From Verrucomicrobiota bacterium (GTDB lineage Bacteria; Verrucomicrobiota; Verrucomicrobiia; Verrucomicrobiales; DEV007): a DNA stretch of 34,763 bases. The notes under the pieces were generated by a model. That model saw only the letters and a program-made list of their open reading frames with translations. It searched no databases and was not told the origin of the DNA. Below, piece after piece: positions 1 to 34,763 of the stretch. The translations under genes and the position numbers were made by a program. The first letter of the stretch is position 1. Every line of letters starts with the position of its first letter. The stretch is from assembly GCA_020630975.1 (NCBI GenBank), contig JAHDID010000059.1, positions 1 to 34,763 of the forward strand, given 5' to 3'.

Positions 1-62
1 GGACTCGAACCCAGGACCAATTGGTTAAAAGCCAACTGCTCTACCAACTGAGCTACCTGTCC
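1..62 (-). tRNA. tRNA-Lys (UUU), 3' end cut by the window edge
   Basis: Read on the minus strand, the gene starts at 62 with acceptor strand GGACAGG, then TA, a D-arm beginning GCTCAGTTGG, an anticodon loop CTTTTAA with anticodon TTT, and a T-arm containing GGGTTCGAGTCC. The 3' half of the acceptor stem lies outside the window. The anticodon and conserved D-loop and T-loop bases make tRNA-Lys secure. No promoter could be singled out; the next gene upstream on the same strand is the HAD hydrolase, 26 bases away. Confidence 0.95.
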
Positions 63-87
63 ATGTTGGTGAGGGCGCGTAGTGTAT

Positions 88-816
88 TCATATTTTAGGC
101 TCCCGCAAGCGGAACTTTTGCATAAGATGAAAAAGTGTCGAATCGGAGCCTTCGACGATAAAGCAGGGCATGCCCATGGCGGCTGAGCCTTCGCCATCGC
201 AGCGCTTGTCATCTCCCACCATCAGAACTGTCTCAGGTGGGGCTGGGTGGGGCATGGCATCGAGTGCTTTTTGATAAATTGCGCGATCTGGTTTGGCTGC
301 TCGTGCCTCGGTAGAAATAATGAATGGGTCAAATCCGGACATCAGGTCCAGCTCGCCTAGGATCTTGTGCAGGCGGCCATCGAAGTTGGATATGATCCCT
401 CTGGGGATGCCTAGGTCATCGAGTCGGCTCAGTAGATCGCGTGCTCTAGGTGCGGCCCGCCACGCATCTCCGCGGCCGTAGTGCACGAAAAGCCGATCAA
501 AATAGGTCTCAAAATCGGGGAAATCATCAACCTCTACCTCGGCGAAGACTCGTTTTACCACCTGGCGCCACCAGTTCATCTCGATCTGTTCTCCGGTTTT
601 AGCTGGATCTTCATCTGCAAACACTGGTCCCATCTGGGGCCAGACCGTGCGAAACGCGGTATCGAGCGATGCGGCATCGACATGCACGTCAAAATCCTTG
701 GCGATGCGGCTATAAGTGGCGCCGACAGTTTCCACCATATCGATGAGGGTACCGCCAGCGTCGAAAAACACCGCTTGGATCTCTGCTGGGTCGAAGTCTG
801 TAATGGGAGTGTTCAT
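88..816 (-). CDS. HAD-superfamily hydrolase (subfamily IA-like phosphatase)
   Basis: This 242-residue protein is the usual length for a cap-bearing haloacid dehalogenase-type hydrolase, a cytoplasmic family that mostly cleaves small phosphate esters. Visible motifs are motif I FFDAGGTL at residues 17-24 (nucleophile Asp19), motif II GIISNFD near 140, the motif III lysine in AKPDRAIY and motif IV VGDDKRCD near 200. The canonical DxD of motif I is DAG here, so the usual second aspartate (the general acid of typical phosphatases) is missing; this is common in some HAD groups and makes the substrate uncertain. The ATG at 816 has no clear ribosome-binding site. The gene stands alone between tRNA-Lys and the divergent nusA leader. 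Family assignment is firm; the substrate is unknown. Confidence 0.85.
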   Translation of the reverse strand: MNTPITDFDPAEIQAVFFDAGGTLIDMVETVGATYSRIAKDFDVHVDAASLDTAFRTVWPQMGPVFADEDPAKTGEQIEMNWWRQVVKRVFAEVEVDDFPDFETYFDRLFVHYGRGDAWRAAPRARDLLSRLDDLGIPRGIISNFDGRLHKILGELDLMSGFDPFIISTEARAAKPDRAIYQKALDAMPHPAPPETVLMVGDDKRCDGEGSAAMGMPCFIVEGSDSTLFHLMQKFRLREPKI

Positions 817-865
817 TTGTAGAAAGTGGGGAGCTACAGAAACCTAAATTACAAGGATTTCCGTC

Positions 866-893
866 TTGCGAAAGGGATTCACTCCATTATCAT
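866..893 (+). promoter_or_regulatory. candidate sigma70-type promoter for nusA-infB
   Basis: TTGCGA (866-871) and TATCAT (888-893) are separated by 16 bases and would start transcription near 900, about 110 bases before the nusA start codon. This would place both leader hairpins (914-943 and 955-981) inside the transcript. The match is moderate and rests on pattern alone. Confidence 0.35.
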
Positions 894-913
894 CTCCATG
901 CACAACTGAGATT

Positions 914-981
914 GACTGTGGATTCCCTAGGGAATTTGCAGTCGGTGAAAATCGAAAGTGGGCCTAGGCTCGCTTTTTTTT
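914..981 (+). promoter_or_regulatory. nusA leader with two hairpins, the second terminator-like
   Basis: The first element contains the perfect 14-base palindrome ATTCCCTAGGGAAT (922-935), flanked by GACTG (914-918) and its complement CAGTC (939-943). The second has the 5' arm AAAGTGGGC (955-963), a CTAG loop and the 3' arm GCTCGCTTT (968-976), with two G-U pairs, running straight into eight T residues (974-981). It has the shape of an intrinsic terminator and lies 28 bases before the nusA ATG. No plus-strand gene lies upstream for it to terminate, so it may act as an attenuator of nusA-infB. Confidence 0.5.
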
Positions 982-1008
982 GTCTCAATTTCAGACGCGT
1001 ATTTGGAC

Positions 1009-2340
1009 ATGACTAACGAGTTACTATCTCTTTTTGAATATTACGAGGCGGAGAAAGGCATCAAGCGCGATGTCATGGTGGAGGCTTTGGAGACGGCTCT
1101 GGTTTCAGCTCTGCGCAAGAAGATCGGTCCCGCTCGCGAGCTTCGTGTCTCGGTAGACCCTGATAAAGGCGATATTCGCGCCTTTTCGACTCTGGTCGTG
1201 GTAGACCGCGTCGAGAGCCCCTACGACGAGATCGATATTTTTACCGCTCGCCGCATCAATCCCGATATCAATGTCGAAGAGGAGCTGGAAGTCGACATCA
1301 CTCCTGCAGATTTTGGTCGTATCGCAGCTCAGACTGCAAAGCAGACTATGCTCCAGCGCCTGCGTCAGGCGGAAAAGGAGATGATCTACGATGAATTCAA
1401 AGACCGCGCGGGCGATATCGTCAGCGGTACCGTTCGTCGCTTCGAGAAAGGCGATGTCTGGATCGATCTTGGTAAATTTGAGGGCGTCATGCCTCAGCGT
1501 GAGCGTGTCTCGACCGAGGAGTACAACCCTGGTGACCGTATCCGTGTCTACGTGGTCGCTGTGGAGAACGGCTCTCGCGGCCCGGAGATCATCCTGTCTC
1601 GTAGCCACCCCAATTTCGTCCGCCGCTTGTTCGAGTCTGAGGTCAGCGAGATCGCAGATCGTACGGTTGAGATTCGCGCTTTGGCTCGCGAGCCAGGTTT
1701 CCGCACCAAGGTGGCTGTCTACAGTGCCGACGAAAAGGTCGATCCTGTCGGCGCTTGTGTTGGTCTACGTGGCGCTCGTGTGAAGAACATCGTGACCGAG
1801 CTGAACAAGGAAAAGGTCGACATTATCCGCTACAGCGAAGATCTTCGCGCCTTTGTGGAGGACGCTCTGAAGCCTGCGCAGGTGAAGAAAATGGAGATCC
1901 AGGAAGAGGAAAAAGTCGTCCGCGTATCTGTGGACGAGGAGGAACTCTCCAAAGCAATCGGTCGCCGTGGCCAGAATGTGCGTCTGACCACTCGCCTTGT
2001 GGGCTGGGATGTTCAGGTGCAGAAGGACGAGTCAGCTCATGAAGCCTTTGAGAAAAAGATCATTGTGGCAGCTCAAGCTATCGCCGAAGCCGGTATCCCG
2101 ATGGAGCAGGCGATGGAGCTGGTGCGTGGTGGTCTGACATCTATCGAGTCTGTCGCCAATGATGTCGACGAGGTCGATATTGCAGATATCCTTGAAATCG
2201 ATGTAGCAGACGCCAAGATACTGCACGATAAAGCTCAGGCCGCCACAGGTGGAGGGAGCGAAGAGGCTGCGCCTGCTGCCGAAGCAGACGAGCCTGAAGC
2301 CTCTGCCGAGGAGGCTCCAGCTGAGGATGCTGCCGAGTAA
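1009..2340 (+). CDS. nusA: transcription termination/antitermination factor NusA
   Basis: NusA binds RNA polymerase and nascent RNA and modulates pausing, termination and antitermination. From the ATG at 1009 the protein has 443 residues and opens with the typical ELLSLFEYYEAEKGI segment. An S1 domain follows (about 133-200, motif GDIVSGTVRRF), then KH1 with GLRGARV (about 252) and KH2 with IGRRGQNVRL (about 316-328), and a short helical plus acidic Ala/Glu-rich tail after about 385. A longer reading from a GTG at 958 would add 17 residues, but that codon lies inside the leader hairpin and the family start fits 1009. It is followed after 82 bases by infB. rimP, normally upstream, is absent here. 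Confidence 0.96.
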   Translation: MTNELLSLFEYYEAEKGIKRDVMVEALETALVSALRKKIGPARELRVSVDPDKGDIRAFSTLVVVDRVESPYDEIDIFTARRINPDINVEEELEVDITPADFGRIAAQTAKQTMLQRLRQAEKEMIYDEFKDRAGDIVSGTVRRFEKGDVWIDLGKFEGVMPQRERVSTEEYNPGDRIRVYVVAVENGSRGPEIILSRSHPNFVRRLFESEVSEIADRTVEIRALAREPGFRTKVAVYSADEKVDPVGACVGLRGARVKNIVTELNKEKVDIIRYSEDLRAFVEDALKPAQVKKMEIQEEEKVVRVSVDEEELSKAIGRRGQNVRLTTRLVGWDVQVQKDESAHEAFEKKIIVAAQAIAEAGIPMEQAMELVRGGLTSIESVANDVDEVDIADILEIDVADAKILHDKAQAATGGGSEEAAPAAEADEPEASAEEAPAEDAAE

Positions 2341-2422
2341 AAGTAGCAACCAGACTTAGCAGACCGATTATTTTACTTTTATCCCTGACCCGAAACACAC
2401 ACACCTTTCTTACCACGACTTT

Positions 2423-4441
2423 ATGCCTAGTAAAAAAGCAACTGACTCACCTGACTCCGGAAAGACTCTGGACGACCAGAAGGCTGAGGCGCTGAACATC
2501 TTCGATGACGAGAAGAAAGAAGCCAAATCCAAGTCGCGCCCTGCGGCAGAGGAGGGCTCTACCTTCACGCCTATCGGTAAAGCTACGCCAGCTAAGAAGG
2601 TGGCGGCAGCGGAGCCGACCGGCGATGAGGATAAGCGTGTCGAGGAGGTCGATGGTGAGAAGATTGTGCACATCAAAGGGCCTATCGTCGTAGGTGAGCT
2701 AGCAGATCTGATGGGGCTGAAGCCTTTCAAGCTGATCAAAGAGCTGATGACGATGGATGTCTTCGCCAATGCGGAGCAGACTATCGAGCCAGCGATCGCT
2801 GCCCAGCTCTGTGAGAGCAATGGTTTTGTCCTCGAGCAGGAGAAACGCGAGAAGGGTGGCGGTGTCCACAAGGTGGAGGAAGTCATCGAGGAGCCAGAGG
2901 CAGTCGATATCGAGGAGATCGAAGAAGATCAGATCGCTGAGCGTCCGCCAGTGGTGACCTTCATGGGGCACGTAGATCACGGCAAGACTTCTCTACTGGA
3001 CTTCTACCGTGGCTCTCGCCTCACGGCTAAAGAGGCAGGTGGTATCACTCAGGCCATGGGCTCCTACCAGGTGGAGCGCGATGGCAAGAAAGTAACTTTT
3101 ATCGATACTCCGGGTCACGCAGCCTTTTCCGAGATGCGTGCTCGTGGTGCGAATGTGACCGATATCGTCATCCTAGTGGTGGCGGCAGACGATGGACTGA
3201 TGCCTACTACCATGGAGGCGATCGACCACTGCCGTGCGGCTGATGTGCCGATGATCGTCGCGATCAACAAGTGCGACGTGAGGAATGCTGATCTGAATAA
3301 GGTGAAAGGTCAGCTACAGGAGCACGATCTGGCGCCCGAGGACTGGGGTGGTAGCACTCTCTGTGTGGAGTGCTCGGCCAAAGAGGGCACAGGGTTGGAT
3401 ACACTTTTCGATACCATCATCCTCCAGGCGGAGATTATGGAGCTGAAGTCCATCGAGCAGGGGCCTGCCCGTGCGACGGTGATCGAGGCTCGTTCTGAGC
3501 CTGGTAAAGGACCTACTGCCAGCGTGATCGTGCAGTCTGGTTCGCTCTCGCAGGGCGATCCATTCATCGTCGGTAGCCACTACGGCAAGGTGAAAGGGCT
3601 CGTCAACGATGTCGGTGAGCGTCTCAAAGTCGCTGGTCCATCCGACCCAGTCGAGGTGATCGGTCTAAACGGTATTCCTAACGTAGGCGATGAACTCGTC
3701 GAGATGGAGAATGAGCGCCACGCCAAGAAACTGAGCGAGGAGCGCCAGGAGCAGAAGCGCCAGGAGAAGCTCAAGCCAGAGGCAAAGTCGGCCCTAGAGA
3801 CTCTTTTCTCCAATATCGAAGAGGGCAAGAAGGCCACTCTGAAGCTAATCATCAAGGCGGACGTGCAGGGCTCTCTACAGGCTATCGAGAAGTCTCTTTT
3901 GGAAATCGAGTCGGACAAGATCAAGCTTGATATCATCCGCCAGAGCGCTGGCCCGATCACCGAAGACGACGTGATTTTGGCCTCGGCTTCGGATGCGATT
4001 TTGATTGGCTTTAATACCAAGGTCGAGAACAAGGCTCAGGCCGTGGTGAAGCGCGAAGGTGTGCAGGTGAAGCTATTCTCCATCATCTACGAGCTGATCG
4101 ATCAGGTGAAAGAATCCATGCTCGGTATGCTCGATCCCGAGACTCGCGAGCAGATCGTCGGTCATGCGAAGATCCTCGAGATCTTCAAGCTCAGCTCTGG
4201 CCGTGTCGGTGGCTGTGTGGTGATCGATGGTAAGATGATCCGCAAGGCTCGTGCGCGCGTGCTGCGTGACAAAGTGCCGATTTACGATGGTGGTTTCTCC
4301 ACGCTACGTCGCTTCAAAGATGACGTGAAGGAAGTGAAGAATGGCATCGAGTGCGGTGTCAAACTGGGTAACTTCAATGACTACCAGAAGGGCGACATCA
4401 TCGAGTGCTATGAGCTTGAGAAGCTCGATGTGACACTGTAA
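2423..4441 (+). CDS. infB: translation initiation factor IF-2
   Basis: IF-2 is the GTPase that places initiator tRNA on the 30S subunit and promotes subunit joining. The 672-residue protein has a charged, low-complexity N-terminus (1-75), an IF2-N-like segment (about 85-145), and the G domain with G1 GHVDHGKT (about 182-189), G3 DTPGH (about 228) and G4 NKCD (about 282). Domains II, III and IV follow, ending in the conserved [14 protein letters not shown] region. The N-terminal extension is short compared with many bacterial IF-2 proteins. It is probably cotranscribed with nusA. Unlike the common operon, no rbfA or truB follows; a strong terminator ends the unit 30 bases downstream. The start at 2423 has no obvious Shine-Dalgarno sequence. 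Confidence 0.97.
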
Positions 4442-4470
4442 TATTTTTTCCAGCTACTAAACTGGGCAAT

Positions 4471-4506
4471 AAAAAAGTCGTATAGGGTTTCCTATACGAC
4501 TTTTTT
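4471..4506. terminator. bidirectional intrinsic terminator between infB and the GlsB-like gene
   Basis: AAAAAAGTCGTATAGG (4471-4486) pairs perfectly with CCTATACGACTTTTTT (4491-4506) around a GTTT loop. The A-tract on one side and the T-tract on the other let it act for both converging genes. Its core GTCGTATAGG recurs in the palindrome at 21982-22010. Confidence 0.93.
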
Positions 4507-4528
4507 CGTTTTTGAATGGAAGTGGAGA

Positions 4529-4798
4529 TTAGTTCCACTTGCCGCGGAAGATCAGGCAGAAGAGCACGAGCACGACGATCGATCCGACCAGTGCTGCCAC
4601 TAGGCTCTGCCAGGCTGTGATATCGCTCACGTCGACGCCCAGCTTCATCGCGGTGAAACCACCGACGAACGATCCCAGTGCACCGACGATCAGAGTCGGG
4701 ATGAGACCGATTTTCTGCTCACCAGGCAGGATCGCACGGGCTAGGAAGCCCATCACAAAGCCCAAAACTATCCAGAGAAGTATATACATGTAGTCCAT
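4529..4798 (-). CDS. GlsB/YeaQ/YmgE-family stress-response membrane protein
   Basis: This 89-residue protein is a small inner-membrane protein of the transglycosylase-associated (GlsB/YeaQ/YmgE) family, often linked to envelope or general stress; its biochemical role is not established. It has three hydrophobic segments (about 3-20, 29-50 and 63-84), the family-typical GFLARAILPGEQ turn, and the GALGSFVGGF glycine-rich helix. An in-frame start 39 bases upstream is possible, but the ATG at 4798 is preceded by a strong GAGGGAG ribosome-binding site and begins at the usual family position. It converges on infB and shares its terminator, and is divergent from the OmpA lipoprotein gene. Confidence 0.88.
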   Translation of the reverse strand: MDYMYILLWIVLGFVMGFLARAILPGEQKIGLIPTLIVGALGSFVGGFTAMKLGVDVSDITAWQSLVAALVGSIVVLVLFCLIFRGKWN

Positions 4799-4865
4799 AA
4801 CTCCCTCTGGTGTAGGCGAAATCGTAGCAATGGGCAAGCCTTATCTCGGAGCGCTTTTTAGCTCC

Positions 4866-4893
4866 TTGACGGCGCAGAGCGTGGCTCTACCCT
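4866..4893 (+). promoter_or_regulatory. candidate promoter for the OmpA-like lipoprotein gene
   Basis: TTGACG (4866-4871) and TACCCT (4888-4893) are 16 bases apart. The expected transcription start falls at or next to the ATG at 4900, and no ribosome-binding site is visible, so the message could be leaderless. The -10 match is weak. Confidence 0.3.
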
Positions 4894-4899
4894 AGCTGC

Positions 4900-5574
4900 A
4901 TGCGCTATCTCGCCCTTCTTATCACTGCTAGTTTCCCGCTGGTAGGCTGCCACACGACCGATCCCTACACAGGGGAGAAGAAGGCTACCAACACAGCTAG
5001 AAATGCGGCCATCGGGGCGGCTACAGGAGCTGCGCTGGGAGCTATCATCGGCAATAACACAGGCGATGGCGATGCTCGCGAGGGCGCTCTGATCGGGGCT
5101 GGTATCGGTGCTGCTGCGGGTGGTGGTGTGGGCCTGTACATGGACAAAAAGGAGGCCGCTATCCGCGAGCAGCTGCGCGGCAGTGGGGTGAGTGTGACTC
5201 GCTCGGGCGACGATATCATCCTGAATATGCCCCACGATATCACCTTTGACGTGGCGAAAGATCAGCTGCGCCCCGAGTTCACAGGCACGCTGGACTCAGT
5301 AGCACTGGTGTTTCAGAAGTTTGATCAGACTCTGGTAAATGTGAACGGCCACACCGACTCCGATGGAGCCGATAGCTACAATCAACAGCTGTCTCAGCGC
5401 CGCGCCAATTCAGTCGCATCCTATCTCAGTAATCAAGGTGTCTCCAGAGCTCGCATGATCGTGGTAGGCTACGGCGAGACTCAGCCCGTAGCATCGAACG
5501 ATACGCAAGCCGGCAAGGCCGCTAACCGCCGGGTGGAGCTGCATATTGTCCCCCGCTCGGATGGGCAGTTTTAG
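4900..5574 (+). CDS. OmpA-family outer-membrane lipoprotein with glycine-zipper region
   Basis: The 224-residue protein begins with a lipoprotein signal peptide ending in LVGC (Cys17), so it should be lipidated and sorted to the outer membrane. Residues about 32-85 are a Gly/Ala-rich glycine-zipper segment (AAIGAATGAALGAIIG and GAGIGAAAGGG). The C-terminal half is an OmpA peptidoglycan-binding domain with NGHTDSDG, QLSQRRANSVASYL and GYGETQPVASN, ending with NRRVELHI. The order resembles YiaD-type lipoproteins. It probably links the outer membrane to peptidoglycan. It lies divergent from the GlsB-like gene and convergent with the TPR/glycosyltransferase-like gene. No terminator is clear in the 124 bases after it. 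Confidence 0.92.
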   Translation: MRYLALLITASFPLVGCHTTDPYTGEKKATNTARNAAIGAATGAALGAIIGNNTGDGDAREGALIGAGIGAAAGGGVGLYMDKKEAAIREQLRGSGVSVTRSGDDIILNMPHDITFDVAKDQLRPEFTGTLDSVALVFQKFDQTLVNVNGHTDSDGADSYNQQLSQRRANSVASYLSNQGVSRARMIVVGYGETQPVASNDTQAGKAANRRVELHIVPRSDGQF

Positions 5575-5698
5575 GGTTTAAGAGGAATGGCGCGAGGTTC
5601 AAATGGTCGAGCTGGTGCCATTGGCGGATAGGCTCTGGGGCCACTCACTGACGTTCGCCGCCACATCCTTGAGAGCTTTACTCTCTAATGCAGGCTCT

Positions 5699-6895
5699 TT
5701 AGCCTTTCTTCTTGCGAACCGCTGCCTCATTCTGGCCGACATGCTTGTCGGCGGGGAGTCTGCCGTACTTGGGGAATGGGATGGAGCCTAGGGCGTCGAA
5801 GCAACTGTCGTGCGACATCAGGCTTTGGTAGATGGTCGGCCAGATGGCTAGGCGGAGAAAGAGCTGGTCGTAGGTGAGTGTGGCTTTGATTTTGGGGTTA
5901 AACTCCTTCATCAACTGCTCGAAAGGTGGTAGCACGCCACCGACTCCTCCCCACATGCCGGCTAGGATCAGCTCGCTGTGGGAGTAGAAGTCGCGCATGA
6001 TGTGGAAGTACTTATCTGAATCCAACCACTCGTCTACGGCCACACGCTCCTGTACATTCACGACGGAGTCGATATCTCTTATCAGAAAGCGATCTACTTT
6101 CGGATCGGTGGCGGGTAGGAATCGCCAAAATAGCCCGTCGTAGAAGTTTTTCGGTGGAGCGACACTTACCAGCTTGGCGTCGAGAGCGGTCAGCTCATCG
6201 AGCGTCTCCTGGGGCACGGAATCGTCGTGATAAATTTGGCACGTCCAGCCGGGGTAGATATCGGGGATCAGCTGCGCATTGCGGATCGCTCCATCGAGGT
6301 AGCGAGGATTGTTGCCCCACAGGCTGTAGGCGATCACATTATTCCCTGCGGGGTCGAATGGCGCTGGCGCACTATCTGGTATCGGGTGGGCGATACCCTG
6401 CTCCAGAGACGCTTCGTGTTTGATCTCTAGGGAGCGATTGCCAGCTGCTTTGCATTTTTCAGGCTCGCCTATCTGGCCGTAGGAGTGGGCTAGGGCATCG
6501 AGCACATTCGAGCTCCCAGGGGCCATCTCCTCAGCTTTCTCGAGCTCGACGATCGCCTCTGGTATGCGGTCTAGCTTGCGCAGTACCACGCCGAGGTTTT
6601 CGTAGTTGTTGGCATCGTCGGGGAATTGCTTCTTCAGAATTAACAGGACTTGGGCGGCAGCGCCGAAGTCTTGTTTTGAGAAAAAGAATAGGCACAGGAG
6701 CTTGGCTGCATCGGCATCGGGTGTGCCCTGGCTGTTGAAGTGGTTGACCACTTTGATCTGATTGGCGATCGCGGTATCGAAGTCGCCTTTGCCATGTGCT
6801 TCGTTGGCGGTTTTTCGGCAGGCTGCTAGCTCTTCCTCAGAGAGTGTGTGATTTTGAGGAGGGGAGGGTGGTGGTGCGGAGGAGGTGGTGCTCAT
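5699..6895 (-). CDS. TPR protein with a glycosyltransferase-like (GT-A type) C-terminal domain
   Basis: The 398-residue protein has no signal peptide and a Pro/Ser-rich start. Residues about 20-165 form TPR-like helical repeats (for example NYENLGVVLRKLDRIPEAIVELEKA). After about 185 comes a domain beginning NVIAYSLWGNNPRYLDGAIRNA, followed by YPGWTCQIYHDDSVP, FWRFLPATDPKVDRF and the acidic motif RDIDS near 265. RDxDS with its neighbours resembles metal-binding DxD motifs of GT-A glycosyltransferase-like proteins found in bacteria and phages, so a nucleotide-sugar transferase is likely, with unknown donor and acceptor. It ends in a basic KKKG tail. The ubiE gene lies 38 bases upstream on the same strand, so cotranscription is possible. 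Confidence 0.7.
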   Translation of the reverse strand: MSTTSSAPPPSPPQNHTLSEEELAACRKTANEAHGKGDFDTAIANQIKVVNHFNSQGTPDADAAKLLCLFFFSKQDFGAAAQVLLILKKQFPDDANNYENLGVVLRKLDRIPEAIVELEKAEEMAPGSSNVLDALAHSYGQIGEPEKCKAAGNRSLEIKHEASLEQGIAHPIPDSAPAPFDPAGNNVIAYSLWGNNPRYLDGAIRNAQLIPDIYPGWTCQIYHDDSVPQETLDELTALDAKLVSVAPPKNFYDGLFWRFLPATDPKVDRFLIRDIDSVVNVQERVAVDEWLDSDKYFHIMRDFYSHSELILAGMWGGVGGVLPPFEQLMKEFNPKIKATLTYDQLFLRLAIWPTIYQSLMSHDSCFDALGSIPFPKYGRLPADKHVGQNEAAVRKKKG

Positions 6896-6933
6896 CAGGT
6901 CGCCCCAATCCTAACCGAGATATTCAGGATGTG

Positions 6934-7659
6934 CTAGGTTTTTGCGACATAGACACTGCTGATGCCGCAGCCGAGTGGTTCAGCTGTCGCTGACTGGTAG
7001 CCATTCTCCTGGAGCAGGTCGATCATGTCTTGGCCTTTGGGGAAGCGCTCGATCGACTCTCCCAGATACTGATAGGCTTCGCGATTGCCAGTGAGTAGAC
7101 CTGCGATCCGAGGCAGTATGTGGTGCAGGTAAAAACGGTAAGGCTCGCGCAGGATAGGCACTGTCGGTAGCGAGAAATCGAGGATCACTAGGGTACCACC
7201 TGGCTTGAGGACGCGGGAGAATTCCTGCACAGCCTTGGCCCAGTTCTCCATATTACGCAGACCGTAGCCGATGGTGATCACATCTGCGCTATCATCATCG
7301 AAGGGCAGGTCCATGCCGTCGGCGACCATCAGCTCGGGGAGACCACGCTTGCGAGCGTGCTCTAGCATCGGTGCGCAGAAGTCGGCACCTACGATGCGTG
7401 CATCGGGGCAGACTTTCCAGATCTCGGCAGCTAGATCGCCGCTACCGGTCGCCACATCGAGGATGAAGTCGGGCTCGCAGGATTTTACGATATTGGCCAC
7501 CTTGCGGCGCCACGATACATCGATGCCCATGCTGAGCACGTGATTGGTGAACACGTATCGAGGTGCGATCGAAGAGAATGCCTTTTGGACAAAGTCCGGA
7601 TCCTGATCACGATTCGGCTCGATTGTCCCTGCTGGTGTTGCTGCTTGCCCGTCGCCCAT
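6934..7659 (-). CDS. ubiE: demethylmenaquinone/ubiquinone methyltransferase UbiE/MenG
   Basis: This class I S-adenosylmethionine methyltransferase carries out the C-methylation that completes menaquinone (MenG) or a late ubiquinone step. From the ATG at 7659 it has 241 residues. It carries FVQKAFSSIAPRYVFTNHVLSMGIDVSWRR (family signature 1), the SAM motif DVATGSGDLA, the second signature IGYGLRNM, and RVLKPGGTLVILDFS. Which quinone is used cannot be read from the sequence; menaquinone is a guess from the likely phylum. An in-frame reading to 7770 exists, but its first residues are only a translation of the overlapping tRNA-Leu gene and are not real. Confidence 0.93.
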   Translation of the reverse strand: MGDGQAATPAGTIEPNRDQDPDFVQKAFSSIAPRYVFTNHVLSMGIDVSWRRKVANIVKSCEPDFILDVATGSGDLAAEIWKVCPDARIVGADFCAPMLEHARKRGLPELMVADGMDLPFDDDSADVITIGYGLRNMENWAKAVQEFSRVLKPGGTLVILDFSLPTVPILREPYRFYLHHILPRIAGLLTGNREAYQYLGESIERFPKGQDMIDLLQENGYQSATAEPLGCGISSVYVAKT

Positions 7660-7694
7660 GTTGTCTAACGATACGCTGCTGACGGGAAAAAGAA

Positions 7695-7776
7695 TGCTCA
7701 CGAGAGGACTCGAACCTCCACGGGTCGCCCCACTAGAACCTGAATCTAGCGCGTCTACCAATTCCGCCACGTGAGC
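7695..7776 (-). tRNA. tRNA-Leu (CAG)
   Basis: On the minus strand the acceptor strands GCTCACG (5') and CGTGAGC (3') pair perfectly, followed by an A discriminator; CCA is not encoded. The anticodon loop TTCAGGT is held by CTAGA/TCTAG and gives anticodon CAG. A long variable arm (about TGGGGCGACCCG) and GGTTCGAGTCC in the T-arm are typical of class II tRNA-Leu. It lies between lysC and ubiE, 35 bases before the ubiE start codon. Confidence 0.96.
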
Positions 7777-7839
7777 TCACATCTGCCGGAGCAGGCGGAC
7801 GGGAAAGAACCATCGATTCTCCCTCCGCACAAGGAAATT

Positions 7840-9042
7840 TTATCGTGGGACGAAAGCTTCGTGCAAGATCTGGGTAGCAGTGTTGATTTGGTCGCTCGGC
7901 AGCGTCCAGGTGATGCGATGTGGAGAGGAGCAGACTTCTGCCACATCGAGCTTGCTCAGTAGAGAGCAACCCTGGTCGATATAGCTCATGTCTAGGCCGG
8001 CACCGATAGCACTGACAGTACCATAGTCGGTCATGATGTTGACTTTTTCGCTGAAATATTCCTGCAGTTCTGCCACTAGCCGCTCGGTATCGTGAATGTT
8101 TTCAGAGTCGATCACGGCCGATATCAGATCGCCCTCATGCCCGGAGATACTCTGCGAGCGCAGGGGAGCTATCTGCCGCTCGCATAGCCACCGGTAGATA
8201 GCGTGGCTGTTGGGTACCTTGCCCATTAGCCAGTGGATCGAGTGTAAACTGGCGATGCCGACTACGCTGCCCGGTGGGCGGGGAGTGGATTTGCGGACCA
8301 CTGTGCCATCGAGAGTCGGGTCTTCGCCGGGGATGGAGCCGCTGGTAGCTCGGGCGTAGATAGCGATATCGCGTTCGGCGGCGAATTGGACGGCCTCGGC
8401 ATTCAGGACTTTAGCGCCATTTTCAGCCATCTCGAGAGTCTCGTCGTAGGACATCTCGGGTATGCGCTGGGCATCGGGGACTACGCGTGGATCGGTGGTA
8501 TAGACTCCGTCCACGTCGGAGCAGATCTCGCACCACTCCGCATCTAGTGCTGCCGCTAGAGCGACTGCAGTGGTGTCGCTACCGCCTCGGCCTAGGGTGG
8601 TGATCTCGCGTTTGTAGGACATGCCCTGGTAGCCTGCTACGATCACCACATTGCCGCGATCTAGCTCGTCTTGCACGCGGATCGGTCGCACCTCTATGAT
8701 GCGCGCGTCGACGTGGCGATCATTGGTCAGAATGCCGGCCTGCGATCCGGTGAAGCTGATCGCTTGTCCGCCCTGCTCGCGTATGGCCATGCTCAGTAGG
8801 GCCATGGATATCCTCTCGCCAGTGGTGAGCAGCATATCCAGCTCGCGGCGCTCGGGTGCCTGACTGACTTGTTTGGCTAGAGACAGGAGGTCGTCTGTGG
8901 TGTCTGCCATCGCAGATACCACCACCACTACCGAGTGCCCGGCAGCCTGGGTGTCGAGTACACGTCTGGCGACCTGGCGTATTTTCTCAGGGCAGGCTAC
9001 GGAGCTGCCGCCGTATTTTTGGACGACGATGGATGCTGACAT
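7840..9042 (-). CDS. lysC: aspartate kinase
   Basis: Aspartate kinase phosphorylates L-aspartate, the first step towards lysine, methionine, threonine and diaminopimelate. The 400-residue protein has VQKYGGSSV at 7-15, a [14 protein letters not shown] phosphate-binding loop, TTGERIS, the [18 protein letters not shown] substrate/ATP motif near 150-170, and [11 protein letters not shown]. The C-terminal 130 residues are regulatory ACT-type repeats (VDSEN and related segments ending [16 protein letters not shown]), so feedback inhibition is expected. No Shine-Dalgarno sequence precedes the ATG at 9042. It may be read with the amidase gene 86 bases upstream, though there is no functional link beyond the supply of diaminopimelate for peptidoglycan. 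Confidence 0.95.
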
Positions 9043-9128
9043 GGGGATTGGTCTGACGAATTTCTAGGTGCTGTTGTTTGACTAGGTGGAGAGTAGGGTC
9101 GGCGGGGGGAAGGAGTGTTTTAGACGGT

Positions 9129-10412
9129 TTATTCCGTCTCTTGGCTGTAGAATTTTGCGAGCCCTGCTGCGACTGCCTCGGCGTATTCTGCCATGATCGA
9201 TGGGCGGCTTTTGCCATTGATCGTGCGCACGCCATCGTAGTCGCCGGCTTGGGCTCGAGCGTAGACATCGGCATTGTTCATCACCCATGGCTCGAAGAAA
9301 ATTACCGGGCAAGTGTAGGAGCGATTGGCTAGCAGATTGCGCGCCCAAAGATAGGGGTGACCATCTACATTCTTTGCCCGAGAGGAGTTGGGAGCATAGC
9401 TGTATGGCGGCAGCCCAGTCTGCTCGGCGAAGACATCGGCCATCACCTTGCCCAGCTCGGCCTCGCGGGTGTGGATACGCTGCAGGATGCGCTCTAGCAT
9501 CTGAAAGCGGTCGCCTTCGTCTAGGACTTCGCCCTTGGTGTAGGCACCGTTTACCAGGATGTGTAAGTGATTCTCCTCGGAGAAATATGGCTCGGTGGGA
9601 GAGGTCCAATTGCCGCTGCCTCCCGAGGCATTGTAGTGCAGGCAGAGGACCATATCTGGCTGGATCTCTTCATTCACCAGGCGTGCGCGATCGACGATTT
9701 CGGCGCGGCGGTAGAAGCGCTTTTCGGCCCATGGTTTCAGTAGAGCGTCGGGCCACTCTGGGTTTAGTTCTTTGTAGCGGTCTAGGTAGTACTCGGTGCG
9801 CTTCTGGGTGACGGGCTCGTTCTTGTCGCGCACCAGCGTTACTTGGGCACCCATGGCCTCCAGCAGTGGTTTTAGGCGCTTGGCAGTGATGAGTGCCATA
9901 CTGCCCTCGCGCACGGCGCGATCGCCGATATTACCGAATTCTCTGCCTTCGACATTGCCGAATTTGCCGCCGATATGCCCAGCATCGATGGCGATGTGTA
10001 GGCTATCCAGTGGCCCTGTGCTCCAGTAGCGCTCGATCTCCTGATCATCTGGGGCATCGCCGGTGCGTAGCTTTAGGATGTAGGTTTCGTTTTCAGTGGT
10101 TTTGATGGTGGCTTGCTCAGGCTCTATCTCGATGACCTCCTGCCAGGTATCGCCTACGGCATAGACATCCTCGATCGCAGTGCGTAGCTCATCGGCAGAT
10201 ATGGTGCCCTGATAGGCGTCGAGCTTGCTCCAGTCGGCCTTGAATCCCCGAGGTGGGTGCTGCAGACCGATCTCCGGTGCTGGAGGGAGAGTCTCCTTAG
10301 GCCCTGGGGCCACCATCACATCGTAGCCGGGGCCACGATCTTTGAAAAAAATGAACCAGAGCAGGGCTGCCAATAGCAGCAGACTAATCAGGAACGGAAT
10401 GACCTTTTTCAT
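9129..10412 (-). CDS. N-acetylmuramoyl-L-alanine amidase (Amidase_3 type), membrane-anchored
   Basis: The 427-residue protein begins with a single hydrophobic segment (about 4-23) that acts as a signal anchor. A region of unclear fold spans about 30-135, followed by an Amidase_3 zinc hydrolase domain. Putative zinc ligands and catalytic residues are His146 (IDAGHIGG), Glu169 (VREGSMAL), His259 (LCLHYNAS) and Glu374 (IFFEPWVMNN), in the family order. Such enzymes cut the amide bond between MurNAc and L-Ala of peptidoglycan. A charged insertion lies between the second and third metal-binding motifs (about 190-255). The ATG at 10412 has a GGAG Shine-Dalgarno sequence buried in an upstream hairpin (see 10417-10440). 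Confidence 0.85.
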   Translation of the reverse strand: MKKVIPFLISLLLLAALLWFIFFKDRGPGYDVMVAPGPKETLPPAPEIGLQHPPRGFKADWSKLDAYQGTISADELRTAIEDVYAVGDTWQEVIEIEPEQATIKTTENETYILKLRTGDAPDDQEIERYWSTGPLDSLHIAIDAGHIGGKFGNVEGREFGNIGDRAVREGSMALITAKRLKPLLEAMGAQVTLVRDKNEPVTQKRTEYYLDRYKELNPEWPDALLKPWAEKRFYRRAEIVDRARLVNEEIQPDMVLCLHYNASGGSGNWTSPTEPYFSEENHLHILVNGAYTKGEVLDEGDRFQMLERILQRIHTREAELGKVMADVFAEQTGLPPYSYAPNSSRAKNVDGHPYLWARNLLANRSYTCPVIFFEPWVMNNADVYARAQAGDYDGVRTINGKSRPSIMAEYAEAVAAGLAKFYSQETE

Positions 10413-10416
10413 AAAC

Positions 10417-10440
10417 TCCAGAAATCTACGGCTTTCTGGA
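10417..10440 (-). promoter_or_regulatory. hairpin sequestering the amidase ribosome-binding site
   Basis: On the minus strand TCCAGAAA and TTTCTGGA are perfect 8-base complements around an 8-base loop. The 3' arm contains most of the CTGGAG Shine-Dalgarno sequence, and the ATG follows only four bases after the stem. Translation of the amidase should therefore depend on opening this stem. The folding is directly visible; the regulatory role is inferred. Confidence 0.55.
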
Positions 10441-10579
10441 TGAATAACGAGGCTTAATATTCAACTTTTCCGAAATTTCGATGAGTGTTCGCCTTTAAAC
10501 GTGGTGAAGGTTTGCCTTTTTTGTTCGGATTTTAAAGAATAGGACGCCATTGAGTAAGACAATTAATTTTTAGGTGAGG

Positions 10580-11302
10580 TTATTCTTTCTCAAAGATGGC
10601 TACAAGTTTTCGACCGTAAAGTACCTTGGGTGAATTCTGAAGTTTTATGAATTTGCTACTACCCCACTTTAGTTTCGTTAGAAGTCTAATTAGAGGGGCT
10701 AGCCACATCCAGAATTTTGAAGAATTCTGAAATTTGTCTGTTTCTATATCGATTAACTTCATTCCAAAGGGTCGAAAAACCCATTGATAGCGATCGATGG
10801 AGAACGGAGAAACATGAGGGCGGTTGTCCGTGAAGTTGTGTTTGCAGAGAGGGCCAAATGAATAAAAATAGCCGGTCATCAGAAACGAAATTCGGGATTT
10901 TAAAGATGATATATTTGGAGTTGTAAATAGAAAACGCCCTCCTTTCTTTAAAACACGGCTTGCTTCCTCAAACATTTTCAAGTGGTCTTCTATATGTTCG
11001 ACAACCTCAACAGCAATAATACCATCTACTGAGTTATCATTAAAGGGCCAAGGCTTGTTTAAATCTACTTCATGACAGACCACGTTTGGTAATTTAAACT
11101 GCTCGGTGTAAAGCTCACAAGCTTCGACTTCGTATCCCGCTTCTAATAGGCGTTTGGATAAAGCGCCTTCGCCAGCGCCAATATCAAGAAGTTTTATTCC
11201 ATTTTTAGGTGGTAAATATTTTTCACAAACTCTTACAGCAAAAGCATGTGTTCCAGGGATTGCGCGCTCTAAAAGTTCGATTTCGGGTTGGTCATTAGAC
11301 AT
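10580..11302 (-). CDS. class I SAM-dependent methyltransferase, AT-rich and probably acquired
   Basis: The 240-residue protein has a Methyltransf_11/UbiG-like fold. Motif I is KLLDIGAGEGALSKRL (about 38-52), the acidic ribose-binding residue lies near VEACELY, motif III-like IIAVEVVEHIEDH is near 95-108, and RVLKKGGRFLFTTPN near 120-134. The C-terminal part resembles methyltransferases of surface-polysaccharide and glycolipid clusters, but no such cluster is present, so the substrate is unknown. One 60-base line inside it (10621-10680) has 22 G/C bases, against 38 in a comparable line of the neighbouring ABC gene (11701-11760). This supports horizontal origin. It has no partner gene and no ribosome-binding site. 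Confidence 0.85.
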   Translation of the reverse strand: MSNDQPEIELLERAIPGTHAFAVRVCEKYLPPKNGIKLLDIGAGEGALSKRLLEAGYEVEACELYTEQFKLPNVVCHEVDLNKPWPFNDNSVDGIIAVEVVEHIEDHLKMFEEASRVLKKGGRFLFTTPNISSLKSRISFLMTGYFYSFGPLCKHNFTDNRPHVSPFSIDRYQWVFRPFGMKLIDIETDKFQNSSKFWMWLAPLIRLLTKLKWGSSKFIKLQNSPKVLYGRKLVAIFEKE

Positions 11303-11353
11303 GGGGCTAGTGATACATTTGCTCGAGTGGTCATCAACTTAATTCATCATTTA

Positions 11354-11455
11354 TTACCACGAGGAAATAAAATAACCAATCGGTAGCAGCACAAAGGCCG
11401 CAAGCAACCCGAGCACTACCTTTACAGGCATGGACATGTCCCGTAGCTTCTTCAT
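11354..11455 (-). CDS. 33-residue single-pass membrane protein downstream of the ABC ATPase
   Basis: A short open frame starts with ATG at 11455, 12 bases after the stop of the ABC ATPase gene on the same strand, and ends at a TAA at 11354. It reads MKKLRDMSMPVKVVLG followed by a hydrophobic stretch (LLAAFVLLPIGYFIS) and SW. The basic N-terminus and one transmembrane helix suggest an inner-membrane microprotein with the N-terminus inside. A weak AAGG lies just before the ATG. Close spacing suggests it belongs to the operon 11354-13740. I recognise no family, and it could be a chance frame. Confidence 0.45.
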   Translation of the reverse strand: MKKLRDMSMPVKVVLGLLAAFVLLPIGYFISSW

Positions 11456-11467
11456 GCCTTAGTCGCT

Positions 11468-12202
11468 TTACCACTTCATCACCCGACTGAGAAATTGCTC
11501 GATCTCGGGAGTGGGCGGATGGTCAAAGAATGCGCTGGCTTGATCGGTTCCTAGTAACTGGCCTTCGGCTAGAAAGGCGACTTGGTCACCAGCGCGCTTG
11601 GCAAAGCCCATTTCATGGGTCGTCAGGATGATTCTCTGGCCATCCTGACGGAGGGTATCGATGACGTCGAGCACTTCGGCTTTCATCTCGGGGTCGAGGG
11701 CTGAGGTGGGCTCGTCGAGCAGTAGCAGTTTGGGCTCGTGGGCCATAGCTCGGGCTAGACCGACTCGCTGCTGCTGACCACCGGAGAGCTGTGTGGGCAT
11801 CTTTTCTGCGTGCTTCTGTAGCCCGAAATGTGTGAGCACCTTTTCGGCTCGGCTGCGGGCTTGGTCCTGATCCTGACCGTGCACCTTTTCCAGAGGTAGG
11901 GTGACGTTTTGGATAGCTGATAGGTGAGGGAAGAGATTGAAGTTTTGGAATAAGAACCCATTCCTGAGGCGAAAGTTTCTCAGCTCCTGTTCGCCACTAC
12001 CTAGTGGCTCGCCATCCCATGTGATCTGCCCAGAGGTCGGTGGCTCTAGGCCGCCGATCAGCCGTAGTAGGGTGGATTTGCCGCCGCCGGATGGCCCGAT
12101 CAGCACGAGCACCCCGACACCGGCTAGAGTCTCCAGCGTGACTGTGTCGACGGCTCGAGTGGTATCGTAGTCTTTGGTGACGGCTGATAGCGAGAGATTC
12201 AT
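11468..12202 (-). CDS. ABC transporter ATP-binding protein, polar amino acid (GlnQ-like) type, without visible partners
   Basis: The 244-residue ATPase has Walker A GPSGGGKST (about 37-45), a Q-loop in FLFQNFNLFPHLSA, the signature LSGGQQQRVGLARAMA, Walker B LLLLDEPTSALDPE and the H-loop TTHEMGFAKRAGD. The EMGFAKRAGDQVAFLAEG segment is typical of polar amino acid importers. No permease or binding protein gene lies nearby, so it is an orphan or works with subunits encoded elsewhere. The ATG overlaps the stop of the upstream gene by four bases (ATGA, 12199-12202), so translation is probably coupled. The segment just before Walker A (TLAGVGVLVL) is unusual for the family. Confidence 0.88.
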   Translation of the reverse strand: MNLSLSAVTKDYDTTRAVDTVTLETLAGVGVLVLIGPSGGGKSTLLRLIGGLEPPTSGQITWDGEPLGSGEQELRNFRLRNGFLFQNFNLFPHLSAIQNVTLPLEKVHGQDQDQARSRAEKVLTHFGLQKHAEKMPTQLSGGQQQRVGLARAMAHEPKLLLLDEPTSALDPEMKAEVLDVIDTLRQDGQRIILTTHEMGFAKRAGDQVAFLAEGQLLGTDQASAFFDHPPTPEIEQFLSRVMKW

Positions 12203-13740
12203 TCCGCAGTGGCTGCTTCGGTTTTGTCTGCAGGAGGTGTGGGTGTCTCCTCGGCTTGAGCAGGGGGCTCTTCCATGGTCAGTAGCGAGTGCCAGATGCG
12301 GTAGATCTCTACGACCTCCATCGATGTCTGAAATGCCTCAGCATCCATCGGTTCGGTGGAGGATTCGCCATCTGCGGCGACGAGGGATAGCTCTAGATTG
12401 TGCAGCACTGGAGTCGCGACCATCAGCAGTTCGACATAGTCGTCTGGCAGGGCGTACCACTCGATAGTCCGATCTGGTGTGCGCAGCCGGTAGGTGGGGG
12501 CGTCGGCTGGGAAGTCCATGTCCAGCGACACGTCACTCGACTTGAGTTTGGTGTTCTCGATGCCTGTTCCTTCGGCATTTTCGTAGTGCGTCTGTAGAAA
12601 CAGTGTCGGCTGGCCAGTCTCGCGCTGGATCGTGAACAATAGCCCCGTGTGTGCGAGTCGGGCGCCGGGATCTGTCACATCGATTGGCCAGTACCAGGTG
12701 TAGACATCGTCGTGCGGATGCCACGCCTGAGCGATGCTGTGGTCCATACGGATGGAGGCTAGCTGATTGCGGCAGGTGGGCGAGAGGGCTGCGATCTGGA
12801 TTTTGCGTTTGTCCCCGCCTGCGAGTCTGAGCTCGACCTGATCGCCGAAAAAAGCGGCCACCTCGGCATTGATTGTTTCGCCAGTCGCCAGCACTTGCCA
12901 GTCGCGAGCTGGTGCGATCGAGCTGGCTTCGGCAGGCTCTTTCATGGCGGGTTTAGATTCTGCTACAGTCAGTCCGGCACGTTGTTTCACCAGAGCGGTG
13001 ACCTCTTCGGCAGACATGTTTTGGAAGACACTCCACCAGGTATGATCGGTGGAGAGTTGATCGAGGCTGCGATAGGCTCTGGCGACTTTTTGGAGAGCAG
13101 TCAGATCGTTGGGTGGAATGTTGATAGGATGCAGACTTTTCGATGTCGACTCTACCAGCAGGCTAGGTCGTCCGCCGCCGGCTATGATGCGGTAAAAACT
13201 GTCGGCCTCCTCATCGAGATAGACTGTCAGGCTTTCCTTGTCTTTGCGATAGGAGACTGCGTCGGCATCGTATGGGGTGCGGATGTAGCCAGAGTCGCTC
13301 CCGGTCAGCACGATCGCTGCGCCCTCGCTGAGGCGTTCGCCATCCAGCGTCAGTCTCAGGGCTAAGCGATTGTTATCCACTTCGGAGTAGATGGTAGCGC
13401 TTATGGAGGGGCGGCCACCAGTCAGATAGGGGCGAAAGGAGTGATGATCCTCCTCCTCATTGTGATGGTGGTGAAAGTCTTTGTCGAAGCGCGATTTCAG
13501 GATCAGCGCCTGATCTTTGCGCGCTAGGGTTTCAGGCTGGATTTTGTAGATATTGCCTCCTCGGATTCGCAGGTAGATGAGATGCGCTTCGCGATCTTTG
13601 CCAAATCTCAGCAGTTCGGCGCGCATTTTCTTGCCATCGCGATTTGTCCAGGTGCGACTGGGAAGCAGCTGGGATAGGGCCGTATCTGGCCATAGTAGAC
13701 TGAGGAATAAGAGGAGAATGAGCGGGCGTAGTGGCGACAT
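12199..13740 (-). CDS. secreted protein with two SHD1-like modules
   Basis: From the ATG at 13740 the protein has 513 residues with a signal peptide (PLRPLILLLFLSLLWPDTALS). Two regions resemble the SHD1-like (Sla1 homology domain 1) module common in Planctomycetes and Verrucomicrobia. One is near residues 27-80 (RTWTNRDGKKMRAELL ... NIYKIQPETLARKDQALI). The second is near 280-335 (DWQVLATGETINAEVAAFFGDQVELRL ... IQIAALSPTCRNQLASI). A His-rich patch lies near 90-99. The rest is not recognised. A TTG 24 bases upstream is a less likely start. A TATACT -10 candidate at 13755-13760 would give a very short 5' UTR. It is translationally coupled to the ABC ATPase. It is probably periplasmic; function unknown. 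Confidence 0.75.
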   Translation of the reverse strand: MSPLRPLILLLFLSLLWPDTALSQLLPSRTWTNRDGKKMRAELLRFGKDREAHLIYLRIRGGNIYKIQPETLARKDQALILKSRFDKDFHHHHNEEEDHHSFRPYLTGGRPSISATIYSEVDNNRLALRLTLDGERLSEGAAIVLTGSDSGYIRTPYDADAVSYRKDKESLTVYLDEEADSFYRIIAGGGRPSLLVESTSKSLHPINIPPNDLTALQKVARAYRSLDQLSTDHTWWSVFQNMSAEEVTALVKQRAGLTVAESKPAMKEPAEASSIAPARDWQVLATGETINAEVAAFFGDQVELRLAGGDKRKIQIAALSPTCRNQLASIRMDHSIAQAWHPHDDVYTWYWPIDVTDPGARLAHTGLLFTIQRETGQPTLFLQTHYENAEGTGIENTKLKSSDVSLDMDFPADAPTYRLRTPDRTIEWYALPDDYVELLMVATPVLHNLELSLVAADGESSTEPMDAEAFQTSMEVVEIYRIWHSLLTMEEPPAQAEETPTPPADKTEAATAE

Positions 13741-13796
13741 CGGTGCGTGAGGGCAGTATAGCAAAGAAAGACTACTAGTGTTGTGAGAAAAACCAT

Positions 13797-13826
13797 TTGC
13801 TTATTGTGCGAAAGGTTTTTTAAATT
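13797..13826 (+). promoter_or_regulatory. candidate promoter for phnD
   Basis: TTGCTT (13797-13802) and TAAATT (13821-13826) are separated by 18 bases. It would start a leader of about 320 bases that includes all structures up to the phnD ATG at 14152. The match to consensus is moderate. Confidence 0.3.
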
Positions 13827-13917
13827 CAGCCGTCGTAAAGTTGTACAGTCTGGTCTGTCGAGATTGTGCGACGCATTCCCATGGCAAAGTCGAGGATACA
13901 ACCCAAACCATTTTTAA

Positions 13918-14069
13918 ACCGATGTTGAAAAGCTCTCTTTTCCGCGTCGGTCTGGCAGCGGTAACTCCAAAAAGCCCGAAGGGGTGCAGCGAACTAGTGC
14001 GCACTTCTGATCAAAGCATGGGCTCCTCAATCTCTCTCCCCGGCAGGCTCTTAAGTCGGGATATTTTTT
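13918..14069 (+). promoter_or_regulatory. structured phnD leader, candidate riboswitch or attenuator
   Basis: A 13-bp hairpin is formed by ACCGATG (13918-13924) with CGTCGGT (13945-13951) and GAAAAG (13927-13932) with CTTTTC (13937-13942), capped by CTCT, with a 2x2 internal loop. Downstream, GGGG (13981-13984) can pair with CCCC (14038-14041), and AGCCC (13973-13977) with GGGCT (14020-14024). The bases CCCGGC (14039-14044) can instead pair with GTCGGG (14055-14060), a stem followed by ATATTTTTT. The competing use of CCC is the usual logic of transcriptional attenuation. It matches no riboswitch class I know. Confidence 0.5.
14039..14069 (+). terminator. terminator-like hairpin in the phnD leader
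   Basis: CCCGGC (14039-14044) pairs with GTCGGG (14055-14060), with one G-U pair and a 10-base loop, followed by ATATTTTTT. It lies 83 bases before the phnD start. It is short and of medium stability, consistent with a conditional terminator. Confidence 0.45.
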
Positions 14070-14151
14070 GTGCCTTCCGAGCGAGGACCGTTTTTCTGTG
14101 TCTTCGCCGTTCTTCCATTTTTTGTACAACAACGAACTAAACAAAAACCAT

Positions 14152-15147
14152 ATGAAAAAACTAAAACAACTCGCCTTCGCGGCATTGTTCCTTACCGGTG
14201 CAGCTTTCCTGCCTAGCTGTAATAATAGTGAAACCACGGCCGATGCACCGGCTGCTGCAGAGAGCGCACCAGCTTCTACTGAAGAGGCGCCAGCAGCTGC
14301 AGAGGCGGCTGCTCCGACCCCAGCTCCTGCGAAAGAGGCTCCAAAGAAGGCTCTCGTGATCTCGGCTATCCCAGACAAAAAGATCTCTGATCAGGCGGCT
14401 AGCTACAAGGCGCTCGCTGACTACCTAGCGAAGACTCTCGACGTCGAGGTGAAGTACGACGTCTCCGAGGACTACCCAGCAGCGGTGACTCGCTTCGCCA
14501 ATGATGAGGTACACCTCATGTGGTTTGGTGGTCTCACAGGTGTCCAGGCCCGTGCCAAAGTCGAGGGCGCTCGTGCTATCGCTCAGGGTGTGGTCGATCC
14601 GATGTACAAGTCCTACTTCATCGCGCACAAGTCCACTGGTCTGAAGAAGTCCGATGAGTTTCCGAAGGAGATCGCTGACATGTCTTTCACATTCGGCTCT
14701 AAGAGCTCCACATCAGGTCGTCTCATGCCGACTTTCTTCATCCAGAAAGAGACAGGCAAGAAGCCTGAGGAGTTTTTCACCAGCGCACCACAGTTCCGCG
14801 CCAAGGGTAGCCACACTGCGACAGCCACTGTGGTCAATGAAGGCTCTGTGCAGGTCGGTGCTCTCAGCTACAAGACATTCGACAAGATGAAGGCCGCAGG
14901 CGACCTGCCAGACTGCGACATCATCTGGGAGACTCCTGGCTACGCAGACTACAACTTCACAGCACACCCATCGCTGGACGAGACATTCGGCGCTGGCTTC
15001 ATCGACAAGCTGCAGAAGGCACTAGTCGACTGTAAAGACGAGAAGGCGCTCGGCGCGATCATGCGCGAAGAGGGGCTCATCCCAGCTAAAAACTCAGACT
15101 TCGATGGCATCGTGAAGGTGGCTAAGGAGCTGGAGTTCATCAGATAA
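14152..15147 (+). CDS. phnD: PhnD-like ABC transporter substrate-binding lipoprotein (oxyanion type)
   Basis: The 331-residue lipoprotein has a lipobox ending LPSC (Cys22) and then an Ala/Pro/Glu-rich linker (about 25-65). The binding domain begins KALVISAIPDKKISDQ and contains EVHLMWFGGLTGVQAR and TFGSKSSTSGRLMP. These two motifs match the PhnD-related subfamily usually annotated as putative selenate binding proteins rather than classical alkylphosphonate binders, so the ligand may be phosphonate, phosphite, selenate or another oxyanion. It would capture the ligand in the periplasm for PhnC and PhnE. Reading from 14068 would add a non-signal-like extension; the ATG at 14152 gives a clean signal peptide. 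A terminator lies between it and phnC, consistent with more binding protein than ATPase. Confidence 0.88.
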   Translation: MKKLKQLAFAALFLTGAAFLPSCNNSETTADAPAAAESAPASTEEAPAAAEAAAPTPAPAKEAPKKALVISAIPDKKISDQAASYKALADYLAKTLDVEVKYDVSEDYPAAVTRFANDEVHLMWFGGLTGVQARAKVEGARAIAQGVVDPMYKSYFIAHKSTGLKKSDEFPKEIADMSFTFGSKSSTSGRLMPTFFIQKETGKKPEEFFTSAPQFRAKGSHTATATVVNEGSVQVGALSYKTFDKMKAAGDLPDCDIIWETPGYADYNFTAHPSLDETFGAGFIDKLQKALVDCKDEKALGAIMREEGLIPAKNSDFDGIVKVAKELEFIR

Positions 15148-15165
15148 TTTTCCTTATCTTTCCAT

Positions 15166-15200
15166 CCTCTCCGCCACTGCGCGGAGGGGATTTCTTTTTT
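15166..15200 (+). terminator. intrinsic terminator between phnD and phnC
   Basis: CCTCTCCGC (15166-15174) pairs with GCGGAGGGG (15181-15189), with one T-G pair, around CACTGC, followed by ATTTCTTTTTT. It is 18 bases after the phnD stop and 17 before the phnC start. Partial read-through would give stoichiometric excess of the binding protein, as in many ABC operons. Confidence 0.85.
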
Positions 15201-15217
15201 GCCTATACTTGGTTGTC

Positions 15218-15973
15218 GTGTTTCAGCTCGATCATATCTCCAAGGCGTTTCAACAGACGCAGGCTCTCAGCGATGTATCGCTGGATATCGACAAAGGCGA
15301 GATGGTCGCCCTGATCGGTCCCTCGGGCAGTGGCAAGACGACCCTGCTCAAACTCCTCAATGCGCAGCATATGCCGACCTCTGGCCGACTCGCTGTAGAC
15401 GGAGCTGATATCGAGTCTCTCTCTCGGAGCTCGCTCAAACAAGTGCGACAGCAGATCGCCTACATACCTCAGGACCTCGGCTTGGTGCCGAATCTCAAGG
15501 TCTTTCAAAATATCTTGCTCGGAAAGATAGGCTCCACGGCTTCTTGGTCTCTGATCCGGCAGTTTTTCTTTCCCACCCAAGCGGAGCTGACCGCGATCCA
15601 CTCGATCCTCGAGGATGTGGGCATCCCGGAGAAACTCTACCAACAGACCTCATCGCTCTCCGGTGGCCAACAGCAGCGAGTGGCCGTAGCGCGTGCGCTG
15701 TATCAGAATGCGCATACGATACTGGCCGACGAGCCGGTATCTGCAGTCGACCCAGCTCGGGCGCGATCGCTGGTCACGCTGCTCAGCGAGATATCTGCGG
15801 AAAAGAACATCTCGGTGATCATGTCCATTCACAATACGGATATCGCCACTGCCATGTTTCCTCGCATCATCGGTCTGAAATCGGGGCATCTCGCATTCGA
15901 TACCGCCTCGCCGACTGAAGAGGCTATGGCCGATCTCTACCTGATACCGGACCAACAAATCACCGAGGCGTAG
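15218..15973 (+). CDS. phnC: PhnC-like ABC transporter ATP-binding protein
   Basis: The ATPase of the oxyanion importer has about 251 residues from a GTG at 15218; a TTG at 15209 is the alternative. Walker A is GPSGSGKTT (about 31-39), the Q-loop lies in YIPQDLGLVPNLKV, the signature is LSGGQQQRVAVARALYQ, Walker B ILADEPVSAVDP, and the H-loop MSIHNTDIA. The insertion GKIGSTASWSLIRQFFFPTQAE between Q-loop and signature is typical of PhnC-type ATPases, whose helical region usually carries such a long segment. It ends two bases before the permease ATG, and a TAGGG overlapping its stop can serve as the permease ribosome-binding site, so the two are coupled. Confidence 0.9.
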   Translation: MFQLDHISKAFQQTQALSDVSLDIDKGEMVALIGPSGSGKTTLLKLLNAQHMPTSGRLAVDGADIESLSRSSLKQVRQQIAYIPQDLGLVPNLKVFQNILLGKIGSTASWSLIRQFFFPTQAELTAIHSILEDVGIPEKLYQQTSSLSGGQQQRVAVARALYQNAHTILADEPVSAVDPARARSLVTLLSEISAEKNISVIMSIHNTDIATAMFPRIIGLKSGHLAFDTASPTEEAMADLYLIPDQQITEA

Positions 15974-15975
15974 GG

Positions 15976-17739
15976 ATGAAGCAGGTACATATCGGCAATC
16001 GAGTTCTATTCACTGCCTTTCTGGTGCTATTGCTCGGCTGGTGCCTATTCAATAGTGGTCTCGCGGGTAAAGACTTTTTGCCCAATCCGTATGGCATTAG
16101 CCTGTTTCAGAAATTTCTGGCAGCGGCCTTTCAGCCGGCGCTCGACTACCAGGCCGATTGGGTGCCAGATGATGCTCCGCCATTTTTCATCAAGGTCGTG
16201 TCATCGCTGTGGCTCACGATCAAATACGCGACCTGTGCCATCTCTCTATCGCTGGTCGTAGGTGTGTTGTTTGGCACACTGGCCTCGCAGTCTTGGTGGC
16301 ATACCTCTAGCTATAGGCAGACAGGATTTTTACTGCGATCGCTGCGTCGTGTGGTCCGGGTGTTGATCACAGCTGGGCGCTCGATACACGAGCTGCTCTG
16401 GGCTATGCTTTTAGTTACGGCTCTGGGCACCTCGCCACTGGCCATCATCGTCGCCCTAGCGATTCCTTATGGGAGCACATTGGCCAAGGTTTTTTCTGAG
16501 ATCCTCGACGAACAGCCCACTCATACCAAGGACTACCTGCTCACCCAGGGTGGTCATGGTACCACCGCGTGGTTGTTTACCATCGTCCCCTCGGCTCTGC
16601 CGGATCTGGTTAGCTATGCTTTATATCGATTTGAGTGTGCGATCCGTTCTGCAGCGATTCTCGGCTTTGTCGGTATACCGACACTTGGCTATCACATCCA
16701 GACCGCGATGGGGGACTTTCACCTTTACGAAATCTGGACCCTGCTATACACGCTGCTGGCGACGATCCTCATCGTAGAGTTTCTCAGCAATCGGGTGCGC
16801 CGTCTCATCACTAAAGAAAAAATATCGACTACCCGTCCGCAGGATCATTCGCTGGCCGAGATCACCAGGCATCGCCCTAAGGCTCGTGCGCTGCATTTAT
16901 CGGTAGCTATCATAGTGGTATTCATAGTCTTCGCCTGGGTGCAGGGGGAGTCGCCTTTTTCAGATGTGCCCTGGGAGAAACGTATGACCAATCTGGAGCG
17001 TTTTCTCACCAAAGAGCTGATGCCGTATCCCGTGCAGCAATCGGGCGACTGGGCAGATGCCCTGCCATGGGCTGGAGAGCTGCTAGCGGAAAAGGGTTTC
17101 ACGGCTGGTCTGCAAACTTTTTATCTAGGCACAGCGGCGATCATCCTAGCCTTTCTCGCTTCGCTGATCACTCTGCCTCTAGCATCCAAGCGCCTCAATC
17201 AATCTCAGCCACTGGAGATCAATATCGGTAGTAGCAGGCTGCTAGCTATTGTGGGTGCGGTTCATTCCTTGTTTCACCGTCTCATTTACATCGTCACCCG
17301 GGCGATGCCGGAGTACTTATTGGCATTTCTACTGGTTCAGATTTTTGGCCCCACAGCTTGGCCGCTCATCCTAGGCCTAGCCCTGCACAACTACGGCATC
17401 GTAGGGCGGCTCGGCGGTGAGCTGATCGACAATTCGAATCTCCGCGAAGCCAAAGTCCAGCTAGCTCATGGTAGCTCAACCATGGGGACCTACTTTTTCT
17501 CCATCCTGCCCGCTTACTTCAATCGCTTTTTGCTCTACTTTTTCTACCGCTGGGAGACCTGTATCCGCGATGCCACAGTCCTAGGTATACTCGGTATCAC
17601 CTCTTTGGGTTTCCTCATCAGCGATGCCAGTGCCCGCGATCACAATGACGAGATGTTTTTCTTCATCCTAGTCGGCGCCGCCATCGTCATGCTCGGTGAT
17701 TTCGCTTCGGATGCGGTTCGTGGCAAACTGCGGGGGTAG
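15976..17739 (+). CDS. phnE: fused two-domain PhnE-like ABC permease
   Basis: The 587-residue inner-membrane protein contains two consecutive BPD_transp_1 permease units, so one chain probably forms the whole channel. Unit 1 (about 60-275) has the coupling region SEILDEQPTHTKDYLLTQGG and the IRSAAILGFVGIPTLGYHI segment. Unit 2 (about 375-585) has GELIDNSNLREAKVQLAHGSS and IRDATVLGILGITSLGFLI. The parallel motifs show internal duplication and fusion. A linker with one further hydrophobic stretch (SVAIIVVFIVFAWVQG) lies near 310-325. It starts two bases after phnC and completes the importer. No phosphonate-degrading or selenoprotein gene is nearby to settle the substrate. Confidence 0.9.
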   Translation: MKQVHIGNRVLFTAFLVLLLGWCLFNSGLAGKDFLPNPYGISLFQKFLAAAFQPALDYQADWVPDDAPPFFIKVVSSLWLTIKYATCAISLSLVVGVLFGTLASQSWWHTSSYRQTGFLLRSLRRVVRVLITAGRSIHELLWAMLLVTALGTSPLAIIVALAIPYGSTLAKVFSEILDEQPTHTKDYLLTQGGHGTTAWLFTIVPSALPDLVSYALYRFECAIRSAAILGFVGIPTLGYHIQTAMGDFHLYEIWTLLYTLLATILIVEFLSNRVRRLITKEKISTTRPQDHSLAEITRHRPKARALHLSVAIIVVFIVFAWVQGESPFSDVPWEKRMTNLERFLTKELMPYPVQQSGDWADALPWAGELLAEKGFTAGLQTFYLGTAAIILAFLASLITLPLASKRLNQSQPLEINIGSSRLLAIVGAVHSLFHRLIYIVTRAMPEYLLAFLLVQIFGPTAWPLILGLALHNYGIVGRLGGELIDNSNLREAKVQLAHGSSTMGTYFFSILPAYFNRFLLYFFYRWETCIRDATVLGILGITSLGFLISDASARDHNDEMFFFILVGAAIVMLGDFASDAVRGKLRG

Positions 17740-17754
17740 CCTATCAGATTGTCG

Positions 17755-19758
17755 TCACAGGCGCATCCAGGCTGAAATGGCTCGAATTGCACAGATTACG
17801 ATGATCAGTGCTAGGAAGCTGTATTTCGAATTGTTGGTTCCGAAAAGTATTCTTGATAGCCTAGACGGTTGTTTTTTTAGCGGGATGATCTGCGTCAAGT
17901 TCTGGAAAACTTGACTGGTCGAAGATTCGTACTCTGCCAGTTGATTAGATTGAATGGTCTCTTTAATGGACTGGTAGGAAAACGTATACTCAACAACTGA
18001 GCTAGTGGCGGAGGTGCTATGTTCGAAATTAAACCCTGGTCCATCGATTCGGATGGTTTCTAATGGCCATTTCAAACCCAGTGAGTGGTGGAATTTGATG
18101 TTGTGCTTTAACGTGCAGGGGAAAGGTAGTGGTATTGATACCGGGAGCTCATGTTCGCTGGGTAGTTGTTCTATGCGAGGGCCAATGACATGAGCTGATA
18201 GTCGTAGGCATGCGCCATAGTTGGGTATTTCCTCTAGGGGTATGTCGGATTGGTATCGCTCAGTCAGGAGGACTTGATTGTCGTCGACTAGATCCTCGAT
18301 GATAGGCTCGTTTAGTTCCGCTATATTGGGGTAGAAGGGCTCTAGGCTAGACTTTAGCGCCTCGCTAAACCTTCTATTTCCCAGACTCTGTAGCTGGTGT
18401 CGGATGCTGTCTGCGGCAGTGCCTTTAAATACGGATCGAAGCTCTATATGTAAGCGGTCGCCCTCGATTCGGAGCTCCTCATTCAGGCATAGCTCGTCAC
18501 TATCTTGGCCCAAGGCTGGTAGCGAAACGAGGTCATTGCCGCCATCTAAAATAGGTAATGCGGCACCGTGTGGTAGGGCACAGCGATTTGTCAGGTGGCC
18601 GCCTTGGCAGGAGATGGTCGGGTCTACCCAATACATCTTTCCTTCGCACAGAACAGAGGCGATAGCATGATCGAAGGCTCTCTCCATTGGGTGCATTTGC
18701 TCTACAGTGTGACGTTTCTGTACACTGACCAAGGCAGGCCACGCTTGGATGTTCATCCGGCGGAGTAGAGTGACTAGTAGGATGGACTTGTCCTTGCAAT
18801 CTCCATAGCGCTTGCTGAGCACAGCGACAGGATCCTCTGGGACTAAGCTTCGTATGCCTTCAGAAAGGGATAGGTATCTTATCTCATTCTGGACGAAGCG
18901 GATGGTAGCATCGATACGCTTCTGTTCAGTCGGATTATTTTCGTAGATCTGGCGAGCCACATTGGTTATTTCGTCTGTCTGCTGAGATCTTTCTATAATG
19001 GGTGCCCATAGCCGATAGACAGAATCTGAGACATCGGAGCAGTCCCGGTAGTTGGACCACTCTAGACAGGTGACTTGGCTATGCCATGGGGCGGCTAGCA
19101 TCGAGATCTTCAAACTATTGGTGTCTCGGCTCTCGATCATTTTTACGAGCATGCCATCTGGGTCGCGGTTCTCGGTGAGATTGGTACCTATCCCAGGTGC
19201 TGAGAATTGCATGCCCACTCCATCTGGATAGCGGATACGGAGGCGGAACAGCTGAGCTCCATAGACTGCGACCGTAGGAAAGATGCCTGACGCGCGGTTG
19301 GGTATCCTAGCTTGTTGAGTGACATCGGTAGATGCTATATCCAAAAAGTCACCAACTCGAATATCGTCGATAGGTAGCATGGCTCGCATGGAGCCATCGT
19401 ATACTAGCGAGTCTCTAGATTCTTCAGGCTGGTAGAATCGGAATAGGTCGGCGCTCAAAGGGCAGTCTCGGTATGTGCCATTGCGCCATACCCCGATATG
19501 GTGGACGACTCGATGCGAGAGTTGGGGGTTGAGTCGGAATTCGACATTTCCTAGAGCGTTTAGGGCCTCAGTGTGGGGAATGGGTAAAATATGTCTCTCA
19601 TATTGGCAGAGACTCATGGTGTCCCACTCATACTGTTCTAGGATGGAGTGTTCTTGGGTGGTAGAGGCACTCGAGATGAGCTGTTGAATATCTACAGGGT
19701 ATACCCATGCAGGTGGTGGTGAGATTGAGAGGCGATGGTCAGGTTCAGATGCTACCAT
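17755..19758 (-). CDS. DUF3857/transglutaminase-like membrane protein
   Basis: This protein of about 667 residues has a DUF3857-like N-terminal half. The transglutaminase core follows, with a likely catalytic triad Cys321 (RYGDCKDKS), His364 (AFDHAIAS) and Asp379 (YWVDPTIS). A further beta-rich domain precedes a C-terminal transmembrane helix (about 647-663) ending in a basic tail. Members of this family are usually secreted, but no signal peptide is visible at the N-terminus here. Either the protein is C-terminally anchored or the true start is missed. A GTG at 19773 would add five residues; neither start has a ribosome-binding site. Function unknown; peptidase or transglutaminase activity is inferred. 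It converges on phnE with only 15 bases between. Confidence 0.8.
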   Translation of the reverse strand: MVASEPDHRLSISPPPAWVYPVDIQQLISSASTTQEHSILEQYEWDTMSLCQYERHILPIPHTEALNALGNVEFRLNPQLSHRVVHHIGVWRNGTYRDCPLSADLFRFYQPEESRDSLVYDGSMRAMLPIDDIRVGDFLDIASTDVTQQARIPNRASGIFPTVAVYGAQLFRLRIRYPDGVGMQFSAPGIGTNLTENRDPDGMLVKMIESRDTNSLKISMLAAPWHSQVTCLEWSNYRDCSDVSDSVYRLWAPIIERSQQTDEITNVARQIYENNPTEQKRIDATIRFVQNEIRYLSLSEGIRSLVPEDPVAVLSKRYGDCKDKSILLVTLLRRMNIQAWPALVSVQKRHTVEQMHPMERAFDHAIASVLCEGKMYWVDPTISCQGGHLTNRCALPHGAALPILDGGNDLVSLPALGQDSDELCLNEELRIEGDRLHIELRSVFKGTAADSIRHQLQSLGNRRFSEALKSSLEPFYPNIAELNEPIIEDLVDDNQVLLTERYQSDIPLEEIPNYGACLRLSAHVIGPRIEQLPSEHELPVSIPLPFPCTLKHNIKFHHSLGLKWPLETIRIDGPGFNFEHSTSATSSVVEYTFSYQSIKETIQSNQLAEYESSTSQVFQNLTQIIPLKKQPSRLSRILFGTNNSKYSFLALIIVICAIRAISAWMRL

Positions 19759-19864
19759 TGTGGAGTATTCCACAAATTATGAAAATTATAAAATTAATAT
19801 TATTTATTTTCTGACATGAACCTTAAGTGGCTAGGTTGTTTTGTGAAATTGGACGGAAATTTCG

Positions 19865-21028
19865 TTACAATTCACCCCGAAACCACTCCAAAACAGTAGC
19901 ATCCAGATCGTCGATATTGAAGCCGAGTAGCTCGTGGGGGATGTCTTTTAGCTGGATGAGCTCTGAGCCTGTTGGGCTTTGGCGGTGCATTTGCTGGAGT
20001 GTGGCTGGGGGATTCACCTTGTCGGCGTCTGAGCCGATGTATAGGATCGGGATGTTTACGGCGGTCAGGGCCACGACGGGAGAGATCTGCGACCAGTTGA
20101 TGCCGAGTTGAACTTCGATCAGGTCGCTGCCTCGGTCGACGACCTTTGGGGTCAGCCCCGGGATGCGGATGTCTTCGCTGTAGTTTTCTACAAAGCGATC
20201 CATCACCTCGTCGGGGCGATCATAGGGCGATGCGGCTACGACAGTGGCGATGCGATCGTCGTAGGCAGCCCAGAGGATGCCCATGGCAGCACCGTAAGAG
20301 ATGCCGTAGACCCCGATGGGGCGCGAGTCGACCACGCCATCCTGGCGTAGGGAGTCGAGTAGCTGGCGGAGATCGTGTGGCTCGTAGCGGCCCCAGCGCA
20401 CGCCATCGCCACCGGAGTCGCCTTGGCCGCGAAAGTCGGGAGTGATCACACGGTAGCCACCCTGAGCGAGAGTCAGGGCCCACGGGAGCATGGCCTCTTT
20501 CGGCACTCCATAGCCTCCTAGGAGGAAGATAGTGCGAGGGCGAGGGGTGATTCTTTGATCGCCCTGGCGCTGCATGAGACTGCGCAGGTATTCTGGGGCA
20601 TCTTCCGGGGCGATGTCGGATACGGCTGACTTGGCGGCTTGCTCGATGGTATCTGTAGCTCCTGGAGCTAGTAGCAGGCGAAAGATATCGCGACTTTCAT
20701 GACTAAAGGCGATGTCTAGGTAGTGCTCGCCAGTCTCCTCGGACAATCGCACGGCAGAGCTGATATCCAGATCGTAGTCGCGCGGCTCGACGATGAGGGT
20801 GCTCATGGCGATCTCTGGCAGTCCCACGCGATAGCTGCGCACCTGAATCGCATCGGTGCCATCGAGCATGCCCTCAAATATCGGGTAGAGAGGCTTCACT
20901 TGGCGCTCCTTGGGTTCAGCTCGGCTTAGCGCCTTATTCGCCAAGATCCGTGGCAGACATCCGCTCAAACACAGCACAATAGCCCCGACGAGGGCGATAC
21001 AGGCGGTGCGAGCTAGGGTGTGGATCAT
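19865..21028 (-). CDS. alpha/beta-hydrolase lipoprotein
   Basis: The 387-residue protein begins with a lipoprotein signal peptide, lipobox LSGC (Cys24). After a 140-residue N-terminal region of unknown fold comes an alpha/beta-hydrolase domain. It has the oxyanion-type turn LLGGYG (about 169-174), DFRGQGDSGGDG, the nucleophile elbow GISYG with Ser244, an acid in GSDADKVNPP (Asp334 or Asp336) and His365 (IPHELLGF). It is probably an esterase or peptidase-like serine hydrolase facing the periplasm. The AT-rich gap 19759-19864 separates it from the DUF3857 gene, and the 21-bp repeat element lies 56 bases upstream of its start, in the region it shares with rplU. Confidence 0.88.
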   Translation of the reverse strand: MIHTLARTACIALVGAIVLCLSGCLPRILANKALSRAEPKERQVKPLYPIFEGMLDGTDAIQVRSYRVGLPEIAMSTLIVEPRDYDLDISSAVRLSEETGEHYLDIAFSHESRDIFRLLLAPGATDTIEQAAKSAVSDIAPEDAPEYLRSLMQRQGDQRITPRPRTIFLLGGYGVPKEAMLPWALTLAQGGYRVITPDFRGQGDSGGDGVRWGRYEPHDLRQLLDSLRQDGVVDSRPIGVYGISYGAAMGILWAAYDDRIATVVAASPYDRPDEVMDRFVENYSEDIRIPGLTPKVVDRGSDLIEVQLGINWSQISPVVALTAVNIPILYIGSDADKVNPPATLQQMHRQSPTGSELIQLKDIPHELLGFNIDDLDATVLEWFRGEL

Positions 21029-21083
21029 AAAGTGGTGTGTGTGGAGCCCTTCAGATATGGAGCTGTTGCTAATTTAGTCAAAT

Positions 21084-21130
21084 TCAATAGGGTACAGTCC
21101 AGACTCAATAGGGTACAATCGCCATTTTGG
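21084..21130 (+). repeat. composite 21-bp-spaced direct repeat element, locus 1 (two units)
   Basis: Two copies of TCAATAGGGTACA begin at 21084 and 21105, exactly 21 bases apart, separated by GTCCAGAC. The second copy continues into a conserved right edge GCCATTTTGG (21121-21130). The same arrangement occurs at 30623-30690. It lies between the divergent hydrolase and rplU genes. Confidence 0.9.
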
Positions 21131-21245
21131 GCCGTGAATTGGCGGTCTTTCAAAAGAAAGGGCAAACGTTTTAAAAAACCGCTTGATGGAGACGCATTGC
21201 CATGGAATCTTTCGCGCCCTTCATCAGAACAAAGGGACACTACTA

Positions 21246-21554
21246 ATGGCATACGCAGTAATCAAGACCGGTGGTAAGCAGTATCGCGTCGAGCAAGGCG
21301 ACAAGATCGACGTCGAGAAGCTCGACGTAGAGGTGGGCGACTCCATCACTTTCGACGAGGTTTTGGCGAAAGGTGCTGGTGGTTCTATCGAAGTGGGTGA
21401 CCCATTCGTGGGTGGAGCTAAGGTTACCGGCAAGGTAGTCGACCAGTTCCGCGCCAAGAAGGTAACAGCTTTCAAGTTCAAGCGTCGTAAGGGCTACCAC
21501 AAGACTAAGGGGCATCGCCGCCACATGACTCGCGTGGAGATCACAGCAGTCTAG
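21246..21554 (+). CDS. rplU: 50S ribosomal protein L21
   Basis: The 102-residue protein is the full-length L21, which binds 23S rRNA. It begins MAYAVIKTGGKQYRVEQGDKI, the family start, and ends with FKFKRRKGYHKTKGHRRHMTR, the rRNA-contacting basic segment. A longer reading from 21183 lacks support. AAGGGAC a few bases before the ATG is a usable Shine-Dalgarno sequence. rpmA follows after 44 bases, forming the standard rplU-rpmA pair. Confidence 0.98.
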   Translation: MAYAVIKTGGKQYRVEQGDKIDVEKLDVEVGDSITFDEVLAKGAGGSIEVGDPFVGGAKVTGKVVDQFRAKKVTAFKFKRRKGYHKTKGHRRHMTRVEITAV

Positions 21555-21598
21555 AGCTTTTCGTAATTTTAATTTCAATTTTCAGCAAATAATCCGTC

Positions 21599-21850
21599 AT
21601 GGCTCATAAGAAAGGACAGGGTAGTGTTAAGAACGGTCGCGACAGCAACAGTAAGCGTCGTGGTGTTAAGAGGTTTGGTGGCCAGAACGTCATCGCAGGC
21701 AACATTCTCATCCGTCAGTGCGGCACCAAGTGGCGCCCCGGTAAGAACGTAGGTCTGGGCAGAGACTACACCATCTACTCACTAGTAGACGGCAAGGTTC
21801 GCTTCGACCAGAACGGTCGCCGGATCAACGTCGATCCTGTAGAGGCGTAA
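21599..21850 (+). CDS. rpmA: 50S ribosomal protein L27
   Basis: The 83-residue protein has the L27 N-terminus [16 protein letters not shown], which reaches the peptidyl transferase centre, then [35 protein letters not shown] and [10 protein letters not shown]. It is slightly shorter than typical L27 but complete. It directly follows rplU and is closed by a terminator at 21885-21916. The obgE gene that often follows elsewhere is absent. Confidence 0.98.
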
Positions 21851-21884
21851 GCCGACACAGACCGATCAAATCAAGATTTTCGAA

Positions 21885-21916
21885 AGAGGGGACACCGTGA
21901 GGTGAGCCCCTTTTTT
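21885..21916 (+). terminator. intrinsic terminator of rplU-rpmA
   Basis: AGGGG (21887-21891) pairs with CCCCT (21907-21911) and, inside it, CACC (21893-21896) with GGTG (21901-21904) around GTGA, followed by six T residues (21911-21916). It lies 35 bases after the rpmA stop. Confidence 0.85.
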
Positions 21917-21928
21917 GTGTTTTGGTGG

Positions 21929-21974
21929 TTCTTTGTTCTTTGTTCTTTGTTCTTTGGGCTGCGGGCTGCGGGGG
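21929..21974. repeat. two successive heptamer tandem repeats
   Basis: TTCTTTG is repeated exactly four times (21929-21956). It is followed by GGGCTGC twice (21956-21969) and a G-run. Both units are 7 bases long although their sequences differ. The array lies between the rpmA terminator and the palindrome at 21982-22010, downstream of both converging genes. Confidence 0.9.
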
Positions 21975-21981
21975 TTTTGCT

Positions 21982-22010
21982 ATAGGTCGTATAGGGCCTA
22001 TATGACCTAT
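21982..22010. repeat. near-perfect 29-base palindrome sharing the infB terminator core
   Basis: ATAGGTCGTATAGG (21982-21995) and CCTATATGACCTAT (21997-22010) are complementary at all but one position (a G-T pair), around a single central G. The core GTCGTATAGGG is the same as in the infB terminator (4476-4487). No T-tract follows on the plus strand. It may work as a transcription end for murJ or be a mobile palindromic repeat. Confidence 0.8.
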
Positions 22011-22039
22011 TTGTTTAGCTGGGGGAGGGGAGGCTGCGC

Positions 22040-23602
22040 TTAGCCTCGTTTTACGACTCGTTTGAGCTCTCGGATGGAGAATACTCGGGTGGCTAGGATG
22101 AAGCCGAAGTAGACGGCGATACCGATCATGACGAGTAGGAGCAGTGCTAGCATGCGGATGACGAAGCCGCCCTCGCGCATGATCCATGGCTCGCCTAGCT
22201 CGGCCAGATAATAGATGGCTGCGCCCATGGCGACTGCAGAGATCAGCATGCGAGCGTAGCGAGAGAGATTGGTCTTGGAGAGGGTGACAAATTTGTCCTT
22301 CCTCAGCCTAGTCCAGAGTAGCGCCACATTGCACCAGCCTGCTATAGAGGTGGCCAGCGCACAGCCTGCCGCGCCCTGCCAGAGAAAGAGAGGGTAGCAG
22401 AGCACGATATTGACGATCGCTGTGGCGATGGCGAAGCGCATCGGGGTCTTGGTGTCTTCTCGGGCGTAGAATCCGGGCTGGTAGACTCTGGCTAGCACGT
22501 AGGCGGGCATGCCTATGGCAAAGGCCATCAGCACTTTGCCCGCAGGCGCGATGTCTTCGGCGGCTACTGCACCGCCTTCGAAGATGGCGTGCATGATGGG
22601 GCGGGGGATGACGAGCATTGCCATCATCGCAGGGATAGTCAGCAGGATCGCCATATCGGCTCCGAAGGAGAGCTTGCTCTTGGCCTCGTAGGTATCGCCA
22701 GCGCGTAGAGCTCGAGAGATCTCGGGTAGCAGCACCACACCGGCAGCCATGCCGATGATGCCCAGTGGCAGCTGATTGATCCGGTCGGCGAAGTATATCA
22801 GCGCTTTGCCCCCGGTCGCTAGCGATGCCACCAGTCCGCCGAATAGGAGATTGAGCTGCTGGATACCGGCACTGATCAATCCTGGGATCATCAGGACACC
22901 GAGCTTTTTCATGTCCTGGTCGATCACAGGGATGACCATCTTGACTTTGGTCTTCGATCTAGAGATACCAAACAAGACCACGGCTAGCTGCGCGACACCG
23001 GATATGATCAGGCCCCAGCAGAGAGGCTTGAGCATATTCTCATAGAAGAATGGTGCTACTAGTAGCACGCCGACCATGACGATGTTTAGCACCACATAGG
23101 CAAATGCAGGTGGGCCAAAAGATTTGCGGCTATTGAGCACGCCGCTAAACGCTGCCATCAGGCAGACAAAGATCATGTAGCCGATGGTGATGCGACCTGC
23201 CGTGATCGCGATGGGGAAGCGATCTACCACTGTCTCAGGGTCGGTGGCGTCCTGGGCAAACCCCAAATTAGTCGCCAAGATCACCTGAGGCATGAAGATG
23301 AACATCAGCAGGGCTAGGCCGATCAGTATCCAAAACATCAATGTGATGGTACGGCTGGCGAAATAGTTGGCTGCGGCATCGCCTTCTTCCTCGATTTTGC
23401 GGCAGTAGATTGGTACAAAGGCGGTATTGAATGCGCCTTCTCCGAGTACCCTCCGAGCCAGATTGGGTAGCTGAAAGGCAGCGGCCCAGACATCTCCCAT
23501 CGCGCCAAAGCCGAGGTAGGTAGCGATCATCTTATCCCGGACAAATCCGAGGATACGACTCATCAGGGTGAAGCCACCCACGGTGAACATCGAGCGAAAC
23601 AT
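22040..23602 (-). CDS. murJ: lipid II flippase MurJ (MviN)
   Basis: MurJ moves lipid II across the inner membrane for peptidoglycan synthesis. The 520-residue protein starts MFRSMFTVGGFTLMSRILGFVRDKMIA, the family's first helix with its conserved arginines, then LPNLARRVLGEGAFNTAFVPIY. About fourteen hydrophobic segments of MOP-superfamily type follow, including GVVLLPEISRAL and the PGFYAREDTKTPMR loop. The protein ends soon after the last helix. AAGGGT lies about nine bases before the ATG. It is 30 bases downstream of the LRR lipoprotein stop on the same strand, so the two may be cotranscribed. Confidence 0.95.
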   Translation of the reverse strand: MFRSMFTVGGFTLMSRILGFVRDKMIATYLGFGAMGDVWAAAFQLPNLARRVLGEGAFNTAFVPIYCRKIEEEGDAAANYFASRTITLMFWILIGLALLMFIFMPQVILATNLGFAQDATDPETVVDRFPIAITAGRITIGYMIFVCLMAAFSGVLNSRKSFGPPAFAYVVLNIVMVGVLLVAPFFYENMLKPLCWGLIISGVAQLAVVLFGISRSKTKVKMVIPVIDQDMKKLGVLMIPGLISAGIQQLNLLFGGLVASLATGGKALIYFADRINQLPLGIIGMAAGVVLLPEISRALRAGDTYEAKSKLSFGADMAILLTIPAMMAMLVIPRPIMHAIFEGGAVAAEDIAPAGKVLMAFAIGMPAYVLARVYQPGFYAREDTKTPMRFAIATAIVNIVLCYPLFLWQGAAGCALATSIAGWCNVALLWTRLRKDKFVTLSKTNLSRYARMLISAVAMGAAIYYLAELGEPWIMREGGFVIRMLALLLLVMIGIAVYFGFILATRVFSIRELKRVVKRG

Positions 23603-23632
23603 AGCAACAGACCCTTTCTTTTACGTGGCGGT

Positions 23633-24607
23633 TTACTCGGCGCTTTCAGCCGGATTATCCTGTTTTTTCTCTTCTCCGCCTGCTTTGGCAGGAGCGTCTG
23701 CAGTCCAGTAGGCGGCTGGGTGCTGCAGGTCATTGGCTCCATCTTCGAATTTCGAGCCGATCTCTTTGAGGCTGCGGATCGCCATGATGGCTTCGATGCC
23801 GGTTTCGATTTTTTCACGGTCGAAGACTAGGCGAGTCAGAGGGACGCTGGCTAGTGGCGAGAGATCGGTCACGGGTGTCTCGCCGATGTGCAGTCTCTGT
23901 AGGCCTGTGCCAGCGAGAGGCGAGAGATCGCGGACTTTGGTGCGATGCAGGGTCAGGCTCACGAGAGGGCTGCTTTTCAGTGGGCTGATGTCTGCTACCG
24001 GCGAGCCGGTGAGCCAAAGCATCGAGATGGGCATGCCTGCGAGAGGCGAGAGATCATCGATATGTGTCGACACGAGATTTAGCTCCTGGATGGGCATGCC
24101 TTTGAGAGGGGATAGGTCCACGACACCGGAGTCGGAGAGATACAGCTTCTGGATAGTGGTATTGCCGCGTAGTGGCGACAGATCGCTGACTGGAGTCTTC
24201 TCGAGGTAGAGCTCCACGAGCGGCATACCGGATAGCACCGAGATGTCCGAGACAGGGCAGCTATGCAGGTAGAGCGCCTTGAGAGGCATACCGGCAAAGG
24301 GGGAGATATCTGAGACCTCGCAGTTGTCCAGAGCGATGGCGAGCGGCGTGCCCGAGGTGGGGTCGATGTTGAATTGGCCGTTACCGCTGTAGTTGGGGTT
24401 CTTTGCGCGTATCGCCTCGTGTAGCTTCACCTCGCTCCAGTAGATGGGCGCTGCCGGCTTGGTTGCAGGCTTTTTCTCCGCCGCAGAGGTAGCGGCTGCA
24501 GGTGGTTGCTTGGTGTCCTGGGGGCTGGCATCATCTTCGCCACAGCTGCAGAGTAGGACTGCAGCGGCTAAGATACTGAGACTATTGGTGATAGGTGAGC
24601 CCGTCAT
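23633..24607 (-). CDS. leucine-rich-repeat (SDS22-like) lipoprotein
   Basis: From the ATG at 24607 the protein has 324 residues and a lipobox VLLCSCG, so it is likely lipid-anchored. After a Pro/Ala/Lys linker and a short N-terminal cap come about eight or nine leucine-rich repeats of roughly 22 residues with the consensus DLSPLAGMPL..L.L. The last repeat is followed by a C-terminal cap and an acidic tail. The repeats recur at DNA level (GAGAGGCGAGAGATC on the plus strand). An in-frame extension to 24766 overlaps the upstream gene and has no signal peptide. It probably mediates protein-protein binding at the envelope; partner unknown. Confidence 0.82.
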   Translation of the reverse strand: MTGSPITNSLSILAAAVLLCSCGEDDASPQDTKQPPAAATSAAEKKPATKPAAPIYWSEVKLHEAIRAKNPNYSGNGQFNIDPTSGTPLAIALDNCEVSDISPFAGMPLKALYLHSCPVSDISVLSGMPLVELYLEKTPVSDLSPLRGNTTIQKLYLSDSGVVDLSPLKGMPIQELNLVSTHIDDLSPLAGMPISMLWLTGSPVADISPLKSSPLVSLTLHRTKVRDLSPLAGTGLQRLHIGETPVTDLSPLASVPLTRLVFDREKIETGIEAIMAIRSLKEIGSKFEDGANDLQHPAAYWTADAPAKAGGEEKKQDNPAESAE

Positions 24608-24647
24608 GCCTCGGAAAGTCGGTGCATTTTGCCGTCTCGCAATGCAA

Positions 24648-26309
24648 TTAGTGCGTGCACGGCATCGGACCTTCGACTTTGTCCAATCGACGGAACCAAA
24701 AGGTCTTTCTAGCCAGAACAGGGAGCGGCTGGAAAATACCGGCCTCGCCTGTGAGGGTCTCGCCATGTCGACTGGCTGTCTTTAGCTCACCACGGTGTTC
24801 GTAGACGATGGAGATATCGCCTGGTGCGGAGCTGACGATGCGGCGCAGCTCGAAAAATGGCATGACCAGATGCCCAGGATTGGCAAAATTAGCGATGCCT
24901 TTGGGGCGGTTTGATGGGTCGAAGATATTTGGCTCCACTTTTACCACTTTGGCCATGTCTTTCTGGAATGGCAGCAGATCAAAGCGTTTGAGGAAGAAGT
25001 GGTTGCCCTCGCCTTCGCTCTTCAGATTGCTATACATCGAGAAAGAGGTCTGCGTCTTGCCGCCCAGCCAGGGGGAGGCGCCGTTGTAAAACACCACCAG
25101 TAGCCCTAGCCACGCGATAGTCGTCATCGGGCGGTGGGCGAAAAGATTCTCTTTTTTCCAGCCTGAGATAGCGGCCGCCACATAGCAGCTACCGAGCCAT
25201 AGTCCCCATATGACGAAGCCTGAGAAGCCGAGGCGATTGGCCCACGAAAAAGTATCCATCGAGCGGCCCTGGGTGAGATAGAGCGTGATCTGAGTGATCA
25301 AAATCGCAAAAAAGGTCGCGATGATGAGGGTGCAGACTCGCTTCGTGCCTTTGTTGATATCGCCACGTCCCAGCCACACGGTCTGGCGGTGGAAAAGCTC
25401 GCGCAGACTGCGCCAGAAGCCGATGGGGAGAAACAAGAACAGCACGGCCAAGATCAGTGAACTAAAGCTATAGATGCCTGCTGCGGGATGGATGGCCAGC
25501 CATAGGTGAAACCATACTGCAGCGACAAAGCCGACCAGTCTGGTGCGCCGGATAAAGAGCAATACAGGGATCGCAAACTCAAACAGCAGCGAGCCCCAGA
25601 TCGCCGCATGTAGCGCCCAGCGATCGATGGGGATCAGATTGCCAAAGTAGTGTGCGATCTCGATGTGGAGCTGCGCCGCGCAGCTGATCTCGGGATTGAA
25701 GTAGTCGTAGTTCAGCTTCTGGATGACCGCCCAGAAATACATCATGATAATGGCGATCCGCACCACTGGGGCAAACGCGGCGAGCGGAGTGCCAGTCGAG
25801 CGCACTGGACCTCGGCCAAATAGGTTGATGCAGATCGCGTAGATCAGGCAGGCCGTGGTGATGACGCCGAGGATCTTATTTTCCTCGATGAAAGGTAGGG
25901 TGTGATACAGCGTTTTGACTACCACCACAGTTAGCAGAAATTTTGCTTTCCAGCCTGTGTCGAAAGCCTTGCGCAGAAAGGTCCAGCCACGGTTTTTCAC
26001 CAGATAGCCGACGATGCCGAGCGCTATGATCACGTGCAGCATACCTTCGAAAAGAATGTGATTGGGCACGAAAGGTAGCTTGTGAAATAAGTTCACCAGA
26101 GACGCACCGACCAGGCAGGTGAAGCGAAATAAGCAGACCGGCTGCACCACCACAGCTATGGCAGTGAACACCAAGACCCAACCCGGCCAAGCCATGGCCC
26201 AAAAGGTAAAGGCCAACTGGTGAATAAGCGTCGCACAGGCCCAAAGCCTGGCAAACGTACTAAAATAATTGATTTCTTCGGCCTGATTTAGCCGACTTTT
26301 CACTATCAT
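24648..26309 (-). CDS. HTTM-like polytopic membrane protein
   Basis: The 553-residue protein (from the ATG at 26309; a GTG at 26333 adds eight residues) has about ten or more hydrophobic segments over residues 15-430. The region MYFWAVIQKLNYDYFNPEISCAAQLH, with its downstream FEFAIPVLLF and FHLWLA, resembles the HTTM domain related to vitamin K-dependent gamma-carboxylase. The C-terminal 130 residues form a soluble domain (NLKSEGEGNHFFLKRFDLLPFQ and beyond). Enzymatic activity is not shown by any motif I can name. It stops 41 bases before the LRR lipoprotein start, suggesting an operon with it and murJ. Confidence 0.6.
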   Translation of the reverse strand: MIVKSRLNQAEEINYFSTFARLWACATLIHQLAFTFWAMAWPGWVLVFTAIAVVVQPVCLFRFTCLVGASLVNLFHKLPFVPNHILFEGMLHVIIALGIVGYLVKNRGWTFLRKAFDTGWKAKFLLTVVVVKTLYHTLPFIEENKILGVITTACLIYAICINLFGRGPVRSTGTPLAAFAPVVRIAIIMMYFWAVIQKLNYDYFNPEISCAAQLHIEIAHYFGNLIPIDRWALHAAIWGSLLFEFAIPVLLFIRRTRLVGFVAAVWFHLWLAIHPAAGIYSFSSLILAVLFLFLPIGFWRSLRELFHRQTVWLGRGDINKGTKRVCTLIIATFFAILITQITLYLTQGRSMDTFSWANRLGFSGFVIWGLWLGSCYVAAAISGWKKENLFAHRPMTTIAWLGLLVVFYNGASPWLGGKTQTSFSMYSNLKSEGEGNHFFLKRFDLLPFQKDMAKVVKVEPNIFDPSNRPKGIANFANPGHLVMPFFELRRIVSSAPGDISIVYEHRGELKTASRHGETLTGEAGIFQPLPVLARKTFWFRRLDKVEGPMPCTH

Positions 26310-26389
26310 TTCGGTTTGGCGAGACGTGACCACGCCAAGAATTTACCTTAATTGCTAGAAACATCATAGCTCAAAATCGCAAAACTTTG

Positions 26390-28468
26390 CTATTTCGACT
26401 CTCTTTTGCAAAATTTTCGGGGGATCAGCGAGGATGGTAGGTCCTCGGTGTAGGCGCAACCGTGTGCTTCGCAGCCACTCGATGCGAGTAGTCCGGTGTG
26501 GCGGCAGACTCGTACGGGGAAGACCTCCGAGGGGCGGGGAAAATCATCAGCCTCATAGCCGGTAGCCTGGGCGGCGAGCATTGTGTCTTTCCACATCGGC
26601 ATAGCGACACTGCCGCCGTAGGCGCCATTCACCATAGGCGCAGGGATATCCAGTCCCACCCAAAAGCCAGCTGTGAGCCGACTGGTGTAGCCAACGAACC
26701 ACGCGTCGACGAAGTCGTTGGTGGTGCCGGTCTTGCCGCCAGCTGGAGCGTCGAATCCCCACTTTCGCAAGCGGGCTCCAGAGCCGCCATCCTCAAGCAC
26801 GCTCTCTAGGATAGTGCTGGTCATCCATGCGGCTTCCTTGCTGAATACCTGATAGCGCTGGGGGCGGTGCTCAAAAAGGAGATTGCCCTGGCGATCGTGG
26901 ATCGACGAGATCAGGTGGGGCTCGTAGCGGGCGCCTGCCATGGGAAAGGCCGTGTAGGCACTGGTCATCGCCAGCAGGCTGACGGTCTGGTTGCCGATGT
27001 AGATCTGGGGATCTTTGGCACCGCCGTCTTTGGCTACGCCTGCATGAGAGAGCATACGGTTCACAGTATCGATGCCAGCTCGCTCGCCGACTCGTACGGT
27101 CATGGTATTGCGCGAGCGCTTTAGGCCGACATGGGCTGGGTGCAGGCCTTGGTGTACGCCATCGGCATTCACCGGATCCCAGTCGGGGCCATGCCACCAG
27201 TCCAGCTCGAGAGGACCGATCAGCTCATCGCTGACGTAGGCACCGGGCAGCATGCCGGTCTCGAAGGCTGCGGCGTAGACGATGGGTTTGATGATCGATC
27301 CTGCCTGTCGATTCTCGTGGATGGCGCGGTTGTAGGCACTTTGGTCATAGTCGCGGCCGCCGACTAGGGCGCGGATCGAGCCATCGAGATTGTCGATCAC
27401 CACACAGGCACCCTGTAGAGAGGTGGGCTCGCCTTTGGCGTTCACCGCAGGGTATTTGGGGTGATCGTATCCGGGCACGCGCTCTACACCGGCCAGCCAT
27501 TTGCGCACAGCTGTCTCGGCGCCAGTCTGTACGCGGTGGTCGATGGTGGTGCGCACCACTAGGCCGTCGTGCCATTTGGCCACTGGTAGGCGCTCTGCTA
27601 GCTGCGCCTCGATCATGTTGAGATACCAGTTTCGGTGAAAGCCTTTATTCCTAGCGCGTAGCTTATCTGCCCAGCGGCTCTGGGGCAGCACAGTCGGTAC
27701 CATCGAGGCAGCAGCTTGGGCCTCGCGTTTGGTGATGTGGCCCTCATCCTCCATGCGGGCGAGAGTCATGCGCATCTCTCGGATCGATGCTTTCTTTTGT
27801 CGAAATGGCGAGAAGCCATTGGGCGCGCGGATGATGCCCGCGATCATCGCTGCCTCCGATAGATTTAGCTGCGAGGGGTGTTTGCCAAAGTAGCCATCGG
27901 CTCCATCCTCGATGCCGTGCATGCCGGTGCCGAGGTAGATGCGGTTGATGTAGAGCCGGAGGATCTCGTCTTTGTCGTAGTGGCGCTCGATCCGGCGTGC
28001 GATCGCCATCTCTACCAGTTTGCGCTGGTAGTTTTTCTCCCGCAGCTCGAACGTCATCCGAGCTAGCTGCATGGTGATGGTGCTGGCACCCTGCACCACG
28101 CGACCCTCGCGGACATTGCGCAGATTGGCCCGGACTAGACCGATGTGATCGACCCCGTGGTGACGGTAAAAGCGAGTGTCTTCACGAGCTAGAAGGGCCT
28201 GTACGAAGTATTTTGACACCGATTTCAGCGGTAGATTGCTGCCGGTTGCTTTATTGAGGTAGCCCACGGGAGTGTCTGTGGCGTCGAGCACGGTCGTTTT
28301 TACCGGGATTCTACCTACGGCCTCGATATCGTAGTCGAATGCCTTTCTCTCGTAGTATGCGAGAAAGACTAGCAACACCAGCAACAACACGAATGCCGCG
28401 AAGGTAACGACTGCTACCAGCGCGCGGACATATCGGTGGCGCAGGCAGGATTTTAGGCACCGAATCAT
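26390..28468 (-). CDS. class A penicillin-binding protein (bifunctional transglycosylase/transpeptidase)
   Basis: The 692-residue enzyme has an N-terminal transmembrane anchor (about 17-38). A GT51 domain follows, with catalytic Glu96 in REDTRFYRHHGVD and the motif QGASTITMQLARM (about 126-138). The transpeptidase domain has the nucleophile Ser391 (SIIK), the SRN motif at 452-454 and KTGTT at 579-583. It polymerises and crosslinks glycan strands outside the inner membrane. The C-terminus is Cys-rich (CRHTGLLASSGCEAHGC), suggesting disulfides. It resembles PBP1-type enzymes; a specific letter cannot be given. The ATG at 28468 has no clear ribosome-binding site. Confidence 0.95.
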   Translation of the reverse strand: MIRCLKSCLRHRYVRALVAVVTFAAFVLLLVLLVFLAYYERKAFDYDIEAVGRIPVKTTVLDATDTPVGYLNKATGSNLPLKSVSKYFVQALLAREDTRFYRHHGVDHIGLVRANLRNVREGRVVQGASTITMQLARMTFELREKNYQRKLVEMAIARRIERHYDKDEILRLYINRIYLGTGMHGIEDGADGYFGKHPSQLNLSEAAMIAGIIRAPNGFSPFRQKKASIREMRMTLARMEDEGHITKREAQAAASMVPTVLPQSRWADKLRARNKGFHRNWYLNMIEAQLAERLPVAKWHDGLVVRTTIDHRVQTGAETAVRKWLAGVERVPGYDHPKYPAVNAKGEPTSLQGACVVIDNLDGSIRALVGGRDYDQSAYNRAIHENRQAGSIIKPIVYAAAFETGMLPGAYVSDELIGPLELDWWHGPDWDPVNADGVHQGLHPAHVGLKRSRNTMTVRVGERAGIDTVNRMLSHAGVAKDGGAKDPQIYIGNQTVSLLAMTSAYTAFPMAGARYEPHLISSIHDRQGNLLFEHRPQRYQVFSKEAAWMTSTILESVLEDGGSGARLRKWGFDAPAGGKTGTTNDFVDAWFVGYTSRLTAGFWVGLDIPAPMVNGAYGGSVAMPMWKDTMLAAQATGYEADDFPRPSEVFPVRVCRHTGLLASSGCEAHGCAYTEDLPSSLIPRKFCKRESK

Positions 28469-28562
28469 CTATAAACGACAGGCTGAGAGATTAACCACAA
28501 TATCCCGCTTGTCACAGAGATAGAACGTACAAATCCACACAAGTCTTTCTAGGGAGCTGATC

Positions 28563-29042
28563 TCAGGATCCTGGTGGGCGATTGTAGGGCACGGCTGCGG
28601 CGCGGGCCTCCGTCTCCATCTGCGACTCCCAGTAGCCGTCGCGTAGCCACTGGTCGAGGTACTGGGCGAGAAAGCCTCGGATCCCGCCGAGTCGCTCATA
28701 CTGGGCCACATGGGTGAGCTCGTGCACGAGTAGCGATGGGTCGCTACGGCAGTCTTCTGCCAGATAGATGCCGTAGTGCGCGGCCAATCCGATCGGCGAG
28801 ATGGGGCATTTTTTGAAATAGGATACCACTCTAGCGAGTGAGCTAAATGGCATGGGGACGACTCTCTGGTAGGCAATGCGTATGCGATCGACGTCGTGCA
28901 CCCCTACACCGCGAGCCCAGTCTTTTTCCTCGGCAGAGAGCTCGCTCCCATCGCGCATAATCTTGCGCTCCTGCCGCGCTACCCACGAGGTAGCGAATGG
29001 CAGCAGGATTTTGACTACGGTCTTGCGTAGAGTCGGCGACAT
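28563..29042 (-). CDS. small zincin-like protein with HELTH motif
   Basis: The 159-residue protein has a putative metal-binding HELTH motif (His107, Glu108, His111) in LLVHELTHVAQYERLGGIRGFLAQYL, with a possible third ligand in METEAR (Glu143 or Glu145). A hydrophobic N-terminus (about 9-21) is short for a signal peptide but may anchor it. The context VHELTHVAQYERLGG resembles DUF4157-like and related putative metallopeptidases. It lies 94 bases upstream of the class A PBP gene and 64 bases downstream of the LMF-type gene, both on the same strand. Peptidase activity is inferred from the motif only. Confidence 0.65.
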   Translation of the reverse strand: MSPTLRKTVVKILLPFATSWVARQERKIMRDGSELSAEEKDWARGVGVHDVDRIRIAYQRVVPMPFSSLARVVSYFKKCPISPIGLAAHYGIYLAEDCRSDPSLLVHELTHVAQYERLGGIRGFLAQYLDQWLRDGYWESQMETEARAAAVPYNRPPGS

Positions 29043-29106
29043 GCGGTTGGCTAAAATTTTTAGACGATGGAGACGCTATTAAAAAACCGTTTTCCTCCGA
29101 TGTCCA

Positions 29107-30621
29107 CTACTGCTGGAGCGATATCGGTGGTAGATATGGGCCCAGCTCGCTCCGTAGCCACCAGTCGCCGGTCATTGAGCGCTCAGCATGAGTCGTAAAG
29201 CGGTAGTCATACAGGGTCGCCCGCAGATAGCGAGGCGGCTGGTCGGGGAAGGGATTTTCTGCAAATAGAGCCTGCACCGTCTCCTCGCCTCGGAGTAGCT
29301 GTAGGAAGAGAGCCTCCATCCAGCGGGAATTCCGCCCCTGTGGGCGATACTGCCCCTCGAGTGCGGCAAACCACATCTGCCAAGCCACCCGTGGCTGGTG
29401 AGGCGCGACTAGGCGCGGGCGTTCATCGAGGCGATCGGGCTTCCAGTGGAAATCGTAGGCTAGCCAGTTCTGGCCATCGGCACTGCCCTCTAGGATGATC
29501 TCGGGGCGAGTCGTCGTCATGGTGCGAAACAAGCCATAGCCTGAGCTGAGCTGCCAAGGCGAGAGCTGGGTGGCGAGTTGGTCGAGCCTCTTGGGGGAGA
29601 GATCGGCAGCGAGCAGTGGTTTCGGAGCGCGGTGCAGATCGCGGGCGAGGATGTGGAGATTCAGCAGCAGGACCAAAAGGAGGGCGGGGCTAGCGATGGC
29701 AGCGCTGAGCCATTTTTTCCCCGCTAGGTAGTGGCTATCTGCAGTCGGTGTACGCCAGTAGCGATCGTGCACGAGAGGTAGGCAGAGGATGATGGTCAGC
29801 CAATTGAAGTAGGTGTAGTTCCCCGTCGCTAGGATCAGGAGCATGAGCCCGGCGAAACCGATGGCTGCCGCGAGTCGCAGCCGTCTGCCAAAGCATATCA
29901 GAAATGGGCAGACTAGCTCGACTGTATACATCGGCCAGATCGAGGCTTTGTGCAGCCACTCGGGTAGCTGGTGCATCCACCATGCTGATACAGTGGGCAG
30001 CGGCTGAGTCTGGTAGTGGTAGAGCATCGCTGTGTGGGCTGGCCACCACTCTGGCTGCGCTTCTGTGGCCCAGGCTAGCTTGACCCAGCCGGAGAGAAAC
30101 ATCAGCTTGGCGACCGCCAGCCAGACTAGTATGAGCCCGACCTGCTGTCGTAGTGATAGGCCCGGGGGTGCTCGCCACGGCTCTCGCCAGCGCCAGCTCG
30201 ATACCAGCATAGCTAGCACGCCCGCCTCGAGTAGCAGGATATCCCACTGAAAGCTCATGAAAGTATCGCCCGTGGTCACCAGCGAGAGGTATACCAGCCA
30301 GACAGCGACTAGAGCGGGCCCCTGGCCGATGCCCATGATCACGAGTACTGCGGCGATACAGCCCACGGCCAGCCAGCTATGGATGGCGATATCCGACGCG
30401 CCCGTCAGCCAGAATAGTGTAGGCACCTGCCAGCGTGTGCCTGCCCCGCTATCCAATCGGCTGCCGACCACGTCGAGCCAAGTGGCTATGGGCACTAGAC
30501 CGCTCTCTAGGATCAAAATCTCGGCCTGCAGCCACCACGATACCAGAGCGATCAGATAGATGGCTCCCACACCTCGGCAAAACAGGGATAAACCGCGGCT
30601 GTAGGCTGCTAAGTGACTCAT
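29107..30621 (-). CDS. lipase maturation factor (LMF) family membrane protein
   Basis: From the ATG at 30621 the protein has 504 residues and about nine hydrophobic segments. FMSFQWDILLLEAGVLAML and the C-terminal RVAWQMWFAALEG, with LLRGEETVQALFAENPFPDQPPRYLRATLYDYRF, are hallmarks of the lipase maturation factor family. In animals LMF1 helps fold lipases in the ER; the bacterial role is unknown. A longer reading to 30678 would translate the 21-bp repeats as a YPI-containing heptapeptide repeat, so I prefer 30621, which starts exactly at the edge of the repeat element. It may be a folding helper for an envelope enzyme. Confidence 0.8.
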   Translation of the reverse strand: MSHLAAYSRGLSLFCRGVGAIYLIALVSWWLQAEILILESGLVPIATWLDVVGSRLDSGAGTRWQVPTLFWLTGASDIAIHSWLAVGCIAAVLVIMGIGQGPALVAVWLVYLSLVTTGDTFMSFQWDILLLEAGVLAMLVSSWRWREPWRAPPGLSLRQQVGLILVWLAVAKLMFLSGWVKLAWATEAQPEWWPAHTAMLYHYQTQPLPTVSAWWMHQLPEWLHKASIWPMYTVELVCPFLICFGRRLRLAAAIGFAGLMLLILATGNYTYFNWLTIILCLPLVHDRYWRTPTADSHYLAGKKWLSAAIASPALLLVLLLNLHILARDLHRAPKPLLAADLSPKRLDQLATQLSPWQLSSGYGLFRTMTTTRPEIILEGSADGQNWLAYDFHWKPDRLDERPRLVAPHQPRVAWQMWFAALEGQYRPQGRNSRWMEALFLQLLRGEETVQALFAENPFPDQPPRYLRATLYDYRFTTHAERSMTGDWWLRSELGPYLPPISLQQ

Positions 30622-30622
30622 T

Positions 30623-30690
30623 TCAATAGGGGACAGTCTAGACTCAATAGGGTACAATTTTGAGTAAATAGGGTACAAAAGCCATTATGG
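30623..30690 (+). repeat. composite 21-bp-spaced direct repeat element, locus 2 (three units)
   Basis: Units start at 30623 (TCAATAGGGGACA), 30644 (TCAATAGGGTACA) and 30665 (TAAATAGGGTACA), exactly 21 bases apart. The gap after the first unit contains AGTCTAGACT, a perfect palindrome. The last unit runs into GCCATTATGG (30681-30690). From the start of the last unit to this right edge, 22 of 26 positions match locus 1 (21105-21130). The element fills the gap between the divergent LMF-type and L,D-transpeptidase genes and begins two bases from the LMF start codon. Confidence 0.92.
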
Positions 30691-30779
30691 AGGTAAAGAA
30701 TCCGCTGGATAGCCGTTCTATTTGGGGCAAGCTGTTGATCAGACAGCCTGCCAAGCCGTCGATCCATTTCGCACGTTTC

Positions 30780-32582
30780 ATGACATCCACCCCATATCAT
30801 GTCGCACATCGTCTGGTGCTCATAGCGCTATGCTCAGGTATGTGCGGTCTATTCACCGCAGACCCAGCCTTCGGTCAGTCGGAAAAGCGCAAAGGCGCTT
30901 TTGGTAAGCTCTTTAAGCGCAAGACCGAGGATATCCCGCCAGGCACGACTCCTCAGGCGGCCGAGTCTTCTGCCAAGCCGGCAGAGATCCAAGTCGTCAC
31001 CGATAAGAAGTCGCAGCAGCTAAAGGAGGTGCTGATGCAGGCGATCCCAGCTGATCGGCATTACCGTGATGTCCTCTCCGATGCCATCGTCCTCGCCTAT
31101 AAGCGGTCGAACTACCGGAATCTGTGGAATCACCGGCACATGCCGGACCGGGTGTTTAAGAGTCTTTCCTATCATTTGGCACGCCACGGGCTGCCGGGCA
31201 TGTTGGCGCTGGATCCGCACTCGCTATCGGGGATCACCCGCAGTGCCCCGGTCAATCAGAAGGACCTGAGTTACACCATAGCGATAGCCGATGCCGGTAT
31301 GCTGGTGCGGATGGGTGGAGTGGCGACAGATCAGATCTGGGCCGACTGGAATAAAGGCGATCGCCCGGGTGATAACCGTCACGATGCTCACTCCATATCT
31401 GTGGATCTGCTGCGTATCCGCAGTCAGGGCACATTCGATGCCGGGCTGGCGGTGGATTCCTTTGCGCCACGCAACTGGGTGTACCGCGAGCTGCAGAATG
31501 CCTACTATGCCTCACGCCGGGCGATGGACTCCAAAGCTGCTGAGCATGTGCCAGATCCGTCTACAGCAGGACTCGCCTACCCTGGGAAAGCCTACGATCA
31601 CGCCCCTGCTCTGGCTACGGCTCTGGCAGACCGAGGGCACCTGCGTATGGCGGCGCCGCAGCGCGACCAGTTGACATCTATTACCCCAGATTTGGCAGAT
31701 GCGATTCGTTCTTTCCAAAGGGCCAATGGTCTGCAGGCCGATGGCATCATGGGCTCTGGCACCTGGAGAAGGCTGCGTGCGAATCCCGCAGCACAGCTCA
31801 AAGCACGGGCGCTGAACCTGCATCGAGCGCGGCTCTTGCCAGATGGTTTTGGCGATCGCTACCTCATCGTCAATCTGCCGTCTGCAGAGGTGTATGCGTT
31901 TGAGAAAGGCGATAACCACTCTTTCTCGATGCGTGTCGTCCATGGCAAGACAGATAGTGATGAGTATCACACCCCAGTGTTTCGTGACATCATGCGAGAA
32001 GTGGTCTTTGCTCCATACTGGAATGTGCCTGAGTCGATCGCGGTGAAGGAGATCTACCCCAAGCTGGTCGAGGACCTCACCTACCTCGAGCGCAATCGCT
32101 ATGAGATCGTCGGCAATTTTAATGACAACGCCGAGATCTACGAGCTGAATGAGGAGACGCTGGCGAAAATCGGTGAAGCCAAGCTCTGGCTGCGCCAAAA
32201 ACCAACCGGTGCCAATGCTCTGGGAAAGGTGAAATTTCTCCTACCGAATCAATTCAACATCTACCTGCATGACACCCCGGCTAAGCAGTATTTCGCCATG
32301 GACGATCGGGCTCGCAGTCACGGCTGTATCCGGGTGGCTGAGCCGCCGCTGATGGCAGAGTGGGTCCTAGGCCCGCAGGGGATCGAGGCGGAGGCGATCA
32401 CCGCAGCGATGGATGCCGATGCGCAGTCCCGCGAGAGTGTGAAAAAGCCGGTGAACGTATTTGTCACCTATTTCACCACATTTCCGAGGCCTAGTGAGCA
32501 GGGGTATGCCATCACTGCGCCTAGGGACGTCTACCAGCGCGATGCGGTGGATCAGAAGGTGTTGGCTGCCTACATGCCGTAG
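30780..32582 (+). CDS. YcbB-like L,D-transpeptidase (YkuD family) with peptidoglycan-binding domain
   Basis: From the ATG at 30780 the protein has 600 residues with a signal peptide (LVLIALCSGMCGLFTADPAFG). An N-terminal LdtD/YcbB-like region (about 60-280) is followed by a peptidoglycan-binding domain (about 297-335, AIRSFQRANGLQADGIMGSGTW). The YkuD domain carries the catalytic SHGCIRV motif with Cys near 516. It would form 3-3 crosslinks in the periplasm. An upstream ATG at 30687 lacks a signal peptide and falls inside the -10 of a possible promoter (TTGAGT 30660-30665, CATTAT 30683-30688, spacer 17). The repeat element sits upstream. Confidence 0.9.
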   Translation: MTSTPYHVAHRLVLIALCSGMCGLFTADPAFGQSEKRKGAFGKLFKRKTEDIPPGTTPQAAESSAKPAEIQVVTDKKSQQLKEVLMQAIPADRHYRDVLSDAIVLAYKRSNYRNLWNHRHMPDRVFKSLSYHLARHGLPGMLALDPHSLSGITRSAPVNQKDLSYTIAIADAGMLVRMGGVATDQIWADWNKGDRPGDNRHDAHSISVDLLRIRSQGTFDAGLAVDSFAPRNWVYRELQNAYYASRRAMDSKAAEHVPDPSTAGLAYPGKAYDHAPALATALADRGHLRMAAPQRDQLTSITPDLADAIRSFQRANGLQADGIMGSGTWRRLRANPAAQLKARALNLHRARLLPDGFGDRYLIVNLPSAEVYAFEKGDNHSFSMRVVHGKTDSDEYHTPVFRDIMREVVFAPYWNVPESIAVKEIYPKLVEDLTYLERNRYEIVGNFNDNAEIYELNEETLAKIGEAKLWLRQKPTGANALGKVKFLLPNQFNIYLHDTPAKQYFAMDDRARSHGCIRVAEPPLMAEWVLGPQGIEAEAITAAMDADAQSRESVKKPVNVFVTYFTTFPRPSEQGYAITAPRDVYQRDAVDQKVLAAYMP

Positions 32583-32625
32583 CTTGCAGATATGGTCGGA
32601 GTGGCACAGGCTGTCTGCTATGCAG

Positions 32626-33540
32626 ATGAATCACTCGACTTCGCGCCGTCAGTTTGCCATAGGACTAGGAATGGGAGCCGCCTCTCTGGCGACTTCTCTA
32701 TCGATCGCAGAGCAGCCGGTGGCATCGCTGAAAGGGCGGATTAAGAAGTCGCTCAAGTTCGGCATGATCGGTGGTGAGCTCAAATCCGAGTCGCTAGAGG
32801 AAAAATTCAAAGCGGCGAAAGCGGCAGGTTTTGAGGGAGTTGAGTTTAATGCGCCTGGTTTTGATGTGGCTGCGGTGAAGCAGGCGATAGATGCGACAGG
32901 ATTTCCGGTAGATGGCTCGGTAGTGGGCAATCACTGGAAAATCCGCCACACAGATCCCGATCCTGCCATTCGCCAGCAGGCGCTCGACAGTCTCAAACAA
33001 GCGCTGAAGGACACTCACGCCGTGGGTGGCGATACCGTGCTGCTCGTGGTCGGGCACGGTAAGGATGGCCCCGAGGAAGAGATCTGGAAGCGTAGCGTCG
33101 AGAATATTCGCCAAGCTGTACCACTGGCTGAAGAGTTGGGCATGACCATCGCTATCGAGAATGTCTGGAATCAGTTTTGCTACTCTCACTCTGGGCCGCT
33201 CGAGACACAGACAGCGGATAAGTTGGCAAGGTATTGTGACGAGTTTGAGAGCCCGCATGTGGCGATGCAGTTCGACTTAGGGAATCACTGGAAATACGGC
33301 CCTACCGGCGACTGGATTCGCACTTTAGGTCACCGGGTGGTGAAGCTCGATATCAAGGGTTTCTCCAGAGAAACGGGGAAATTTTGTCATATCGGCAAGG
33401 GCGATGTCGACTGGGCAGACGTCCGAGCAGCGCTCACTGAGATCGATTTTAAAGGTTGGTGTGCTGCCGAAGTAGGCGGAGGCGGGGCTAAAAGATTGGC
33501 TGAGGTTTCAGCTAATATGAGCGAAGTTTTTGGCCTCTAG
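32626..33540 (+). CDS. Tat-exported xylose-isomerase-like TIM-barrel protein
   Basis: The 304-residue protein begins with a twin-arginine signal (SRRQFAIGLGMGAASLA), so it is likely exported folded. The rest is a TIM-barrel of the sugar phosphate isomerase/epimerase family (AP endonuclease 2-like). Motifs include AAGFEGVEFNAPG, the metal-binding-type Glu in IAIENVWN, FDLGNHW, KLDIKGFS and CAAEVGGGG. Substrate unknown; such exported proteins are numerous in Verrucomicrobia and Planctomycetes. An ATG six bases upstream (32620) is an alternative start. It follows the L,D-transpeptidase by 43 bases and may share its transcript, though no functional link is visible. Confidence 0.85.
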   Translation: MNHSTSRRQFAIGLGMGAASLATSLSIAEQPVASLKGRIKKSLKFGMIGGELKSESLEEKFKAAKAAGFEGVEFNAPGFDVAAVKQAIDATGFPVDGSVVGNHWKIRHTDPDPAIRQQALDSLKQALKDTHAVGGDTVLLVVGHGKDGPEEEIWKRSVENIRQAVPLAEELGMTIAIENVWNQFCYSHSGPLETQTADKLARYCDEFESPHVAMQFDLGNHWKYGPTGDWIRTLGHRVVKLDIKGFSRETGKFCHIGKGDVDWADVRAALTEIDFKGWCAAEVGGGGAKRLAEVSANMSEVFGL

Positions 33541-33637
33541 GGCGCAGGGTTTTGGTCATGGAGCAGCTGCTATAGGCTGCAAAGTGGGCCAAATTCATAA
33601 GTCTTAGTTAAAGTTTAGCGGATAGACGTCGAGAGCG

Positions 33638-33673
33638 AAAATCGAGCCAAAGGCACACAAGAATTCGATTTTT
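33638..33673 (+). terminator. possible terminator after the isomerase-like gene
   Basis: AAAATCGA (33638-33645) and TCGATTTT (33665-33672) are complementary with five T residues at the end. Inside lies GCCAAAGGC (33646-33654), a small extra stem. The long 19-base gap weakens it. Confidence 0.35.
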
Positions 33674-33727
33674 CATAAGGTTAATACTCAGTCATGCCAG
33701 ATATTAAACTTTTCTAAAATTTACGGT

Positions 33728-33741
33728 TGACGATAACGTCA
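33728..33741. promoter_or_regulatory. inverted repeat upstream of the porin gene
   Basis: TGACG and CGTCA (33728-33732 and 33737-33741) flank ATAA, 50 bases before the ATG at 33791. A TTGACG overlaps it, but no -10 lies at the right distance. It looks like an operator; the regulator is unknown. Confidence 0.35.
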
Positions 33742-33790
33742 CTTAGGAGAAAGTTTCCGACGTTTAATATTCTAAACAACAAGATAAAGC

Positions 33791-34585
33791 ATGAGTGTAA
33801 AAACTATTCTTACTACGTTTGCGATCGCCACTGGCGCCCTCGCACTGCAGGCAGGTGACTCTTACGTCCCTTTTGATTCAAAGAACGCGTGTGATGCGTG
33901 TCCTTCATATGACCATTCCCTTTCTTTCGGGTATGACACCGACTACATCTGGCGTGGCACATCTGCTGCTACCGACAGCATCTGGGGTGCGGTTGATCTC
34001 GATCTAGGTGGTGGTCTTAGCGTTGGTGCTTGGTATCTGGAGGGACTTCAGAACACGCCTTCAGCGCTGAACGGTAATCCTGATGGATACGAGGAGTTGA
34101 ATCTTTATGCAAACTACGCGCTTCCACAAATTCTTGGTTTTGATGCGTCGATTGGATATGTTTTTTATGATTTCTACACTGATGTGCCAGGCACAACTGA
34201 GAGCACTGAGCATGAGGTTAACATTAGCCTGAGCCGTGACGCATTCGGCGGAACTATTGGTTATTTCGGTGCAAAGGGTTTTGTTAATAACACTTGGTAT
34301 CACGAGGCAAATTATGCTCGTAGTCTTGGTTCGTTTGCTGGTCTTGATGTGAATTACGATGCTGCGCTGGGTTACTGGCACACAAGCGGTACTAGTGGGT
34401 TTTCACACCATCAGCACCGTCTAAGCACATCGCTACCTATCGGTTGTCGCCTGACTATCAATCCATATGTAGCATACATCGATTCATTGGTCGGTGGTCC
34501 TACTGGTGGTGCTGCGGGTGCATTTCCTGCTGGCGGTGCTGGCGATCAGTGGTTTGGCGGTGTTTCCGCTACCTATGGATTCTAA
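33791..34585 (+). CDS. TorF-like putative outer-membrane porin
   Basis: The 264-residue protein has a signal peptide (ILTTFAIATGALALQAG), then alternating beta strands with aromatic girdles: SLSFGYDTDYIWRGTSAA, SVGAWYLEGL and LNLYANYAL. It ends in a terminal aromatic beta-signal (SATYGF). The DYIWRG segment near the start of the barrel resembles the TorF/Gcw_chp family of putative porins (known family feature DYxFRG). Cys33 and Cys36 (NACDACPSY) may form a disulfide. A Gly/Ala-rich loop (GGPTGGAAGAFPAGGAG) lies before the last strand. It is a stand-alone unit with its own 250-base upstream region and a strong terminator. Solute specificity unknown. Confidence 0.8.
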   Translation: MSVKTILTTFAIATGALALQAGDSYVPFDSKNACDACPSYDHSLSFGYDTDYIWRGTSAATDSIWGAVDLDLGGGLSVGAWYLEGLQNTPSALNGNPDGYEELNLYANYALPQILGFDASIGYVFYDFYTDVPGTTESTEHEVNISLSRDAFGGTIGYFGAKGFVNNTWYHEANYARSLGSFAGLDVNYDAALGYWHTSGTSGFSHHQHRLSTSLPIGCRLTINPYVAYIDSLVGGPTGGAAGAFPAGGAGDQWFGGVSATYGF

Positions 34586-34611
34586 TTTTCTTGGGTCTTA
34601 AGTCTTATTGG

Positions 34612-34640
34612 AAAAGGGTGCCATCTGGCACCCTTTTTTT
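34612..34640 (+). terminator. intrinsic terminator of the porin gene
   Basis: GGGTGCC (34616-34622) pairs perfectly with GGCACCC (34627-34633) around ATCT, preceded by four A and followed by seven T residues. It lies 27 bases after the stop codon. Confidence 0.94.
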
Positions 34641-34695
34641 GTGCTTACTGATCGCGGGTGCAAGGCGTTTTGAGGGGTGGGTTAGCGATGTTCTC

Positions 34696-34763
34696 GATCT
34701 GTGTGAGTGATCTGTGTGAGTGATCTGTGTGAGTGATCTGTGTGAGTGATCTGTGTGAGTGAT
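34696..34763. repeat. 13-bp tandem repeat, continuing past the window end
   Basis: The unit GATCTGTGTGAGT occurs five times without change from 34696 to 34760, and a sixth copy starts with GAT at the edge. No coding frame of quality crosses it. It follows the porin terminator by 55 bases. Confidence 0.97.

Follow-up and report, generated by a model that had tools for sequence, protein, structure and literature searches.

In a 34,763-nucleotide stretch of Verrucomicrobiota DNA (positions 1-34,763 of contig JAHDID010000059.1 in assembly GCA_020630975.1, lineage DEV007; hereafter the window), a putative oxyanion importer operon is preceded by a short upstream open reading frame (ORF) that carries an in-frame UGA, an AUG overlapping that UGA and a SECIS-like hairpin behind it. 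We propose that this arrangement acts as a selenium-sensing translational switch, in which selenocysteine (Sec) decoding of the UGA would compete with termination and reinitiation at the overlapping AUG, and from the sequence evidence we consider this reading probable. The sensor would most likely be the ribosome with SelB and Sec-tRNA, since the conserved piece of the leader is a translated-looking ORF with an in-frame UGA and a SECIS-like hairpin. The sequence anatomy, set out below and in Table 1, is well supported.

Table 1. Features of the importer locus, in positions of the window
Feature	Position	Strand	Remarks
Upstream ORF with in-frame UGA	13881..13964	+	ATG 13881; Cys TGT 13923-13925; UGA 13926-13928; TAA 13962-13964
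AUG overlapping UGA (AUGUUGA), proposed reinitiation start	13922..13924	+	SBP start codon itself in 18 relatives
Bridging ORF, 72 codons	13922..14140	+	stop TAA 14138-14140; 11 nt before SBP ATG; spans terminator-like stem
Small helix at UGA, inner part of first hairpin	13928..13941	+	13928-13932 with 13937-13941; 3 pairs changed on both sides
bSECIS-like hairpin CCGC-GUC[GGUCU]GGC-A-GCGG	13942..13961	+	apical loop 13949-13953; 20 nt after UGA; compensatory CCAC/GUGG in L019
Terminator-like stem CCCGGC/GTCGGG with T-rich tail	14039..14069	+	within bridging ORF; -8.0 kcal/mol, reached in 1/300 block shuffles
Lipoprotein SBP, selenate/PhnD type	14152..15147	+	PF12974; TIGR04553 248.7 bits (cut-off 250)
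ABC transporter ATPase, PhnC-like	15209..15973	+	start codon uncertain
ABC transporter permease	15976..17739	+	two PhnE-like stretches in a single ORF

The conserved core and its relatives

With the leader as query, BLAST against 95 related genomes recovered stretches of 25-69 nt from around the hairpin, 83-100% identical, at 20 places spread over 18 genomes other than the window's; beyond the latter, the hairpin region was the only part of the leader recovered. Eighteen of these places are the start of the orthologous SBP gene, where the core is 83-96% identical to the window and encodes a lipoprotein signal peptide (MLKxxxFRVGLAAVT...), and the remaining two are free-standing copies in genomes G024 and G029. 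The orthologous SBPs are about 50% identical to the window's protein. The conserved core spans positions 13920-13966 and is coding. Across SBP codons 1-14, residues that agree also share their codon in 87% of cases; elsewhere in the gene the mean is 47% and the sliding maximum 64%. Because this agreement exceeds that in the rest of the SBP gene, the core nucleotides themselves appear to be constrained, while core nucleotide identity among the SBP genes (0.871) is little above that of the best other stretch (0.846).

Type A, with 21 of the 31 elements considered here, is made up of the window and the places found by BLAST; the other ten are five type-B elements found by pattern, four found with a covariance model (L106-L109), and L127. 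The model, built from 26 elements, gave 30 matches in 27 of 74 family genomes, 26 of them by construction and four new. Among 80 named loci it matched 14, all titled Verrucomicrobiales bacterium, and 13 of these had already been counted; the new one is L127 (AH-601-G14), which does not carry a MAG label, with an E-value of 0.029. A class-wide search with the model matched one of 384 genomes, the window's own; this search was weak, with 15 candidates per genome among the matches listed, and its sample apparently drew none of the other element-bearing genomes. A looser hairpin pattern yielded 51 matches in the 74 genomes, of which 30 are the model's elements and the other 21 compare with 20 in a reversed control. 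Among the matches listed, titles and abstracts of the open-licence literature describe no such element.

Every one of the 31 elements has an in-frame ATG 30-51 nt 5' of the UGA with no stop between them, and none has one in either of the other frames (0/31 in each). Of the 21 matches to the looser hairpin pattern that are not elements, eight were checked, and this upstream start is absent from all eight. The stop that would end readthrough is held in place across the 21 type-A elements (TAA in 19, TAG in L051, TGA in L043). Read one base off the frame of the SBP gene, the core has the form TGT/TGC-TGA-(12 nt)-TCC GCG TCG GTC TGG CAG CGG TAA; in the window, with the UGA taken as Sec, the peptide would be MAKSRIQPKPFLNRC-U-KALFSASVWQR, followed by a UAA stop. 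By its sequence the upstream ORF looks translated, and it would encode roughly 26-31 residues, or 13 where the element reads UGAUGA (see below).

The overlap of UGA and AUG takes the form AUGUUGA in 21 elements (AUG at -4), AUGA in 7 (-1) and UGAUG in 3 (+2), and the overlapping AUG is the start of the importer gene in 27 of the 31. L017, L109 and L127 read UGAUGA, which places two consecutive UGA codons in the upstream ORF. These forms (3/31) fit the proposed switch poorly: after Sec at the first UGA, the second would stop the ribosome beside the AUG, and such elements would have to insert Sec at both codons or function in another way. In L049 and L050, an AGGAGG precedes the start codon of the SBP gene, which makes direct initiation possible there.

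In all 26 aligned elements, the hairpin loop (GGUCU or GGUCC) starts 20 nt past the UGA, a constancy that partly reflects selection, as the type-B elements and the model hits were chosen with loop-containing patterns; for the 20 BLAST places, loop and spacing were not a search condition. The stems are CCGC-GUC/GGC-A-GCGG in type A, UUGCC/GGCAA or UUGUC/GGCAA in type B, and CCAC/GUGG in L019. Pairing holds in 96.4% of cells across the type-A sequences (n = 21), with two-sided changes at four pairs, three in the small helix at the UGA and one in the SECIS helix. None of 500 shuffles, which ignore relatedness, reaches these four pairs, and the further pair types in the alignment are reached by 9 of 500. 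The bSECIS model, in the part of PMC13188914 drawn on here, has an apical loop of 3-9 nt, a stem of 4-16 bp, a G in the first two loop positions, a distance of 16-37 nt from the UGA and a minimum free energy of at most -7.5 kcal/mol. Thirty of the 31 elements, including the window, agree with its conditions i-iii, the exception being L043, which folds unlike the model; 18 of the 31 minimal hairpins reach the energy limit, the window's at -8.2 kcal/mol.

A sequence-only reading of the window had taken the leader for a new riboswitch or attenuator, built on a strong 13-bp hairpin and on a GGGG:CCCC pairing that would exclude a terminator-like stem made from the same C residues. All of its strings are present: the hairpin arms at 13918-13951, GGGG at 13981-13984, CCCC at 14038-14041, and CCCGGC (14039-14044) with GTCGGG (14055-14060), followed by ATATTTTTT at 14061-14069. 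The first hairpin is real, and its inner helix (AAAAG/CUUUU) covaries, with three pairs changed on both sides among the 21 aligned sequences. Its outer part (GATG/CGTC) shows no two-sided change: the outermost pair is lost in 4 of 21 sequences and the next in 1 of 21, and this part competes with the better supported, slightly shifted SECIS-like hairpin. We have rejected this outer half, which is without covariation. The minimum-energy structure from RNAfold contains both the first hairpin and the terminator-like stem, and the GGGG:CCCC pairing is absent from it. Stability of the whole leader is unremarkable (z -1.07 with RNAfold; z +0.90 without the first hairpin). The terminator-like stem exceeds chance against simple block shuffles, is not listed by a stricter scan (loops up to 8), and may take part in regulation.

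Searched with Rfam, the window contains two tRNAs and no other match over the gathering score; a lax search of the leader gave atoC, nearby, as its best weak match (22.1 bits against 50). The sequence-only reading had compared the leader by eye with TPP, SAM-I, glycine, glutamine and cobalamin cores and seen no match. What holds of its interpretation is a conserved cis-regulatory leader before an oxyanion importer and, probably, feedback by the imported element; the kind of sensor is wrong, and no sign of a ligand-binding aptamer was found in the leader.

Among the 79 of 80 named SBP loci with upstream sequence, UGA/start overlaps with hairpins are of the known type, apart from isolated weak candidates and a hairpin of another kind in Akkermansiaceae, which lacks a conserved ORF. 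In L113, L114, L116, L117 and L119, importer loci of Akkermansiaceae and Verrucomicrobiales MAGs, another hairpin, e.g. GGGCAAUC[GGUC]GAUUGCUC, lies about 50-150 nt before the SBP match, between two in-frame ATGs and with CCACGGGACAC upstream; a conserved upstream ORF is absent there. The SBP leader of L115 and L120 (Roseibacillus persicicus) contains GGATGTGGGTCCACATCC and GTCGACGG, then a T-run, and resembles a separate attenuator.

Selenium genes around the importer

The best-scoring family for the window's SBP is the putative selenate family TIGR04553, just below the cut-off (Table 1), and the orthologue in G006 passes it with 252.4 bits. In that genome the operon runs selD-selA-[element]-SBP-ATPase-two permeases-selB (selD 347.6 bits, selA 511.8, selB 290.8). 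Because of this best score and the place of the orthologue between selD-selA and selB, the imported element is most likely selenium. The window's genome itself encodes SelA (522.4 bits), SelB (272.6) and tRNA-Sec(UCA) (58.6), each above its cut-off and located on contigs other than the window's.

The association extends to the relatives. In 12 element-bearing genomes, the SBP gene has selB on the same contig at a distance of no more than about 5 kb, and a thirteenth (G029) has a cut-off fragment of selB. Counting SBPs with an E-value of at most 1e-50 and SelB over its cut-off, 33 of the 95 relatives have both, 8 the SBP only, 5 SelB only and 49 neither (Fisher 7e-13). SelB is above its cut-off in 21 of 24 element-bearing genomes compared with 17 of 71 other relatives (Fisher 4e-8); the three element-bearing genomes below it have a partial SelB of 219.7 bits (G002), fragments at contig ends (G029) and, in a genome that is 85% complete, a best SelB match of 189.5 bits (G045). 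Neither BLAST nor the covariance model found an element in 12 of the 33 relatives with both SBP and SelB.

Detached copies and bridging ORFs

The window's SBP does not start at the overlapping AUG, which instead opens a bridging ORF. Three more elements, two in G024 and one in G029, are free-standing. Their bridging ORFs measure 70, 87 and 65 codons: the first overlaps a thioredoxin-like gene as ATGA, the second ends 2 nt before a rhodanese gene and the third 22 nt before a Porin_O_P gene. The bridging ORF thus ends -4, +2, +11 or +22 nt from the next gene in all four detached elements. Shuffled spacers end within -10 to +25 nt, an interval chosen after the cases were seen, in 20% (window), 28, 15 and 6% of cases, a product of 5e-4. 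A weaker terminator-like stem is found in one of the other three bridging regions and none in two.

The thioredoxin-like gene behind the element has the active site CGPC. Five of its eight best homologues in other genomes (L192-L199) contain a single in-frame TGA, which falls exactly at the first Cys of CGPC in all five as aligned, together with two of the three TGA-less homologues; the proteins of L192, L193, L195, L197 and L199 are likely selenoproteins. The element would then precede the cysteine form of a selenoprotein, as induction at low selenium would want. Methanococcus maripaludis uses Cys isoforms under selenium shortage, according to a portion of PMC11097638; that organism is an archaeon, whereas in our case a Sec-type mini-ORF stands before the Cys form of a thioredoxin-like gene. 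For the rhodanese, the homologue in G007 has no stop within the aligned part, and no selenoprotein counterpart was found.

The history of the window's importer may differ from that of its leader. Its SBP is 61-72% identical to 12 loci of Akkermansiaceae, Rubritalea, Roseibacillus, Persicirhabdus and unnamed Verrucomicrobiales, and 48-59% identical to 14 loci of its own family. The permease aligns nearly full length with those of the same 12 loci (44-54%), and G006 has two separate permease ORFs; the ATPase separates the two groups of loci poorly (43-57% versus 45-53%). The SBP and permease (14152-17739) are perhaps a horizontal replacement, and we infer, from these comparisons and not from a tree, that a native switch acquired a foreign transporter downstream, the two being linked by the bridging ORF.

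Proposed mechanism, alternatives and significance

In the proposed switch, a ribosome on the short upstream ORF would encounter the in-frame UGA with the SECIS-like hairpin behind it. When selenium is replete, with Sec-tRNA and SelB available, the UGA would be decoded as Sec and the ribosome would continue past the overlapping AUG, leaving the importer off; in the window it would reach a stop 36 nt further on. When selenium is poor, translation would end at the UGA and begin anew at the AUG that overlaps it, and the importer would be made. This AUG is itself the start codon of the importer's SBP gene in most element-bearing relatives, while in the window the bridging ORF would take ribosomes through the terminator-like stem and release them 11 nt before the importer gene; the stem lies inside the bridging ORF, so translation would melt it. 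The net effect would be negative feedback, with low selenium switching import on. Sec insertion, reinitiation, the sign of the regulation and any part played by the terminator are predictions of this scheme.

Several known systems share parts of it. Thanbichler and Bock are said to have described, in 2002, a SECIS-like leader element of E. coli selAB that mediates feedback through SelB. In regulation of that type, the SECIS-like element lies in the 5' untranslated region and no UGA is recoded. The common ground is a SECIS-type hairpin near the start codon of selenium genes and feedback by SelB and Sec-tRNA; here, by contrast, the hairpin sits in an ORF behind an in-frame UGA, which places it outside the selAB-type definition, with a stop/start overlap and an importer operon as the output. 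Translated leader peptides sense aminoacyl-tRNA, and recoding-based sensors include prfB (RF2) and antizyme. In these, as here, the fate of the ribosome at one codon of a short ORF reports the state of the cell, whereas the codon in our case is a Sec-UGA and the output would be termination-reinitiation at an overlapping AUG. As for leader-peptide control, the short ORF is supported by its frame-specific ATG and the effect on expression is predicted. The likeness to bSECIS elements, to the extent that they are described in the cited part of PMC13188914, lies in a hairpin 20 nt after an in-frame UGA with a small loop beginning with G; the element here differs in serving a mini-ORF and not an enzyme, with Sec insertion and SelB binding as predictions. 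Termination-reinitiation coupling occurs at ATGA/TGATG overlaps, as one section of PMC6728339 states, and mRNA structure just after stop codons acts on reinitiation, as an extract of PMC7518266 reports. Our elements share with these systems the stop/start overlap and the small helix at the stop codon; the difference is that the stop codon here would itself depend on selenium.

The main rival, which we regard as unlikely, is that the SECIS-like hairpin is a translational operator to which SelB binds together with Sec-tRNA, blocking initiation at the overlapping AUG, so that the UGA and the upstream ORF would be secondary. The constancy of the hairpin and its GGUC loop in the alignment, the start codon inside the conserved core, the selA and selB neighbours in G006 and the precedent reported for E. 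coli selAB would all suit such an operator, but it does not account for the presence of an in-frame ATG in every one of the 31 elements, for the 20-nt distance from UGA to loop, for the conserved stop after readthrough or for the bridging ORFs. It is quite improbable that the mini-ORF product, with its Cys-Sec motif, is a true small selenoprotein that has its own function, and that the overlap reflects nothing more than compactness. The window, L052 and all 18 type-A copies at SBP genes do retain C-U and SVW, and the readthrough stop is retained as well, but the first half of the peptide is variable among the elements, type B and L106 have no Cys before U, L051 has SAPVRQR, and the UGAUGA forms would end at once. 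The conserved half is doubly constrained, as SECIS and as SBP signal peptide, and the two peptides searched have no Pfam or NCBIfam match.

We consider the ligand-binding riboswitch or transcription attenuator of the sequence-only reading very improbable. It could draw on the terminator-like stem in the window and on the position of the leader before a transporter, but it has to contend with the lack of an Rfam match at the leader, with the recovery of the ORF core alone beyond the window's own genome, and with two of four bridging regions that have no terminator-like stem. Next to no credence goes to the possibility that the core is conserved as the start of a signal peptide only, with the UGA and hairpin as by-products of coding MLKxxxFRVGLAAV. 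The core does encode the SBP signal peptide in 18 relatives, but its codon identity is well above that of the remainder of the gene, and in the window and before the thioredoxin-like, rhodanese and porin genes it is not the signal peptide of those genes; the detached copies already disfavour this explanation.

With somewhat less assurance than for the switch itself, we think it likely that these elements represent a class of cis-acting genetic switch that is new: an upstream ORF that can move between genes, in which decoding of the UGA as Sec competes with termination and reinitiation at the overlapping AUG. It would let bacteria sense selenium, in effect as SelB and Sec-tRNA. The genes under its control, the importer, SelB, a porin and a selenoprotein in its Cys form, would make up a small regulon reached by direct overlap or through a bridging ORF, and the switch would still work where a foreign gene has taken the place of the one behind it, as the window suggests.

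Apart from predicted regulators of the LysR type, we are aware of little work on the way in which bacteria gauge how much selenium is available. According to the part of a 2022 review cited here (PMC9312934), a high-affinity system for selenium transport had yet to be identified. The element marks a probable selenium importer through its operon, with selD, selA and selB in G006, and offers a sensor that would read the end product, Sec decoding, directly at the ribosome. If the proposal is true, it would add regulation to the uses of the 21st amino acid, provide a compact selenium-responsive part for synthetic biology, and supply a searchable signature of genes wanted only under selenium shortage.
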